A stretch of 62,179 nt of DNA from Candidatus Poribacteria bacterium. GTDB lineage: Bacteria; Poribacteria; WGA-4E; WGA-3G. Below are positions 1-62,179 of the stretch, piece by piece. Position 1 is the first letter of the stretch. The number at the start of each line of letters is the position of its first letter. The stretch covers positions 1 to 62,179 of the forward strand of contig JAPPFM010000058.1 of the NCBI GenBank assembly GCA_028821605.1, in the 5' to 3' direction. The position numbers and the translations under genes are program-made. The notes under the pieces were generated by a model. That model made no database searches. It had not been told where the DNA came from and saw nothing but the letters and a program-made list of their open reading frames with translations.

Positions 1-1110
1 GGACATACGGATGGTGTTTTCAGCGTGGCATTCAGCCCGGATGGAAACACTCTCGAAAGTTGGAGTTTGGGCGACCCGATCCATCTGTGGGACGTTCACA
101 CGGGCAACTCCATCCGAACACTCACGGGACATACGACTGGGGGCGAAAGCGTGTCATTCAGTCCGGAGGGCAACATACTCGCAAGTTGGAGTTTGGAGGA
201 TGGCACAATCCGTTTGTGGGACGTTCAGACTGGCACACAGATACACACCCTCACAGGACATAAGGGTTTGGGCAAAAGCGTATCATTCAGTCCGGAGGGC
301 AACATACTCGCAACTGGGAGTTCGGACGCTACCGTCCGTCTGTGGGACGTTCACACGGGCAACCCCATCCGAACCCTCACGGGGCATACGCATTGGGTCA
401 ATAGCGTGTCATTCAGTCCGGATGGAAACACTCTCGCAAGTGGAAGTTTGGATGGCACAATTTTGCTGTGGAGCCTTGCACCCGAACCCCCGCGCCTCGC
501 TGGAAATGTCAATGACGATGATGAAGTCAACATCCAAGATCTCGTCGCCGTCGCAGCAGCACTCGGGCAAGTCGGTGAAAACGCTGCGGATGTCAACGGT
601 GATGGTGTGGTCAACATCCAAGACCTCGTCGCCGTCGCAGCAGCACTGGGTGAGGTCGCAGCGGCACCTGCTATTGTTCATCAACAAGGGGCAGCTTACC
701 TAACACAGGAAGAAGTGCAGCACTGGCTCACACAGGCACAACAAGCAAACCTCACAGATGCAACTTCCCTAAGAGGTATCCGCTTCCTGGAGCAGCTGCT
801 CGCAGCATTCACGCCAAAAGAGACAGCACTCTTGCCGAACTATCCGAACCCCTTCAACCCAGAGACGTGGATACCGTATCAACTCTCCGAACCTACGGCT
901 GTGACGCTGACCATCCACGACATCCAAGGGCGCGTCGTGCGGGATTTGGACTTAGGACATCAGCGTGCGGGGATGTATCACACTCGGAGCCGTGCCGCGT
1001 ATTGGGACGGCAGGAACGCGCAGGGTGAACCCGTGGCAAGCGGGGTCTATTTCTATACGCTCAAAGCGGACGATTTCTCGGCGACACGGAAACTCTTGAT
1101 ACGAAAGTAG
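1..1110 (+). CDS. WD40-repeat / dockerin-like secreted protein with T9SS-like tail (5' partial)
   Basis: The frame is open to the left edge, so this is the C-terminal part of a longer protein; the GTG at 25 is internal. Counting from base 1, residues 1-158 hold four WD40 repeats (GHT...LWDV). Residues about 167-218 hold two calcium-binding dockerin type I-like repeats of the form DVNGDGVVNIQDL. Residues about 276-369 are a FlgD/T9SS-type C-terminal domain beginning LLPNYPNPFNPETWIPY and ending KLLIRK. WD40 blades usually make a protein-binding propeller, and the tail type is associated with export or surface sorting in Bacteroidetes and related phyla. The whole is probably an extracytoplasmic scaffold. 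The N-terminus and any signal peptide lie outside the window. Substrate or partner unknown. Confidence 0.85.
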   Translation, partial: GHTDGVFSVAFSPDGNTLESWSLGDPIHLWDVHTGNSIRTLTGHTTGGESVSFSPEGNILASWSLEDGTIRLWDVQTGTQIHTLTGHKGLGKSVSFSPEGNILATGSSDATVRLWDVHTGNPIRTLTGHTHWVNSVSFSPDGNTLASGSLDGTILLWSLAPEPPRLAGNVNDDDEVNIQDLVAVAAALGQVGENAADVNGDGVVNIQDLVAVAAALGEVAAAPAIVHQQGAAYLTQEEVQHWLTQAQQANLTDATSLRGIRFLEQLLAAFTPKETALLPNYPNPFNPETWIPYQLSEPTAVTLTIHDIQGRVVRDLDLGHQRAGMYHTRSRAAYWDGRNAQGEPVASGVYFYTLKADDFSATRKLLIRK

Positions 1111-1172
1111 GCTCCGCTGACGCTATCTGCATCGACAAAGGAAACTATAGTTAAAAATTAGGAGAACTGACT

Positions 1173-2459
1173 ATGATGAAGTTACGTCAACTTGGATTTT
1201 TGTGTATCACTTTACTATGTCTTATTCCCAACGCAATCGCTCAAGGTTTTGGCATTTTAGAGCCAAGCAAGGAAATACTTGAGCCAGTATTTGACAATCG
1301 AAGTATCGCTATGGGTAACACAGCGATCACTACGCCGAGAGGCAGTAGCGCGATCTTCTCAAACCCATCAATCCTCGCGACATTCTCTAAACCACAGTTC
1401 CAGTTGGGTGGAAAACTTCTGTACGGGACAATTACGTCCGAGGCGGTGAACGAGAACGAACTTTACGAGTCATACAAAGCCGAGTATCCGCCCTTCCCAA
1501 GTCGGTCATATTTCGCGTTTGCGATGCCCTATCAGGCACCTAACACGCGATTGAAGCTCACCTTTGGCATAGGGTACCAGCGGAACGAAGGCGCGAAATG
1601 GGAATCGGAGGCAGTTTGGCTGGAGGAAGAGGTGTCCGAGGAAAAAGGCGAATTGGTAGACATTCGCATGACATCAAACAACACCGGCAGAACCTCGGGG
1701 CATTTGAGCACACTCACCCCGGGAGTCGCCCTTAATCTACAAGACAGATATTTTTTCGGTTTGACGTTCAGCCGAACGCTTGGCGGGATTATTTCCACAA
1801 GTGAATCGAAACGTTTAGATCAGCAAACCAAAATAGACTCGGATCAAAAACAATCCGCAACGTTCTTGAGAATTGGCGCGCTTGCGAAGGTAACCCCTGT
1901 GCTCTCTGTCGGTCTGATGTACCGCGGCGGATTCAAATGGGAATTCGGTGAGACAATCACGAAAACTTACGAGGGCGGTGAACTTGAGACAGATAGAGAG
2001 CAATCCTTCGCGGTGCTAACGGTACCTGGTGTCTGGGGGATCGGCGCAGAATATAGGGTATCCCCTGAATTGATTACGACGATAGAAATACAATCACGTC
2101 CATTTTCTGAACTTCGATGGGCGAGAGGCGTTGATAGACAGCTATTTGTTGACAACGGTTTTAATTTTTCCGTTGGTGCAGAGTATCTGGGAGCAGGCTT
2201 TCCGCTTCGCTTTGGTGCCTTTCGGGAGGCGATTCCGTTTGTAGATGAAAACGACGCTGCCCCATTGCGTCTTCTCGGACTGACTGCAGGCATCGGTTCT
2301 GATGGAGAAGCAGATTTCTCTTGGGATGCTTCGGTACGCTTTGGCACCTGGGAACAAGTGAATAATGTAGGGCAAAAATACTCGGAAAACCTCATGCGTG
2401 CCAGTATTTCAGCGACGTATCGCTTCAATACGAATTTTGGTTCGTCCACTATAAACTAA
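1173..2459 (+). CDS. Predicted outer-membrane beta-barrel protein (FadL/PorV-like)
   Basis: 428 aa with a clear Sec signal peptide (MMKLRQLGFLCITLLCLIPNAIAQ) and an AGGAGA ribosome site 7 bases before the ATG. After the signal comes RSIAMGNTAITTPRGSSAIFSN, a segment like the 'GxAxxxxxxAxFxNPA' start of FadL/PorV/PorQ-type barrels. The rest is rich in alternating beta-strand segments, and the C-terminus is ASISATYRFNTNF, as expected for a last barrel strand. It is probably an outer-membrane transporter or secretion-associated barrel. The substrate cannot be read from sequence. It follows the WD40 gene by 62 bases and may be cotranscribed with it. The barrel class is inferred; no specific family was confirmed. 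Confidence 0.65.
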   Translation: MMKLRQLGFLCITLLCLIPNAIAQGFGILEPSKEILEPVFDNRSIAMGNTAITTPRGSSAIFSNPSILATFSKPQFQLGGKLLYGTITSEAVNENELYESYKAEYPPFPSRSYFAFAMPYQAPNTRLKLTFGIGYQRNEGAKWESEAVWLEEEVSEEKGELVDIRMTSNNTGRTSGHLSTLTPGVALNLQDRYFFGLTFSRTLGGIISTSESKRLDQQTKIDSDQKQSATFLRIGALAKVTPVLSVGLMYRGGFKWEFGETITKTYEGGELETDREQSFAVLTVPGVWGIGAEYRVSPELITTIEIQSRPFSELRWARGVDRQLFVDNGFNFSVGAEYLGAGFPLRFGAFREAIPFVDENDAAPLRLLGLTAGIGSDGEADFSWDASVRFGTWEQVNNVGQKYSENLMRASISATYRFNTNFGSSTIN

Positions 2460-2570
2460 TGTAAGTCCCATAACGGGTAAAGCACAACGAAAACAACTCT
2501 TACGATACTTATTTTTTCCAAAGGTTGAAGAGAATGTAGCACGCCGAGAACAGGTAAGTGTTAGTGCTGT

Positions 2571-3728
2571 TTATGATGGTGAAATAGAGGTTATTTCAAG
2601 ACTTTTCTGATTCAAGGCATACACCCGAATCTGTTCCCACTTCCGTTTCGACCTATGTGTTGCGACCCGCCTCTTAAAGAGTGCCACCTCCCTAAAACCG
2701 GCTTCGGCGATTACCACTTCCAAATTGTCAATCGCTTTTGGACCAGAGGCATCCGCGTAGCCCAATAAAATTGTGCCGTCAGGTTTCAGGAAATTTGAGA
2801 CCTGCCCAAAAAAACGTTTCACTGTTTTCTGCTTTTCATCGTGGATCGCGAGTTCTGCACGGTTGCGCACGCGGGCAACAACCCACGGTGCATTGAAGAT
2901 AATCACATCAAATTGGTGGGACGGAAACGGATCAAATAGGTCACCGGCGGGCATGACGCGGACAGCGTCTGAATCTGGAAGGAGACGTTGAAGGTTTAGT
3001 TTTGTTGTCGCGACAGCTTCGGGGAGTAGGTCGGACGTATATAATTCAACCCCTTCACCCAATTCCTGCCGTGCCAATAAGGTCAAACACCCACTGCCAC
3101 ACCCAATGTCGGCAACAGTAGCAGGATTTGAGTGACGGACGAACTGGAGTGCCTCTTGGAAGCACGCAATCGTTTCCTGTGAGCGCGGCGCGAGGACGTT
3201 TTCGGAAGCGATAAGGGCAGCATTAAGTGCACGGACCGGGTAGGTTTCTGCCAGCGCTTGTTGAATCTGTTGAATTTTTGTTACGGGTAGGAGAAAAGGT
3301 TTCCCTTCATTCGCTCCGGCTGGTTCTCCTGCGAGTTCCAACAAGTACGGAAGGACAGGCGCGGGTTCAACCTGTAAGATTCCGTCTGCGTCTGCCCAAC
3401 AGACGAGTTTTGCTAAGGCTTCCTTCAGGGCGTGGCTTGCGGATCTCCGATGCGAATCTCTCTGATCTCGTCGTTTAGCGTTCCGGTCAGCGTGTTGGAT
3501 TAAATCCTGTTTGTGGCGTTGGATATAGTCCATCACTTGTGTAATCTGTTCCCACTCTCCCTCCACAACGGCAACGCCGCCGTGACGGATATGCGTGAAG
3601 ATTCGATTGAGATGTCTTAATTCTTGGTGAGCGAACAGTTTAACGCGCGGGCGAGCGAAAACCGCTTCCCGGCATTTAGCAGGGACATAGAGTTCACCGA
3701 TGTTGGTAACCGAATAGAAAGAGGTCAT
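2571..3728 (-). CDS. Class I SAM-dependent methyltransferase, RsmC/PrmA-like (MTS domain)
   Basis: 385 aa. The second half has the SAM-binding motif DIGCGSGCLTLLA, followed by an acidic loop (YTSDLLPEAV) and the motif FNAPW, a variant of the NPPY/NPPF loop of MTS-type methyltransferases that modify amino groups in nucleic acids or proteins. The first ~190 residues are a separate domain with no clear family match. Substrate is unknown; rRNA or a ribosomal protein would be typical. It lies 30 bases after the oxidoreductase gene on the same strand, so the two may share a transcript. Confidence 0.75.
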   Translation of the reverse strand: MTSFYSVTNIGELYVPAKCREAVFARPRVKLFAHQELRHLNRIFTHIRHGGVAVVEGEWEQITQVMDYIQRHKQDLIQHADRNAKRRDQRDSHRRSASHALKEALAKLVCWADADGILQVEPAPVLPYLLELAGEPAGANEGKPFLLPVTKIQQIQQALAETYPVRALNAALIASENVLAPRSQETIACFQEALQFVRHSNPATVADIGCGSGCLTLLARQELGEGVELYTSDLLPEAVATTKLNLQRLLPDSDAVRVMPAGDLFDPFPSHQFDVIIFNAPWVVARVRNRAELAIHDEKQKTVKRFFGQVSNFLKPDGTILLGYADASGPKAIDNLEVVIAEAGFREVALFKRRVATHRSKRKWEQIRVYALNQKSLEITSISPS

Positions 3729-3758
3729 TTTTATGGAAAGGAGTGGACATTTATGGTG

Positions 3759-4838
3759 CTAACGGATCGGGACGATTTCACCGGTTTTGACCGATTCCGC
3801 CTCTTTATAGCAGAGGAGCAGTGCGTCTCTCGCACCGACACCAGAGAGTGCCGTCGGTTCGCTTTCCCAATCAATGGCATCAATTGCGTATTGAAGTTCA
3901 CCCACAAAGGCATCAATCGGATCGACATCCCCTAAATCAACTTGCTCGACCTCGCCTTCGTCGTTCAAGAGTGTTAGCGGCACTGCGGTAGATGCTTCAC
4001 CTGCCAATGTTGAGAAGTCATAGAGGAGCGTGGCTTTTTCAAGGTAAATTTCAAACCCGTGTGAGAACGCGCGCCCGCGTTGCGAGATCCCTCCAGAAGA
4101 ACAGCTGACAGCGATCTCCTTATCGTTGTAAATGTATTGAGTTGTCAGGTAGTCCACATAGTTCTCACCAGCAAGTTTGCCTTGTGAGAATACGGCATCG
4201 GGGACACCACAGAGGAGTTGAATGAAATGGGTATCGTGAATATGCAAATCAATGCCGGGACCGCCGCTCTTTTCAAGGTCAGCGACATCTCGCGACCAAC
4301 TCGGTCTGGAAATAATGCGTTTAAAATGCGCCCCAAGGAGCTCACCGTATTTTCCCTCTTCAACGATCCTTTTCGCATACGCGTATTCGGCGAAGAAGGG
4401 CAGTACATGTGCTACCATCAGGAAACAAGGACTTTCAAGTGCTTCCTTCCGCTCCTCACCTATTTTTTCTGCAAGTTCAACGAGCTCGTTGGCATCGTCC
4501 ATGGAGATAGAGATCGGTTTTTCGACGAGGGTGTGTTTTCCGGCTTCAAGGGATGCCATACTCACCGGTTTGTGCAGGTGTGTCGGTAAGCAGATATCAA
4601 CGAGATCAACCTCTTCGTCGGCGAGGAGGTCATCAATTTCACTATATGTTCGGACGTTTGAGAGATCTTCCATACCGCCTCGGGGTCCAAAATTACCTTG
4701 GATGCCGGTCCAATCTCCGGCAAGTTTCTTTGGATCTCGTGTGCAGATAGCAACCACTTCGGCACCCGTAATGCGCTGAACAGCGTAGTAGTGAATCATA
4801 CCCATGAATCCGATGCCGACAATTCCGATTTTTGTCAT
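3759..4838 (-). CDS. Gfo/Idh/MocA family NAD(P)-dependent oxidoreductase
   Basis: 359 aa, normal for the family. The N-terminal Rossmann motif is GIVGIGFMGMIHYYAV. The conserved dinucleotide/substrate motif EKPISISMDDANEL (EKP) follows near residue 105, and a GxDLHIHDTHF stretch supplies the catalytic-site His/Asp typical of sugar or inositol dehydrogenases. It probably oxidises or reduces a sugar derivative in the cytoplasm; the exact sugar cannot be read. Neighbours (LamG proteins, PhyH, sugar isomerases elsewhere) fit a glycan or sugar catabolic lifestyle. An internal segment GEERKEALESP is slightly longer than usual but in frame. Confidence 0.88.
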   Translation of the reverse strand: MTKIGIVGIGFMGMIHYYAVQRITGAEVVAICTRDPKKLAGDWTGIQGNFGPRGGMEDLSNVRTYSEIDDLLADEEVDLVDICLPTHLHKPVSMASLEAGKHTLVEKPISISMDDANELVELAEKIGEERKEALESPCFLMVAHVLPFFAEYAYAKRIVEEGKYGELLGAHFKRIISRPSWSRDVADLEKSGGPGIDLHIHDTHFIQLLCGVPDAVFSQGKLAGENYVDYLTTQYIYNDKEIAVSCSSGGISQRGRAFSHGFEIYLEKATLLYDFSTLAGEASTAVPLTLLNDEGEVEQVDLGDVDPIDAFVGELQYAIDAIDWESEPTALSGVGARDALLLCYKEAESVKTGEIVPIR

Positions 4839-4914
4839 TTTTCTGCCCTTATATTAAGAAGGCACAGATGCTTAAGTAACACCTGTGCCGTTGGATATTT
4901 GCGCCGGACAGCAC

Positions 4915-5703
4915 TTAGTAAGCGGCACTTCTCGATTTAATACTGCCCCACGTCGTTGTTGCTTTATCACGCGGCGAAACCGCGAGGAAACCTTCATTCA
5001 TTATCTCGTTGATTTCATCTTCGCTGAGTGCCCGGCGCCAGACCGCAGCTTCGTCAATAGAACCGTTCTCAAAGGTATACCGGGCGCGATCCTTGGAACA
5101 TCCGATCCGCAAGTCCTGATCGTTGGTTCCCTTGAAGTCAAACTTTTGGTCTTGTTCAGCAGCAACTTCGCCATCAACATAGACTTTCATGGTTGACCCA
5201 TCATAAGTTCCAACCACGTGTTGCCATTTCTTGACTTCCAGTGCATGTGGCTTGTTCAGGGTCGGTCTACTGTTGCCGGTCCCCAAGAACATATTAAAAT
5301 TCTTACCGCCGCCGAAGGCACCGATACCGTAGGAGGAATGCTCTCCTCCGTTATGGCAGTTTTTGTCGAACCACTGTGCATCAGTTGCCCAAGCGTCCTG
5401 ATTGATCCAAGCCGCCATCGTGATTTCACCTGTGATTTTCAGTTCATCGGCGGCTGGCACATTCACACAATCCGGACCCTCTTTCGTAATGCGAATCGCA
5501 TCCCCATATTTACCTTTTACAATTTCGGTATTGGCGACGATATTCGCGTCAAGTCCGTTGCCAGAATCATCAACAATCGTCTTCCCCTTGACATTGTCAA
5601 ATGTGAAGTAAACGACGAGTCCTTCCGCGAGATCTGCTGTTGCGTACCCTGCCGAGATGAGCATCAGCGTGATAAGCACAGCATAACTAAATAGCAACCT
5701 CAT
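4915..5703 (-). CDS. Secreted LamG/concanavalin-like protein with TTWG tail (copy 1)
   Basis: 262 aa: signal peptide (MRLLFSYAVLITLMLISAGYA), then one LamG (Laminin_G_3-type) domain running from LAEGLVVYFTFDNVKG to SIDEAAVWRRALSEDEI, the usual start and end of this fold. It ends in AVSPRDKATTTWGSIK plus a short tail. LamG domains commonly bind glycans or surfaces. It is a tandem paralogue of the next gene upstream on the same strand, with the same domain, signal type and tail. A promoter just upstream suggests independent transcription. Extracytoplasmic location is well supported; ligand unknown. Confidence 0.85.
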   Translation of the reverse strand: MRLLFSYAVLITLMLISAGYATADLAEGLVVYFTFDNVKGKTIVDDSGNGLDANIVANTEIVKGKYGDAIRITKEGPDCVNVPAADELKITGEITMAAWINQDAWATDAQWFDKNCHNGGEHSSYGIGAFGGGKNFNMFLGTGNSRPTLNKPHALEVKKWQHVVGTYDGSTMKVYVDGEVAAEQDQKFDFKGTNDQDLRIGCSKDRARYTFENGSIDEAAVWRRALSEDEINEIMNEGFLAVSPRDKATTTWGSIKSRSAAY

Positions 5704-5771
5704 TTTGTTTTCCCTCCTGTGGAGTCCTTTTACATTGAAGACAGAAGTCTATTTACTTGTGAAGTCATTAG

Positions 5772-5800
5772 ATTGTATCACAAAACTGAGTCGGGTGCAA
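5772..5800 (-). promoter_or_regulatory. Sigma70-type promoter for the first LamG gene
   Basis: On the minus strand, TTGCAC (-35) and TACAAT (-10) are separated by 17 bases. The predicted start lies about 60 bases before the LamG ATG at 5703. Read directly from sequence; activity is inferred. Confidence 0.55.
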
Positions 5801-5853
5801 TATATTTCTCTTTCACTATGCGAATGGATACGATTTCTATGCTACCGTTTCCG

Positions 5854-6699
5854 TTACGGCTGAAGTGCTTTTCGCTTAATATTTCCCCACGTTGTAGCAA
5901 CCTTGTCTTTTGGTGAAACCGCGAGGAGATTGCCTCGCATAGCATCTCTGATTTCGGTTTCACTGAGCGAACGATTCCATATCGCGACCTCGTCAATAGA
6001 GCCATCTTCAAATGCGTATTCAGGTTTATTTTCGACACATCCAATCCGCAAATCCTTGTCATTGGCACCATTGAAGTTAATACGCCTAAAACCAGCTCTA
6101 GCTGTATCTCTATTGATATTAAGAATGGCTTCTCCATCAAGATAGATTTTTGTAGAGGTGTCCGTACATGTTCCCACGACGTGATGCCATGCGCCATCCT
6201 TCATTTCGTGCTTACTTACGAAGTGCGTCCTGCGTTCACCCCCTAAGATAGTTGCTATAAGGGACTTCTCTTTGAAAAACGCGCCAAGGTTAAGAGAATC
6301 CACACCAAAAACACCCATACCGTATAGTTTATTGGAGTCCCTGCTATGAGTCCCTTTATCAAACCATTGTAAAGAACTTCTCGTCCAATCGTCGTGATAC
6401 ACCCACGCCATCATTGTGATTTCCTCACTGATTTTCAGAGCATCCTCGGACGGGATATTCACACAATCTTCTGTCTTACGCGTGATACGGACAGCGTTCC
6501 CGTATTTGCCCTCGACAAATTTGGTGTTCTTGACAACTTCAGCACTAAGACCGTTGCCGGACTCATCAAGGATTTGCTTACCCTTGACGTTGTCGAACGT
6601 AAAGTAAACGACGAGTCCTTCATCAAGGTCTGCGATTGCGTACGCGCTTGTGATAAACATCAAAGCAATGAGTGAGGCATAAAGAAACAATTGTTTCAT
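5854..6699 (-). CDS. Secreted LamG/concanavalin-like protein with TTWG tail (copy 2)
   Basis: 281 aa: signal peptide (MKQLFLYASLIALMFITSAYA), then a LamG domain starting LDEGLVVYFTFDNVKGK and closing SIDEVAIWNRSLSETEI, then the tail AVSPKDKVATTWGNIK. It is clearly a paralogue of the neighbouring LamG gene. It differs by insertions in the middle (residues ~110-190) around the expected ligand face, as if the pair duplicated and then diverged in binding specificity. Probably exported; ligand unknown. Confidence 0.85.
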   Translation of the reverse strand: MKQLFLYASLIALMFITSAYAIADLDEGLVVYFTFDNVKGKQILDESGNGLSAEVVKNTKFVEGKYGNAVRITRKTEDCVNIPSEDALKISEEITMMAWVYHDDWTRSSLQWFDKGTHSRDSNKLYGMGVFGVDSLNLGAFFKEKSLIATILGGERRTHFVSKHEMKDGAWHHVVGTCTDTSTKIYLDGEAILNINRDTARAGFRRINFNGANDKDLRIGCVENKPEYAFEDGSIDEVAIWNRSLSETEIRDAMRGNLLAVSPKDKVATTWGNIKRKALQP

Positions 6700-6784
6700 T
6701 TTATTTAACTTCGTGAAGGATTCAACTTTGTTAGGACTTATGGAGAATTCAACAGGTTTCTTTATCGCGATGGGGAGATCGCTC

Positions 6785-7621
6785 CTACAGATCGGTTGCG
6801 AGTATATTATTCATGACCTCTTCCCATCTGCCCTCAAATTTCTCGCCAAACTCGGTTTCTCCACCGGTCGCAAGTGGACCACGGAGCATCGGTTTAGTTG
6901 TGTTGTTCCGCTCCCAGAGTTCTTTGCCGCCGAAATCGTTGTGGAGGAAGTGAAGTGCTACGCCTGCCCGTTCTTTATTGGAGAGGTTGGACTTGGTGCA
7001 GTGCGCCACGCCGTAGCAGAAGAAGAGCACACCGCCTGCTTTCAATTCGATAGGTACAGCGCGTTCTTCAGGCGGATCGCACCGAATGTGATGGTCACTC
7101 AGTGGGTCCTTATAATGTTCATAAGACTCGCGATGGCTGCCCGGTATGACGTGCATGCAGCCGTTCTCAACGTTTGCATCGTGGATAGCAATCCACATCG
7201 CAGTCCCTCGCAACGGGTCCGCGATTCTGAAGTAAGCGTTGTCTTGATGCCAACTCGTGCCGATACCGACTTTAGGTGGTTTCCAGAACGCCTGATCTAA
7301 CTCCAACATAAATTCATCACCGATGAGTTGCTGAACAGCCGAGATGACCCTTGGATGAAAGGGCAGTGCTTTGTGCAAGTCGCTGCGGTTATTGAGTGGA
7401 ATTACCTGCAGATTTTGCCGTTCACCCTCATTATCGCGCTTGGTTCCATCTTCTTGCACTGCACAATTGATACCGGTTCCGTTTTCGAGTTCAGTATCGT
7501 AAATCCGTTCTAATTCCAGTCGGAGGGCTTTCGCTTCAACGGGATCGAAAAATCCTTCGATGGCAAGGTATCCATTGTTTCGGAATCGCGCGAGCTGCTT
7601 CTCACTTAACTGCATTGTCAA
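6785..7621 (-). CDS. Phytanoyl-CoA dioxygenase (PhyH) family protein
   Basis: 278 aa, normal for bacterial PhyH proteins, which are Fe(II)/2-oxoglutarate oxygenases that hydroxylate small molecules. The metal triad is visible: His125 and Asp127 in TSWHQDNAYF, and His207 in GVAHCTKSNL. Arg218 is placed to bind 2-oxoglutarate. All key residues are present, so it should be active. Substrate unknown; PhyH families are expanded in sponge-associated Poribacteria and related lineages. It lies 56 bases after the ATP-grasp-like gene on the same strand, separated by a hairpin, and may share its transcript. Confidence 0.88.
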   Translation of the reverse strand: MTMQLSEKQLARFRNNGYLAIEGFFDPVEAKALRLELERIYDTELENGTGINCAVQEDGTKRDNEGERQNLQVIPLNNRSDLHKALPFHPRVISAVQQLIGDEFMLELDQAFWKPPKVGIGTSWHQDNAYFRIADPLRGTAMWIAIHDANVENGCMHVIPGSHRESYEHYKDPLSDHHIRCDPPEERAVPIELKAGGVLFFCYGVAHCTKSNLSNKERAGVALHFLHNDFGGKELWERNNTTKPMLRGPLATGGETEFGEKFEGRWEEVMNNILATDL

Positions 7622-7647
7622 ACTACCTTCTTTATTTTATGGGATCC

Positions 7648-7668
7648 GGTGCGGTTTCAAACCGCACC
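7648..7668. repeat. Perfect intergenic hairpin GGTGCGGTTT-C-AAACCGCACC
   Basis: A perfect 10-bp inverted repeat with a single-base centre lies between the ATP-grasp-like and PhyH genes. It is REP-like. A related 9-bp hairpin (GGTTCGGTT/AACCGAACC) sits at 28777-28798. It could attenuate or stabilise the transcript, but there is no U-run to make it an intrinsic terminator. Confidence 0.6.
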
Positions 7669-7677
7669 TACCTTCGG

Positions 7678-9081
7678 TTAACGTTGTGCGCACGGCACGA
7701 TAATAGAATCTACCATGCCGTGTAAAATTTTCTTGTCGGCTGGACAGACCGCGGCTTGCATACCCCCCAATTTGACCGTGTTTCCAACGACGAAATAGTA
7801 GGGTCGGAGAAGGGGACGGCACGCCATCTCCTGGACATCACCGGCATCAAAATCATAATACTGCATCCGTACCCGTTCAGCAGTGTGGAACTTCTGTAAG
7901 ACGTGCGGGTTTTTCTCAAAATTTTCAAGGCTGTTTTCGATGACGGCTTCCCACTCCTCCGTAGGAAGATCGTGTCCGATCGCTACGCCGCGGCTCCCCC
8001 ATGCGAGTTCGGAAAAACCGGACGGTTTGATAACCAACTCCCGTTGTTTCTGTGTCACAGTGCTGAGCTGCCGCCAATCCGTTACAGCATTTCCATCTAC
8101 CTCCAAGTTGGGAATCACGGCGTGTGGTGGTAGGGGACGTGCATCAATGACCCACGTTTCTGGAATTGCTTGTTGTAGGAAGGGATAGGTTTTTTTTCCG
8201 AGATGGCGTTTCCAAAAGGGTTGGAGCGTCGGATGATGGAAAAGCGCAAGACACAACTTCTCTTCGAGATAGGATTTCGGTGGAGGTGTCATTACAACGT
8301 TACGTTTTTTAGCACTATAGAACATCAATTCCGCTTTCGGGATATTGGGCAGATCGAACAATTCATAGAAACGATATATGACATCGACTGCCATTTTACC
8401 TTCCGCGTTCTCGACGAACAGTCCATCTTCAGTAAAAATTACTTCGTGCGGTTTGACGGTGCAAGTTTCCACGCCAACTTCACAAAGTGCACCGGCAAGC
8501 CACATCATCTCCGCACGATAGTCTTCCGATTCATCTGAAACGACGATTGCGAGTGCCGGGTTGTCTTTCTTTGCCAGATTTCGGATCATGTCTGCGTAGC
8601 CGTTCACCATCCCGTCGCTACCACCGATGATCGTATAGCCGAGTTGTGCATAGAGTCTGGAGAGGCACCCTGTTGCGCCGATAAATCCGGGAATTGCGTC
8701 AAGTTCAGTAATCGCCATGCCATCGCCAGTCGGGAGGATGTCAGGACGTAGCACACCAGGCAATTGGCTCTTAAAACGGTTCATCCGCCCATATTGGATG
8801 ACGGTTTCCGGTTTTCCGATTTCCAAATATTCAGCCACCCAAGCAGGTTGAATGCCTCGCGCACTCTGGGAATAGAGTAAATTACAGGCGCGATAGAAAT
8901 TTAGAAGATGTGTACCGAGTTCCTCAAACCATCTCAAGTCTGTCTCGGAAATCCAGAACGGTTCTGGTGAGATACGCCAAGAAGTATTGCAATCGGGATG
9001 GACATCCCGCTTCTCTGCTTCAAATAACTTCGCCTTCGGAATTTCGTCATTAATAAATAGACATTTCGCTTTGGCATCCAA
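7678..9081 (-). CDS. Uncharacterised protein, possible circularly permuted ATP-grasp fold
   Basis: 467 aa from a TTG start at 9081; no ATG is available for more than 100 codons. The segment ITELDAIPGFIGATG, the two basic patches RFKSQLPGVLRPD and VIKPSGFSELAWGSRG, and the late acidic segment YYDFDAGDVQEMACRPLLRP resemble the substrate and ATP-binding layout of circularly permuted ATP-grasp / glutathionylspermidine-synthase-like ligases. That is a fold-level guess, not a confident family call. If right, it would join a carboxylate to an amine or thiol. The upstream sequence contains the recurring CCGCAAGG leader. Adjacent PhyH and serA genes hint at small-molecule or amino-acid modification. 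Confidence 0.5.
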   Translation of the reverse strand: MDAKAKCLFINDEIPKAKLFEAEKRDVHPDCNTSWRISPEPFWISETDLRWFEELGTHLLNFYRACNLLYSQSARGIQPAWVAEYLEIGKPETVIQYGRMNRFKSQLPGVLRPDILPTGDGMAITELDAIPGFIGATGCLSRLYAQLGYTIIGGSDGMVNGYADMIRNLAKKDNPALAIVVSDESEDYRAEMMWLAGALCEVGVETCTVKPHEVIFTEDGLFVENAEGKMAVDVIYRFYELFDLPNIPKAELMFYSAKKRNVVMTPPPKSYLEEKLCLALFHHPTLQPFWKRHLGKKTYPFLQQAIPETWVIDARPLPPHAVIPNLEVDGNAVTDWRQLSTVTQKQRELVIKPSGFSELAWGSRGVAIGHDLPTEEWEAVIENSLENFEKNPHVLQKFHTAERVRMQYYDFDAGDVQEMACRPLLRPYYFVVGNTVKLGGMQAAVCPADKKILHGMVDSIIVPCAQR

Positions 9082-9221
9082 TTTTAATTTTTTAATTATT
9101 CCTTGCGGTTAAACAACGTGCGTCTGAATTATCAAGTACGTTCCTTAAATCCGCCCTCCATTACATTACGGGCTTGGTTTTCGATGCTACAAAGAATCAT
9201 TAATTATTCCCTGCCGTTTGG

Positions 9222-10808
9222 TTATGCCAAGAAGACCTGCTTAACAAAGTCAATCTTCTTTTGTTCAGCAATGGTTTTCAGAACGTGTCGAGGCACAGGC
9301 GTATCTACGTTGATAAGCGTTACAGCGAGTTCCCATAAGCGTGAACGTCCGACAGTCATATCCGCGATGTTAATACCGTGCTCTCCGAGAATTGTTCCCA
9401 TCAATCCTATTATTCCCGGCTGGTCGCTGTTATAGATAAGAAGGATGTACCCAGTGGGTCTCACGTTTATATGAAGTTGATTGATGCGTACAATGCGGAT
9501 GTCTTTGCGTCCGAAAGCGGTGCCTTCAATCACCGAATCCCCCTTGTCAGTTGTAATTGTAATCTCGATAGAGTTGGCAAAATCAGCTTCTGCTTCGCTC
9601 TTTGTTTCTGTAACAGAAATCCCACGCTGTTTAATCAGAAAAGGTGCGTTTACGTAATTAACGTCCGTCAGGACCGGTGTCAGAAGCCCCTTCTGTGCAG
9701 CGACAGTTAAGGGTGTGACATCCTCTTTCTGAAAGAGGGTGCCGCCGTAATGGATTTTGATTGCGGAAATTTGACCTTCAACAATTTGCGCGTGAAAACT
9801 ACCAATCTTTTCGGCAAGTTCCAAATAGGGACCCAAAATATCGAGCGTCCTTGGGTCAATTTTCGGTTGATTTACGGCGTTAGCGACGGGTTGTCCACGG
9901 AGCGCATTTATCACCTGCTGTGCGACTTCAATAGCAACGTGATCTTGTGCTTCCGATGTTGATGCGCCGAGGTGTGGTAGTGCCAATACATTCTCTAAGT
10001 CCAATAGCGGTGTATCCGTCGCGGGTTCGTTTTCAAAGACATCCAGCGCAGCACCGGCGAGTTGCCCCGTTTTCAGTGCATGATAGAGGGCGTTTTCATC
10101 AATAATACCGCCACGAGCACAGTTAATCAGGCGGCAACTCGGCTTCATCAGCGCAAACTCCGCCTCACCGACACTATGGTATGTTTCGGCGTTGAGATGC
10201 GTATGGACGGAAATATAATCGGATTCCTGAAAAAGCACCTCTCGATCAACAAGCCGAATGCCGATTTTTTCTGCCGCACTCGCTGAAACATACGGGTCGT
10301 AGGCAATTACCTGCATCCCGAAAGCCTGTATGCGTTGTGCGACTTCTCGTCCGATCCGCCCGATTCCGATAGTGCCGAAAATCTTACCGTATAGCTCAAC
10401 CCCGATGAAGGCGTTTCGCTTCCACGCTCTGTTCCTGAGTGAGATGCCAGCCGGAACTATGTTCCGTGCCAGCCCTAACAGCATGGCGATGGTGTGTTCC
10501 GCCGCCGCAATTGTATTGCCCGTTGGTGTGTTGACGACTAAGATGCCGTTTCGCGTCGCGGCTTGCACATCAATGTTATCCACACCAACCCCGGCGCGCC
10601 CAATAACTTTTAGCTGCTTCGCGTTGTCAATAACATCCGCGGTTACTTTCGTCGCGCTTCTGATAAGGAGTGCATTGTAGTCAGCGATTCGGTCCAGCAA
10701 TTCTTCATAAGAGAGATTAAGGTCAACATCCACCTCAAAATCGCCGCTCTCTTCTAAAACATCTAAGCCCCGCTGTGACAGCAGGTCGCTGACCAGCACC
10801 TTGTTCAT
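9222..10808 (-). CDS. serA: D-3-phosphoglycerate dehydrogenase
   Basis: 528 aa, the length of the long (type 1, ~525 aa) PGDH class. It oxidises 3-phosphoglycerate to 3-phosphohydroxypyruvate, the first step of serine synthesis. The NAD motif GTIGIGRIGREVA lies at about 145-157. Catalytic Arg232 (NCARGG), Glu261 (FENEPA) and His279 (LPHLGAS) are all present. A middle ASB domain follows, then a C-terminal ACT domain (LLIYNSDQPGIIGLMG) for allosteric control, often by serine. GGAGGAG is well spaced before the ATG, and a consensus promoter lies about 70 bases upstream. Confidence 0.96.
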   Translation of the reverse strand: MNKVLVSDLLSQRGLDVLEESGDFEVDVDLNLSYEELLDRIADYNALLIRSATKVTADVIDNAKQLKVIGRAGVGVDNIDVQAATRNGILVVNTPTGNTIAAAEHTIAMLLGLARNIVPAGISLRNRAWKRNAFIGVELYGKIFGTIGIGRIGREVAQRIQAFGMQVIAYDPYVSASAAEKIGIRLVDREVLFQESDYISVHTHLNAETYHSVGEAEFALMKPSCRLINCARGGIIDENALYHALKTGQLAGAALDVFENEPATDTPLLDLENVLALPHLGASTSEAQDHVAIEVAQQVINALRGQPVANAVNQPKIDPRTLDILGPYLELAEKIGSFHAQIVEGQISAIKIHYGGTLFQKEDVTPLTVAAQKGLLTPVLTDVNYVNAPFLIKQRGISVTETKSEAEADFANSIEITITTDKGDSVIEGTAFGRKDIRIVRINQLHINVRPTGYILLIYNSDQPGIIGLMGTILGEHGINIADMTVGRSRLWELAVTLINVDTPVPRHVLKTIAEQKKIDFVKQVFLA

Positions 10809-10878
10809 AATCCAGACTCCTCCACCGTCATCGTACCAAAACGATACCTTGCCCTTTCCGTTTGCAAGTTATCCCTAA

Positions 10879-10907
10879 ATTATAGCACACCCTATGTTCT
10901 GTGTCAA
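10879..10907 (-). promoter_or_regulatory. Consensus sigma70 promoter of serA
   Basis: Minus strand: TTGACA and TATAAT, both perfect consensus hexamers, with exactly 17 bases between them. Predicted +1 is near 10872, giving a short 5' leader of about 65 bases. Confidence 0.75.
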
Positions 10908-11031
10908 CAGCATTTAATTTTGGACTTTCGGTAATTTTATATGATATATTTTTCTTGATGTGGTAATATATTCTACAATATTATCGTGCATAAGTGGATT
11001 ACACGAATTATGTTAAACGGAGGTACACACA

Positions 11032-11238
11032 ATGGGTATGCCTGGGATTACGGAATTGATAATAATCTTGGCTATTGTCTTTCTCCTATTCGGTGCGAAG
11101 CGACTCCCTGACTTAGCGAAAGGACTCGGGCAAAGCATCACAAACTTCAAGGCTGGGCTCAATGAAGAACAGTCAGAGGAAACGGAAACCACAGCACAAC
11201 AAGAGAAAGAGACACCACAAGACGAAAAAACTGGGTAA
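11032..11238 (+). CDS. tatA: Sec-independent protein translocase subunit TatA/E
   Basis: 68 aa, a normal short TatA. An N-terminal membrane helix (ELIIILAIVFLLFG) is followed by the hinge and amphipathic helix AKRLPDLAKGLGQSITNFK, then an acidic, Gln/Glu-rich tail. TatA oligomers form the protein-conducting part of the twin-arginine pathway in the inner membrane. The ribosome site GGAGG is 8-9 bases before ATG. No tatB or tatC is in the window. Confidence 0.93.
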   Translation: MGMPGITELIIILAIVFLLFGAKRLPDLAKGLGQSITNFKAGLNEEQSEETETTAQQEKETPQDEKTG

Positions 11239-11305
11239 TAAGACCCTGATACAACGTTCCGTGGATTTGCTCGGAGATTGATTGTAAAAGGGAAAAGGAG
11301 AACTT

Positions 11306-11629
11306 TTGATGCAAGATAAATTACCCGATTTTCTTCAGGATGTCATTGAAGAATATCCCGAAGTCTGGAAGGCGTATCAGGCATTGGGCGAGGCATGTGG
11401 TACTTCGGGGCCCCTTGAACCGAAAACTGTGAGGCTTCTCAAACTCGCGTTGGCTATCGGCGCGAAGTCTGAGGGCGCAGTCCACTCACACGTCCGGCGT
11501 GCCCTACGCGAAGGAATTACGCGGGAGGAACTACAACAAGTAGCCCTGCTCGCGGTAACCTCTATCGGCTGGTCTTCCAGTATGGCGGCATTGTCTTGGA
11601 TTCAAGATGTCGTGGATAAACAATCGTAG
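11306..11629 (+). CDS. Carboxymuconolactone decarboxylase-like protein lacking the CxxC pair
   Basis: 107 aa, the usual single-domain size for the CMD/AhpD fold. The core RLLKLALAIGAKSEGAVHSHVRRALREGITREEL matches the family pattern over residues ~36-70, given here as a description of the conserved helix pair. The redox CxxC of AhpD-type peroxidases is absent, replaced by residues around His and Ser, so a peroxidase role is unlikely. The conserved His in HVRRAL is kept, as in non-redox members. AAGGAG lies before the ATG. It follows tatA by 67 bases. Confidence 0.8.
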   Translation: MMQDKLPDFLQDVIEEYPEVWKAYQALGEACGTSGPLEPKTVRLLKLALAIGAKSEGAVHSHVRRALREGITREELQQVALLAVTSIGWSSSMAALSWIQDVVDKQS

Positions 11630-12143
11630 TCTGATTAGGAAAATCAGTATGGACGCAGATTATGAACACCGTTGCTGGACGCTTGGAAAGCAGATCTATT
11701 CGGTTATATTCATACACACCAAGCGTAACTTGACGCTGTCCTCGCTCCTTTCAAACACCCCTCGCGCGCAACCCCGATTTTGCTGAAATTTATGAATGGC
11801 TTGGCTTGATTGCCCTTATGCGGGCAGAAACCGCAATACCATCTGTTGGATTTAAGCAAGTTTAAATGACCCTTGGGCAATTTTTTAGAATTTGCATTAA
11901 TTTCAGGTGTATGCTATAATGATATGGGTATAACACAAGTTGCCACTTTCTTATAGACATAGCACTCCGCTGGAGTGCAGCGTCCTGACAACACGATTTT
12001 CTAAGACATATCACCCTTCCGGGGTGGGGAAAGTGCCTGAAAATCTTGTTGAAATACCTAAGCAAAACACCAAAATTTGTTAGTAGCGACTTGGATTTTA
12101 ACAATAAAGATGTCTGCTTAAGGCAGATGTTTACGGAGGAAAA
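11630..12143. other. Intergenic region with promoter and small hairpins
   Basis: No convincing gene. A 45-codon ORF from 11650 has no ribosome site, and an overlapping frame reading NPDFAEIYEWLGLIALMRAE ends without a start; either could be gene debris. The right half holds the promoter for the LamG gene. Its ~215-base leader contains small hairpins GCACTCC-GCT-GGAGTGC (11960-11976), CACCC-TTCC-GGGGTG and TCTGC-TTAAG-GCAGA just before the start, which may be leader RNA structure or dispersed repeats. Confidence 0.5.
11892..11920 (+). promoter_or_regulatory. Sigma70-type promoter for the third LamG gene
   Basis: TTGCAT, a 17-base spacer and a perfect TATAAT. Predicted +1 is near 11927, giving a long structured leader before the ATG at 12144. 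Confidence 0.65.
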
Positions 12144-12920
12144 ATGAAAAGCCTATTTGTAATGCTAATACTTATCGCGTTTACGGCATCTTTCGCCTAC
12201 GCAGCAAACGAACCGGAGGATTCGCTTATCCTCTACTTCTCTTTTGACGAACTCGACGGTGAAAACACTATCGACCATTCAAAGTATGAGAACCACGGTG
12301 AAATGGTCGGTAAGCCAAAGCACGTTGAAGGCAAATTCGGTAAAGCTTTGGAACTTAACGGCAAAGACGATTGGGTTGTGGTGCCACATCACGAGATTCT
12401 CACCGTTGACAACAGCGTAACAGTGATGGCTTGGATTAACACCGAACGCCATCAAGGACCTGCTGGGCAGCGCTGGCAGGGCATCGTTGCGAAAAGCAAC
12501 GGCCCACGTTCTTACAGTTTCTACACCGAATTTCCGAGTGAATGTTTGCACCTCAGTGTCGGTGGTGGAAGTGTTTGTAACAAAAAGGTTCCGTTAAACG
12601 AATGGGTGCATGTTGTTGCACAGGTAGATGACGGGACGACTCACAAGTATTGGGTGAACGGTGAGGCGGCTGGTGAATTCGGTGGCAAAAACGCGCCCCC
12701 TGGTAAAGCCGATACAGCGGATGTTCTTGTCGGAAGAACGCACGAAGGCAATCGTGAATTTTTGGGACTTATTGATGAGGTACGCATCTGGAACCGCGCC
12801 CTTGATGAGGACGAGGTAATCGAACAGATGGAGAGCGGCTATTTTGAACTTTTCGCCGTTGATCCGCGTCAAAAACTTGCAACGACTTGGGGACATCTGA
12901 AGAAAACCTCACGACGCTAA
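12144..12920 (+). CDS. Secreted LamG/concanavalin-like protein with TTWG tail (copy 3)
   Basis: 258 aa with signal peptide (MKSLFVMLILIAFTASFAYA) and GGAGG before the ATG. The LamG domain begins EDSLILYFSFDELDGE and ends LIDEVRIWNRALDEDEV. The C-terminal tail AVDPRQKLATTWGHLKK matches the tails of the two minus-strand LamG proteins. It is more divergent from them than they are from each other, with W and C residues in the middle (GQRWQGIVAK, CLHLSVGGGSVC) that could form a disulfide. Probably surface or periplasmic glycan binding. Confidence 0.85.
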   Translation: MKSLFVMLILIAFTASFAYAANEPEDSLILYFSFDELDGENTIDHSKYENHGEMVGKPKHVEGKFGKALELNGKDDWVVVPHHEILTVDNSVTVMAWINTERHQGPAGQRWQGIVAKSNGPRSYSFYTEFPSECLHLSVGGGSVCNKKVPLNEWVHVVAQVDDGTTHKYWVNGEAAGEFGGKNAPPGKADTADVLVGRTHEGNREFLGLIDEVRIWNRALDEDEVIEQMESGYFELFAVDPRQKLATTWGHLKKTSRR

Positions 12921-12929
12921 AAACCGTTC

Positions 12930-12988
12930 GTATGCGCGCTTTTGATGCTTGTGGATGTTCGAGTCCCACAAAGTTCAAGCGCGCATAC
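12930..12988. other. Long stem-loop between LamG and cupin genes
   Basis: GTATGCGCGCTT pairs perfectly over 12 bp with AAGCGCGCATAC. Within the 35-base loop a second short stem can form (CTTGTGG with CCACAAAG, one bulge). It starts 10 bases after the LamG stop and ends 35 bases before the cupin ATG. There is no U-run, so it is more likely an mRNA-stability or attenuator element, or a dispersed repeat, than a terminator. Confidence 0.55.
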
Positions 12989-13023
12989 ATCTGTTTGTAG
13001 GCAAAAGGAGAACGCTTAACATC

Positions 13024-13425
13024 ATGAATGGAAAATTTATTGCGTCCGCGGACGTGGAACGGGACGAATTGGAGTGGGGAACAATCGGTTGGCTCAGTCG
13101 TCCAGAAAGTACAGGTGCGCAAGACATCGTTGCCATGGAAGTTAGCCTCTCACCCGGATATGGACACGATTTCCATAAGCACCCTGATCAGGAAGAGGTT
13201 ATCTACGTTATAGAAGGCAGTGTAGAGCAGTGGCTTGAAGATAAGAAACAGACGCTAAACGCGGGCGACTCTGTGTTCATCCCCGCGGACATGGTCCACG
13301 CATCTTTCAACGTTTCCTCTGAGGCCGCGAAGTTGTTTGTTACCCTAAGCCCCAGCAAAGGCGCGGAAGGGTATCAACTCATTGATGTTTACGATCAGGC
13401 ACCGTGGAACACACTCCGCTCGTAA
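13024..13425 (+). CDS. Cupin-domain protein
   Basis: 133 aa from the ATG at 13024; an in-frame upstream start would include the stem-loop and is rejected. AAGGAG lies 13 bases upstream. Cupin motif 1 is visible as GYGHDFHKHPDQEEVIYVIEG (His, His and Glu ligands, described residue by residue: two His, one Glu, Gly at the end), and motif 2 as GDSVFIPADMVHASFN with the last metal His. It is probably a small metal-binding enzyme or sensor for a polar metabolite; the substrate is not readable. Confidence 0.85.
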   Translation: MNGKFIASADVERDELEWGTIGWLSRPESTGAQDIVAMEVSLSPGYGHDFHKHPDQEEVIYVIEGSVEQWLEDKKQTLNAGDSVFIPADMVHASFNVSSEAAKLFVTLSPSKGAEGYQLIDVYDQAPWNTLRS

Positions 13426-13474
13426 CTTGATGTGACGGCACATAGAAAGTGCCGACTCCTTTGATGGCATAAAT

Positions 13475-14305
13475 ATGCTCGAAACGTCAGTATCCGAAAC
13501 ATCATTGTCGATTCGCCAACGGATGCGCGAATTCTACGAAACGTCAGAAACCTATAAAGGTCTATTGGCTGCACACGACGAAGTCTATCTCCGACACTAC
13601 GTAGAACTGGTGATCCGCTACGCGCCCCCGCATTCCAAAGTGCTTGACCTTGGGTGTGGAAACGGTATCTCGGCGCGGCTGCTTAATCAGGCAGACTTTG
13701 ATGTGGTGGGTACCGATATTTCATCACTCTTTCTTGAAGAGGCGCGAGCGTGGGAGAACCCGCGGCTCCGCTATCAGGTTTGCGATGTAATGGAGCTGCC
13801 ATTTGAAGACGAGTCCTTCAACGTTATTTGTTCAAACGAGTTGGTTGAACATCTCCCCGATGTAGAAACGGCATTAACCGAAATGATGCGGGTCGTGTGC
13901 AAAGGTGGCAGAATTGTGATCTCTGGACCCAATCTCTGTTCTCCGTTAATCCCGCTGCTTGATTGGCTCAACCTGATGTCTGGCAAACCCGGTAGACCTG
14001 TCTGGGGTGAAACGAAGAAGCAAGCGTTACAGCAATTTACACGAAACTGGAGGCTCTATGCCCAGAAGCGGTTCTTGACGAAAGCACCGAACTTCATTTA
14101 CCGCGAACCCGATTTACAAGCGGATGCCATCGGCGGCGATGCGGACAGTGCCTACTATGCAAGCCCCATTGATCTCGCTCAATTTTTCCGATCATACGGG
14201 TTCACGATTGTTAAGAAAGCCGTTGGATTTGGGATAAAGGGTAGGATCATCGCAAGAGCGTTTCCGTACTTGAGCCCTTATATCACCATGGTCGTCGAAA
14301 AATGA
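13475..14305 (+). CDS. SAM-dependent class I methyltransferase (Methyltransf_11-like)
   Basis: 276 aa. SAM motif I VLDLGCGNGISA is near residue 53, the acidic motif II is VVGTDISSLFL, and post-motif VICSNELVEHLPD precedes the usual GGRIVISGPNL strand. The C-terminal ~100 residues are a variable acceptor-binding part. It overlaps the next gene by four bases (ATGA), so the two are translationally coupled. Sugar, lipid or polyketide acceptors are all possible. Confidence 0.85.
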   Translation: MLETSVSETSLSIRQRMREFYETSETYKGLLAAHDEVYLRHYVELVIRYAPPHSKVLDLGCGNGISARLLNQADFDVVGTDISSLFLEEARAWENPRLRYQVCDVMELPFEDESFNVICSNELVEHLPDVETALTEMMRVVCKGGRIVISGPNLCSPLIPLLDWLNLMSGKPGRPVWGETKKQALQQFTRNWRLYAQKRFLTKAPNFIYREPDLQADAIGGDADSAYYASPIDLAQFFRSYGFTIVKKAVGFGIKGRIIARAFPYLSPYITMVVEK

Positions 14306-15120
14306 ACATTCGTCCAAACGACTTTGTCTTAGAGATAGGGAGCGGTCACAACCCAAAGGCACGTTCGGATGTTTTATGCGATAAATTTATAGGGGATGAC
14401 GAACAGCGCGGCGGTGCGATCATTACTGACCGTCCGATGGTCGAAGCGGATGGAGAGTTCCTGCCGTTCGCAGATCGGGCGTTCGACTATGTCATCTGCT
14501 CACATGTGTTGGAACACGTTGAAGATCCGAAGCGATTCATCTCCGAATTAATGCGTGTCGCATGCCGCGGTTACATTGAAACGCCGTCTGAAATAGGTGA
14601 GCGAATCTACGGGTGGCACTATCATAACTGGGTCATCAACTCGGTCGATGGCTGTTTGATGCTACGGAAGAATGAGAAAAATTCCCAATTTGGGCAACTT
14701 TTCCACAGGTTAGCGGTAACAGATAAACATTGGAAGCGGTTTCATATTACGCATCATAACCTCTTTTTGGTCCAATATGAATGGGAAGATGAAATAGACT
14801 ATAAAATACTTCTCGACCATGCGTCAGCACTGGATTTGGAATGCCCCGATACGCTTGACAGACTTGTCGCATCAGATGGTAACGTTCCGAGACATAGTGA
14901 GTGGTTACTACTTCTTAAAAGCGCAGTGCCGCGAGGCATCGTTTCCCGTGCGAAATCGCTTTTGAGAAAAGGTAAGAATCGGCAGACGAAAACATTGCAA
15001 GAAATTCTCGTCTGTCCGCAGTGTAAAGGTGAGATTATGTGGGAAGAACACAGTCTCCACTGCAAAACGTGCGAACAGTCCTATCGGATTGTTGATGGAA
15101 TTCCGCGCTTCACTTTTTAA
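14302..15120 (+). CDS. Methyltransferase with C-terminal Trm112-like zinc ribbon
   Basis: 272 aa. N-terminal methyltransferase: FVLEIGSGHNPKARSDVL as motif I, then YVICSHVLEHVEDPKRFI. The last ~40 residues form a Trm112-like zinc ribbon (LVCPQCKG ... HCKTCEQSYRIVDGIPRF) with four Cys. In other organisms a separate Trm112 protein activates methyltransferases, so here the activator-like domain is fused to the enzyme. Coupled by ATGA overlap to the preceding methyltransferase, suggesting a pair acting in one pathway. Confidence 0.82.
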   Translation: MNIRPNDFVLEIGSGHNPKARSDVLCDKFIGDDEQRGGAIITDRPMVEADGEFLPFADRAFDYVICSHVLEHVEDPKRFISELMRVACRGYIETPSEIGERIYGWHYHNWVINSVDGCLMLRKNEKNSQFGQLFHRLAVTDKHWKRFHITHHNLFLVQYEWEDEIDYKILLDHASALDLECPDTLDRLVASDGNVPRHSEWLLLLKSAVPRGIVSRAKSLLRKGKNRQTKTLQEILVCPQCKGEIMWEEHSLHCKTCEQSYRIVDGIPRFTF

Positions 15121-15168
15121 TTATTCGCAAAGTATTAGAGTCGTTTCTCCGCAAGGAAAATTAAAAAA

Positions 15169-16146
15169 ATGAATGTAGTACCGAAAGAATTTATCCGCGT
15201 GATGCCGGATGTGATGCAAGACTTCGTCAGCGAAGCCTTCCAGAAGGCAGGGACCTCGGAGGAGGACGCTGCACATATAGCACACCTGCTGGTTCTCACG
15301 GATCTACGGGGTGTGTTCAGCCACGGCACGCGCCAAACGCCGGGATATGTCGGGATGATGCTTGACGGCAACGTAAATCCACGCCCAAACGTCCGCTGCA
15401 TCGATGAATCCCCGACGACAGCGGTCTATGACGGCGATGGTGGTATGGGACATTTTGCCTCGTATCATGCTGCAGAGGCAGCGGTCAAAAAAGCCAAAGA
15501 GATGGGTCTGGGTGCCGCAACGAGTCGGAATCACTTCCACTTTGGGAGTGCTGGCAAGTATACACGGCTTGCGCTTGAAGCGGATTGCGCAGGGTTCGCG
15601 GTCTCTTGCCACCGTTTTCGACACGGTCCCGGGAGTACGATTGCTACAGCAACTGGCGCGTCGCCGATGAGTTTTGCGATTCCGGCGGGCAACCAGCCGC
15701 CCATAGTCGTTGATATGGCAACCGGCATTGATGCCAAATTGCCGTTGGAACAGGCGTTTGAACAGAGTCCCGCCGCGTTTTTCAAGATGTTGGGTTTGAG
15801 TCATGTAAGTCATGCACTCGGTGGGTTTGTGGCAGGCATCTGGTTATTCGATAAGCCGCCGGATCCGCCAACAATCTGGGAAGGTGCCAATCAAGGTGCT
15901 TTCATTGCAGCGATTGACATTTCTCGGTTTCGACCGATTGACGAGTATAAAGCAGAGATCGACCAACACATCCAAGATGCACGACAGATGCAACCTGCAC
16001 CGGGTTATGACCGATCAGATCTGCCCGGCGGTTTAGAATGGGAGCGCGAACAGGAATGGGCTGAAATCGGCATCCCCGTTGGCACAGAACATCAAGAACA
16101 GTTGAAAACAGTTGCTGAACGCGTTGGCATCCCACTGCCGTTCTAA
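15169..16146 (+). CDS. Malate/L-lactate dehydrogenase-like (Ldh family) oxidoreductase, atypical
   Basis: 325 aa, slightly short for the ~340-360 aa family (PF02615). Family features at the N-terminus are clear: DLRGVFSHGTRQ and the SRNHFHFGSAGKYT segment that contacts NAD and substrate. After VVDMATG, however, the usual 'GK...IP.GWA.D..G.PTTDP' and GGHKGYGL stretch is replaced by an unrelated-looking segment (QAFEQSPAAFFKMLG). It is either a divergent subfamily or a decayed enzyme. The leader carries the recurring CTCCGCAAGG + A-rich element with 12 bases to the ATG. Confidence 0.7.
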   Translation: MNVVPKEFIRVMPDVMQDFVSEAFQKAGTSEEDAAHIAHLLVLTDLRGVFSHGTRQTPGYVGMMLDGNVNPRPNVRCIDESPTTAVYDGDGGMGHFASYHAAEAAVKKAKEMGLGAATSRNHFHFGSAGKYTRLALEADCAGFAVSCHRFRHGPGSTIATATGASPMSFAIPAGNQPPIVVDMATGIDAKLPLEQAFEQSPAAFFKMLGLSHVSHALGGFVAGIWLFDKPPDPPTIWEGANQGAFIAAIDISRFRPIDEYKAEIDQHIQDARQMQPAPGYDRSDLPGGLEWEREQEWAEIGIPVGTEHQEQLKTVAERVGIPLPF

Positions 16147-16213
16147 ATGCTGACTTCAATTTTATCAGATATTATTAGAACTTGACCTCTTTCAATCGTC
16201 TAAGGAGCGAATA

Positions 16214-16888
16214 ATGTTAACAGCTGTTTTAGTTTTACAAGTGTTACTACTTATCTTTATCGTAGTACTCTCAATTGTAGGTTGGCGAAAGTTAACTTTA
16301 GATCAACAAACTTTAACTGTCCAGTTAAAGTTGACTGAAAAGTTAGCTGAAGACCAGCAAAAACTAACTGAGCAGTTAACTGAAACCTCGCAAAAGTTAA
16401 CCCAAGTGCTAAAGTTAGCTGAAGACCAGCAAAAACTAACTGAGCAATTAACTGAAGACCAACAAAAGCTAACTGAACAGTTAACTGAAACCTCGCAAAA
16501 GTTAACCCAAGTGCTTTCAATTCAATTGTATGATAGGGGAAAGTTAACTGAAGACCAGCAAAAACTAACTGAAACCTCACAAAAGCTAACTGAACAATTA
16601 ACCGAAAAGAAGGTATCAGTTTCGTATGAACCTATAATACGTCACGAAGATAGGCTCTTCAGGAATAAGGTGGTGGCAAGTTATCGAGTGCAGCTTCACT
16701 ATGATGGACTTCCGATTGGTGATCCAACGGAAAAAATAGTATATTCCGAAAATAAAGTGGATAAAGAGGCTGTCCAAAACGCTCTCACAGGAGCATTGCA
16801 AACGCTGCAAATTGCCATTGAGGCATCTGGTACACCGTTTAGAGTCCTGAACACGGTTGACGATGTTATCAAGAATCTATCCAAATAG
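16214..16888 (+). CDS. Membrane-anchored hendecad coiled-coil protein
   Basis: 224 aa, no family recognised. Residues ~3-25 are a membrane helix (TAVLVLQVLLLIFIVVLSIVG), one residue class only, acting as a signal anchor. Residues ~30-135 are near-perfect coiled-coil repeats built on LTEDQQKLTEQ and LTETSQKLTQV, mainly 11-residue (hendecad) units. The C-terminal ~85 residues are a small globular domain (EPIIRHEDRLFRNKVVASYRVQLHYDG). AAGGAG lies 6 bases before the ATG. The repeats are nearly identical in DNA, so copy number can probably change. Probably a rod that displays the C-terminal domain outside or inside the membrane. Confidence 0.65.
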   Translation: MLTAVLVLQVLLLIFIVVLSIVGWRKLTLDQQTLTVQLKLTEKLAEDQQKLTEQLTETSQKLTQVLKLAEDQQKLTEQLTEDQQKLTEQLTETSQKLTQVLSIQLYDRGKLTEDQQKLTETSQKLTEQLTEKKVSVSYEPIIRHEDRLFRNKVVASYRVQLHYDGLPIGDPTEKIVYSENKVDKEAVQNALTGALQTLQIAIEASGTPFRVLNTVDDVIKNLSK

Positions 16889-16919
16889 TCATTACTATAC
16901 TTTGGACAATTTTAACACG

Positions 16920-17032
16920 ACTTACGCAACTTGAGAAATATCGGATATTTAGACGCAAAAAGCGGTAATTTTCGTATTTTCAACCCCCTAAACCCCCCTT
17001 ATCAGGGGGACTTTAAGAGGAAATGCGTAAGT
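16920..17032. repeat. MITE-like element with ACTTACGCA / TGCGTAAGT ends
   Basis: Perfect 9-bp terminal inverted repeats flank 95 bases of non-coding sequence containing a CCCCCTTATCAGGGGG hairpin. Outside it lie imperfect 25-bp direct repeats (around 16892-16917 and 17040-17065, both containing GGACAATTTT), longer than a normal target-site duplication. The short size, inverted ends and lack of coding fit a miniature non-autonomous element. No transposase is in the window. Confidence 0.5.
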
Positions 17033-17118
17033 TCTATTAATCTTACTAAACTTCGGACAATTTTTCGCGTTTTCGTCTGATCGCTTGGCGTATAGAAAAT
17101 CCAAAAAGAAAAAATTTT

Positions 17119-17544
17119 ATGGACGAAAATAAAAATTTCAACGAACTTCTGATCGAAATTTTGAAACAGATACATGTTCGCTTAGATCGTTTAGACGCGA
17201 AGATTGAAACCAAAGCGGATAAAGCGGATGTCAATGCCCTTAAAGTAAGTCTTGAGAAAGATATAAGCGAGGTCAAGACAGACATCAGCACAGTCAAGGC
17301 AGACATCAGCACAGTTAAGGAAGCAGTCAAGGCAGACATCAGCACAGTTAAGGAAGCAGTCAAGGCAGACATCAGCACAGTTAAGGAAGCAGTCAAGGCA
17401 GACATCAGCGCAGTTAAGGAAGATGTAACCTCTTTGGCGCAACGCCTTGACCGGATTGAAGGAGGCATTGCGACGCTCCGACGGGTGATTGGGGCACAAG
17501 TTGCTATCATTGGGGTTATCCTTGCTATTTTCAAAGCTTTCTAA
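17119..17544 (+). CDS. Hendecad coiled-coil protein with C-terminal membrane helix
   Basis: 141 aa. Residues ~1-30 are amphipathic; residues ~35-110 are a coiled coil with tandem 11-residue units (DISTVKEAVKA) encoded by near-identical 33-bp DNA repeats. Residues ~120-141 (VIGAQVAIIGVILAIFKAF) are a C-terminal membrane helix. The layout resembles short tail-anchored coiled-coil proteins of DUF1640-like type. It mirrors the preceding gene, which has its helix at the N-terminus. No ribosome site is obvious before the ATG. Function unknown. Confidence 0.6.
   Translation: MDENKNFNELLIEILKQIHVRLDRLDAKIETKADKADVNALKVSLEKDISEVKTDISTVKADISTVKEAVKADISTVKEAVKADISTVKEAVKADISAVKEDVTSLAQRLDRIEGGIATLRRVIGAQVAIIGVILAIFKAF
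17281..17411 (+). repeat. 33-bp in-frame tandem repeats
   Basis: About three full copies plus partial ones of a unit starting GACATCAGCACAGTTAAGG. The period is 33 bp (11 codons), so copy-number change keeps the frame and alters coiled-coil length. They are coding repeats, not a CRISPR array, as there are no unique spacers. Confidence 0.85.
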
Positions 17545-17564
17545 AAGGAAATTTAAAAAATAAA

Positions 17565-18527
17565 ATGGAAACCAATACAAACAACGTAGAAGATCGAAAC
17601 ATTGTGATTATTGGCGGTGGGACTGCTGGTTTTGCCGCAGGTGTCTATACGTCTCGCGCAATGCTCGAACCTATCCTCATTACAGGAGAGGCTCTCGGTG
17701 GGCAACTCTCCTTGACGCTTGACCTTGAAAACTATCCAGGTTTCTTCGGCAACGAGGCGGGCGTTTTTATACAGGGTATGCAAGAGCAGGCGGAGCGGTT
17801 CGGCACCGAGGTTAAATTTGATACCGTAACGGCGGTTGACTTTTCACAACACCCGTTTGCTATCACGACCTACGAGAAAGAATATCGCGCCAAATCCGTG
17901 ATTATATGCACGGGTGCCTCACCGCGGACGTTGGATATTTCGGGTGAAGAGGAATATGGCGGACGGGGTGTCTCTTACTGCGCAACATGCGACGGGTTTT
18001 TCTTCCAAGATCAGCGGCTCATTGTAGTTGGTGGTGGTGATGCAGCATTGGAGGAAGGTATCTTCTTGACAAAATACGCCTCTGAAGTCTATATCGTTCA
18101 TCGACGGGATCAGCTCCGTGCAAGCCAGATTATGCAGGAACGCGCCTTCAAAAACGATAAAATCAAGTTCATCTGGGACACGGTCGTTGAAGAAATCAAC
18201 GGCGACGCAGAAAAAGTGACAGGTGCCACCCTCAAGAACGTTAAAACCGGTGAGACGCAACTTTTCCCGATTGACGGTGTATTTATCTTTATTGGACATA
18301 TTCCGAACACAGAACTCTTCACAGATGTCATACATACAGACGAGCAGGGATATATCATTGTGGATGAGATGCAGCGCACGAACATAAACGGTGTCTATGC
18401 CGCAGGCGATGTACATGACCATGTATTTCGTCAGGCAATCACCGCTGCGGGAGCAGGTGCTGCAGCCGCTATCGCCGCTGAAAAATTTGTCGCAGAATTG
18501 GAGAACCGCGCCTATCCGGGAAATTGA
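17565..18527 (+). CDS. trxB: Thioredoxin-disulfide reductase (NADPH)
   Basis: 320 aa, typical. N-terminal FAD motif VIIGGGTAGFAAGVY, the redox-active pair Cys139/Cys142 in CATCDG, the NADPH motif VVGGGDAALEEG, and the C-terminal FAD motif GVYAAGDVHDHVFRQ. It reduces thioredoxin with NADPH in the cytoplasm. Start ATG follows AAAAGGA at a long spacing. It sits 20 bases after the coiled-coil gene and may be cotranscribed. Confidence 0.93.
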   Translation: METNTNNVEDRNIVIIGGGTAGFAAGVYTSRAMLEPILITGEALGGQLSLTLDLENYPGFFGNEAGVFIQGMQEQAERFGTEVKFDTVTAVDFSQHPFAITTYEKEYRAKSVIICTGASPRTLDISGEEEYGGRGVSYCATCDGFFFQDQRLIVVGGGDAALEEGIFLTKYASEVYIVHRRDQLRASQIMQERAFKNDKIKFIWDTVVEEINGDAEKVTGATLKNVKTGETQLFPIDGVFIFIGHIPNTELFTDVIHTDEQGYIIVDEMQRTNINGVYAAGDVHDHVFRQAITAAGAGAAAAIAAEKFVAELENRAYPGN

Positions 18528-18572
18528 TCCGCTGAATAGGTAAACTGTAAAGAAGATTAATATTCAGTTGAT

Positions 18573-19517
18573 ATGATCTACGTAAGGGAGCAACCCGATT
18601 CAGATTTTGCCTCATTGCCGCATGGTAGATACGATATTGTGACCAAAGATGCCTTGCAGAAATTCCCTGAAGACATCTTACAAGCAGTCTTGGAACGGAC
18701 TGATTTTAAATTTGTAGAATTTGTGGAAGGCGAATTCACGACCGTTGAAATCCGCAGGACAGATAGTCTCATAAAGGTGCTCCTCGGTGATGAACTGGTT
18801 TTGGTACACATTGAGTTTCAAGTAGGCAATAGCACCGATGTCGAAATGGTGCGTCGCAACGTAGGCTATCTCGGTAGATGCTATGAAAAATACGGTTTGC
18901 CAATCCTTTCTCACGTTATCTATCTGCGTCCGAATGCTGGGCGGAATGACCCAGGCGGTTACAGGCAAGATGTACCGAACCATCGGTTCATCGTTGAATA
19001 CAAAGTGATTCGTCTTATTGAACTTGATGGGCAATCTGTTTTTGAAACAGAAAATGCTGGACTCATGCCATTCGCGCCGTTGATGCAGCCACCCGTTGGC
19101 ACAGAGGGACTCCAATGGGCAATTCAATGTAACGAAAAGACAAAAACACTCTCGCTGCCTACAGATATTCGGAGCAATCTTCTGGTATCACAATGGGTCA
19201 TGAGTGGGTTAATTCATCCGCATCAAGCAATTAGTGACTTTCTATCGGAGGCAGTTATGCAAGAATCTTCAGTATACAAACACCTCGTAGAGACAGCCGG
19301 AGAAGAATACTATCAACGGGGGGCGCGACAAACAGCGATTCAATCCGTCTTCAGTGTTCTTGAGTTTAAGTTTGATAGACGCGCTGTTCAAGCTCTTAGA
19401 CCCGCCTTAGAAAGCATCCAAGATCTGCAACGTCTTCAAGAGTTGCATAACGAGGCTTTACGTGCAGAGAACTTTGAAGCGTTCACCCACATTTTGGGCA
19501 TGAACGGCAACGAGTAA
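18573..19517 (+). CDS. Rpn/PD-(D/E)XK family putative nuclease (PD-(D/E)XK transposase-like)
   Basis: 314 aa. The N-terminal third has a compact nuclease-like core: RRTDSLIKV for the first acidic residue, then VLVHIEFQV where the acidic-x-Gln pair replaces E-x-K, as in Rpn/PDDEXK_2 proteins. A C-terminal helical region (YYQRGARQTAIQSVFSVLEFKF) follows. Related proteins are abundant, multi-copy and linked to recombination. No transposon ends are seen. A degraded partial copy of its 3' third lies directly downstream. Confidence 0.72.
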   Translation: MIYVREQPDSDFASLPHGRYDIVTKDALQKFPEDILQAVLERTDFKFVEFVEGEFTTVEIRRTDSLIKVLLGDELVLVHIEFQVGNSTDVEMVRRNVGYLGRCYEKYGLPILSHVIYLRPNAGRNDPGGYRQDVPNHRFIVEYKVIRLIELDGQSVFETENAGLMPFAPLMQPPVGTEGLQWAIQCNEKTKTLSLPTDIRSNLLVSQWVMSGLIHPHQAISDFLSEAVMQESSVYKHLVETAGEEYYQRGARQTAIQSVFSVLEFKFDRRAVQALRPALESIQDLQRLQELHNEALRAENFEAFTHILGMNGNE

Positions 19518-19550
19518 TAGATTAAGGAGACCTTGACCCCCTGAAGTCGT

Positions 19551-19883
19551 GGTTTAATTCATCCGCATCAAGCAATTAGTGGCTTTTTATCGGAGGAAGT
19601 TATGCAAGAATCTTCAGTTTACGAACACCTCCTACAAACAGCAGGAGAAGAGCGTTACCAACAAGGACTACAACAGGGAACTGAACAAGGTGCACAACAA
19701 AGTACTATTAGAGATCTCTTTGCTGTGCTTGAGTTTCGGTTTGATGGACACGCCGTTTAGCCTCTTAGACCCGCATTAGAAAGTATTCAAGATTTGCAAC
19801 GTCTTCGAGAGTTGCATAACGAAGCTTTACGCGCAGAAACTTTTGAGGTGTTTGTCCAAAATTTAGAAACAGACGACCGCTAA
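19551..19883 (+). pseudogene. Partial tandem copy of the Rpn-like gene, broken by a stop
   Basis: In one frame it reads GLIHPHQAISGFLSEEVMQE..., closely matching residues ~211-314 of the gene just upstream. An in-frame TAG follows FDGHAV (position 19758), after which homology resumes (PLRPALESIQDLQRLREL) to a stop at 19883. It also has a Gln-rich insertion (QQGLQQGTEQGAQQ) missing from the upstream copy, so it derives from a different family member or has diverged. Only 52 codons could be translated from its internal ATG. Confidence 0.75.
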
Positions 19884-19903
19884 CTTTGGTCTGGAAGGAA
19901 AAT

Positions 19904-21115
19904 ATGAAAACACGAATTAGTTTTTTTATGAGTGCAATCATAGTGTTCCTATTGGCTTTTAACGCGCTAACTGCTAATAGTCAATCTGCAGAATCAAGAG
20001 GCACTAAGCTTGCCGAGCTCGAAAAACGGATAGAGGCGTTGGAGGAGCAATTAGTGGAATCTCGCCAGAATCCATTCGCCACGGCTATTGAGAAAGCCAT
20101 GCCCGCGGTTGTGAAGGTAAACGTGTACGATACAAACGGGAAATATTTCAGCAACGGTTCAGGTGTTATCATTGAAGATAGATACATCCTGACCAATTAT
20201 CATGTCATTGAAAATGCCTCTTACATCGGAGTTGTTGCTGTCCTAGATGAAGAAGCGGATATACCTGTTGATATTCCAGTAAATCTAATTGGTGGTGATC
20301 CCCGGACTGATGTAGCAGTTCTCAAAACATCAGATCCCGATTTTTTTCCCTTACTACAATACTCACAAGAAATTGAATGGGGCAATTCCGATGAAATTCA
20401 AGTGGGTGAGTGGGCAATGGGACTTGGATATCCCTATGCACCTAGGGGTGAAACACACCCTACTGTCACTGTTGGAGTTGTTTCCGCAACCAAGCGAACG
20501 ATGTTGAGTGAAAATTTCGCTGATCTTATTCAAACAGATGCTTCTATCAACCCAGGCAATAGTGGAGGCCCGTTAGTCAACATAGATGGCAAACTTATCG
20601 GCATAAACACAATGATATATGGTCGTCGAAAAAAAACGGATGAGATTATTCGGGAAGGCCTTGGCTTTGCTATCCCTATAAACACCGCAAGAAATATCAT
20701 GGCACAAATTAAGTTATATGGATGTGTGGTTCCTTTTGATCTTGGAATGGAAACACAACAAGTAACAAAAAAATCTACTTCGTATTCACTGCATGGATTT
20801 AATGAAGTAGACGTAAGTGTTCACGTGTCTGCTGTAAAAGAGAATGGGGCCGCTGCCAATATAGGTATCAAAGTTGGGGATCATATCATAGGTGTCAAGC
20901 ATTCCAACGGAACTGAAACCATCGTAGTAAATAAAGAACACTTTAAAAGCTTGATGCATATTTGGCCTATTGATAAGAAAGTCACCCTTGCAATTGTGAA
21001 AAACAAAAAACTTGACTACTTTACGTTGCACGCCAAACGTCCTGCTCCAAAGTTGAGGATGACGGTTAGGCAACCCAACCCGAAAGACCTGCAAAAGTAT
21101 CAGAATTGGGGGTAA
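19904..21115 (+). CDS. HtrA/DegP-like serine protease, main reading frame (frameshifted gene)
   Basis: 403 aa from the ATG at 19904, which has GGAAGG close upstream. Signal peptide (residues ~1-27, ending ANSQSA), a coiled-coil linker (LEKRIEALEEQL), then the trypsin-like domain with His (TNYHVIENA), Asp (DPRTDVAVL) and Ser (NPGNSGGPL) all present, then one PDZ domain. The frame stops at TAA after ...KYQNWG, exactly where the second PDZ domain should start. That domain continues in the -1 frame. The closest relative in the window is the intact paralogue at 41203. Periplasmic protein quality control is the likely role. Confidence 0.85.
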   Translation: MKTRISFFMSAIIVFLLAFNALTANSQSAESRGTKLAELEKRIEALEEQLVESRQNPFATAIEKAMPAVVKVNVYDTNGKYFSNGSGVIIEDRYILTNYHVIENASYIGVVAVLDEEADIPVDIPVNLIGGDPRTDVAVLKTSDPDFFPLLQYSQEIEWGNSDEIQVGEWAMGLGYPYAPRGETHPTVTVGVVSATKRTMLSENFADLIQTDASINPGNSGGPLVNIDGKLIGINTMIYGRRKKTDEIIREGLGFAIPINTARNIMAQIKLYGCVVPFDLGMETQQVTKKSTSYSLHGFNEVDVSVHVSAVKENGAAANIGIKVGDHIIGVKHSNGTETIVVNKEHFKSLMHIWPIDKKVTLAIVKNKKLDYFTLHAKRPAPKLRMTVRQPNPKDLQKYQNWG

Positions 21116-21321
21116 TCGTAGAAAGTGTTGATGCTGCCAGCTTCCTTGCGAATGTTCTTCGCCCCGGAGACCTGCTCCATAAAATTGGAATTATGGAGGT
21201 ACGCTCGCTTGAAAAGTTCAAAATCCTTGTCCCCAGGTTAACCGCAAGCGAACAGTTTTGGTTCTATTTTGAGCGAGACGGAAAAAATAAATCTGAACTT
21301 GTCACTATACCTAAATATTAA
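21106..21321 (+). pseudogene. Detached second PDZ domain of the preceding HtrA-like gene (-1 frame)
   Basis: Reads GVIVESVDAASFLANVLRPGD...FYFERDG, which aligns with the end of the intact paralogue (GVIVTHIEKDSGLTNALRRGD...IYFERDG). The break is at a run of five G directly before the stop (TGG GGG TAA). One slip or indel there restores a single ORF. Either a recent mutation, an assembly error, or ribosomal slippage. Confidence 0.75.
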
Positions 21322-21344
21322 TTGATGGAAAGGAAACCGTTTCA

Positions 21345-22991
21345 GTGAACAAACACCCACGTCTTGCTCTCGGTTTAGATTCAAGCACACAGAGCCTATC
21401 TGCTGTTGTTATCGACATAGACACAGCTGAAAAATGCTTTGAGCATTCGCTTGACTATCGCGCCGATGCACGACTCAACCAATTCGGCATCGGAGAGGAT
21501 TATATCTTACCGCCGAGCGATGAAGGCGAAGCCGAGCAGCCACCGTTGATGTATCTCGCCTCGCTTGATGCTATGTTTGCTGACCTACGTGAGGCAGGCG
21601 TGTCACTTGAAGATATCCTACTCATCAACACATCAGGGCAGCAACATGGGCATGTCTATCTGAACCGAGACGCGGACGCGCTTTTGGCGCAGCTTGCGAG
21701 TTTCCAAAACTTTGACGAAGATACACGCGATTTACAAATTTTGCTAAAAGATGCGTTTGCGTATCCGAATGCCCCTATCTGGATGACCGCGAATACCTCG
21801 GCGCAAACTGAGGTTGTCCGAAACGGTGTCGGTGGGAAAGCAGAGATGATTAATCTCTCCGGTTCGGATGCACCGCTCCGCTTCACAGGTGCTGTCGTGC
21901 GCCGTGTCGGCGAACAGTTTCCTGAATGCTATGCGGCAACAGCAAAAGTCCAGTTGATTAGCAGTTTTATTCCAGCAGTGCTAACGGGTAACGCCGAAGT
22001 TCCTATCGACTACGGAAACGGATGTGGCATGTCGCTCATGAATTACCGGACCCAAACGTGGGATGATGTGCTGTTAGCAGCAACCGCGGACGACTTACCG
22101 GGTGGTGTGGGAGCACTTCAGTCAAAATTGCCAACACTGGCGCGTCCAGATTCCATTGTCGGCAGTCTCGCTGCGTATTACATAGAGAAATACGGCTTCG
22201 ATGGTCGCTGCGCAGTGATCGCAGGCTCTGGTGACAACCCACAAGCGAAAGTGCCGGTTGCTGGAGATTTGCTCAGTCTCGGGACGAGTTTCGTCAACAT
22301 GGTCTCAACCGATGGCGATACACTCGATCCAGAGGGATTTGCCAACGCGATGTATGATGGCATTAGTCGTCCCTTCATGTTCGGATGCCGTACGAACGGC
22401 GCGATGGTATGGGATGCAGTGCGAAGTCAGTATGGATTAGCGAAAGAGGAATACGCACCCGCAGAAGCGGCGTTACAGGCTGTTGCCCCCGGCGAGTTTA
22501 TGGCGTTTTGGCAGCCGAAGACCGAGTCCTTCCCAGTCTCTGGTGCGTTTGAATTGATGCACGCCACATCACAACCCACGTTGGCAGAGGACTATACCGG
22601 TATTATTGAGACGAGCCTTGCTGCCGTTTATATTTACTCCGCTGTCTTCACAAAACAAACACAAGCACCTTTGTTCGTAACCGGCGGCGCAACAGATAGT
22701 CCTGAAATCATGCGGCGCGTCGCGGGAATCTGGAATAGACCGACGCTGCCGGTGGAAAAGGGCGGTGCAGCACTTGGAGCCGCTGTCGCAGGGGTCAAGG
22801 CACTCTATGATGCAAACTCCGACACAGAAGCCGAATCTTTTGATATTGAGGCGTTCAGTGCTTCGGTCTTGAAACGCGGCGAACCCATTCAACCCCATCC
22901 CGAAGATGTCGCTGCCTATCACGGTGAGGGAAAATATCTCCAGCAATTTCGTGAAAAATACGAGCAAATTATGGCAGAAAATCCGGTATAA
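21345..22991 (+). CDS. FGGY-family carbohydrate kinase (xylulokinase-like)
   Basis: 548 aa from a GTG start with GGAAAGGA upstream. The phosphate-binding start GLDSSTQSLSAVVID, the conserved NTSGQQHGHVYL (substrate and catalytic region), and the C-terminal ATPase signature LFVTGGATDSPEIMRRVAG ... EKGGAALGAAVAG are all visible. It phosphorylates a sugar, probably D-xylulose or a similar ketose, with ATP in the cytoplasm. The exact sugar is uncertain. It lies 24 bases after the HtrA remnant. Confidence 0.88.
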   Translation: MNKHPRLALGLDSSTQSLSAVVIDIDTAEKCFEHSLDYRADARLNQFGIGEDYILPPSDEGEAEQPPLMYLASLDAMFADLREAGVSLEDILLINTSGQQHGHVYLNRDADALLAQLASFQNFDEDTRDLQILLKDAFAYPNAPIWMTANTSAQTEVVRNGVGGKAEMINLSGSDAPLRFTGAVVRRVGEQFPECYAATAKVQLISSFIPAVLTGNAEVPIDYGNGCGMSLMNYRTQTWDDVLLAATADDLPGGVGALQSKLPTLARPDSIVGSLAAYYIEKYGFDGRCAVIAGSGDNPQAKVPVAGDLLSLGTSFVNMVSTDGDTLDPEGFANAMYDGISRPFMFGCRTNGAMVWDAVRSQYGLAKEEYAPAEAALQAVAPGEFMAFWQPKTESFPVSGAFELMHATSQPTLAEDYTGIIETSLAAVYIYSAVFTKQTQAPLFVTGGATDSPEIMRRVAGIWNRPTLPVEKGGAALGAAVAGVKALYDANSDTEAESFDIEAFSASVLKRGEPIQPHPEDVAAYHGEGKYLQQFREKYEQIMAENPV

Positions 22992-23024
22992 GAATTGTCG
23001 GTTGTCAGAAAGCAGGTTTCCTAA

Positions 23025-23504
23025 ATGAAAGAACAACTTACACATTTTGACGAAAAAGGTAACACACGGATGGTGAATGTCGGTGGCAAGGAGGAAACAC
23101 TTCGGATTGCCATTGCTCGCGGGCATATTGCCGCCCGTCCTGAAACGCTTCAGTTGATCGCTGAGCAAGGAATGAAGAAGGGCGATGTTTTAGAGGTTGC
23201 GCGGCTTGCTGGTATTATGGCGGCAAAGCGCACGGGTGAACTCATCCCGTTGTGCCACCCATTGGCGTTGACTTCGATTCGCGTTGAACTCGTCATCGCA
23301 AACGACGCGCCGCAGGTTGAGATTGAAGCAGAAGTCCAGACGGTAGGGCGTACGGGTGTAGAAATGGAAGCACTCACTGCTGTATCCGTCGCGGCACTGA
23401 CAGTTTACGATATGTGTAAGGCAGTAGACAGGGAAATGGTCATCGGCGATGTTAGGCTTGTCAAGAAAACGGGTGGTAAACATAGTTATCATGCTTCGCA
23501 GTGA
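23025..23504 (+). CDS. moaC: Cyclic pyranopterin monophosphate synthase
   Basis: 159 aa, typical. Key MoaC segments are present: [32 protein letters not shown] and [27 protein letters not shown], including the conserved Lys and Asp used in catalysis. It converts the MoaA product to cPMP, the second step of molybdenum cofactor synthesis. No other moa genes are nearby. It follows the kinase by 33 bases. Confidence 0.95.
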
Positions 23505-23510
23505 GAACAG

Positions 23511-23633
23511 TCGTCAGTTAAAAGAGGCATCTGATAACGACGACACAAACTTGGAAACGAGGAGCGGTTAGAAGTTAGTCAATAGGTTTCGCGTCCGAAA
23601 AGATGCTACTAACAACTCATAACCGACAACCAT
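23511..23633. repeat. Dispersed CAGTTA-type repeat
   Basis: Contains GTCGTCAGTTAAAAGAGG at the left end and ACTCATAACCGACAACC at the right, roughly complementary halves of the heptamer-based repeat family described under findings. It fills the gap before the next gene and ends at its start codon. Confidence 0.5.
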
Positions 23634-23634
23634 T

Positions 23635-26610
23635 ATGCGTCAAGTATTTATTCTTATCCTTGCAGTTTGTTTAATTTCTACAACAGCATTTGCAGCAGAT
23701 TATGTGCTAATCGTCGGCGGTGCTGCCGGTGAGAAGTCCTTTTACGATGCATTCTGGAGTGCCACCTCCCGGTTCCACGAACTACTCACCGATGAATACG
23801 GCTATACGCCAGAGCAGATCACTTTCCTCTTTGAGGATATGGGTGATTCGGAGAAACAGGGACTTGTTGACGCGGAATCAAAGCGCGATCAAGTTTTGGC
23901 AGCATTCGATCAATTCACCAAGACCCTTCAACCGTCAGATCGGTTCCTGCTCTTCATGCTTGGGCACGCATCTCGCACTGGCAGAGGAGCTCCCAAGTTT
24001 AATTTGATGGGGCGGGATATTACTGAAGCAGAATATGTAATGCTCATCAACAGTGTTCCCGCCGAGAATCAGATTTTAATCTTCGGTTTTCCTTATAGCG
24101 GCAGGCTTGTGCCGCAGCTCAGTAAGTCGGGACGCATCATTATTACCTCAAGCTCACCAAATGAGGGTTATTCACTACAGGCGGGGTTCGGCGATGTTTT
24201 TGTTGATGCGTTTTCCACCGCCGATAGCGATACAAACAGCGATGGCGATGTCTCCATCTTAGAAGCGTTTCTACTGCTACAGGAGCGAACAGAAGCGTGG
24301 TATACGCAAGACGGAAGTATTCAGTCCGAACATCCCCACCTTGACGATAACGGTGACAGAAACGCCACTCGAAACCTAACAATTGCACCTGAGACACCAC
24401 TTGACGGGACGGATGATGGCACACTCGCTGAGAAAACATTCTTAGGGACACGTCGCTCTGTCTTAGAAAGCGCACCGCCTCCGCCCGAACCTGAAGTTCT
24501 CGCCGATGCGTCGCCCCCTGTACTTCCTGAAGTGCATGAACACGAACATCCAGAGACACCAGTTGCATCCCGAAACTCTGAGAATCGTAGGTCGTCTCTA
24601 CCTTACGATTTTATCAGCGAGGCAGACGAGAAAACAATTCGCGAAGCCGTTGATATGGCACCCTCTCAAGAAGACTATCCAGAGGACGGGGCTGTTGTTC
24701 TTTGGGAGAGCGTTGACGTTGACATTGATGAAAAAAGTCGTTATATCTATTCCACACGGCGCGTTGTCAAAATCTTTAATGAGAACGGCACAGACCTTGC
24801 CGAAGTCAGCATCCCCTATATGCGTGGGAAAGACGATGTTACTATCCATCATGCCCGAACACTTACCCCTGACGGTAGACGTGTTGAACTCGATTTAAGC
24901 AAAATCATAGCGGATGTCCCACCACCGAGTGCCGTGGAGGCGGGGTTAGATGTCGATGCGCGTCTGATGTATTTCACGCTCCCGGCGATCACTGACGGTT
25001 GTATTATAGACTACGCTTATTCGACGAACAACATTGGGCACGTCATGAGAGGTGAGTTCTGGCGCAAGGTCTATTTTCAAGGACCGCAGCCAGTGCAATA
25101 CTATCGGTTCACTGTACATATCCCGAAGAAGAAACATCTCTATTATCAGGTTTCGGGGGCACCGGTGGCTCCCGTAGGCTTGGAATCAAGCGTCTCCTTT
25201 CTCGATATCGAACCCACAATTACGGAAAATAACTATATCCGCACCTATACCTTTGAAGTTCAAGACATCCCCCCGTTAAAAGAGGAATACCTGATGCCCG
25301 CGCCGCAGGACCTCGCCTACAGCATTAGTATCTCCTCAATTGACTCTTGGGACAAACTCGTGACGTGGTATGCGACACTGATTCGGGAACAGGATACCAT
25401 TACACCGGCTATTGAGGAAAAGACGAAGCAACTGCTTCGAGGTGCCTGGTCCCGAAAGGAGAAGGTGAAGCGGCTTTATGAATACGTCGCGACGAACATC
25501 CGTTACCTCGGTTATGAACTCGGAATTTGGGCGATTAAACCGTATCCAGCTGACTTTGTTTTGAAAGTTAGCGCGGGGGATTGTAAAGACAAAACGACGC
25601 TCCTTTCCACGATGCTTTCATCTGCCGGTATTAATTCCTATCCTGTTCTCATTTCCGCTGGTGATACGCGGGGTGTTAACGCCCACCTTCCGGACGGTGG
25701 CTCAGAGGTCAAAGCGGTGCCTTCTCTTGCCTACTTCAATCACATGATTCTTGCCGTCGAAGGCGACAAAGACGATGAATTCATCTGGCTCGATCCAACA
25801 GCGGAAACCTGTCCGTTTGGCGATTTTCCTTCCGGGGACCAAGACAGGTGGACACTCATCATCAACCCGCGGTTTCTAACAGAAAATGAGGCATCAAACG
25901 ATGATACAGCGTCCAATGGTATGGAGAACAGACTTTACCTATTTCAGAAGAGTCCTTCCCTCGATGCAACCTCGAATTTGAAACGGGTTCATACCGATGT
26001 AGAAGTGAAAAAAGATATGAGTGTCTCTGTTCGCCAAGAACTAACGGTCACCGGCAGTTTCAACATGAAACTTCGGAGTCAGCTCTCACATTTTGAGACC
26101 AACGAGGAGAAAATAGAATTCTTTCACAAAGCATTGGAATTAGATGACCGCGCCAAAGTAACGGATATCAAAGTCCACGGACTTTCCGAGCTGCAAGGCG
26201 AGTTGAAGGTTGAACTCACATGGACCTGTAAGGAATATTTGTATGCGATCGGCAGCCAATTCGTACTTGAGTTGCCGATTGTTAAGCACCCGTACGCGGA
26301 ATTGTTGAGCGAGGAACGCCGAAGGTACCCCGCTGCTATCGGGAAGGCACTGTCCCTTGAAGATAAAGTCAGCGTCAGTACAGAAGCACCCTTCAGAATC
26401 AATACCGTTCCTGAAGAACAGACACTGAAAACCGAAGTCGCGGAAATTCAACTCCGCTACACCCAATCCAAACGCAAAGCCGAAATGAATCAGACGATCC
26501 GTTTCCTGACTCCGAACGTCAAGCCGGAGGACATCCTGCATCTCAAAGATGTTGTCAGAATCGCCTCAAACCGAGGACCGAAACGGTTCATATTGACACA
26601 AGAGTTTTAA
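23635..26610 (+). CDS. Pseudocaspase-like domain fused to DUF3857 and transglutaminase
   Basis: 991 aa, exported (signal peptide ends at residue 20, TAFA|ADY). Residues ~21-220 look like a caspase/C13-fold domain: YVLIVGGAAG start, His111 in MLGHAS at the catalytic position. The expected Cys before YSG is Pro153 (IFGFPYSG), so the protease is predicted dead. A Pro/Glu-rich linker (~280-310) leads to a DUF3857-like beta domain (~340-560) and a transglutaminase-like domain with Cys650 (SAGDCKDK), His703 (FNHMI) and Asp720 (WLDPTA), all intact. DUF3857-transglutaminase proteins are common and exported; the caspase-like addition is unusual. Confidence 0.75.
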   Translation: MRQVFILILAVCLISTTAFAADYVLIVGGAAGEKSFYDAFWSATSRFHELLTDEYGYTPEQITFLFEDMGDSEKQGLVDAESKRDQVLAAFDQFTKTLQPSDRFLLFMLGHASRTGRGAPKFNLMGRDITEAEYVMLINSVPAENQILIFGFPYSGRLVPQLSKSGRIIITSSSPNEGYSLQAGFGDVFVDAFSTADSDTNSDGDVSILEAFLLLQERTEAWYTQDGSIQSEHPHLDDNGDRNATRNLTIAPETPLDGTDDGTLAEKTFLGTRRSVLESAPPPPEPEVLADASPPVLPEVHEHEHPETPVASRNSENRRSSLPYDFISEADEKTIREAVDMAPSQEDYPEDGAVVLWESVDVDIDEKSRYIYSTRRVVKIFNENGTDLAEVSIPYMRGKDDVTIHHARTLTPDGRRVELDLSKIIADVPPPSAVEAGLDVDARLMYFTLPAITDGCIIDYAYSTNNIGHVMRGEFWRKVYFQGPQPVQYYRFTVHIPKKKHLYYQVSGAPVAPVGLESSVSFLDIEPTITENNYIRTYTFEVQDIPPLKEEYLMPAPQDLAYSISISSIDSWDKLVTWYATLIREQDTITPAIEEKTKQLLRGAWSRKEKVKRLYEYVATNIRYLGYELGIWAIKPYPADFVLKVSAGDCKDKTTLLSTMLSSAGINSYPVLISAGDTRGVNAHLPDGGSEVKAVPSLAYFNHMILAVEGDKDDEFIWLDPTAETCPFGDFPSGDQDRWTLIINPRFLTENEASNDDTASNGMENRLYLFQKSPSLDATSNLKRVHTDVEVKKDMSVSVRQELTVTGSFNMKLRSQLSHFETNEEKIEFFHKALELDDRAKVTDIKVHGLSELQGELKVELTWTCKEYLYAIGSQFVLELPIVKHPYAELLSEERRRYPAAIGKALSLEDKVSVSTEAPFRINTVPEEQTLKTEVAEIQLRYTQSKRKAEMNQTIRFLTPNVKPEDILHLKDVVRIASNRGPKRFILTQEF

Positions 26611-26611
26611 G

Positions 26612-26700
26612 AGTTGTCAGTTATCAGTAGTCAGTTAAAAGAAGGTTTTAGTGAATCAGCCCCTCTTTAACTGAAGACTGAAACCGAGAACTGAAAACCA
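26612..26700. repeat. Dispersed heptamer-based palindromic repeat
   Basis: The left arm GTCAGTTATCAGTAGTCAG and the right arm CTTTAACTGAAGACTGAAAC are partly complementary, so the unit can fold into a long imperfect hairpin. It separates the transglutaminase and MoxR genes. Confidence 0.6.
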
Positions 26701-26723
26701 AAAATGAGGTAAACAATTAAAAG

Positions 26724-27731
26724 ATGCCAGCAACAGAAGAAGTTCAAGCGATAGAAGAATTGATGGAAAGCCAAGAATTGATCTTGGCACAACTCAAAAA
26801 AGTAATAGTTGGGCAAGAGGAAGTTATCAATCAGATGTTGATGGCACTTTTTGCTGGCGGGCACTGCTTGTTAGAAGGGGTACCCGGACTCGCCAAAACC
26901 CTTATAATTCGGACTTTGGCGCAAATTCTGAACTTAAAATTCAAGCGAATCCAGTTCACCCCAGACCTGATGCCTGCCGACATCACCGGCACCGATGTGC
27001 TTGAGGAAGACCGAACAACAGGACATCGGACGATTCGGTTCATCCAAGGACCGATTTTCGCGAACATCCTCCTCGCCGATGAGATTAACCGGACACCCCC
27101 GAAAACACAAGCCGCGCTCTTGGAAGCCATGCAAGAATATAACGTCACCGCTGGCGGTAATGAATACGAATTGGAACGCCCCTTTTTTGTACTCGCCACA
27201 CAGAATCCGATTGAGCAAGAGGGAACATATCCGCTCCCAGAGGCGCAATTGGATCGGTTCATGTTCAAAATTGTCATCGACTATCCGACAGAGGTAGAAG
27301 AGACAGACATCGTTTCAACAACGACCGGGGCGGAGATACCTGAACTTGAAACCACGCTCTCTGGACACACTATCGTAGCACTCCATAATATTGTGAGGCG
27401 TGTACCCGCTGCCGACAACGTCGTACAATACGCCGTGAAAATCGCGCGTGCGACGCGTCCGAAAGAAGAAGATGCCCCCGATTTCATCCAACAATGGGTC
27501 CGATGGGGCGCAGGACCCCGTGCTGGGCAGTATCTCATTTTAGGTGCGAAAGCCCGAGCCATCCTACGTGGACGCTACAACGCTTCCTGTGAAGATGTGA
27601 AGTCTGTCGCGCCTTCGGTTCTACGCCATCGTGTCCTAACCAATTTCCATGCTGAAGCTGAAGGCATTGACTCCGACACCGTCATCCAACGTTTGCTTGA
27701 CACGGTTAAAGAACCGGCTGCGCAGTTGTAG
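26724..27731 (+). CDS. MoxR-family AAA+ ATPase
   Basis: 335 aa, typical. Walker A GVPGLAKT at residues 52-59, Walker B ILLADEINRTPPKTQ near 113, sensor LATQNPIEQEGTYPLPEAQLD (described: Asn-Pro, Glu-Gly-Thr-Tyr-Pro-Leu), and arginine-finger region DRFMFK. MoxR ATPases act as chaperones that insert metals or mature complexes, usually with VWA-domain partners. No VWA gene is adjacent here, so the partner is unknown. Confidence 0.93.
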   Translation: MPATEEVQAIEELMESQELILAQLKKVIVGQEEVINQMLMALFAGGHCLLEGVPGLAKTLIIRTLAQILNLKFKRIQFTPDLMPADITGTDVLEEDRTTGHRTIRFIQGPIFANILLADEINRTPPKTQAALLEAMQEYNVTAGGNEYELERPFFVLATQNPIEQEGTYPLPEAQLDRFMFKIVIDYPTEVEETDIVSTTTGAEIPELETTLSGHTIVALHNIVRRVPAADNVVQYAVKIARATRPKEEDAPDFIQQWVRWGAGPRAGQYLILGAKARAILRGRYNASCEDVKSVAPSVLRHRVLTNFHAEAEGIDSDTVIQRLLDTVKEPAAQL

Positions 27732-27780
27732 AATCCTCTGAGTCCACCACCTGATAACCTGGCACCTCAGATCAAGGCTT

Positions 27781-28515
27781 TTGGGAAAGGAGGACACCAT
27801 ACAGACCGTTTCTGTTATTATTCCAGCCCTTAATGAAGAGGATGCCATCGCCAAAGTCATCGCCGATATTCCAAGAACCGTGCGGACGCTTGATGAGCAG
27901 CACGAAGCCACGGTACAGGAAATTATCGTCGTTGACAACGGCTGTACCGACAATACCGCTGCAATCGCACAACAGCGTGGTGCAAGGATTGTGGTTGAAC
28001 CTCGGCGGGGATATGGATATGCCTGTCTCGCCGGGATTGCTGCGCTTGCGACAGCAGCACCTGATATCGTGGTTTTCCTTGATGGCGACTATAGCGACTA
28101 TCCTGCTGATATGCCCCACCTCTTGTCCCCTATACTTGAGGGTGAAGCCTCTCTCGTCATCGGCGCGAGAAGTGCCGGTGGTGCACGGGAAGCGTTGTTA
28201 CCGCAAGCGCGCTTCGGCAATTGGCTTGCCTGTTTCTTGATACGGCGTTTCTTTGGCGTTCGCTATACGGATTTGGGTCCCTTTCGAGCGATCCGATACG
28301 CTGAATTGCTGGGTCTGAACATGCAGGATAAAACCTTCGGGTGGACGGTTGAGATGCAACTCAAAGCCGCGAAACAGGGAATCCCCGCGTGTGAAGTCCC
28401 TATCCGTTATCGAAAACGGATCGGCACGTCTAAAATTACTGGCACATTCACCGGCACCCTCAAGGCAGGCTACAAGATACTCACCACCCTTTTTTATCAC
28501 CGTTTCTTGACGTAG
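27781..28515 (+). CDS. Family 2 glycosyltransferase (dolichol-phosphate-mannose synthase-like)
   Basis: 244 aa. N-terminal GT-A motif VSVIIPALNEEDAI, nucleotide-binding VVDNGCTDNT, and the DxD-like metal motif FLDGDYSDYP. A C-terminal RYRKRIGTSKITGTF is typical of polyprenyl-phosphate-sugar transferases. It lacks C-terminal membrane helices. Start is uncertain: the TTG at 27781 is used here, but a strong AAAGGAGG (27785-27792) sits 6 bases before an ATA codon at 27799, so ATA or a mutated ATG may be the true start, giving a protein six residues shorter. Confidence 0.85.
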   Translation: MGKEDTIQTVSVIIPALNEEDAIAKVIADIPRTVRTLDEQHEATVQEIIVVDNGCTDNTAAIAQQRGARIVVEPRRGYGYACLAGIAALATAAPDIVVFLDGDYSDYPADMPHLLSPILEGEASLVIGARSAGGAREALLPQARFGNWLACFLIRRFFGVRYTDLGPFRAIRYAELLGLNMQDKTFGWTVEMQLKAAKQGIPACEVPIRYRKRIGTSKITGTFTGTLKAGYKILTTLFYHRFLT

Positions 28516-28776
28516 GATTTACGCACGCGAATAGACCCCTGGCGATTTAATTCGGTAACGCGTGATGTTAATTGTCTGAACCGAGATTTTCAGGATTATA
28601 GGATTGACAGGATTACAGACACCTCTGGATTGAACATTATCCGTCATAGAATTACCCCAATATTTTATTAAACTTCTTCCAATCCCATCTCCCTCAAAAG
28701 AAATAGGTGCAATTTCCTAACCGAACCATAGGTGTCAATTTAAAAAAAATAACCGCCTAGGGACCCAAGACCGGTA

Positions 28777-28798
28777 GGTTCGGTTTCCTAACCGAACC
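28777..28798. repeat. Hairpin GGTTCGGTT-TCCT-AACCGAACC
   Basis: A perfect 9-bp stem with a four-base loop. A half copy (TTTCCTAACCGAACC) lies at 28715-28729. It is related in style to the hairpin at 7648-7668. Confidence 0.6.
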
Positions 28799-28850
28799 GG
28801 ATTTTACACAAAAACCTTGAAGATTCTAAAACCTCCTTGAATCCCGTAGG

Positions 28851-28920
28851 GATGGTATCTCTGTAGAAAAATACCACCTCACAGAACTAAGCCCCGTAGG
28901 GGCGGCATCTGTAGAGATCT
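28851..28920. repeat. Two CCCGTAGGG(A/G)-type dispersed repeats
   Basis: ATCCCGTAGGGATGGTATCT and GCCCCGTAGGGGCGGCATCT are 40 bases apart, each followed by CTGTAGA. A third copy (CCCCGTACGGGTGGTATCC, then CTGTAGAAA) lies near 54914-54942. Confidence 0.65.
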
Positions 28921-29434
28921 GCACGAAAAATTAAGGAAAAAATCCCTTACAAGGCTAAAGAAAGAGGAAATCCATGCTGCTATAAATATGCCATTCCTAC
29001 GGGACTAAAGACACCAGACCTATCTCACGGTTTTCACGGGACCCGTGAGGTGTTTCGGCTCAAAGACTTTTCAAAGGTGAAAAGCACGCCTCTTTTTTCA
29101 ATTGACACCTATAGTAACCGGTGGGAACCCTTCTATCTTATCAGCGGACAAGCGCGCGGTAAATGCCCAGGAAGTATCCGCTATCCCTCAAAATTTGTTG
29201 GATAGTGACTGGTTTCGGACAAAAATTGGGCTGAAATAAAAAAAATGTAGTATTTTATTTTTATTTTTGCTATACTGTATTTTGGCATCCGTAAAATCCA
29301 TTTATGGGTGGTTGGGCGAGAATAGCAGTCTCCCCAACCGCGGCACTGCCAAGTCTGGGTTGCCAGTGCGTGTTTAAGTATATCATACATCTGAATTGAT
29401 TTGTCTGATATTTTAAGCAGCGTCGTAACTTTAC

Positions 29435-29463
29435 TTGATTTTTTTCGGAAAATCTTGTATGAT
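29435..29463 (+). promoter_or_regulatory. Sigma70-type promoter before a structured RNA
   Basis: TTGATT, 17 bases, TATGAT. Predicted +1 is 29470-29471, precisely the first base of the outer stem of the RNA fold described next. Confidence 0.6.
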
Positions 29464-29470
29464 TACGAAT

Positions 29471-29562
29471 GGACGTTGGAGACGGATTGCCGGGGTAGTT
29501 CCTACTACCTCCCGTCTCCACCCAACTGGCAATTGGGTATGCGTCTGAGAATACAACGTCCA
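29471..29562 (+). ncRNA. Candidate structured small RNA or leader RNA (92 nt)
   Basis: Outer stem GGACGTT/AACGTCC (7 bp, extendable by one) closes a junction. Branch one: GGAGACGG/CCGTCTCC enclosing GGGGTAGT-TCCT-ACTACCTC, with a six-base bulge (attgcc) on the 5' side. Branch two: ACCCAA/TTGGGT with a seven-base loop. A single strand (29539-29554) completes it. A run of six T follows at 29573-29578, a few bases beyond the stem. It may be an independent RNA or the leader of the restriction-modification gene 229 bases downstream. It does not fit tRNA or an attC site. No family recognised. Confidence 0.45.
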
Positions 29563-29790
29563 AATACCACTATTTTTTGACTTACTGATGGTCGGACATC
29601 TGCGCTTTGCAGTCGCGTTCTGCGCGTTTGCTTTGTTGGCGGTACCCTGGACATCAGCACCTGAAAGATTTTATTATTTATGCCACCTATCACCCATTTG
29701 ATTCCGCTAATGTCATGAAAGAAGCGGACTTGGGACGGAATGAGATTCTGGTATGGCTGCATCTCTCTGATAGGGGTCGAAGGAGTGCGT

Positions 29791-32025
29791 ATGAATGAGG
29801 CACATGCAAGAGTTCGTATCAATTCAATGATTGAATCTGCCGGGTTCAAAACACATAATTACATTGATTCCGACCCATCAGTTGGCTATGAACATGATGT
29901 TCGTAATCTTATGATGCGTGAACGACTAAACAGGGCAGGCAAAGTTCCGGACTATCATTTCTATGAACCAAATTCTGCTACACCTATGGCGTTTTTAGAA
30001 GCAAAGCGGTTTCAAGGTGTTAAATTGGATGATGCCCTTAAGCAGGCGATGGAATATGCAACGATTGCTTGTGACAGTAACACGCCACCTATGATAGTCT
30101 TTGCCTCAGATGGCATACAAGTCCGTTCACAACATGCCGATGGCAGCGAGTTAACGTTGAATAACTACCCTATAGACTATATCCCTTCGCCTGTGCTTAT
30201 GCGCGAGTTAGTCGCTACTCCCACAGCTACACAAGGGCAAGCGATTAACAGTGTCAAAAGTATCATAAAATTGTTTGAAAAGGTATCAGGGCTAATGCGA
30301 TCTGATGGTATAGATGCGGGGATGAATAGGCTTAGGGAATTCTGTGCCTTGCTTTTTATCAAGATTATGAGTGAAAGAGGCAATCCATCTGCGCGTGAAA
30401 AATGGAATCGCCTTTCGTCTGTCACCGGACAGAATTTGATAAGTGGATACAGAGACATTCACCAAGACTACCGCGATACCTATGGCGGTATCTTTTTGAC
30501 TTCTCAACTCAACAATCCTGTCATTCTTGAGCAGATCATATCCACTCTTACACCGATTAACTTCACAAATTCCGCGATAGACATAAAAGGAGAAGCCTTT
30601 GAGTATTTCCTTGCCGAATACAATGCGGGAGAGAAAAGCGAACTTGGTCAACATTTTACACCGCGCCATATCACAACAATGATGGCGACCTTATTATCAC
30701 CGCAAACCGGTGAAAAAATCCTCGATCCCTTTTGTGGCACTGGTGGGATGCTCATTTCCGTATACTCACATATAAGAATGGGGCTCAACACTGAAAACAC
30801 AGATTTTAGTGACAAGCTACACGAATTGCAGGGCGAAACGCTCTATGGAAATGACATTAGTGGCGGGGCATCCAGTCTTGCCAAGATGAATATGATAATC
30901 TTAGGAGACGGACAAAGCAATATACAACGTACAGATAGTTTTGATAATTTAGAGCGTCACGTATACGACAAGGTTATCACAAATATCCCATTCAACCTCA
31001 AAGGCACAATTAACGTTCAACAAGTCCTTCCATTTGTAAAGGCAAGTGGAATGTCTCTCTCTGACTACAATAGTATGTGTGTTGTGAAATGCATTGAATC
31101 ACTAAAGCCAGGTGGCTCGGCTGCTATCGTTCTGCCCCTCACCTTCTGTCATTCACCTGAATACAGACAAATCAGGGATTACATTGCAAGGAAAAGTAAA
31201 ATAAGGGCGTGCATTCGGTTACCTGAAAAGACTTTTATTTCTTATACTGCTGCACAGACCGCAATTCTGATTGTTGACGATGCCCATAGACGACAAACGA
31301 GTGATTTCAGCTATATCCATCTGAAATCTGACGGTATGTCGCAAGATAAAAAGCGAGAACCTGTCCCTGAAAATGATATGCGCGACTTGTTGGAATACAT
31401 ATCAGAAAATCGGATACATGAAACACCAGGCGCAGTTCAGATGCGATATAGTAATGCCGGGAGTTTCTTGGAATTTCAACAATTGTTTGGTACAAATGAA
31501 AATGTTTGGAAATTAGAGGAACTTCTAATTCTAAAAGATGCCAAACATGGTCTTGAATCTGATAAATTGTATGCTGAACCTGGACTTGACAGCCAATCTA
31601 ACCTTGTCCGTGTCAAAGGAAATCTGCGTTTGGGGAGGAATATCAAAGCAGAGAAAGTTATCGCTGAAGAAGGTGACTTGATTATCGGCACCCTGCACAC
31701 AAATAACGGGAACGGTTTGTTTGCTGTAGCGGATCGCGAGTATATCTGCACTTCGCAGATTGTAGCCACAATCCGCGCGGAAGTAGTACCTCCTGAATAT
31801 CTTATACAAGCACTCCGTACGGAGTTTCCCAGACAACTTATTCCTACAGACTTGGTAGGACGTGAAAACTTTACCACTAAGCAGATTCTAAATGTGCTTA
31901 TACCGAAACCTGATACAAAGGAATTAGCAGAGATGTATAGTGTGCAAAAGAGTATAGAAAAATTAAAATCACGGTTGGACGAAAACAAGCAAAAAATTGG
32001 TGAACTTTTGGACAAAATCTCGTAA
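29791..32025 (+). CDS. Single-chain restriction-modification protein (HsdR_N nuclease + HsdM methyltransferase + target recognition domain)
   Basis: 744 aa from the ATG at 29791, which has AAGGAG 5 bases upstream. Residues ~1-135: HsdR_N-like PD-(D/E)XK domain with Asp54 (VPDYHF), Glu70 and Lys72 (FLEAKRF). Residues ~160-570: HsdM-type N6-adenine methyltransferase with GQHFTPRHI, motif I DPFCGTGG (312-319) and motif IV NIPF (398-401). Residues ~580-744: one HsdS-like target recognition domain ending in a long helix (SIEKLKSRLDENKQKIGELL). There is no helicase motor, so it is more like type IIG/BcgI-type enzymes than type I. It probably cuts and methylates DNA as a stand-alone immune enzyme. 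Confidence 0.85.
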   Translation: MNEAHARVRINSMIESAGFKTHNYIDSDPSVGYEHDVRNLMMRERLNRAGKVPDYHFYEPNSATPMAFLEAKRFQGVKLDDALKQAMEYATIACDSNTPPMIVFASDGIQVRSQHADGSELTLNNYPIDYIPSPVLMRELVATPTATQGQAINSVKSIIKLFEKVSGLMRSDGIDAGMNRLREFCALLFIKIMSERGNPSAREKWNRLSSVTGQNLISGYRDIHQDYRDTYGGIFLTSQLNNPVILEQIISTLTPINFTNSAIDIKGEAFEYFLAEYNAGEKSELGQHFTPRHITTMMATLLSPQTGEKILDPFCGTGGMLISVYSHIRMGLNTENTDFSDKLHELQGETLYGNDISGGASSLAKMNMIILGDGQSNIQRTDSFDNLERHVYDKVITNIPFNLKGTINVQQVLPFVKASGMSLSDYNSMCVVKCIESLKPGGSAAIVLPLTFCHSPEYRQIRDYIARKSKIRACIRLPEKTFISYTAAQTAILIVDDAHRRQTSDFSYIHLKSDGMSQDKKREPVPENDMRDLLEYISENRIHETPGAVQMRYSNAGSFLEFQQLFGTNENVWKLEELLILKDAKHGLESDKLYAEPGLDSQSNLVRVKGNLRLGRNIKAEKVIAEEGDLIIGTLHTNNGNGLFAVADREYICTSQIVATIRAEVVPPEYLIQALRTEFPRQLIPTDLVGRENFTTKQILNVLIPKPDTKELAEMYSVQKSIEKLKSRLDENKQKIGELLDKIS

Positions 32026-32253
32026 TTCCCAAGTCCAAAACTGTCAATTGTGTATATAAAAAGAGAAGTCCGCGTCTGGCAGATACGAGCGAAGGTGTTC
32101 AGGAACTGAAAGTGAAACCCAACATCCCAAAATCCGCGAAATCTGATAAATCCGAGGCTCAGACAAGCCACTCCGAACATTACCCCACTAAATTCTGAAA
32201 CCGTTGATTGTATAGCAACTCACAATTCCCATTCGCTTTCCTAACATTTAAAC

Positions 32254-32282
32254 TTGAAATCTTCTTAACTTAATGCTATACT
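32254..32282 (+). promoter_or_regulatory. Sigma70-type promoter of the DUF6883/STAND operon
   Basis: TTGAAA, 17 bases, TATACT. Predicted +1 near 32289. The 228 bases before it (32026-32253) show no gene. It gives the two-gene operon its own transcription, separate from the restriction-modification gene. Confidence 0.65.
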
Positions 32283-32290
32283 CATTTTAA

Positions 32291-32316
32291 GGTTTCACCG
32301 AAGGCGCGGTAAAACC
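32291..32316. promoter_or_regulatory. Palindrome at the predicted transcription start of the defence operon
   Basis: GGTTTCACCG-AAGGCG-CGGTAAAACC is a ten-base-arm inverted repeat with one mismatch, starting 2 bases after the predicted +1. It could be an operator for a repressor or a 5'-end mRNA hairpin. No regulator gene is adjacent. Confidence 0.45.
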
Positions 32317-32368
32317 AGAATCACTGTAACACTGATGAGAAATTGGCGGGCATAATAGAACACAGTTC

Positions 32369-32719
32369 ATGAAAATACCAAACGCTGAACGTGCCGTTGT
32401 GGACATTCGCAAGCTGCGAGAGTATTGTCTCAACCCACAGCATCACAGAGGAAAACATAAAGCCCACCTATTTACTTCCTTACTCGGTATGCACACTGAT
32501 GATGCAGAAGGGTTACGCAATGCTTTATTAGAGGCAGTTAAAAAACAAGACGCACAATTAGGAGAAAAAGACGCGTATGGACAGCGTTATACGCTTGATT
32601 TCACACTGAATTGGCGGGATAAACAAGCGACAATTCGCAGTGCTTGGATTATTGAAACTGATTCTGACATCCCAAAATTGACAACCGCGTTTCCGTTGAC
32701 AAATCAGGATAAACTATGA
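32369..32719 (+). CDS. DUF6883-like small protein, first gene of the defence operon
   Basis: 116 aa. The segment IRKLREYCLNPQHHRGKHKA followed by LGMHTDDAEGLRNALLEAV matches my memory of DUF6883, a small domain often next to DUF4926 genes and in toxin or defence settings. Its biochemical role is not established. A long leader with a palindrome precedes it. Its stop overlaps the next start (ATGA), so expression is tightly coupled to the large nuclease-NTPase. A role as inhibitor, adaptor or co-sensor is plausible but inferred. Confidence 0.7.
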   Translation: MKIPNAERAVVDIRKLREYCLNPQHHRGKHKAHLFTSLLGMHTDDAEGLRNALLEAVKKQDAQLGEKDAYGQRYTLDFTLNWRDKQATIRSAWIIETDSDIPKLTTAFPLTNQDKL

Positions 32720-35700
32720 AAGACAAATTTTCCGATAACACCTCAAACATAGATAGTTCGCCTGAACGCAATCAAAAGCCTACAGAAAAAGGCAACATCA
32801 AACTTTTGGATGTCGTCACGCTCACACAGGATGTCCCTGAGCATAATCTCAAGCGTGGAGAAGTCGGCACGGTTGTTGAAATCCTTTCAAACGGCGAAGC
32901 GTATGAGGTTGAATTCAGCGATGATAACGGGCAAATGTACAAGTGCCTTAGTTTCCTCGCCTCTCAACTCAAAGTGATACATCAAGCACCGATAAAAGCA
33001 GATGTCAAACGTCAAGCAAACGATTCCATAGAAGGATATCGCTACCAGATCTTGCACAGTGTGAATGCTTGGCTGGACCTTGCCGAGAACGATATTCTCT
33101 ACCTTGAAATTGCGGAAGATTTTGATATAGAGTCAGATGGAACGTTTACAACAACACAAGTCAAACACACGCAAAACCCTATAACACTCAGGTCTCAGCA
33201 GGTAATTGAGGGGATCAACAACTATTGGGAACTACGGACTAACAATCCAGATCGGCGTGTGAAATTCCGCCTCCTCACAAAATCCAAGATAACTAAAGAA
33301 CAAGGTAATTCACTTGAAACGGATAAACCGGGTCTTGAAGTATGGAGCCGTTGTTCCGGTGATGAAGCAGCTATCGAAAAAATATCAGACTTTTTACAGA
33401 CTGACGGAAAAATATCAGATGAAGTCAATGATTTTCTGAAGGTATCATCACCTCAAAAGATTTATGAACAACTCATTGAACCCATTACTTGGGACACAGA
33501 TTGCAAACCGTCCAGTTTTGTTGAGCAATCCATACGTGAAAAACTGGTTTATCATGGCGATCGGCACGGTATTTCACCTTCTAAAGCAAAAGAGATCGTT
33601 GAACCTCTTATCACTGAAACTTGGAAGGTAGCAGGACAACCGGAAAACCGCGAACTTATCCGATTACGTTTTCTGGAAATTTTTGAGGAAAAAACAAAGC
33701 GATTGGTTTCTGAACAGTACCTGCAGCACATGGAAATGTTAGCCGCAATGAAAGGTGCCGTTCGGACGGGATTCGCTGGAGGTTCATCCGATATCACGAT
33801 TGAATCTTGCCCGCACATACAAACCGGTATCCCGCTGCTCTATCTTGATGTTGTTATGCCAAGAACTGAATTACTCACAAGAATCCAAGATAAACTCCAA
33901 TCAGAAGGTATAGTCATAATCCAAGGCGGAGTGGACAAGGGGAAAACAACACTAGCAAATTTGACTGCAAACGCTATAGAAGGCAAATGGTTTTGGCTAA
34001 AATTGACAAATGTAGATTTAGCCCAAGTTCCGATAATTTTAAAGAAACTTGCTAATACAGTAAGTCATGAATCCGCACAAGTGAACGTCGTCATTGACGA
34101 CTTGAACTTACAACCGCAAGAGTTGCAAGAGTATGAAGAAGACTTGGGAATCGTGGCTTACAGAGTATTGGAACGTGGGGCTAAACTGTTGATCACAAGT
34201 CAACATAAACCCCCTCCTAATCTCATCCACAGTCTTGGTTTGCCATCGTCAGTAGTGACCCCTGCTCCTTACTTTACTATATCTGAAATTGAGCAATTTG
34301 CAGTAGAAATGGATTGTCCGACTAATGCCGCAAAAATTTGGGCAAAATGGATTCAAGCACATACAGGCGGACACCCAAGACTCGTATACACCCGAATGGC
34401 TAAATTACGAGAGGAAAACTGGCAACAACCGGATACAATTGAACGTATGTTGCAAACACCAATAGAGGTGATAGAGGATCGTGAAGCTGCAAGACAATTG
34501 CTTACAAACATCCCAGAAAATCACAAAGAATTACTCTATAGACTCAGCCTAATGGTTACTGAATTCAGAAAAGATTACGTGCGTAATATTGGTGAGATAC
34601 CGGAATCTATACCTTATCCAGGGGATATTTTCAGTCAACTGGTCGGGCCATGGATAGACCAAGTTAGCGAAAACTACTACACAATTTCTCCTTTATTAAA
34701 GAACGCAGCCAATGAGGTTTGGCCTAAGAGCAAGATAAATGCCCTTCATGCTCAGGTTGCTAATGCAATCCTCAAAGCAAACAATTTAACCATAATAGAA
34801 GCCGAGTCTGTCCTCTTACATAGTATACATGGTATGAATAAAAAGGGAGTTATTGCTGTCACCGCGTCATTGATGACCGCTTCAGACGATAATTGGAAAA
34901 TGGTCAGCCAAGTCCTTTCGTGGGTCACACACATTAAAACTAATCCATCCAAAGAATTGTTTCCTGGAGATACCTTTGCAAATTATTGCTTTCGATCATT
35001 GCAACATCGCCTTGCTGTTGAAGTAGAACCGGAGTTTGCACCGAAGATACTTGAAATTTGGGATAAAGAAACCAAACCACACGAACCACATCAGTCATAT
35101 CTGCAGACCCGTCTAATGCTGGCGACGCAGGTATTGAGATATAACCAAGTTTCACTTCCTGTCAAGCAGATGATAGGCTACCTCAAAGAAATTATTGATA
35201 TTAGAGAAAATCATAAAGATGTCTGGGAAACATATCGCAATTCCATGGCACAATTGGAAGAACATAAAACTGGTAAATCCAGCATTTTCAGCATTTTATT
35301 TAGTTTTGTCTATGCCCGTAGTCCTATTTATGCGCAATTCCTTGATGACCTTATTGATGCATTGGATGAGCTTGATCCAAAGGATCGGACTTTATTATTC
35401 ACTGATTTTGAAAATGAAAGTATTGATTGCCAGATTTTGATTAATGGCGTATGGCTGTCGGAAGCAAATCTTGAAAACCCCGATTGGACAAGATGCCTTG
35501 AAGTTTTTGACAAAGTAATTGAGAAAACCATTGCCTGGGGTTACCCCCACATCGCTGCTGCTGCAGTAAGAGGAAAAGCCATCATTCATGACGAAAAATT
35601 GAACGATCCAGATACTGCCTATAAAGTTCTTCAAGATATTGCGTCAGAAGTGGGAAGGTTACCTGTAATAGAAGAAGAGCGAGCAATGGTATATTTCCGC

Positions 35701-37059
35701 CATGAACATTACAGCGAAGCACTCAATATTTACGAGCGTATTCTTCCTGAATGGAATCCACCTTCAGAACAATTAAACATTGGACCTTTAGAGGAGTATC
35801 GTCGAGCCGCTATCTGTGCCGCGTCATTGGATGATTGGGAAAAGGCAGCTACCTTCCTCGAAGAAGGGGGAAAGAAAATCCAAAAGATTGAGAATACTGA
35901 AAGATATATCGGTTTGTATGCTGATGCAGGATTTGCCCACTTTAAAGCAGGTAATATGTTGAACTGCATAAAGCTGCTGCATCTGGCGTTGCAAAATTTT
36001 GAAATGATTCCCCAAGACAATACAAATCTCACGTACTTTACTTTGAAGAAACGCTTAATGGGTTCCATAGGGTGGGTAGCATATCACGAGAACGAAAATT
36101 ATACTTCAGAATCCGAAGAACCGCCTGTAGGTTTCTGCAGCAATCCAGAAACAAATGAAGAGGTTCTAAACTTACCCGATTTCCCAATAGGATATGCATG
36201 GTCTACTCTAGCAAAACTTGAGTATAAATTTGGACATGGAACAAAAATTGTAGATCGTGTATTGCAGATCACAGATCAAGATGCAGATATAGTATCAATC
36301 AGTTCACTTTTCCTCCTTAAAATACAACATGATTTTAGAAACAAAACCTTTGATGAATTACCGGAACGGATACATCAATTAGCGAATGTATGTGACTCAA
36401 TACAGAAACACATCCAAAGCGGGCAAGGAATTGGAGTCGCGGAAACTGATTCCTTACCTATCACCGGTGTACCTAACTTCGATTCTGTTGAGAGCATTAC
36501 TATTATGTTGGTAGCATCCCTTCTTGTGCAATTACCAACAGGGGCAGATACGCGCGAAATTTTGGCTATATGGCGGACGAACTCGTCAGAACTCCCTATA
36601 AAAGAAAATACGATCATTGCGCTTGATTTGATTGAATCAATCTTGGACGGAAGTCAAAACAACGCTCTATTAGCAATGAAAACACAAGACAATAAATATG
36701 AAAATCGACTCGCAGCAGCATTAAAGATTGTTCATAGCATCGAAACGAGTCCAGAAAACCTTTTTCATGCACATACACTCATTACAACTTGTCTCATTAA
36801 TAATCTAACATGGCTAGATCCTGTTGTGTCAGATTTGGCAGAACTCCTTTCTGCACAATGGCTTGAAAAAATAAAATTTCGAGCGATGTTGAAAATGCCT
36901 ATGATCACAGTGCCCCAGATAGAACATGCCTGTCAAAGTAATGAGACTGGTAGAAAAAAAATTGGGCAGATCCTACTCGCTGTACTTCAAGCTGTCTTAG
37001 TCAAGGTAACACCTGAAACTTTACAGCAGTTTCACAACTGGGTTGATAATCCACGATAA
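32716..37059 (+). CDS. DUF4926 / Cap4-like nuclease / STAND NTPase / TPR protein (candidate Avs-like immune effector)
   Basis: 1447 aa. Residues ~27-88: DUF4926-like (IKLLDVVTLTQDVPEHNLKR, then GEVGTVVEIL...AYEVEF). Residues ~104-330: Cap4/DUF4297-like nuclease, starting SIEGYRYQILHSV, with Glu131, Asp137 and the Gln148-Val-Lys150 active-site pattern. Residues ~385-700: STAND NTPase, Walker A GGVDKGKT (404-411), Walker B VNVVIDDLN (457-463), and the GHPRLVYTR segment typical of NB-ARC/STAND proteins. Residues ~720-1447: mostly alpha-helical, TPR-like (DDWEKAATFLEEGG, GFAHFKAGNMLNCIKLLHLA). This nuclease-STAND-TPR order is that of Avs antiphage proteins, which sense a phage protein with the C-terminus and then cut DNA. 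The N-terminal DUF4926 is an unusual addition. Confidence 0.82.
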   Translation: MKDKFSDNTSNIDSSPERNQKPTEKGNIKLLDVVTLTQDVPEHNLKRGEVGTVVEILSNGEAYEVEFSDDNGQMYKCLSFLASQLKVIHQAPIKADVKRQANDSIEGYRYQILHSVNAWLDLAENDILYLEIAEDFDIESDGTFTTTQVKHTQNPITLRSQQVIEGINNYWELRTNNPDRRVKFRLLTKSKITKEQGNSLETDKPGLEVWSRCSGDEAAIEKISDFLQTDGKISDEVNDFLKVSSPQKIYEQLIEPITWDTDCKPSSFVEQSIREKLVYHGDRHGISPSKAKEIVEPLITETWKVAGQPENRELIRLRFLEIFEEKTKRLVSEQYLQHMEMLAAMKGAVRTGFAGGSSDITIESCPHIQTGIPLLYLDVVMPRTELLTRIQDKLQSEGIVIIQGGVDKGKTTLANLTANAIEGKWFWLKLTNVDLAQVPIILKKLANTVSHESAQVNVVIDDLNLQPQELQEYEEDLGIVAYRVLERGAKLLITSQHKPPPNLIHSLGLPSSVVTPAPYFTISEIEQFAVEMDCPTNAAKIWAKWIQAHTGGHPRLVYTRMAKLREENWQQPDTIERMLQTPIEVIEDREAARQLLTNIPENHKELLYRLSLMVTEFRKDYVRNIGEIPESIPYPGDIFSQLVGPWIDQVSENYYTISPLLKNAANEVWPKSKINALHAQVANAILKANNLTIIEAESVLLHSIHGMNKKGVIAVTASLMTASDDNWKMVSQVLSWVTHIKTNPSKELFPGDTFANYCFRSLQHRLAVEVEPEFAPKILEIWDKETKPHEPHQSYLQTRLMLATQVLRYNQVSLPVKQMIGYLKEIIDIRENHKDVWETYRNSMAQLEEHKTGKSSIFSILFSFVYARSPIYAQFLDDLIDALDELDPKDRTLLFTDFENESIDCQILINGVWLSEANLENPDWTRCLEVFDKVIEKTIAWGYPHIAAAAVRGKAIIHDEKLNDPDTAYKVLQDIASEVGRLPVIEEERAMVYFRHEHYSEALNIYERILPEWNPPSEQLNIGPLEEYRRAAICAASLDDWEKAATFLEEGGKKIQKIENTERYIGLYADAGFAHFKAGNMLNCIKLLHLALQNFEMIPQDNTNLTYFTLKKRLMGSIGWVAYHENENYTSESEEPPVGFCSNPETNEEVLNLPDFPIGYAWSTLAKLEYKFGHGTKIVDRVLQITDQDADIVSISSLFLLKIQHDFRNKTFDELPERIHQLANVCDSIQKHIQSGQGIGVAETDSLPITGVPNFDSVESITIMLVASLLVQLPTGADTREILAIWRTNSSELPIKENTIIALDLIESILDGSQNNALLAMKTQDNKYENRLAAALKIVHSIETSPENLFHAHTLITTCLINNLTWLDPVVSDLAELLSAQWLEKIKFRAMLKMPMITVPQIEHACQSNETGRKKIGQILLAVLQAVLVKVTPETLQQFHNWVDNPR

Positions 37060-37083
37060 TTTGATCGTTAGAGGAGCCTTTTT

Positions 37084-37736
37084 ATGCCCACACTCGAATT
37101 CAACGGAAAACACCATATCTACACCCACCATCTCACCGTTCCCTACCGACCACTTGAAACTGACGAAAGCCGCTCTTGCAACCCGACCAGTGAAAACGAT
37201 AACCTGATCATTCACGGCGACAACCTGCACGCCTTAAAAGCATTACTCCCACGCTACAAAAACAGCATCAAGTGCATCTACATCGACCCACCGTATAATA
37301 CTGGTAATGAGGGTTGGGTCTACAACGACAACGTTAACAGTCCACTGATGAAACAATGGTTCACAGAGAATGCCCCATTGATTAGGGACTTAAATGGTGG
37401 CATCGGGTCGTGGCGTGTCAACAAGGCGAGGGTTACGGGCAAGGCTGGAACAAACAACGCATCTACTCAGCCTTTGTTGCAATGGCAAAGAAAGTGGAAG
37501 GCATGACGCGCGTCCTAATTTTTGAGACCAAGGGACAACAATTTAAACATAACCGTGACACCACGTACACACAAAAAGTGTTGAAAACGTTTGAAGAAGC
37601 ATTCAACACCAGCAGCAATACGAAAATGCGTGAAGTTCCAATACAGACAGGCATCTTTCGATTGGTGTTCAACGCGCAAGAATTTCAAGAAATATCCGCT
37701 CAATTGAATGAGGGTAGGTATTCTACGGAAAGTTAG
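37084..37736 (+). pseudogene. Deletion scar: type III mod 5' end joined to res 3' end
   Basis: The first ~100 codons (frame of 37084, ribosome site AGAGGAG) are the start of a type III DNA-methyltransferase: HHLTVPYRPLE, NLIIHGDNLHALKALLPRY, and the catalytic YIDPPYNTGNEGWVYNDN. After about 37395 homology stops. In a shifted frame (from ~37410) the sequence becomes the end of a type III Res endonuclease: GWNKQRIYSAFVAMAKKVE, then RVLIFETKGQQFKHNRDTTY, ending at 37736. The usual PDF Asp of the nuclease is changed to Ala (YSAF). So a large internal deletion removed most of mod and res; neither activity can remain. Confidence 0.8.
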
Positions 37737-37768
37737 CATAGCAAGTGTACTGCCATGGGGAGAACTCA

Positions 37769-38470
37769 ATGAAACGCATCGTTATCTTATTTATAAGTCT
37801 TCTTAGCCTGTCTCTTTTTTTTAGTTGTGGCGATACTGAAGACGCAGACATTCCGAATCCGATTGCAGAAACAGAAATTGAGGCGAACATCCTTGCCAAA
37901 CCCCCTGATGAGACATGGATCGTCCTGACAGACGAATATGTCGCGGAACTTATAGAATTGGAGATCCCACCAGACTTTATAGAGATAAAAGATCTCGATT
38001 TACGCGAAAAATACCATCACGCGATCATCCTCAAACAGTTCGGGGACATCCCACAGGTTCGTACCGTTATAGAGTATGAGATGAATCAGCCTAATTTGGA
38101 TACTGTGCGTAGGGTTCGTCTGACACCCCTTGATGAAGCAAGTATCGCTTATGTTGAGAGGAAAATCACCTACCTTGAAGCAAAAGTATTCCTCTGGCCG
38201 TTTGAAAACACAAAGGAAGCATTAGAAGATACGAAAAAATTGAAGCAGCGCTTATCGGTAGATATGGATAAGCTTAGAGAGGAAGACCCCGAGTTATACG
38301 TGCAAATCGAACGCGAGATGCTCATTGAAACGTTAGGGGATATTCCAGAGGTCCACACCTATACAAAACTGATGCTAAAAATATTGAAGCAGGAACCTTT
38401 AACCGAAAAAGAAAGGAACGCCTATTTAAAGGCGAAGGACCACCTCTGGTCAGAACTACAAAAACAATAG
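37769..38470 (+). CDS. Predicted lipoprotein of unknown function
   Basis: 233 aa from the ATG at 37769, which follows GGGGAGA; the in-frame ATG at 37745 is too early. Lipoprotein signal peptide (KRIVILFISLLSLSLFFSC) with Cys in the lipobox FFSC, then an acidic linker. The rest is charged and helical, with two related segments (LKQFGDIPQVRTVIEYEM and ETLGDIPEVHTYTKLML) that suggest an internal duplication. No family recognised. Probably anchored in the periplasmic face of a membrane. Confidence 0.65.
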   Translation: MKRIVILFISLLSLSLFFSCGDTEDADIPNPIAETEIEANILAKPPDETWIVLTDEYVAELIELEIPPDFIEIKDLDLREKYHHAIILKQFGDIPQVRTVIEYEMNQPNLDTVRRVRLTPLDEASIAYVERKITYLEAKVFLWPFENTKEALEDTKKLKQRLSVDMDKLREEDPELYVQIEREMLIETLGDIPEVHTYTKLMLKILKQEPLTEKERNAYLKAKDHLWSELQKQ

Positions 38471-38611
38471 TCCAGAAGCGACAGGCGATCCCCCAAGTGC
38501 CCATTGGAAATAAACCTACATCGGTATCACCGGCAACAACATCTATGTCTGAAACGCGCTTGCGAAAACGACAACTGAAAACCAAATACCCTACTTCCAA
38601 CCATATTTTCC

Positions 38612-38641
38612 TTGCTTTATCGGTAATATATTTGGTATAAT
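38612..38641 (+). promoter_or_regulatory. Sigma70-type promoter for the Crp-like regulator
   Basis: TTGCTT, 18 bases, perfect TATAAT; predicted +1 about 90 bases before the ATG at 38738. Confidence 0.55.
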
Positions 38642-38737
38642 TAAGGACAAAGAGAACCGAACCCTCTGGCAGGTGGTTGCAGTCCATAGCACCAGAAGAA
38701 CACACGTTTAACCAGAAATTGACGAGACGACCATAGT

Positions 38738-39610
38738 ATGGTGACACAACAAAAAATTCCAGAGAGATTCTGGTGCGTGAAACAGATAGACATCTTCCGC
38801 GATCTCGCTGAGGACGACGCAAACGCTCTCGAGCGGATAACGACCTTCAAACAACTGAAACATGAAGATGCCATTTCTACCGAAGGGGTCTACCTGCTGA
38901 AGGAGGGACGCGTCAAAATCTATGAAACACCGCCTGAAGGCGAGGCGATCACTTTAGACGTGTTAGAATCCGGCGAGATTTTTGGGGCAGTTGAATGGGA
39001 GGAGAGACATCGGAACGTCACCGCTGAGGTGCTTACAGAAGCGACTGTCGGGGTTGTCTCCGCGAAGAATTTCCAGTTCTTTTTGAAACGGAAACCGCAT
39101 TTAGCATTGCCATCACGGAAAACATTTGGCAGTTTCGTGAAGTGGTACCCACACCGGGGTTCGGGGAAGTCAGGAAAGCTTAATCTCTTAATTTCGCGTC
39201 AAAAACCGCGTCGGAGAATGACAAACCCGTTGCTAAACATCGCGTTCCGAAGCCCTGCATCTCGACTCGCCCTTCTGCTACAAAACTGCGCCGATACCCC
39301 AAAACAGGGTCGTGCGAATGCCACGCACGGTTCGCAGTGCACGCTACGTAAACTTCCGACAAGGAAGTTGGCGAGACTCATTGGTAGTTCGGTTGAAAAC
39401 ATGGAAGCACTCCTAAATCAGTTCAAACAACACGGAATAATTGAGAAACGGTATCGGCGGATCCAGATACTTGACCCGTGGCAACTCAAAAAGATTGCTA
39501 ACGCAAGGATGGAAACACTACCGCCCAAAACCGTCGAAAGTCAAGAGAATACCCAAACTTATGAGCAAGAAGAACCCTTATTTGCAGCTCGACCAACAGA
39601 TGGTCGGTGA
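38738..39610 (+). CDS. Crp/Fnr-family transcription regulator with abnormal linker
   Basis: 290 aa. Residues ~15-120 form a cyclic-nucleotide-binding (cupin-like) domain: STEGVYLLKEGRVKIYETPPEG and GEIFGAVEW. Residues ~165-250 hold the Crp winged helix: AFRSPASRLALLLQN, LARLIGSSVENMEALLNQF and IIEKRYRRIQIL. Between them, where a long dimer helix is expected, the sequence is basic and non-helical (KTFGSFVKWYPHRGSGKSG). In the -1 register the DNA at 39109-39140 reads AITENIWQFREV, more helix-like, so two compensating frameshifts may have scrambled the linker. Effector and targets unknown. Overlaps the next gene by 50 bases. Confidence 0.72.
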   Translation: MVTQQKIPERFWCVKQIDIFRDLAEDDANALERITTFKQLKHEDAISTEGVYLLKEGRVKIYETPPEGEAITLDVLESGEIFGAVEWEERHRNVTAEVLTEATVGVVSAKNFQFFLKRKPHLALPSRKTFGSFVKWYPHRGSGKSGKLNLLISRQKPRRRMTNPLLNIAFRSPASRLALLLQNCADTPKQGRANATHGSQCTLRKLPTRKLARLIGSSVENMEALLNQFKQHGIIEKRYRRIQILDPWQLKKIANARMETLPPKTVESQENTQTYEQEEPLFAARPTDGR

Positions 39611-40940
39611 CATCTATACTTCGCAAGAAGTGATGGACAATCTAACAGTCTTATGTGATGAATACGGTGCCCGGTTCGCTGGAACGCCGGAGGAGCATGC
39701 GGCTGCAAACTTTATTGCAGATTGTTTCAAACGATATGGACTCCAAAACGTCAGACTTGAGGATTATCCCTATGCAGGTTGGACACGCGGCACAGCGATG
39801 CTTGAGGTGATTGAACCGATTCGCCGAACATTACACTGTATTTCGCTACCCTATTGCCCCGCTGGCGATATGACCACTGAGCTTGTCTCTGCGGGATACG
39901 GTAGCCCTGACGAATATAGTGCCCTCGGTAATGCCACCAACAAATTGGTTATGGCGAAAAGTGCCTCACCGCCCGATCTTGGAAGATGGGTACATCGCAA
40001 GGAGAAATTTGAACGCGCCGTACTCGCTGGAGCGAGTGGGTTCATTTTTGTGAGTGAACATCCCGGTGTCGGTCCTGAGACGGGAAGCCTTCAAAACGAC
40101 AGACCCGCGCCTATCCCCGGCATATCCGTTTGCAAGGAGGATGGCGAATTCTTGGCGCGGTTGATGGCACGCGGAAACGGGACGGTGACGTTAAAACTTC
40201 AGACGACGGATGTCAACGAACCCCGTACCTCATGGAACGTCGTCGCCGATTTGCCAGGGCACGAAAATAGCGAAGAGATGGTGGTTGTTGGTTGCCACTA
40301 CGATGGACACGATATCTCACAAGGTGCGCACGATCCAGCGTCAGGGATGGTGTCTGTCATAGAAGCGGCGCGTGTCCTCTCTACCTACGCCGCTGATTCG
40401 CTCAAGCACACCGTCCGGTTTATCGCCTTTGGCACCGAAGAAATAGGGCTTACGGGTGCATTTCGTTATGTCGATGCACATGCCTCCGAGTTAGACAACA
40501 TTCGGTTCATGCTCAATATGGACGCAGCAGGTGGAGCGAGTCGTAAAGGTATCGTCCTCCATCACTGGGACACGTTGGGACCTTTCTTTAACGATGCGCG
40601 CGAGCAGATGCACGCCGAAATGCCGGTTGGACAAAAGGTGCATTCTTACTCTGACCATTTTCCATTTTTTCTCAAGGGTGTGCCCTCAAGCCACATGGGT
40701 GACCCGGATGCTGCACCCGCGGGTAGGGGGTTCGGTCATACCGCTTATGATACGTTAGACAAGGTAGAATTAGCGAATCTGCGCGCTGCCAGTGCAACGG
40801 GTGCGAGGATAGCCCTCCGATGTGCCAACGCGGATGATTTTCCTGCGAAACGACGGGACGCAGCGACGGTTCAAGAAATCGTTGATACGGATCCAGGGTT
40901 AGAGGGGTATCGGATTTCGCTGAAGTTGACAAGCGGATAA
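39561..40940 (+). CDS. M28-family zinc aminopeptidase-like protein with PA-like insert
   Basis: 459 aa from ATG 39561; an earlier in-frame start at 39441 lies deep inside the regulator gene and is rejected. Zinc ligands are visible in order: His (GCHYDGHD), Asp (AHDPASG), Glu-Glu (FGTEEIGLTG), Asp (LNMDAAGG) and a late His (RGFGHTAYDT). A PA-like region (residues ~110-220, AVLAGASGFIFVSEHPG) interrupts the peptidase fold, as in many M28 enzymes. No signal peptide is apparent, so it is likely cytoplasmic. It probably cleaves peptides or amide-linked small molecules. Confidence 0.85.
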   Translation: MSKKNPYLQLDQQMVGDIYTSQEVMDNLTVLCDEYGARFAGTPEEHAAANFIADCFKRYGLQNVRLEDYPYAGWTRGTAMLEVIEPIRRTLHCISLPYCPAGDMTTELVSAGYGSPDEYSALGNATNKLVMAKSASPPDLGRWVHRKEKFERAVLAGASGFIFVSEHPGVGPETGSLQNDRPAPIPGISVCKEDGEFLARLMARGNGTVTLKLQTTDVNEPRTSWNVVADLPGHENSEEMVVVGCHYDGHDISQGAHDPASGMVSVIEAARVLSTYAADSLKHTVRFIAFGTEEIGLTGAFRYVDAHASELDNIRFMLNMDAAGGASRKGIVLHHWDTLGPFFNDAREQMHAEMPVGQKVHSYSDHFPFFLKGVPSSHMGDPDAAPAGRGFGHTAYDTLDKVELANLRAASATGARIALRCANADDFPAKRRDAATVQEIVDTDPGLEGYRISLKLTSG

Positions 40941-41202
40941 CAACTATAGTTTGGAGGATTTCAGTAAGGTTCATGACCTCTTTTCAAAGCATTGCTGATT
41001 TTTCGCAAAACTTCTCACACAAACTGAAAACCGAAACGGGTGAAAAATGGGCACAAATCGGAGTTTTTTCCAGTAAAGAAAATCAAGGCTGCGATAGACG
41101 TGGAGCGGGAATAGAGGCATTTTTAGGAAGCATAAAACCTCCGATTTAACGTCCGATCTACAAACATGAGTTGTCCGAATTTCTGTGCATTGAATAAGCA
41201 GT

Positions 41203-42660
41203 ATGAAGCGACCTATTTTCTCTGCGTTTGGTGGTGAAAGGACTATGATACATTCACGTTATCGCTATAGCTGCATTGTCCTGCTGTCATTGATTGCTTC
41301 AATACCCGTGGGAGTGTTTTGTCCCCGTGCCTACAGTGCAGAATTCAGCCGGACGGCTGCACAAGACACAGTCACAGCATCGCGACGCACTGCGATTGTA
41401 ACAGCGGTGGAAAACGCGAGTCCTGCGGTCGCTAATATCAGTGCCGTGCGTGAACAACGAACTTCATTTGACGATTGGTTTTGGGGTGAAATTCCTATCA
41501 CTCGTCCGCGTTCGCTTCGAGAAGTCGGTTCTGGAGTCATTGTTGACCAAAAAGGGCATATCCTTACAAACTATCACATGATTGAGGACGCAGATAGCAT
41601 CACTGTCACGTTGTCCGATGGACGGGAATTTGCGGCACAAGTCGTCGGATATGATTACCTTTCAGATCTTGCACTATTGGAGGTTGATACAGGAAATGTT
41701 TCCCTGCCAGAGATCGAATGGGGAGATTCAGAATCCCTTTTGATTGGTGAATGGGTCGTTGCGATTGGGAATCCTTTTGGACTATCCACCGGAAACGCTC
41801 AACCCACAGTCACAGTTGGCATCGTGAGTGCAACGCAGCGTGCCCTCACTGTCGATAACCGTTATCATGAAGATCTGATTCAGACAGATGCCTCGATTAA
41901 TCCGGGGAACAGCGGTGGTGCATTAGTAAACATATACGGGCAGCTTATCGGTATAAACACTGTCATTCGTTCAACCAGTGGTGGCTCGCAAGGTGTCGGT
42001 TTCGCCATTCCAGTCAACAAAGCAAGAAGGGTCCTTAAACAGATTACCGAGTACGGCAGCGTCATCCCACCCGACCTTGCCTTGGAAGCACAACCTATAA
42101 CCGAGGGATTGGCAGAGAAGTTGTCGATATCGCGCAATACTGGGATTTTGGTATCCGAAATAGAGAAACGGGGTCCTGTTGCTGGCGCGGGTATTAAACG
42201 GGGAGATGTCATCGTATCCATTTCAGGACAACGGATAAAGAGCGAAGGAGATTTTGACGCGCTTACGCGTTTGCTTCCGCTCAATCAACCTGTCCAGTGT
42301 GAGTTCATCCGGCGTGGTAAAAAGCGGCAGACTGAATTTACACTGAAAACCCTACAATGGAGTTACACGCCTCCCGGATGGGGTTTAACGGTTGCCCAGC
42401 CTGACAAAGAGATGGCACGTAAATATGAGCAGCCCGGCGTTATTGTCACACACATTGAAAAAGACAGTGGGTTGACGAACGCGCTGAGGCGTGGGGATTT
42501 CATCTACCAAATCGACAATACCCGAATTCATTCGCTTGAAATCTTTAAAATTGTGGATGATTATATCCGCGACCAAAGTAGGACGGAAATCTATTTTGAG
42601 CGAGACGGTGTCCATAGAGTCATCCCTGTCGCTTTTAATAGAAACAATCGGCGGAGATAA
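41203..42660 (+). CDS. HtrA/DegP-like serine protease with two PDZ domains (intact)
   Basis: 485 aa (or 471 aa if translation starts at the ATG at 41245, which has GAAAGGA very close by; neither start is ideal). Signal peptide, then trypsin-like domain with His (TNYHMIEDAD), Asp (YLSDLALLEV) and Ser (NPGNSGGAL). First PDZ from ~300 (GILVSEIEKRGPVAGAGIKR), second at the C-terminus (GVIVTHIEKDSGLTNALRRG ... IYFERDG). It is the paralogue that shows what the frameshifted gene at 19904 should look like. Periplasmic chaperone/protease role. Confidence 0.92.
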   Translation: MKRPIFSAFGGERTMIHSRYRYSCIVLLSLIASIPVGVFCPRAYSAEFSRTAAQDTVTASRRTAIVTAVENASPAVANISAVREQRTSFDDWFWGEIPITRPRSLREVGSGVIVDQKGHILTNYHMIEDADSITVTLSDGREFAAQVVGYDYLSDLALLEVDTGNVSLPEIEWGDSESLLIGEWVVAIGNPFGLSTGNAQPTVTVGIVSATQRALTVDNRYHEDLIQTDASINPGNSGGALVNIYGQLIGINTVIRSTSGGSQGVGFAIPVNKARRVLKQITEYGSVIPPDLALEAQPITEGLAEKLSISRNTGILVSEIEKRGPVAGAGIKRGDVIVSISGQRIKSEGDFDALTRLLPLNQPVQCEFIRRGKKRQTEFTLKTLQWSYTPPGWGLTVAQPDKEMARKYEQPGVIVTHIEKDSGLTNALRRGDFIYQIDNTRIHSLEIFKIVDDYIRDQSRTEIYFERDGVHRVIPVAFNRNNRRR

Positions 42661-42980
42661 GTGTTTTATAGTCACCAGTTAACGGTTATCAGTTTTCAGT
42701 TAAGAGGTTTTGATGTCGCAATTTACCAGCTCTTGGAGTACTCCAAGTTGGGGTAGATGTTAAAGAACAATTATCAGAGGGAATGATTATCAGTCATCAG
42801 TTATCGGTTTTCAGTAGTCATCAGTTATCAGTTTTTAGTTATCAGTTACAAGAGATTTTTGATAGCCCTAAAGTCTCTTTCTGAGAACTGAAAGGTTTTT
42901 CGCAGAAAAACCGTACTAACAACTGACAACTATTCTTCTGACAGTCGACAGCCGATGGTCTCCGATAGCCATTAAAAAAA
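42661..42980. repeat. Heptamer-based repeat region, two units
   Basis: No gene. Left unit 42668-42712 (CACCAGTTAACGGTTATCAG...), then 42786-42960, where CAGTCATCAGTTATCGG and CAGTTATCAGTTTTTAGTTA run in ~7-base periods, followed by the opposite-strand arms GAGAACTGAAAGG and ACTGACAACT. This is the longest block of the family in the window. Confidence 0.7.
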
Positions 42981-43697
42981 ATGAAATTGCAACTACCGAC
43001 ACTTATCGCTGTTTGTCTTGCTATCTTGCTAATTGGTGGTATGTACTTCTTTGGCAGAGACAAGGCAGAATTGGGAATCGCTGTCAATTTGGAAAGTGAA
43101 GAGTTCAAACAGATCCGCACACACGCGACTGACGCGTTCAACGCGGGCAAATATAAACAAGCCATTGAACTTTATAACACGGCATTAAAGATGCGTCCCG
43201 AAAACGCTGAAATCTATAATGACCTCGGGACCGTCTACTATGAACAAGGACTCAGATACGCTGGACCGAGTTGGCCCTCATGGGAGAAGGAGTTAAGAGA
43301 GACATCCGTTGAGGAAGCAGTCTCAGAACTCAAACTCGCCATTGATAAAACCGGGTCGGGTGCCATCATACTCAAAACACGGGATGAAACGGTTGCCGAT
43401 GCTGTTGAGGAAGAGGCAAAACAACTCGATGGAGCCGTCTATAGGCAACGGTGGGAAAATGAAACAACGTTGAGCATTCTGATTGGGCAAACGAAGGTCT
43501 TCCTGTTACGAGCTCGCGACTATTATATTCGTGCTTTGGATCTGAAACCGACGCACAGTGTGGCGTATCGTAACCTCGGTTCGTTTTATATGAAGGTCGG
43601 GAGAACCGATAAAGCACTTGATTATTATCAGGAAGCGTATAAGTTAGATCCGCGGGATGCTGAGTTGGAAGAATACCTGAATCAATTCAGAAAGTAA
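42981..43697 (+). CDS. Membrane-anchored TPR protein
   Basis: 238 aa. Residues ~7-27 form an N-terminal membrane anchor (TLIAVCLAILLIGGMYFFG). TPR motifs follow: AFNAGKYKQAIELYNTALKM, PENAEIYNDLGTVYYEQG, and near the end HSVAYRNLGSFYMKVGRTDK with ALDYYQEAYKLDP. The middle (~95-165) is an insertion containing IILKTRDETVADAVEEEAKQ. It probably assembles partners at the membrane; none identifiable here. Confidence 0.78.
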   Translation: MKLQLPTLIAVCLAILLIGGMYFFGRDKAELGIAVNLESEEFKQIRTHATDAFNAGKYKQAIELYNTALKMRPENAEIYNDLGTVYYEQGLRYAGPSWPSWEKELRETSVEEAVSELKLAIDKTGSGAIILKTRDETVADAVEEEAKQLDGAVYRQRWENETTLSILIGQTKVFLLRARDYYIRALDLKPTHSVAYRNLGSFYMKVGRTDKALDYYQEAYKLDPRDAELEEYLNQFRK

Positions 43698-43703
43698 TTT
43701 TTA

Positions 43704-43803
43704 ACTGGTCATCGGTTATCAGTCATCGGTTAAAGAGGGATATGGTTCAATCAAAACCTCTTATAACTCTCACTGTGAGGCAAACTGATAACTGACAACT
43801 ACT
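43704..43803. repeat. Heptamer-based palindromic repeat
   Basis: GGTCATCGGTTATCAGTCAT and the opposite arm CAAACTGATAACTGACAACT flank a ~50-base loop with an AAAGAGGG / CCTCTT pair. A clear full-length member of the family. Confidence 0.65.
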
Positions 43804-43808
43804 CCTCG

Positions 43809-43833
43809 GGGTTTTTGCTTGGGTGTTTCTTCG
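43809..43833. repeat. 25-bp repeat shared with the argC leader
   Basis: The 25 bases here (GGGTTTTTGCTTGGG then TGTTTCTTCG) recur exactly, in the opposite orientation, at 54731-54755. In both places the element lies within 100 bases upstream of a start codon and points the same way relative to that gene. Confidence 0.7.
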
Positions 43834-43877
43834 ATGAAACGTAGTGGAGCAGGGACCAGAACCCCATAGTTAAAAAT

Positions 43878-46800
43878 ATGCATCACAAACGCTGCCCAAA
43901 TTGTGGGTTTTTGAATCCGTCGTTCAAATTTTGTGGTGAATGTGGTACGTCCCTTGGTCATTCGTCACATTCGCGTCAAGTTCCAACAGCGGACACCGCT
44001 GCGATGGAGCAAGCATTGCCACATGGGGCAGAACGCCGCCAGTTAACCGTCCTTTTCTGTGATATTGTGGATTCCACCGCATTCACCGAAAAACTGGATC
44101 CTGAAGAACTCCGAAATCTTTTAGAAGTGTATCGGACGTGTGTCATGGAGGTGGTTTTAGCACAAAACGGGCATATTGCACGCTATTTCGGTGATGGTAT
44201 CCTCGTTTATTTTGGATACCCGATTACACACGAAGATGCTGCACACCGCGCCGTGAGAGCCGCTTTAGGTATCGTTGCCGCTATAGAAACGCTGAACCCA
44301 TATCTCCAAACGACTTTCGGCGTAGAAATTAAAGTTCGGATCAGTATTGATACAGGACGTGTTGTCGTCTGGCATATCTCAGGACAGGAAGTTCCCGAAG
44401 CAATTGACATCGTAGGAAAAACGCCGAATGTCGCGGCGAGGATGGAAAAACTGGCGACACCTAACAGCGTTGTGATTGGTGATACAACACATCAATTGGT
44501 TGAGGGCTTTTTTAAGTGCGATGCACTCGGTGCCTCTGTGCTCCGCGGTATTTCGCAGCCCGTGAACATCTATCAGGTGTTAGGTGAAATTCCGGCACAG
44601 AGTCGGTTGGACATCGCCAGCGAGAGTGGATTGACACCGCTTATCGGACGGGAACGTGAGGTTGAACGCCTCAAAGAAGGTTGGACCCAAGTACTCGAAG
44701 CGAAGGGGCAAGCCCTCCTTATTGAGGGTGAAGCCGGGATCGGAAAGTCGCGATGTGTGCAGATGATTCAGGCGTATGTCGCTCAGCATTCGGAGGCGGT
44801 TACCTTAGAAAGTAGGTGCTCGCCCTATTACCAGAACAGTCCACTCTATCCTATTCTTTCGCTGTTTCAAGAACACGTCGTGCAGTTTATAAGTACTGAT
44901 ACTGCAGAGACAAGACTCGAAAAACTCGAAAACTTGTTGCGTGACTATAGCGGACAGGATACTGAGGCACAAGCGGATATCCCGGAAATGCTGCCTCTCC
45001 TTGCTGAATTATTGGAGATACCTTTTGAGGTCCAACGACAAACAGAAATTGGCATCGGTGCTCGTCTTTACAGTAGACCGGTCGAACAGGACACATATCC
45101 ATCAGGATGGGGAGGAAGACAGCGGCGACAACAGACGTTGGAAGTGCTTGTCCAAGTGTTGCTGAAGATGTCAGAGCAGAAACCGATACTCTTTGTCGTG
45201 GAGGATCTTCACTGGATTGATCCGTCGAGTATCGAATTTCTTACACTCTTAATCACACGGATCGAAAAAGCGCGCATTTTCACCGTCTTGTCCTCTCGTT
45301 CCGATACACATCACTTTCGGAACAGCGTACAGCCTGATGAGAACGGGAACTTACGGACGCTTCCCGACGATCATTTTACGAATACTGGGGTGGATAGAGA
45401 GGCTCTGGAGAAACTGCTACAACCGCTATGGGCGAAAATACTGCCGTTAGATCCACTTACACCACCGCAAGTGAAGACGATGATTAAGCACGTGGCTGGC
45501 GATACGGAATTGCCATCAGACCTGTTGATGAAAATCGTCGAAATGACAGAAGGGGTCCCGCTGTTTGTCGAGGAACTTACACAGATGATGCTTGAAGGCG
45601 ACACCTTGGCACTGTCCTCAGATGCGTTAGATGCAACCGCTCCACAGACACAAACAATGGGGGTACCTGTAACACTACAAGACCTGCTAACAGCGCGGTT
45701 GGACGAACTGGGTCCCGTGAAGGAGATCGTCCAACTCGGGGCAACCTTAGGGAGAGAATGGACAGCCGAGCTGCTCCACAAGATCGCTTCTGGGGTCAAA
45801 CTCGGAAATAACGTTTTTACTGATTTTTCAGTCCTGAAGGCTGAATTAGACAAATTAGTAAACGGCTACATCTTCAATCGCGACGAGTTGGCTGATAACC
45901 AGTCCCGCTATACGTTTAGGCATCCTCTGCTGCGTGAAACGGCTTATCAGTCTCTGCTAAAGAGCAGGCGCCAGTTGTACCACCAGCAGATTGCAGAGGT
46001 GTTACAGAGCGGAGACGGTTTCCAACCGGAACTCGTCGCATATCACTATACTGAAGCCGGGCTTCCTGAAAAAGCGATCGACTATTGGCACCGCGCTGCG
46101 CATCGCGCCTTAGAACGTTCGGCAAACGTTGAGGGTGTTCGTCATATCATGCAAGGGTTGGCAGCTCTCGAAACACTCTCAACGAGCGTCAACACGGCGG
46201 AGGAACAAGAAGCCGTTAAGCGGCGGGAACTGGAATTACAAACAACACTTGGTACAGCACTGATTGCGACCAAAGGGTATGCCTCTCCAGAGGTCGAAGT
46301 TGCTTACACACGCGCACGGGAACTGCTTGAAATACTCGAAAAAACGGAGGAGACCTCTTTAAATGATGGCTCCGATCTCTTGCTTGACGAGATAAAAGAT
46401 CTTCGCTTTCCAGTTCTGTTTGGGTTATGGCTCTCTCATCTGGTCCGCGGACGGCTCCTTTCCGCACGTGAGCTCGGTGAAGCCTGTGTTGCTATCGCCA
46501 AGCAAGCAGGAAATCAAGCGTTTGAAGTCGAGGCACATCGCGCCCTCGGTGCGACGCTCTACTATTTGAGCGAATTCAAAAGTGCATTAGCTTACTTGGA
46601 TGCCGGTATTGAACGTTATCAGCCCCAACATCATCCTGTGCCGGCGTTCCTTCATTATTTGGCAGAACCGGGAATGACACTCCTCGCTTACTCTTCACCA
46701 CTCTTATGGTGTCTCGGCTACCCTAAGCAGGCGGAAGAGCGGCTTAACAAGGCACTCACAATCGGAAAGGACACGAACCATCCTTTTAGTGATGCAGTGT

Positions 46801-47510
46801 CCCTCCACTTTAAAACCGTGCTTTATCAGTACCGTGGTGAAGTAGAAGTCGTAGACACCTCGGCAACAGAGATGCTACAGATATGTCAGGAGCACGAATT
46901 TTCCGTCTGGGAAGCCGCAGCAACAGTCATGAAAGGTTGGGCACTTGCAGAGCGGAATGCCCCTGAAGAAGGGATCGCGATGATTCGTAAAGGTATCGCT
47001 GCATGGGAAAAAACAAGGGCTGAAATGTTGCTACCCTTCTTTCTCACACTGCTTGCACAGGCATATCAACGCGCTGGACACTACACTTTAGCTTTACAGA
47101 CACTCGATTCCGCACTATGTGTTATCACACGCACTGGCGAACGCACTTATGCGGCAGAACTGACGCGTCGGAAGGGTGAACTTTACCTTATCCTCGCCGA
47201 GAAAGTTGAGGCTTTTAGCAATGAGAATACCACAGCGACTTTTGAACAAGCCGAATCCTATTTTGAGGAAGCCTTGTCAATAGCGCGAGGACAGGACGCA
47301 AAATCGTGGGAGCTCCGAACTGCGCTGAGTTTAAGCGAATTATGGCGGACGCAGAACCGTGGTGAAGACGCATACAATTTACTAAAACCGATATATACGT
47401 GGTTCTCAGAAGGCTTTGATACGAAGGACCTTGTGCGTGCAAAAGCTCTCTTAAAGGAGTTGGAGGTTTTTGCCTCTGTTCCTAAACCAGATGAAGAAAG
47501 TCGCATTTAA
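43878..47510 (+). CDS. Zinc-ribbon / class III nucleotidyl cyclase / STAND ATPase / TPR regulator
   Basis: 1210 aa. Zinc ribbon at the N-terminus (Cys6, Cys9, Cys19, Cys22; RCPNCGFLNP ... FCGECG). Class III cyclase domain ~55-240 with LTVLFCDIVDSTAF (metal Asp), HIARYFGDGILVYFG (second metal Asp) and DAAHRAVRAAL. AAA/STAND ATPase from ~260, Walker A GEAGIGKS (~284-291), Walker B ILFVVEDLHWIDPSS. Then ~650 residues of TPR-like helices (DYWHRAAHRALERSANVEGV, FEQAESYFEEALSIA). Such proteins are thought to couple cAMP production to protein sensing. Whether it signals to the Crp-like regulator at 38738 is an open, reasonable idea. Confidence 0.88.
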   Translation: MHHKRCPNCGFLNPSFKFCGECGTSLGHSSHSRQVPTADTAAMEQALPHGAERRQLTVLFCDIVDSTAFTEKLDPEELRNLLEVYRTCVMEVVLAQNGHIARYFGDGILVYFGYPITHEDAAHRAVRAALGIVAAIETLNPYLQTTFGVEIKVRISIDTGRVVVWHISGQEVPEAIDIVGKTPNVAARMEKLATPNSVVIGDTTHQLVEGFFKCDALGASVLRGISQPVNIYQVLGEIPAQSRLDIASESGLTPLIGREREVERLKEGWTQVLEAKGQALLIEGEAGIGKSRCVQMIQAYVAQHSEAVTLESRCSPYYQNSPLYPILSLFQEHVVQFISTDTAETRLEKLENLLRDYSGQDTEAQADIPEMLPLLAELLEIPFEVQRQTEIGIGARLYSRPVEQDTYPSGWGGRQRRQQTLEVLVQVLLKMSEQKPILFVVEDLHWIDPSSIEFLTLLITRIEKARIFTVLSSRSDTHHFRNSVQPDENGNLRTLPDDHFTNTGVDREALEKLLQPLWAKILPLDPLTPPQVKTMIKHVAGDTELPSDLLMKIVEMTEGVPLFVEELTQMMLEGDTLALSSDALDATAPQTQTMGVPVTLQDLLTARLDELGPVKEIVQLGATLGREWTAELLHKIASGVKLGNNVFTDFSVLKAELDKLVNGYIFNRDELADNQSRYTFRHPLLRETAYQSLLKSRRQLYHQQIAEVLQSGDGFQPELVAYHYTEAGLPEKAIDYWHRAAHRALERSANVEGVRHIMQGLAALETLSTSVNTAEEQEAVKRRELELQTTLGTALIATKGYASPEVEVAYTRARELLEILEKTEETSLNDGSDLLLDEIKDLRFPVLFGLWLSHLVRGRLLSARELGEACVAIAKQAGNQAFEVEAHRALGATLYYLSEFKSALAYLDAGIERYQPQHHPVPAFLHYLAEPGMTLLAYSSPLLWCLGYPKQAEERLNKALTIGKDTNHPFSDAVSLHFKTVLYQYRGEVEVVDTSATEMLQICQEHEFSVWEAAATVMKGWALAERNAPEEGIAMIRKGIAAWEKTRAEMLLPFFLTLLAQAYQRAGHYTLALQTLDSALCVITRTGERTYAAELTRRKGELYLILAEKVEAFSNENTTATFEQAESYFEEALSIARGQDAKSWELRTALSLSELWRTQNRGEDAYNLLKPIYTWFSEGFDTKDLVRAKALLKELEVFASVPKPDEESRI

Positions 47511-47522
47511 AAGGGTGAAGAT

Positions 47523-48383
47523 ATGAGACTTGGCGTTGTTGGACTTTGTGGAGACTTCCTCACACTCACACCAGATGAAATTGCAAACATTAAGGCACTG
47601 GAATTTACAGGCTTGAGTTTCCATTTCCGTAGCGCGGAGATTCCAGCCGTACCACAAGAAGCGTGCACACGTTGCGCAGAAATGTTAGAATCGGCGAAAC
47701 TCGACCTTGTCCAATTCGGGATTACTTATGAGGAGTGTCTCTTTCATCCAGATGTCGCGGTACGAGAAGCAGCGATTGCAAGCGTTCAACGCGGCATGGC
47801 AACTGCAGTCTCTCTCGGTGCACTTCACTATCTGTTTCGCCCGGGGAGTCTCAATCCTGATGGTGCTTGGACATCCCATCGGGATAACTATCTCCCAGAA
47901 TCGATGGAACGGTTGATCGAGACTTTGAAACCGATTGCGGAACATGCCGAGCAGCAAGAACTGACGCTTGTTATGGAGACACACGCCGTTTCTATTATGG
48001 GTTCACCGGAAACCTGCCGAGAGGTTGTGGAACGGGTGGGTTCCGAGAGACTTCGTATCGTCATGGATTTTGTCAACCACTTTCAGACGCTCCGGCAGGT
48101 TTATGACAGTGAAGATCGCTTGAATCACATTTTTGACGTGATGGGTCCCGTCGCACCGATGGCACACATCAAAGACATCAGCGTTCAGAACGGCTTGGTA
48201 CTCCACCTCAATGAAGAGGTCCCCGGCGAGGGTGAATTAGCACTTGGCGTGGCACTAAAACGTTTCAATGCACTCTATCCGGACGGCTACGGATTGATAG
48301 AACACCTCCCCGCGGAGAAGATTCCGCTTGCGAATACGAACGTTCGGCGAATTGCCGCCGAAAACGGAGTGAATATCTACTAA
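47523..48383 (+). CDS. Sugar phosphate isomerase/epimerase (xylose isomerase-like TIM barrel)
   Basis: 286 aa, typical length. AP endonuclease 2 fold with likely metal ligands Glu in LTLVMETHAVS, Asp in RIVMDFVNHF, His in APMAHIKDI and Glu in YGLIEHLP. Start ATG follows AAAGGGTGAAG. It probably isomerises or epimerises a sugar or inositol-type substrate and is a natural partner of Gfo/Idh enzymes. It starts 12 bases after the cyclase stop. Confidence 0.88.
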   Translation: MRLGVVGLCGDFLTLTPDEIANIKALEFTGLSFHFRSAEIPAVPQEACTRCAEMLESAKLDLVQFGITYEECLFHPDVAVREAAIASVQRGMATAVSLGALHYLFRPGSLNPDGAWTSHRDNYLPESMERLIETLKPIAEHAEQQELTLVMETHAVSIMGSPETCREVVERVGSERLRIVMDFVNHFQTLRQVYDSEDRLNHIFDVMGPVAPMAHIKDISVQNGLVLHLNEEVPGEGELALGVALKRFNALYPDGYGLIEHLPAEKIPLANTNVRRIAAENGVNIY

Positions 48384-48412
48384 TTTCGCCTGGGATGGTT
48401 ATCGACGGAATA

Positions 48413-48546
48413 GTTGTCAGTTATCGGTTAAGATTTGTGGCAGGCACGCTAAGGTTACCTCCACAAGTGCCCTCTTTAACTGAAAACCGAAGACTGAAAG
48501 GGTTCGTAGCAACCCGTACTGATAACTATTCGGCTGATAGCCAATA
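48413..48546. repeat. Heptamer-based palindromic repeat
   Basis: GTTGTCAGTTATCGGTTAAG on the left, TTTAACTGAAAACCGAAGAC and CTGATAACTATTCGG on the right. It ends just before the AAGGAGA of the next gene. Confidence 0.6.
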
Positions 48547-48564
48547 TGAAAGGAGAATTAACAG

Positions 48565-51138
48565 ATGTTTAAAAATATACAGATAGCACATCTTTTAGGG
48601 CATCATTTCCGAATTTATACGCCGACTGCTATTTTCCTGTCGTTTACGTTTTTGTCCACAGCGTTTGGTCAAGACGACACGCTCACCGAAACGGTCGCGG
48701 AAGGGACGCGGAGCATTTGGCCGCAAGCGCGCCTTTACGGTGCGGTGATCTTAATTATTTTCGTTTTCAGTGCCTTCTTCTACCTCCTAAGGCTCTTCCA
48801 AAAAGACAAGCTTCTGAAGACCCTTCTTAACAAATATGTCGTCTTTCAGATGAAGGATAGCAGACGCTATCGCGGCACGATGCGACTTGAAATCACTGGC
48901 ATGGAAATTATCTCCGAGGAATCCCGACAGCGCGGGCATGCCCCGAGTTATATCTTCACGAACGAGGAACGTAGAGAGCAAATTGTCGCATACATTCGTT
49001 ACCATGATGCGATGAACGAGCGCGAACTGCGCGAACGCGCGTGGGAACTTGAACGGGTCTACCACCCACCTCTTATCTACAAAATGGGACGGAAAATCCG
49101 AAATATGTTCGTTGCTCTCAGAGAAGCCTCAATGAGTGCTATCAGCATGGTGTTCCAAAGTGTTAAGAAAAGTGTCGGTGGACAGTTTCAACGGTACAAC
49201 GAAATATACCAAACAGCAGTCGATCAACAAGGCGGAGATATAACTGGACTCGATAGGCTGGAAGAATCCACCGAACACATGCAGGAACAGGAAACTTATG
49301 AGCGTTTGATTGAGCGCTTGGTCGGCACCCGCATTAAAGTCCGAGTTCGATTTCGTTCCGGTGAAAATGAACATAATACTGAATACACTGCTATCCTCAA
49401 AGACTATAATAAAGATCACATAGCATTGATGGATGTGAAGGATAAGGACAACAACGGTTACAGAGATCAATGGATATATGAACACGAGTTTGCCAAGGAG
49501 ATTCCCAAACTCAACCGTCGCGATGACCGCGGCTTACGGGTTCGAGCAGAAGGCGACGACGAAAATGGCTACGCGCTTGTCTTTGAAAACAATACACCTT
49601 ACCAGATTCGGCTCGGACACGTCGTGCTGTTTGAGGATGCCCCCCAATGGGCAAAGAATTTTGAATTTAAATACCATATCAATCCCTTTAGCGTTCAGAA
49701 GCTTCCAATCCAACCGGTCGCTAAGCATAACATCGCTCCATTTGAGCGTATTGCGACGCGTGAGAGACTTACCATAAAAAATTACAAAAAAATTCGGCTC
49801 GACTTTCTCTCTTTCCGCGATGCAGATATCATCTTTCCGCGAACATGTTGTACGATTGTCGAAAGTGCGGAGAAATACCAACCAGAACTTTTTAGTTTAA
49901 GCGGCTTAACCGACACAATTTTAGATATGAGTAACACCGAGGATATCGCTATCGCAGATAAGGAAGGCAACGCGATTCACGGTATCAACGTTGTTCACGG
50001 ATATGTGACGAATGTCAACGAAGAACGGATTGATTTGAAGACAATTGATGGCAGTTATAGTAGACGGTGGGACGTTGAAAACGCGTTTCGTCGTTTCGAT
50101 AACAAATTTCGCCATGGATTCCCGATCTACAAGAGACTCCTGCCGCTAAACCGCACTAAGCTTACGGCACACGCCTCCATCGTTGAACAGATACACAAGG
50201 ACCCTGTCCGACACGAAGCGTTGGCATCGCTCGTTTATCCGAAACCACGTAAACTAAACACAGCAGAACAGCGCGCACGCAGCCGAAAACGCATACAGAA
50301 TCGTATTTTGAGCGGTGTAAACGCCACTTTTAATGGGCAGCTTTGGAAATCAACGAATGGACATCCCAAGACTTCCAGCGTCAAGCGTTCGGAAGTACAC
50401 ATGGCGATGCCGCTCAAACTTATGGCACTGACGGGGAATACATCCACGGTCGAGTTTCCAGTGCTTGAACGTTTTGAATATGTTCAAGACCATCATATAA
50501 TTTACAGCGAGGTCCAAGACTTGCAGAAAACCGATCGGCTCGCAAAGACCGACATTTTATGGATAGGCAATGGTGAAATTTACAAATCTGGTTATCGCTT
50601 GAACATAGATACCGAGCATCGAATTAAAAACTTCGTCAGCCAAGGCGGCGTTGCCATTGTCTCGGGGCAAGATGTCAAAACGACTACCAAACAGCGGCGC
50701 GGCGCAGGATGGATTCCCGAACCCCTCACCGGAATTGAATGTGATGAGACTTCTGAACTCTTTCCCACATCAAAAGGTAAACGCTCACGTATCTTCCAAT
50801 ATCCGAACCCCCTTAATGGGCATCATAGCGATCTGGATGCGAAGGATCACCCCTTTGTTCGCCTCGATGATATGTGGTTGGATCCACTTGGGAAATGGAC
50901 ATCTCTCGCCAAGACGAACACAGCTGCTGCAGGTCTTCCGAGCGGTGAATTTGAAGATGCATCCGCACTGCTACTCCTTCCCTTCCAGAAGGGACTCTAC
51001 ATCGTCACCAGCTTGAAAAATGAGACTGAGGCTGATGTGCGAATCAACGATAAGATGATGGAGAATTTGCTCCATTTCTCTGTCAAATGGCTGGACCGGC
51101 AACACGGGGTTATTAGAAAACTGCAACTTAACGCTTAG
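48565..51138 (+). CDS. Large membrane protein of unknown function with GATase-like C-terminus
   Basis: 857 aa, AAGGAG before the ATG. A hydrophobic N-terminus (TAIFLSFTFLSTAFG) may be a signal, and a second helix lies at ~57-77 (LYGAVILIIFVFSAFFYLL). Then a long charged region with two small beta-barrel-like segments: one near 245-300 that resembles an SH3-like chain (GTRIKVRVRFRSGENEH ... IALMDVKD). The final ~230 residues (DILWIGNGEIYKSGYRL ... RIKNFVSQGGVAIVSGQDV) resemble the glutamine-amidotransferase-like domain found in DUF4159/BatA-type proteins. No enzyme residues recognised. Its stop overlaps the lpxK stop by a few bases in convergent orientation. Confidence 0.6.
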   Translation: MFKNIQIAHLLGHHFRIYTPTAIFLSFTFLSTAFGQDDTLTETVAEGTRSIWPQARLYGAVILIIFVFSAFFYLLRLFQKDKLLKTLLNKYVVFQMKDSRRYRGTMRLEITGMEIISEESRQRGHAPSYIFTNEERREQIVAYIRYHDAMNERELRERAWELERVYHPPLIYKMGRKIRNMFVALREASMSAISMVFQSVKKSVGGQFQRYNEIYQTAVDQQGGDITGLDRLEESTEHMQEQETYERLIERLVGTRIKVRVRFRSGENEHNTEYTAILKDYNKDHIALMDVKDKDNNGYRDQWIYEHEFAKEIPKLNRRDDRGLRVRAEGDDENGYALVFENNTPYQIRLGHVVLFEDAPQWAKNFEFKYHINPFSVQKLPIQPVAKHNIAPFERIATRERLTIKNYKKIRLDFLSFRDADIIFPRTCCTIVESAEKYQPELFSLSGLTDTILDMSNTEDIAIADKEGNAIHGINVVHGYVTNVNEERIDLKTIDGSYSRRWDVENAFRRFDNKFRHGFPIYKRLLPLNRTKLTAHASIVEQIHKDPVRHEALASLVYPKPRKLNTAEQRARSRKRIQNRILSGVNATFNGQLWKSTNGHPKTSSVKRSEVHMAMPLKLMALTGNTSTVEFPVLERFEYVQDHHIIYSEVQDLQKTDRLAKTDILWIGNGEIYKSGYRLNIDTEHRIKNFVSQGGVAIVSGQDVKTTTKQRRGAGWIPEPLTGIECDETSELFPTSKGKRSRIFQYPNPLNGHHSDLDAKDHPFVRLDDMWLDPLGKWTSLAKTNTAAAGLPSGEFEDASALLLLPFQKGLYIVTSLKNETEADVRINDKMMENLLHFSVKWLDRQHGVIRKLQLNA

Positions 51139-52265
51139 TGCGAAGCTAACAGCATGTCTGTGAATTGTTCGCTGTCTTTCTTGATGACCAGCGAGATCGC
51201 CAATACAAGTAACTGGTAACTGGTAACTGGTAACTGGTAACTCGTTACTATTCTTGCCAATTTCTCTTCATCTTTCTGTGTTGTTACAATCAGATCAGCC
51301 CCCGATGCTTGAAACGCAGCGTGTATTTGTCGCCTGTCCGCTTCCGTATAGACGTGGTGATCGGGAAACGCCAGTAACTCAACATTTTCTGGCAAACACC
51401 GCATGAGCGTTGCGACAAACGTATCTGGATTTCCAATCCCACAGACCGCGAGAAGCCGTTTTCCTTTCAGTTCCTTTATATCAATGTGGACGTTTATATT
51501 CCTTTCGCTGTTTTCAGATGCTAAAGGATAGAGATGTATTGGTTGGTGGACACTCTCCAAGATTAAGGCATTCGGTGCCAACTGCTTCACTGCTTCTTTA
51601 GCCTCTAAAGAGACGTTAGGTGCGTCTGCATGTGTTAGCAGGATGAGGTCTGCGCGTCGGAGAGCAGAGGTTGGTTCACGCAAGGTTCCTATGGGCAGTA
51701 ACCCCCTTGGATTTCCGAAAGGGTGTGTTGCGGGGACAGTGAGAATATCTATATCACGTGCAAGCTGCCGGTGTTGAAATCCATCATCTAAGATCAAGAC
51801 ATCCACATTAAAGCGTTCAAGTGCAACCTGTCCTGCCAGATAGCGACACTTACCTGCGATAATCGGAATATCGCTGAGGTGTCGCGTCATCATGTACGCC
51901 TCGTCACCGCTTTCGGTAGGAGAAGCACATACTTTTTTACCATCCGAAACAATTGTTATTTCTTCACGAACATGGCGTTTATACCCGCGCAGCAAGATAG
52001 CAACGCGCTTTCCTTCCTTCTGAAGATATTTCGCAATGGTGATGACAGCAGGCGTTTTACCCGTTCCACCGACAACGATATTACCGACACTGATGACTCG
52101 ACACGGCAACGTGCGCGTTTTAAACACACCGAGTGCATAAAGTCGATTTCGTATTGAGATAATCGCGCCATAGAGCCAACTGAGCGGAATTAATAAGAAA
52201 CGTATAGGACTGGCAAAAAATTTTTTCTGTAACGAAGCAAGGTCGCGAGAGCGTGTGAATTCCAT
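51135..52265 (-). CDS. lpxK: Tetraacyldisaccharide 4'-kinase (lipid A)
   Basis: 376 aa from the ATG at 52265; an upstream GTG at 52343 would add 26 repeat-derived residues. It phosphorylates the lipid A disaccharide on the inner membrane. An N-terminal membrane-associated helix (FLLIPLSWLYGAIISIRNR), Walker A VVGGTGKTP, the conserved DEAYM, and DVLILDDGFQH with its Asp pair are all present. Near the C-terminus the DNA is a 7-bp tandem repeat translated as VTSYQLPVTSYQL, inserted between KLARI and LVLAISLVI. Gene order lpxB-lpxK on one strand fits a lipid A operon. Confidence 0.93.
   Translation of the reverse strand: MEFTRSRDLASLQKKFFASPIRFLLIPLSWLYGAIISIRNRLYALGVFKTRTLPCRVISVGNIVVGGTGKTPAVITIAKYLQKEGKRVAILLRGYKRHVREEITIVSDGKKVCASPTESGDEAYMMTRHLSDIPIIAGKCRYLAGQVALERFNVDVLILDDGFQHRQLARDIDILTVPATHPFGNPRGLLPIGTLREPTSALRRADLILLTHADAPNVSLEAKEAVKQLAPNALILESVHQPIHLYPLASENSERNINVHIDIKELKGKRLLAVCGIGNPDTFVATLMRCLPENVELLAFPDHHVYTEADRRQIHAAFQASGADLIVTTQKDEEKLARIVTSYQLPVTSYQLLVLAISLVIKKDSEQFTDMLLASH
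51209..51243. repeat. Five tandem 7-bp repeats inside lpxK
   Basis: GTAACTG repeated five times (last unit ends in C). The unit is not a multiple of three, so gain or loss of one copy shifts the reading frame of lpxK in its last ~35 codons. Confidence 0.9.
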
Positions 52266-52354
52266 AGTGAATAAAGTTTGCAAATGTCCTAAAGTAGCGA
52301 AGTCTGTAAAGTTGAAAGAAGGTTTTCTAACAACTTTAGGCACTTTAGAGCACT

Positions 52355-53503
52355 TTATAGACTTTCTGCAGCATCCAACACCAATTCAGCAGTGCGTTCA
52401 GCGGCACCCGTCGTGCCGAGTTGCGCATAAACGGCTTGAAGTGCCTCGCGCTGTGATTCCCGTTTCTGTGGATTTTGCAGGAAATCGAGGGACAACTCCG
52501 TCAAAGTAGTTGGGGTTAGTTCTGTCTGTAGCAGTTCCGGGACAATGTCACGTCCAGCAATGAGGTTAGGAAGCCCACTCCGTTCTAATGGTGTCAATGC
52601 TTTGACGATGTGCCAGTTAAGCGGTGTTGTCCGAAAGAGGATAATCATCGGTGTCCCGATGCATGCTGCCTCAAGCGTCGCTGTGCCGGAGGTGACCAGC
52701 AGCAGGGTTGAAGCTCGCATCGCTGGATACGTTGCGTCTTCCACAATTTTGATGGGCGGAAACTCCACCTTTAGTTCCTGCTGGTATTTCGCGATGAGTT
52801 CGCGTGGGATTCCTGGGGCTAAGGGGAGAATCCACTGTGCATCTGGATAGACCTTGGCGATGTTCGCAGCGGCTTCTAACATGACAGGGAAGATATGTTG
52901 GATCTCGGAACGGCGACTCCCCGGCATCAATCCGATGACAGGACCTTCTGTTTCACATAAGCTGAGATGTTCGCGTGCGGCTTGTGCATCAAAGGAGGTT
53001 TGCACAAAATCGACGAGCGGATGTCCAACGAACTCGGTGTTCGCGCCAGCGTTTCGGTAAAATTCTGCTTCAAAGGGGAAGATGGCTGCGACAACGTTTG
53101 CCCACTTCGCCAGTTTCCGTGCCCGACCTGCACGCCACGCCCACGCTTTCGGGGGGATGTAGTAGATGACTGGAACATCCTGCCTCTGCGCAAATTTGGC
53201 TAACGGCATGTTAAACTCAGCAAAGTCAACGAGAAGGAGTGCGTCGGGACGCTCCTCACGGATACGCCGCTTCAGATACGCCTGTTTCCGAAGGAACATC
53301 GGCAGGACGGTGATGACATCGGCAAACCCCATAACAGCGGAGTCTCGGATATGAAAGTCGAGTTTCACGGATGCCTTTTCCATCCGGTCACCGCCCATGC
53401 CAAACAGTGTTATATTGGAACAAAGTGCCGTGAGTCGATGTGCAACATGAGAAGCGTGCAAGTCGCCGGAGGGTTCTCCAGCAACAATCATAATACTCGG
53501 CAC
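52355..53503 (-). CDS. lpxB: Lipid-A-disaccharide synthase
   Basis: 382 aa from the GTG at 53503, which has GGAG six bases upstream; a TTG at 53515 is also possible. It joins lipid X and UDP-2,3-diacylglucosamine to make the lipid A disaccharide. Family motifs: MIVAGEPSGDLHASHV, GMGGDRM, YYIPPKAWAWRAGRARKLA (the conserved P-x-x-W-A-W), FEAEFYRNAG, HPLVD and GLMPGSRRSEI, followed by TSGTATLEAA. Its product is the substrate of the adjacent lpxK. Confidence 0.96.
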   Translation of the reverse strand: MPSIMIVAGEPSGDLHASHVAHRLTALCSNITLFGMGGDRMEKASVKLDFHIRDSAVMGFADVITVLPMFLRKQAYLKRRIREERPDALLLVDFAEFNMPLAKFAQRQDVPVIYYIPPKAWAWRAGRARKLAKWANVVAAIFPFEAEFYRNAGANTEFVGHPLVDFVQTSFDAQAAREHLSLCETEGPVIGLMPGSRRSEIQHIFPVMLEAAANIAKVYPDAQWILPLAPGIPRELIAKYQQELKVEFPPIKIVEDATYPAMRASTLLLVTSGTATLEAACIGTPMIILFRTTPLNWHIVKALTPLERSGLPNLIAGRDIVPELLQTELTPTTLTELSLDFLQNPQKRESQREALQAVYAQLGTTGAAERTAELVLDAAESL

Positions 53504-53515
53504 AATAGTCTCCAA

Positions 53516-53622
53516 GTAACTGTTAGTTTTCAGTCGTCAGGGGTCAGTTAATATCCGAATCTACAAACAATACGCAACCGCTACAAGTTTCTCTTAACTG
53601 ATAACCGACAACTGACAACTAT
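53516..53622. repeat. Heptamer-based palindromic repeat
   Basis: AACTGTTAGTTTTCAGTCGT and TTAACTGATAACCGACAACT face each other across ~60 bases, between the lpxB start and argC stop. Confidence 0.6.
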
Positions 53623-53623
53623 T

Positions 53624-54667
53624 CTACGGCATCATCCCCGGCACCTTCAGCCCATCGGTTTCATTGAAGCCGAACATCAGATTGAGATTCTGAACAACAG
53701 CACCGGCAGCACCTTTACCGAGGTTATCAATCGCCGCCATCACTACGACACGGCGGGTCCGCGTATCAACTTCAAGCCCAACATCGCAATAATTACTACC
53801 GAGCACTGCCTTTGTCTCCGGGTATGTATCCGACGGAAGCACCCGAACAAACGGCTCGTTCTCGTAAAAGCCTGAGTATATGCTGAGGGCTTCTTGAGTG
53901 GACATCTCCTCGGTGAGACGCATATAGACAGTGCTGAGAATACCTCGCGTCATTGGGACAAGGTGTGGTATGAATGTCACGCGAATCGGTTCCGATGCAA
54001 CAGCCCCTAATTCCTGTTCAATCTCCGGCGTATGTCGATGTACACCGATGTTATAGGCGACAACGTTAGACTCTCGATTTGGATAGTGGGTATTTTCACT
54101 CGGCTTCGGACCGGCACCAGAGATACCTGATTTTGAATCAACAATGATGGAGTCTAATTCCACAATCCCTTGAGCGACTAACGGCATCGCTGCAAGTATG
54201 GCGCTCGTTGGATAACATCCCGGATTCGCTACAAGTTGGGCATCCCGAATCTTGGCACGATACCGTTCCGGCAACCCGTATATCGCTTGCGGCATTAGCT
54301 CCGCGCTTGTATGTTCAGCATGGTACCACGCCTGGTATGTTTCAGCATCCTCAAGTCGATAGTCTGCACTGAAATCCACGACGCGTAAGCCTTGCTTCAA
54401 AATTTTTGGTGCGAACGACATCGCCACTTTGTGTGGGACGGCGAGGACAACGGCATCCACCCTCTCTTTGAGAGAATCAAGGTCTAAGGGTTCAAATGCG
54501 GATGAGAGAAACCCGCGGAGGTTTGGGAGAACATTCTCAATACACTGTCCTGCATAAGTTTCGGATGTGCAGAGTGCCACCTGTAATTCACCAGGGTGGT
54601 TAACCAAGAAACGTAACAATTCACTGCCGCTATATCCAGATGCGCCAACAATTCCAATTTTTATCAT
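53624..54667 (-). CDS. argC: N-acetyl-gamma-glutamyl-phosphate reductase
   Basis: 347 aa, typical. NADP motif GIVGASGYSGSELLRFL, catalytic Cys151 in VANPGCYPTSA, substrate segment KSGISGAGPKPSENTHYP, and the His-containing VHRHTPEIEQEL. It reduces N-acetylglutamyl phosphate to the semialdehyde in arginine synthesis. Its leader carries the CTCCGCAAGG element 12 bases before the ATG and, further upstream, the 25-bp repeat shared with the cyclase gene. Confidence 0.96.
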   Translation of the reverse strand: MIKIGIVGASGYSGSELLRFLVNHPGELQVALCTSETYAGQCIENVLPNLRGFLSSAFEPLDLDSLKERVDAVVLAVPHKVAMSFAPKILKQGLRVVDFSADYRLEDAETYQAWYHAEHTSAELMPQAIYGLPERYRAKIRDAQLVANPGCYPTSAILAAMPLVAQGIVELDSIIVDSKSGISGAGPKPSENTHYPNRESNVVAYNIGVHRHTPEIEQELGAVASEPIRVTFIPHLVPMTRGILSTVYMRLTEEMSTQEALSIYSGFYENEPFVRVLPSDTYPETKAVLGSNYCDVGLEVDTRTRRVVVMAAIDNLGKGAAGAVVQNLNLMFGFNETDGLKVPGMMP

Positions 54668-55029
54668 ATTTTTAATTTACCTTGCGGAGGAACAACGTGC
54701 GTCCTATCTATCACGTGTCTTTCTTAGATCCGAAGAAACACCCAAGCAAAAACCCTGCGCCGTTGTTGCAGGCTATAGGTTCCGTTTTTTGATTTTCCAA
54801 TTATTCCTTATGTATTTTTTATTACAAGGCTATAGATTATGTTAGGAATTGTAGCACATTTCGAGCGAAATGTCAAATCAGACAAGGGATGTGTAAAGTT
54901 TTTGTTATTTCTTCAACCCCGTACGGGTGGTATCCCTGTAGAAATGCCGCTCATTCGCAAACCTACAATTTATCCTCCAAATCCCGACTGCTGACAACTG
55001 ATCGCTGATAGCCATTCTAAATAAATCAA
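54668..55029. repeat. Intergenic repeats between argC and the FAH gene
   Basis: No gene. From left to right: the CTTGCGGAG leader element and the GACGCACGTTGTT-type segment (both also present at 9090-9120), the 25-bp element at 54731-54755, a CCCGTACGGG-type repeat near 54914-54942, and a CTGACAACTGATCGCTGATA stretch of the heptamer family (54990-55010). Confidence 0.6.
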
Positions 55030-55058
55030 TTGACAGACCACCGTATACAAGGTATAAT
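55030..55058 (+). promoter_or_regulatory. Perfect-consensus sigma70 promoter for the FAH-family gene
   Basis: TTGACA, 17 bases, TATAAT. Predicted +1 near 55065, which puts the following heptamer-type repeat (55061-55152) inside the 5' leader. Confidence 0.75.
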
Positions 55059-55060
55059 AG

Positions 55061-55152
55061 CCATCAGTTATCGGCTATCAGTCAAGAGATATTCAGGGAA
55101 AAATAGTGCACCGCCACAAGCATCCACTGACTGCTGACGACTGACAACTTAT
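55061..55152. repeat. Heptamer-based palindromic repeat in a 5' leader
   Basis: CCATCAGTTATCGGCTATCA and GACTGCTGACGACTGACAAC can pair imperfectly. Because it lies downstream of a consensus promoter, it should be transcribed as a hairpin before the FAH-family gene. Confidence 0.55.
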
Positions 55153-55168
55153 AAAAAAGGAGACTACT

Positions 55169-55921
55169 ATGAAGTTAGCACGATATGAATTAAATGGAAC
55201 AATCGGTTACGGCATCGTCTCAGGAGAGAATCTGAGCGTGATATCGGGATGCCCGTTCGGTGAACATAGCGAGACGGGCGAGACCGTCGCATTAGCAGAT
55301 GTCAAACTTCTCGCACCGACAACACCCACAAAAGTCCTGGCTGTCGGTTTGAATTACCGGAGCCATTTGGACGGTGCTCCAGAACCAGAAAACCCCGAAA
55401 TCTTCATCAAAACGCCTTCCTGTATCAACGACCCAGAGGGCAACATTGAACTCCCTGATGGCGATGATGAAGTCCACGCCGAAGGTGAACTTGTCGTCAT
55501 AATGAAGGAACGGACTCGGAAAGCGACACCGGAAGAAGCAGCCGCCAATATTTTAGGCGTGACCTGCGGCAACGATGTCAGCGCACGCACGTGGCAGAGC
55601 AATGATATGCAGTGGTGGCGCGCCAAAGCATCCGATACCTTTGGGCCCATCGGTCCCGTCATCGCTACCGATGTTGATTATACGGACGCACAATTGGAGA
55701 CCCGCATTAACGGCAAAGTCGTGCAGAAGCAGACGACTGCAGATCTCATTTTCCCAGTGACGACGGTTGTAAGCTTCATTTCACAGGCAATAACCCTTGA
55801 ACCGGGGGATGCAATTTTTACCGGCACGCCCGGCACAACGAGCGCATTGAAAGCCGGTGATGTCGTTGAGATTGAGATTGAGGGGATCGGCGTTCTAAAA
55901 AATCACGTCGTAGCACAGTAA
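55169..55921 (+). CDS. Fumarylacetoacetate hydrolase (FAH) family protein
   Basis: 250 aa, the size of bacterial FAH-fold hydrolases/decarboxylases such as 2-hydroxyhepta-diene-dioate isomerases. The core VLAVGLNYRSHLDGAPEPE is followed by metal ligands in VHAEGELVVIM (two Glu) and the Asp in GNDVSARTWQ, then GDAIFTGTPGTTSALKAGD. It probably hydrolyses or decarboxylates a 2-oxo acid from aromatic or sugar-acid breakdown. AAAAGGAG precedes the ATG. Downstream genes on the same strand include a LarA-like protein, also acting on hydroxy acids. Confidence 0.9.
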   Translation: MKLARYELNGTIGYGIVSGENLSVISGCPFGEHSETGETVALADVKLLAPTTPTKVLAVGLNYRSHLDGAPEPENPEIFIKTPSCINDPEGNIELPDGDDEVHAEGELVVIMKERTRKATPEEAAANILGVTCGNDVSARTWQSNDMQWWRAKASDTFGPIGPVIATDVDYTDAQLETRINGKVVQKQTTADLIFPVTTVVSFISQAITLEPGDAIFTGTPGTTSALKAGDVVEIEIEGIGVLKNHVVAQ

Positions 55922-55998
55922 CTTTTTTGCCGTTAAGGGTCCCCACTTGTTACGGAAAAGGGCTTCAAGCCTCGCTCCATTCCAATAAGGAGGAGAAA

Positions 55999-56778
55999 AT
56001 GCTTTTCAGATATTTATCTCTTTTCCAAGGCACCCAAGTTTCTCAAAAGACGAAACTTGCTCTTAGAATCGTCGTGTCTTTGCTGTGCTTCGGTATAACG
56101 ATGCAGACCTCGGCAGTGCTGTTGTTTCACGACGATTTTGAGAAGGATAAGATCGGAAGTGAACCCAGCAAATGGGAGGTCGGACACGACGGCAAAACAA
56201 CCGCTAAAGTCGTCGCCGACCCGAAAAAAGCAAGCAATAAGGTTTTGTTGACCGCTGACAATCCATCTAACGACTCACGGCACGATGTCGGTGGATCTAT
56301 CTATGTCGTCGGAGATGCCAGTTGGGATGATTACGTCGCTGAATGGGATATGATGTTCCCGGATGATTTCTATATGGGTGTTGTCTTCCGTTTCCAAGAC
56401 GGTGAGAAGTTCTACCTAAGCGACCGGCGGCAAGGGGGTAGAGATTATCACTTCTACAAACGACAAGGCAATTGGGCACTCGTCCAAGCCGGATCGGTGG
56501 AAAATAAACCCGAAGTCTGGTATCGCGCACAACTAGTCCTCTCCGGTGATGAGTTCACGTTCAAATTGAAAGAACGAGACGACAAAACGCCGTTTGACAA
56601 AGTCGATCCAGCAACAGAAGGTGAAGACGGCACCTTCAAAACTGGTAAATTCGGCAACTACGGTCTCGTTTATATTGATAACATCTTTATCGGTGATTCT
56701 GTGGAAGACCTCGTTCTACCTGTTGAACCGCAGGATAAACTCAGCACGACATGGGGCGCGATTAAGGATGCTTATTAA
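55999..56778 (+). CDS. Secreted jelly-roll-like protein with TTWG tail
   Basis: 259 aa from ATG 55999, with AAGGAGGAG just upstream; a TTG/ATG further left is rejected. A hydrophobic export segment lies at ~25-42 (LRIVVSLLCFGITMQTSAV). The body, FHDDFEKDKIGSEPSKWEV onward, resembles the concanavalin-like/3-keto-disaccharide-hydrolase-like (DUF1080) jelly roll rather than LamG proper. It ends in PVEPQDKLSTTWGAIKDAY, the same tail as the three LamG proteins. Probably extracytoplasmic, carbohydrate-related. Confidence 0.78.
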   Translation: MLFRYLSLFQGTQVSQKTKLALRIVVSLLCFGITMQTSAVLLFHDDFEKDKIGSEPSKWEVGHDGKTTAKVVADPKKASNKVLLTADNPSNDSRHDVGGSIYVVGDASWDDYVAEWDMMFPDDFYMGVVFRFQDGEKFYLSDRRQGGRDYHFYKRQGNWALVQAGSVENKPEVWYRAQLVLSGDEFTFKLKERDDKTPFDKVDPATEGEDGTFKTGKFGNYGLVYIDNIFIGDSVEDLVLPVEPQDKLSTTWGAIKDAY

Positions 56779-56886
56779 AGGAAAGCATGGAATGGAAAAA
56801 TTGGAAGGATGGAAGGGAGGAAGGATAGGCCCCCAACCTTCCAACCTTCCGCTCACCCACACCGAACCGCAAGGGAAATAAAAAAA

Positions 56887-58170
56887 ATGTCAATGTATAT
56901 TGCCCACGGTGGAAAAAACAGCGTCATCACAACTGAAGAAAAACGCGCCTTACTGCACGAGGCACTCCTCAAGTTAGGTGGTACTCCAAAGAAGATCTTA
57001 GTGGTTCCACCGGATATAACCCGACTCCACTCAAACGCTGGCGAGCTTACCCAAATCCTCTATGAATTGTGGGACACAGCAAACGGCACCACCTTTGACA
57101 TCCTACCTGCTATCGGCACGCATGCCCCGATGACTGAAGAACAGATCGCTGAAATGTATGGCGATTTGCCCAAGGCGACATATCATGTGCACCACTGGCG
57201 GACTGGACTACACCATTTTGGTGAGGTGCCATCAGAGTTTGTGCAGGAGGTTTCGGGCGGCAAACTCGATTATAGTATTCCTGTCGCTGTAAATCGCCGT
57301 CTTGTAGAAGGGGAATACGAACTTATCATCTCCGTCGGACAGGTGATTCCGCACGAGGTTATCGGTATCGCCAACGGATTTAAAAACATCCTCGTTGGTG
57401 CAGGCGGGGTTGAGATGATTAACAAATCGCATTTCCTCGGTGCCGTAGACGGCATGGAACGCCTCATGGGACGAACAGATACCTCTGTCAGGAGGGTGTT
57501 GAATTACGCACATGCCAATTACCTAAAACAACTCGGTATTTTATATGTTATGAGCGTCATGGATGCCAATGCATCTGGAGAGCGCGTGATGCGTGGACTT
57601 TACGTCGGTGACGATGCCCACACCTTTGAGATTGCTGCAGAATTGAGCAGGTCTGTTAACATGACCTTCTTGGATGAACCGTTATCGAAAGTGGTCGTCT
57701 ACTTGGATCCGCGGGAGTTTAAAAGCACGTGGCTCGGGAACAAGGCGATTTATCGCACGCGGATGGCGATGGCAGACGACGGCGAGTTGATTATCATCGC
57801 TCCCGGACTCCGCGAATTTGGTGAGGACGCGGAAATCGACCGACTCATCCGAAAATATGGCTATCGCGGTACGCCTGCAACGCTCAACGCGGTTTCGGAG
57901 AACCCGGAGTTGCAAGAGAACCTTTCTGCGGCTGCACACTTGATTCACGGCAGTACTGACGGACGTTTCAAGGTCACTTATGCGACGGAACACCTCACGC
58001 AAACCGAGATTGAATCGGTTGGCTATGAATGGGCACCTGTCAATGAAGTACTCGCTGAATACAACCCCGGAACGCTTGTTGATGGATTTAACGATGGCGG
58101 CTTCTTCTACATCAGTGAACCGGGACAAGGGTTGTGGGCACTGCGTTCTCGGTTTGGGAAGGGTGTGTAA
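56887..58170 (+). CDS. LarA-like nickel-dependent racemase family protein (DUF2088)
   Basis: 427 aa from ATG 56887 (MSMYIAHGG; a second ATG is two codons later). The LarA ligand set is present: His79 (IGTHAPMT), His156 (VIPHEV), Lys166 (NGFKNILVG, the residue that anchors the NPN cofactor) and His182 (INKSHF). LarA enzymes racemise or epimerise 2-hydroxy acids. No larB, larC or larE cofactor genes are in the window. The leader has CCGCAAGG exactly 12 bases before the ATG. Confidence 0.85.
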   Translation: MSMYIAHGGKNSVITTEEKRALLHEALLKLGGTPKKILVVPPDITRLHSNAGELTQILYELWDTANGTTFDILPAIGTHAPMTEEQIAEMYGDLPKATYHVHHWRTGLHHFGEVPSEFVQEVSGGKLDYSIPVAVNRRLVEGEYELIISVGQVIPHEVIGIANGFKNILVGAGGVEMINKSHFLGAVDGMERLMGRTDTSVRRVLNYAHANYLKQLGILYVMSVMDANASGERVMRGLYVGDDAHTFEIAAELSRSVNMTFLDEPLSKVVVYLDPREFKSTWLGNKAIYRTRMAMADDGELIIIAPGLREFGEDAEIDRLIRKYGYRGTPATLNAVSENPELQENLSAAAHLIHGSTDGRFKVTYATEHLTQTEIESVGYEWAPVNEVLAEYNPGTLVDGFNDGGFFYISEPGQGLWALRSRFGKGV

Positions 58171-58193
58171 AGAGTGTAGCATAGGCTGTTAGC

Positions 58194-58257
58194 CTGTGGC
58201 ACTGTAGGATATGCTGTTGGTTTCCTGTAGCACTTGTAGGATATGCTGTTTCCTGTG
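58194..58257. repeat. Tandem ~32-bp repeats
   Basis: Two copies of CTGT(A/G)GCAC(T)TGTAGGA followed by TATGCTGTT, preceded at 58176-58198 by a degenerate third (TGTAGCATAGGCTGTTAGCC). Non-coding, between the LarA-like gene and the small ORF. Confidence 0.65.
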
Positions 58258-58343
58258 CAAAGTATTTCCAATCCGCGAAAATCGCTGATTTGTGGCGGAC
58301 ACGCCCAAATGCGACCTGCATTCAGACAACATTCGACAAAATA

Positions 58344-58372
58344 TTTACACACTCCTATTTTTATGTTACACT
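58344..58372 (+). promoter_or_regulatory. Possible sigma70-type promoter for the small ORF
   Basis: TTTACA, 17 bases, TACACT; predicted +1 about 48 bases before the ATG at 58426. Confidence 0.45.
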
Positions 58373-58425
58373 ATACAGAGGCAAACCGAAAGTTTACATA
58401 TGCAGCGTTAATGGAGGAAATGCAG

Positions 58426-58656
58426 ATGAAAGAGCAACTTGAACCACAGACAGATCCTATCCTTGAAGAGTGTTATCGAATGAAAGCAGAGTTTGCTGCC
58501 CAATTCAGTTCTATAGAGGAACTTTACGATTACTTGAATGCCACCATTCAAGATTATCGTCGAAAAACACACCGATGGCTATGTTACCTATCCGCTTGGC
58601 TTGAAAGGTGTCGTTATGACAAGGTGATACATACAAAGAAAGCATTGCGGACGTAA
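58426..58656 (+). CDS. Small hypothetical protein with an out-of-frame tail
   Basis: 76 aa from ATG 58426, with GGAGGA 7 bases upstream. Residues 1-46 (MKEQLEPQTDPILEECYRMK, then AEFAAQFSSIEELYDYLN) look like a genuine small charged helical protein of the kind often placed before HicB-like antitoxins. After YRRK the frame runs through the HicB-like remnant in the wrong register, so the last ~30 residues are probably not native. Confidence 0.5.
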   Translation: MKEQLEPQTDPILEECYRMKAEFAAQFSSIEELYDYLNATIQDYRRKTHRWLCYLSAWLERCRYDKVIHTKKALRT

Positions 58657-58766
58657 CCTCTGCAATTCGGTTTTATATTGAGACTTTCGGGGAAGAAGAA
58701 CTCGAAATTGAGGAACCTACCTTGGACGTTTTTCTAACTGAAGTGAGTATTAGAAACGCCTGCTGA
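58568..58766 (+). pseudogene. Frameshifted HicB-like antitoxin remnant
   Basis: One frame reads HTDGYVTYPLGLKGVVMTR up to a stop at 58625. Shifting by one base gives DTYKESIADVTSAIRFYIE and TFGEEELEIEEPTLDVF until a stop at 58766. Joined, this is the HicB pattern (DGYV...P.L.G....GDTY.EA...). No start codon or HicA toxin is present. Confidence 0.6.
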
Positions 58767-58878
58767 AGCCGCAACAATCCGAACTGAAAAAACTGAAGCG
58801 GAATTGGTGCAACTTAGAGAGAAAATTGAGCGGTTGAAGTTGCAAACAACATCATCCCAGACGAATCTTCAAGAATGA
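58753..58878 (+). pseudogene. Remnant of an unidentified C-terminal coiled coil
   Basis: An open frame ETPAEAATIRTEKTEAELVQ then LREKIERLKLQ, ending at TGA 58878, with no start. It resembles the C-terminal tails of Uma2-like nuclease-fold proteins, but the match is too short to claim. Confidence 0.35.
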
Positions 58879-58924
58879 TAGCAGCTCTGCTAAAGTGGAA
58901 AACATGAATTTGATTTGTAAAGAT

Positions 58925-58953
58925 TTGACAGATGTGCTATGATTTTTTATACG
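58925..58953 (+). promoter_or_regulatory. Sigma70-type promoter for the NERD-helicase gene
   Basis: Perfect TTGACA, 17 bases, TATACG; predicted +1 about 30 bases before the ATG, with AAAAGGAG between. Confidence 0.6.
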
Positions 58954-58991
58954 ATTGTTGCCCTGCTATATGCTGAAAAGGAGACAGAAAT

Positions 58992-60785
58992 ATGGCAAGA
59001 ATGATTTACACAAAACAACCTTCCGTGCGATCAGAATCTATGGTATTTAATGCCCTCAAGAATGATGATCACACTAGGAATTGGACAGTATTCTATTCAC
59101 TACATGTGCCTAATCCTGGTCGGGAGCCGCGTGAAATAGATTTTCTCGTCATTATCCCGGAATACTTTTGTATTATCTGTTTGGAAGTCAAAGGAGGTTC
59201 CTATGGAATTAAACAAAATGGAAAATGGTATAATGACTCTAATGATGTAACTTTAGAAGAATCCCCTCATGATCAAGCCAAATCTGCTATGTTTGCTTTG
59301 AAAGATGATTTTGAACGGAACGGACTTAAGGGTTTTGGGCGTATAGAATACCTTTCGCTTGGATGTGCCGTCGCGTTCACCGATATGAGTAAACCTACCC
59401 CTGATTTACCGAAACACTTGGCGCATAGTATATGGTCGAATGATGTTCAGAATCGAAATAAACTGCGGGAAAAATTAAATGAAATCGCAAAGAAAATGTG
59501 CGATATTAGGGGACCCAGAGATGAAGAAGAAAAAAAGAAAGCAAAGATATATCTGGCAGATTTACAAGATAACTTGGAGCCAAGTAGTATGTCAAATGGA
59601 GAAAAGAAAAATAGAATATTCAGTTCGGATTTGGACACCCTTAGGGAAGAATTGTTAATTTTGACAAACGATCAACTTCGTAGTTTGGGCATAGTAAAAC
59701 GCAACCCTTGTTGTGTGATCGACGGGGCAGCAGGTACGGGTAAGACAGTCCTCGCCATGGAACTTGCGAGACAACGTTGTGAGGAAAATGGTGAGAAAGT
59801 TGCTCTGATTTGCAGTAACCCATATCTTAGCCATCGTTTTGTGAGATGGGCGGAGCCACTTTCAAGTGGTAGTGATGGTAAAGTTGTGGCAGGAATACTT
59901 AAAAATTTCTCAAGGCTTTATAGACCGAAGCAGAAAAAATTCGACTATCTTATTGTTGATGAAGCTCAGAATCTGTGCGATCAGAAATCTCGAAATTCGA
60001 TGGACAACCTTTTGAAAGGAGGCTTAACTAATGGAAATTGGGCTATGTTTGGCGATTTCACCCATCAAAACATCATTAATCCAAACATTAACAAGACAGG
60101 AGAGGATGTACTGGAGGAACTTAAAAAGATTTATCCGCGTATAACTCATGATGAATTGGAGATTAACTGTAGAAATACGTATGAAATTGCTGCTGCAGCC
60201 TCTATGTTCTTGCGCATTGATTCGTTACCGAGGTCCGGTGTCCACGGTCCGCTCATTCAAACTAAATACTTTAAAACCCAGGAACAATTAAACAATTTGT
60301 TGGATGAGTTGGTTACAGACTTTAAAGACAGAAAGTTCTTGTCTCGGCAGATAATCTTACTGTCCGGCAGCAGTGATAATTTCAAGACTCTATTATCGCG
60401 CCAATTTGGCGGGTGGAGATTACTCAATGTCCTAGAGACGGAGGGTAAGAAAGATTTAGACCGAGAAGACGTCCCAGATGTTAGCGGTGACTCCTCTAAA
60501 AAAACGCTTAGGTACAGCGATATTCATGATTTCCAAGGATTGGAGAGTGAAGTTGTTTTCTTGGTTATCCCCTTAACCGAGAAACAAACAAAAGTGGGTG
60601 GAAGTGCTACTCTACCCGACTACGACTATCTGAGAAGGGTACTCTACGTCGGTATGAGCCGCGCTAAAGCAATTCTTATTATTGTTGCCGATGAGAGTTA
60701 CAAAAAACACCTAGATCTGGAACCGCAAACTCGAAAGAACTACGTAGACCGTATAGAAGAATTAATTACTCAATCGAAATCTTAG
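58992..60785 (+). CDS. NERD nuclease-domain / SF1 helicase protein
   Basis: 597 aa. Residues ~10-130: NERD domain with Asp50 (REIDFLV) and the Glu65-Val-Lys67 pair (CLEVKGGSYG), a PD-(D/E)XK-like active site. Residues ~215-597: superfamily 1 helicase with Walker A GAAGTGKT (245-252), motif II LIVDEAQNL, motif III MFGDFTHQN, motif IV INCRNTYEIA, motif V SDIHDFQGLESEVVFLV and motif VI VLYVGMSRAK. NERD-helicase proteins are repeatedly found in accessory and defence regions; cutting and unwinding foreign DNA is the likely role. It has its own promoter and overlaps the next gene's end by 24 bases in convergent orientation. Confidence 0.85.
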   Translation: MARMIYTKQPSVRSESMVFNALKNDDHTRNWTVFYSLHVPNPGREPREIDFLVIIPEYFCIICLEVKGGSYGIKQNGKWYNDSNDVTLEESPHDQAKSAMFALKDDFERNGLKGFGRIEYLSLGCAVAFTDMSKPTPDLPKHLAHSIWSNDVQNRNKLREKLNEIAKKMCDIRGPRDEEEKKKAKIYLADLQDNLEPSSMSNGEKKNRIFSSDLDTLREELLILTNDQLRSLGIVKRNPCCVIDGAAGTGKTVLAMELARQRCEENGEKVALICSNPYLSHRFVRWAEPLSSGSDGKVVAGILKNFSRLYRPKQKKFDYLIVDEAQNLCDQKSRNSMDNLLKGGLTNGNWAMFGDFTHQNIINPNINKTGEDVLEELKKIYPRITHDELEINCRNTYEIAAAASMFLRIDSLPRSGVHGPLIQTKYFKTQEQLNNLLDELVTDFKDRKFLSRQIILLSGSSDNFKTLLSRQFGGWRLLNVLETEGKKDLDREDVPDVSGDSSKKTLRYSDIHDFQGLESEVVFLVIPLTEKQTKVGGSATLPDYDYLRRVLYVGMSRAKAILIIVADESYKKHLDLEPQTRKNYVDRIEELITQSKS

Positions 60786-62179
60786 ATTTTCAAGATGCTT
60801 AGTTACCTTACTACTTTCGTCAAAACCTTTATCGCGTGCCTTCTCAAAATTTTCCTGTGCAATACCTGGATTGCCACTGAATAAAAATGATACTCCTTCG
60901 TAGTAGGCAGCAGCAGCCTCGTTTTCAGAATCCTTATAATCCTCAACTATCCTCTCCAATAGTTCAACGGCCCTTGATGCTTCTCCACCGTATATGAAGT
61001 TAAGATCAACAAGGTCAGTTTCATAGTCCGGGCAGAGTCGAACAGTGTTGTCGTAGTCTTCAACGGCCTGCACATAATTTCCCATGTTGTGGTATACGGC
61101 ACCTCTGCTAAGATAAATTAAAGCATGATCAGGCTTAAGCACAACAGCTTTGTTGTAGTCGCCGATAGCTCTGTCATAATCACCTTTTTCGTTGTATGCA
61201 CATCCCTTGTTGTAGTAGGCAATGGCAAATTCAGGGTCAAGTCGTATGGCTTTATTGAAGTACTCAATAGCCTTGTCAAACTCACCTATGTCAAAGTAGT
61301 GATTACCTCTGTTGTTGTATGCCATGGCATATCGGTTGCGCAGGACAACTTTATCGGACTTAAACTCAATTCCCAACGAGCCTATTATAATATTAACGAA
61401 ATCACGCAGGGGTTTATTGAAAACCTTACCTCCCGCATATTTCAGCGGGGAATTAAATACATCGAACTTAAACCTGCGTGCAACATTAACCGCGACTGAC
61501 CAAAGCCATTTCGATAACCATTTAGGCAGGATAACTTTATCGGGTTTAAACTTCTTTATTGTAATACCAAGTCCTATAAGAAACACAACGCCTAGGACGC
61601 TTTCTAAGCTAATCAAACTTCGTATTGCTGTTAGGTATAGGTACAGGAAAAAAATTGATAAAGCTAACATACCTAAGGCGACTACTTTGACCATCGGATC
61701 CTGCTTTATAGCTTTATCATACTTCTCTTTTTCCTCGTATGCGATTCCTCTGTTGTTGTAGGCATTGGCATCTTCGGGGTTGAGTCTTATGGCTTCGTTA
61801 TAGTCTGCGATTGCTTTATCATACTCCCTTTTTCCCCCGTATGCATTGCCTCTGTTGTTGTAGGCATTGGCATCTTCAGGTGCAAGTTCAATAGCCTTGT
61901 TGCAATCTGCGATAGCCTTGTCATACTCACTTTTTGCGTAGTATGCGTATCCTCTGTTTATATATACATTGGCATCTTCAGGTTCAAGTCTTATGGCTTC
62001 GTCATAGTCCGTGATTGCTTTATCATATTCTCCTTTTTCCTTGTATGTGTATCCTCTATTGTTGTAGGCAATGGCAAATTCAGAGTTGAGTCTTATGGCT
62101 TCGCCATAGTCTGCGATTGCTTTATCATACTCCCCTTTTTCCGCGTATCCCGTGCCTCTGTTTAGGTATGCTTTAGCAT
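60762..62179 (-). CDS. TPR protein with central membrane segment (5' end outside window)
   Basis: At least 472 aa. The minus-strand frame is open, without stops, from the right edge through the ATG at 61694, so that ATG is internal. The N-terminal part in the window has about five near-identical TPRs (AYNNRGNAYGGKREYDKAIA, DYNEAIRLNPEDAN). The fifth is cut short at YDKAIKQDP. Then come two hydrophobic segments (VVALGMLALSIFFLYLYL and LISLESVLGVVFLIGLGI), a linker, and three more TPRs (AYNNRGNHYFDIGEFDKAIE ...). The repeat DNA is very similar between copies. It probably assembles proteins on both sides of, or along, a membrane. Its C-terminal codons overlap the NERD-helicase gene. Confidence 0.75.
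   Translation of the reverse strand, partial: AKAYLNRGTGYAEKGEYDKAIADYGEAIRLNSEFAIAYNNRGYTYKEKGEYDKAITDYDEAIRLEPEDANVYINRGYAYYAKSEYDKAIADCNKAIELAPEDANAYNNRGNAYGGKREYDKAIADYNEAIRLNPEDANAYNNRGIAYEEKEKYDKAIKQDPMVKVVALGMLALSIFFLYLYLTAIRSLISLESVLGVVFLIGLGITIKKFKPDKVILPKWLSKWLWSVAVNVARRFKFDVFNSPLKYAGGKVFNKPLRDFVNIIIGSLGIEFKSDKVVLRNRYAMAYNNRGNHYFDIGEFDKAIEYFNKAIRLDPEFAIAYYNKGCAYNEKGDYDRAIGDYNKAVVLKPDHALIYLSRGAVYHNMGNYVQAVEDYDNTVRLCPDYETDLVDLNFIYGGEASRAVELLERIVEDYKDSENEAAAAYYEGVSFLFSGNPGIAQENFEKARDKGFDESSKVTKHLENLRFRLSN

Follow-up and report, generated by a model that had tools for sequence, protein, structure and literature searches.

Structured RNA pairs with loop complementarity and competing helices that stand before replication functions are known from ColE1 (RNA I/RNA II) and from the CopA/CopT system, while 5'-3' end pairing and refolding are known from hok/sok type mRNA. 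In bacteriophage P4, two RNAs, SeqA and CI, are located in the leader of the replication genes, and pairing of one RNA with sequences on either side of it causes premature termination (PMC4825925). With IsrK of the Salmonella prophage Gifsy-1, a short RNA and a read-through mRNA arise from one promoter and adopt alternative structures; a second stable RNA, STnc1160, follows downstream, and the locus is part of a mobile element (PMC4825925).

The locus described here was analysed in a window of 62,179 nucleotides (contig JAPPFM010000058.1), to which all coordinates refer; all features are given for the forward strand. Comparison of its copies shows that the multi-branched fold first reported there, designated RNA2, is one half of a two-RNA module, in which each RNA has a predicted sigma-70-type promoter of its own. 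In the genome of the window (Candidatus Poribacteria, 5.99 Mb), a block roughly 400-480 bp long occurs four times. By blastn, the block was found in 25 of 60 relatives, all of the same genus; those relatives to which a genome scan gave names are Candidatus Poribacteria metagenome-assembled genomes (MAGs). A covariance model of the RNA2 fold, for which E-values derive from a shortened calibration, located 65 places in 36 of the 83 genomes of the class, belonging to two genera within a single family. These places served to build a broader model, which yielded four weaker additional ones, three of which were examined and accepted as relatives, and no RNA2 in other families. All sequences are from MAGs, mostly drafts. 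Many copies occupy conserved genomic positions, for instance next to a sigma-54 response regulator in each of the two genera.

The RNA2 promoter of the window (29435..29463), found by promoter scan and comparison of the copies, consists of TTGATT at 29435-29440, a 17-nt spacer, and TATGAT at 29458-29463, which predicts transcription to start at about 29470. By itself the match is weak (9/12), and the scan gave 6 promoter-like sites within the 2 kb covered versus 4.2 in shuffles; the window promoter being unremarkable alone, the case rests on comparison. The RNA2 core (29470..29562), delimited by folding, covariation, and the broader covariance model, has a minimum free energy of -40.9 kcal/mol, as compared to -28.25 +/- 3.73 for shuffled sequences (z = -3.39; 0/200 shuffles equally stable). 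Its outer stem P1 is formed between TGGACGTT (29470..29477), the first predicted transcribed bases, termed X, and AACGTCCA (29555-29562). Fold and covariation further define P2 (29478..29519), with 16 bp (8+8 bp) and the 6-nt bulge AUUGCC at 29486-29491, and P3 (29520..29538), a 6-bp hairpin with the conserved loop CUGGCAA at 29526-29532. The 3' tail, AAUACCAC and a U6 run (29563..29578; T6 at 29573-29578), closes the module; conservation is about 0.7-0.9 from 29250 to 29571 and falls just after the T run, which is absent from some copies. No canonical intrinsic terminator is found at this 3' end: the U6 run lies only about 10 nt past P1, and the terminator scan lists none there. Nor does RNA2 have the form of an sRNA ending in an intrinsic terminator, as no GC hairpin directly precedes the U run.

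In the 65 RNA2 sequences, 93.5% of the cells are paired, with P1, P2, and P3 each kept at 93-97%, where cells count sequences, not events, and the alignment is fitted to the structure; upon sliding the RNA2 versions by 1-3 columns as a control, only 41-47% remain paired. Changes on both sides are seen in 23 of the 32 pairs versus 8.6 in shuffles, a value that none of 500 shuffles reaches, and they include all seven pairs of P1. The extreme P1 versions amount to replacement of the whole stem, namely GAGAGTT/AACTCTC in L033, CGGTCATAA/TTATGACCG in L174, and GAAGCGT/ACGCTTC in L178. Most copies have the -10 element 7-9 nt ahead of the P1 foot; it reads TATAAT in L033 and L174-L178, and the divergent copies L035-L037 and L066 carry the near-consensus promoter TTGACT-17-TATAAT. 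The initial annotation had proposed a promoter with its +1 at the foot of the fold, had considered the coincidence of start and stem unlikely by chance, and had named compensatory changes in the three stems as a check. The promoter and its placement are borne out by the sites themselves, the fold stability, and the promoter distance at homologous loci; the compensatory changes are present in P1, P2, and P3; and, because this distance is conserved and paired substitutions maintain each of the three stems, the coincidence is one of conservation and not of chance. At the level of sequence it is thus confirmed that the window fold represents a real structured RNA, conserved and with a predicted promoter of its own, and a predicted start at the stem foot is a conserved property of the family, common to RNA1 and RNA2. 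An intramolecular pseudoknot between the P2 bulge AUUGCC and GGCAA of the P3 loop would be paired in 85% of the cells, with the middle pair broken in 21/65 sequences and one double change. In one RNA2 copy (L066:2488-2636), about 26 nt of the P2 3' strand and the P3 approach are duplicated.

RNA1 is located about 50 bp upstream of RNA2, and at 49 of the 53 tandem loci the spacing is 50-55 bp. Its promoter, recognised in the window by family comparison (29248..29276), has TAGTAT as -35 (family TTGTAT), a 17-nt spacer, and TATACT as -10 (family TATAAT); most RNA1 copies show TTGTA(T/A)-17-TATAAT, ending about 8 nt ahead of the RNA. The predicted structured RNA1 (29282..29416) is marked by its fold (z -2.7), by covariation, and by a model match of 142 bits. 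Folding gives hairpin b (29308-29341), hairpin c with an internal C-C mismatch (29343-29369), and an AU-rich terminator-like hairpin before a T run (29379-29414). In RNA1, 25 of 37 pairs are changed on both sides versus 13.1 in shuffles, and hairpins b and c covary. At L078:10651 (L054:3651), RNA1, RNA2, and the small-protein gene c5 are followed on the same strand by a second RNA1, of class-B type. A broader RNA1-like class (L185-L202, e.g., L197:503-656 and L202:3022-3175) forms leaders before secreted-protein genes, with the order GGCAG..GAGGTGCGCCGA..TCGACGCGGCACTGCCATAA..TATGACAGCGCTAACC, a GGATTGCC/GCAATCC hairpin, and AAGGAG-ATG; 13 of its 27 pairs are changed on both sides, and it has no match in Rfam. 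The ends of the window cassette (29240-29260 and 29560-29580) resemble an imperfect terminal inverted repeat, AAAAAAATTGTnGTATTT / AAATACCnCAATTTTTTT, to which A/T richness contributes.

The two RNAs are linked by a short complementarity. CUGGCAA of the P3 loop is the RNA2 7-mer that most recurrently finds its exact complement within the cognate RNA1 (UUGCCAG, 41/53 loci), which in the window is the hairpin-c arm at 29360..29366. The other loci mostly show C-to-U changes keeping a G-U pair, and in the 46 ungapped loci the remaining changes at these positions give G-U as well. In L203, where the loop reads CUGCCAA, UUGGCAG in the RNA1 arm compensates for the change; the base concerned is left unpaired, as a mismatch, in hairpin c itself. 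The phage contig L176 keeps the loop complement although hairpin c is otherwise altered (AACGCUG/CAGUGUU); in the distant leaders L216 and L217, the RNA1-like arm AGUGGUAUUG has its match in the RNA2-like tail, CAAUACCACU. Loop and arm vary little, and support comes mostly from conservation plus the one compensatory case, L203. Pairing of the RNA2 P3 loop with the RNA1 hairpin-c arm is likely. By crude whole-length duplex energies, RNA1 did not favour its cognate RNA2, a result that is uninformative, since the method ignores internal structure.

A further feature concerns X, the P1 5' strand. Besides the distal strand AACGUCCA (29555..29562), which is the 3' strand of P1 and is indicated by fold, covariation, and partner comparison, X has a second partner directly 3' of P3, which reads GCGUCUG in the main group and in the window (29541..29547). 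In L174, L178, L176, L033, and L058, two perfect or near-perfect partner copies are arranged around a variable hairpin P4, each matching its own X. The X versions concerned, TCGGUCAUAA (L174), GAAGCGU (L178), GAGAGUU (L033), and GAGUGUUU (L176), are unrelated in sequence. Several RNA2 subgroups keep one P1 partner only. An X with two competing 3' partners is the pattern of a bistable helix, and a switching function would follow from it.

In the window, RNA2 is followed by a gene for an N6-adenine methylase, a type I-IIG-like restriction-modification (R-M) protein (29791..32025, annotation; Shine-Dalgarno sequence AAGGAG at 29780-29785). This neighbour is, by comparison, incidental to the module, as the downstream genes differ between loci: after tandem loci, co-oriented genes encode WD40 and other secreted proteins, the small protein family c5, and GNAT-like, sulfatase-like, and FabZ-like proteins, some of these names, where not scanned, being read from the sequence by eye. 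The c5 protein (about 120 amino acids, weak winged-helix matches) follows RNA2 directly in 7 of 13 occurrences (L028, L031, L041, L054, L055, L057, L058). The initial annotation had seen the RNA at the head of a defence island and before an R-M gene. The island is there in so far as genes for the N6-methylase, an LmuA-like protein, and a truncated type III methylase are found downstream, but these are not retained at homologous loci; a special link with the R-M gene or with defence is not supported, since the other three copies of the genome and about 60 elsewhere precede unrelated genes. For the same reason a guide RNA was rejected, nothing guide-like being found, and a leader of the R-M gene was dismissed because RNA2 is not kept with that gene among homologues. 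The suggestion of a regulatory small RNA or a leader switch fared better, both options being still live for a conserved structured RNA with its own promoter. The window region 32369-37506 encodes a DUF6883 protein, a 1447-amino acid protein with DUF4926 and an LmuA-like stretch, and a 140-amino acid type III methylase fragment, and is likely to represent partly decayed defence genes. At 43878-47510, a 1210-amino acid protein with a nucleotide cyclase domain like that of Pycsar PycC is encoded.

On mobile-element contigs, which are short and were so called from their gene content, the module has a different neighbourhood. In L176 it precedes a DnaB-like helicase gene, and genes for a repressor, tail, and the terminase small subunit are on the same contig. 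In L206 and L207 it is found about 100 nt before a member of a winged-helix protein family corresponding to PHROG replication initiation O-like / DnaD-like helicase loader, and genes for Rep3 initiator, ParA, or terminase lie in the vicinity; in L204 it precedes a distant relative of that family, with Rep3 and ParA on the contig. The position upstream of and co-oriented with a phage or plasmid replication gene thus holds for L176, L204, L206, and L207, and not for the window copy. Two more genes of the family (L216, L217) have similar leaders, most members being without. RNA1 is recognised on two mobile-element contigs only (L176, L203), in addition to RNA1-like hairpins before L216 and L217. 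The winged-helix replication-initiator-like family, which belongs to Poribacterial mobile elements, comprises about 30 genes in 17 genomes (L206:7169-8164, L207:7189-8190, L204:15184-16107). The predicted structure of the RepX protein (pLDDT 69) gave only weak winged-helix matches in Foldseek, including RepE54, all with E above 0.01.

Searches of all families of Rfam 15, including C4 antisense RNA, riboswitches, and 6S, returned no match at the gathering threshold, and below it only chance-level matches to microRNA, viral, and lncRNA families; a known RNA family was accordingly rejected. Outside the phylum, where exact patterns and blastn were used, the RNA pair had no match in collections of phages, plasmids, and viruses, either with patterns against viruses or with blastn against plasmids and phages. 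In the literature searched, no structured RNA of Poribacteria was found. A type I toxin ORF after RNA2 was also rejected, its peptide frame being broken in many copies.

As the module is repeated in genomes and stands directly before replication genes on phages and plasmids, it is probably an RNA switch invented by mobile elements and kept by bacteria. On Poribacterial phages and plasmids, it would be the leader of a replication gene and limit its expression. The UUGCCAG arm of RNA1 would pair with the RNA2 loop in vivo, and this contact may switch P1 of RNA2 from its proximal to its distal form or back. Depending on the P1 form, transcription would then either end at the U run and yield a short RNA2 or continue into the gene that follows; in their short forms, RNA1 and RNA2 could also act in trans. 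Chromosomal copies, that of the window included, would have been kept or domesticated before other genes, often adjoining the sigma-54 regulator gene. We infer both the effect on replication and the role of the chromosomal copies. Taken as a whole, a mobile-element RNA control module for replication genes, similar to P4 SeqA/CI or IsrK and with chromosomal copies retained, is in our judgment about evenly poised between right and wrong.

Among other explanations, two free-standing trans-acting small RNAs (or RNP RNAs), multi-copy siblings unrelated to the adjoining genes, would agree with the separate promoters, with the sharp end of conservation after the U run, and with a closing stem that joins the first transcribed bases to the 3' end, as in many stable RNAs. 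Neighbours are diverse, and at seven loci (L034-L037, L066, L175, L177) RNA2 faces a convergent gene; a role as cis leader is therefore impossible there, and at least some RNA2 would act as free RNAs. However, downstream ORFs are co-oriented in 52 of 61 cases, with upstream ORFs split 28/25, the mobile-element copies are placed directly before replication genes, and the RNA1-like elements elsewhere are leaders immediately ahead of a Shine-Dalgarno sequence and ATG, so that free-standing RNAs as the general explanation are rather unlikely.

The same co-orientation, the two-partner stem, and the secreted-protein genes behind the RNA1-like leaders could be read as a tandem riboswitch sensing a metabolite or ion in the 5' leaders of genes for surface and secreted proteins. 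This is improbable in view of downstream genes without a common metabolic theme, a second promoter between RNA1 and RNA2, the negative Rfam result, and the copies facing convergent genes. Just as little probability is given to a non-autonomous, MITE-like mobile DNA element, the stems of which would matter as DNA. Dispersed copies, also on plasmid and phage contigs, and imperfect terminal inverted repeats scoring above the 95th percentile of shuffles at 25 of 53 loci would suit such an element, but A/T richness inflates this score, no convincing target-site duplication was seen in a search by eye, genomic positions beside the sigma-54 regulator are shared between genera, and both the covarying single-strand structure and the conserved promoters would be unexplained.

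Returning to the RNA control module of mobile elements, it might constitute a new class of two-RNA switch, with tandem RNAs, separate promoters, kissing, and toggling of the 5'-end strand between two duplicated partners, which would control plasmid and phage replication in Poribacteria, while domesticated chromosomal copies may serve the host, in control of its own genes or in incompatibility-type immunity. This wider proposal is a tentative one, and we regard it as possible rather than probable. In uncultured sponge symbionts, the RNA pair would provide an RNA-RNA control system of mobile elements that is open to testing, and its duplicated-strand design keeps two competing helices even where the sequence is replaced wholesale. 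If true, P4/IsrK-style RNA control would extend to a distant phylum, with modules settling at many chromosomal places.

Comparing the module with known systems, RNA2 resembles hok/sok in that either the 3' end or an inner segment can serve as partner for its 5' end, but it has no conserved small toxin ORF inside, and many copies have a disrupted peptide frame behind it. With ColE1 RNA I/RNA II and CopA/CopT it shares a loop-complementary structured RNA pair and competing helices; those RNAs are antisense on opposite strands, whereas both RNAs of the module are on the same strand and have a short loop-arm complementarity. Alternative structures, a second RNA, and the mobile-element setting are common to IsrK and the module, for which a read-through form would be expected, but IsrK controls translation of AnrP and thereby AntQ, and order, fold, and host differ. 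To P4 SeqA RNA and CI RNA, the module is unrelated in fold and sequence and without a Rfam match, and termination would be its presumed mode of action; CI is processed from the leader transcript, whereas in Poribacteria each RNA has its own predicted promoter. In both cases, the leader of replication genes includes a pair of RNAs.
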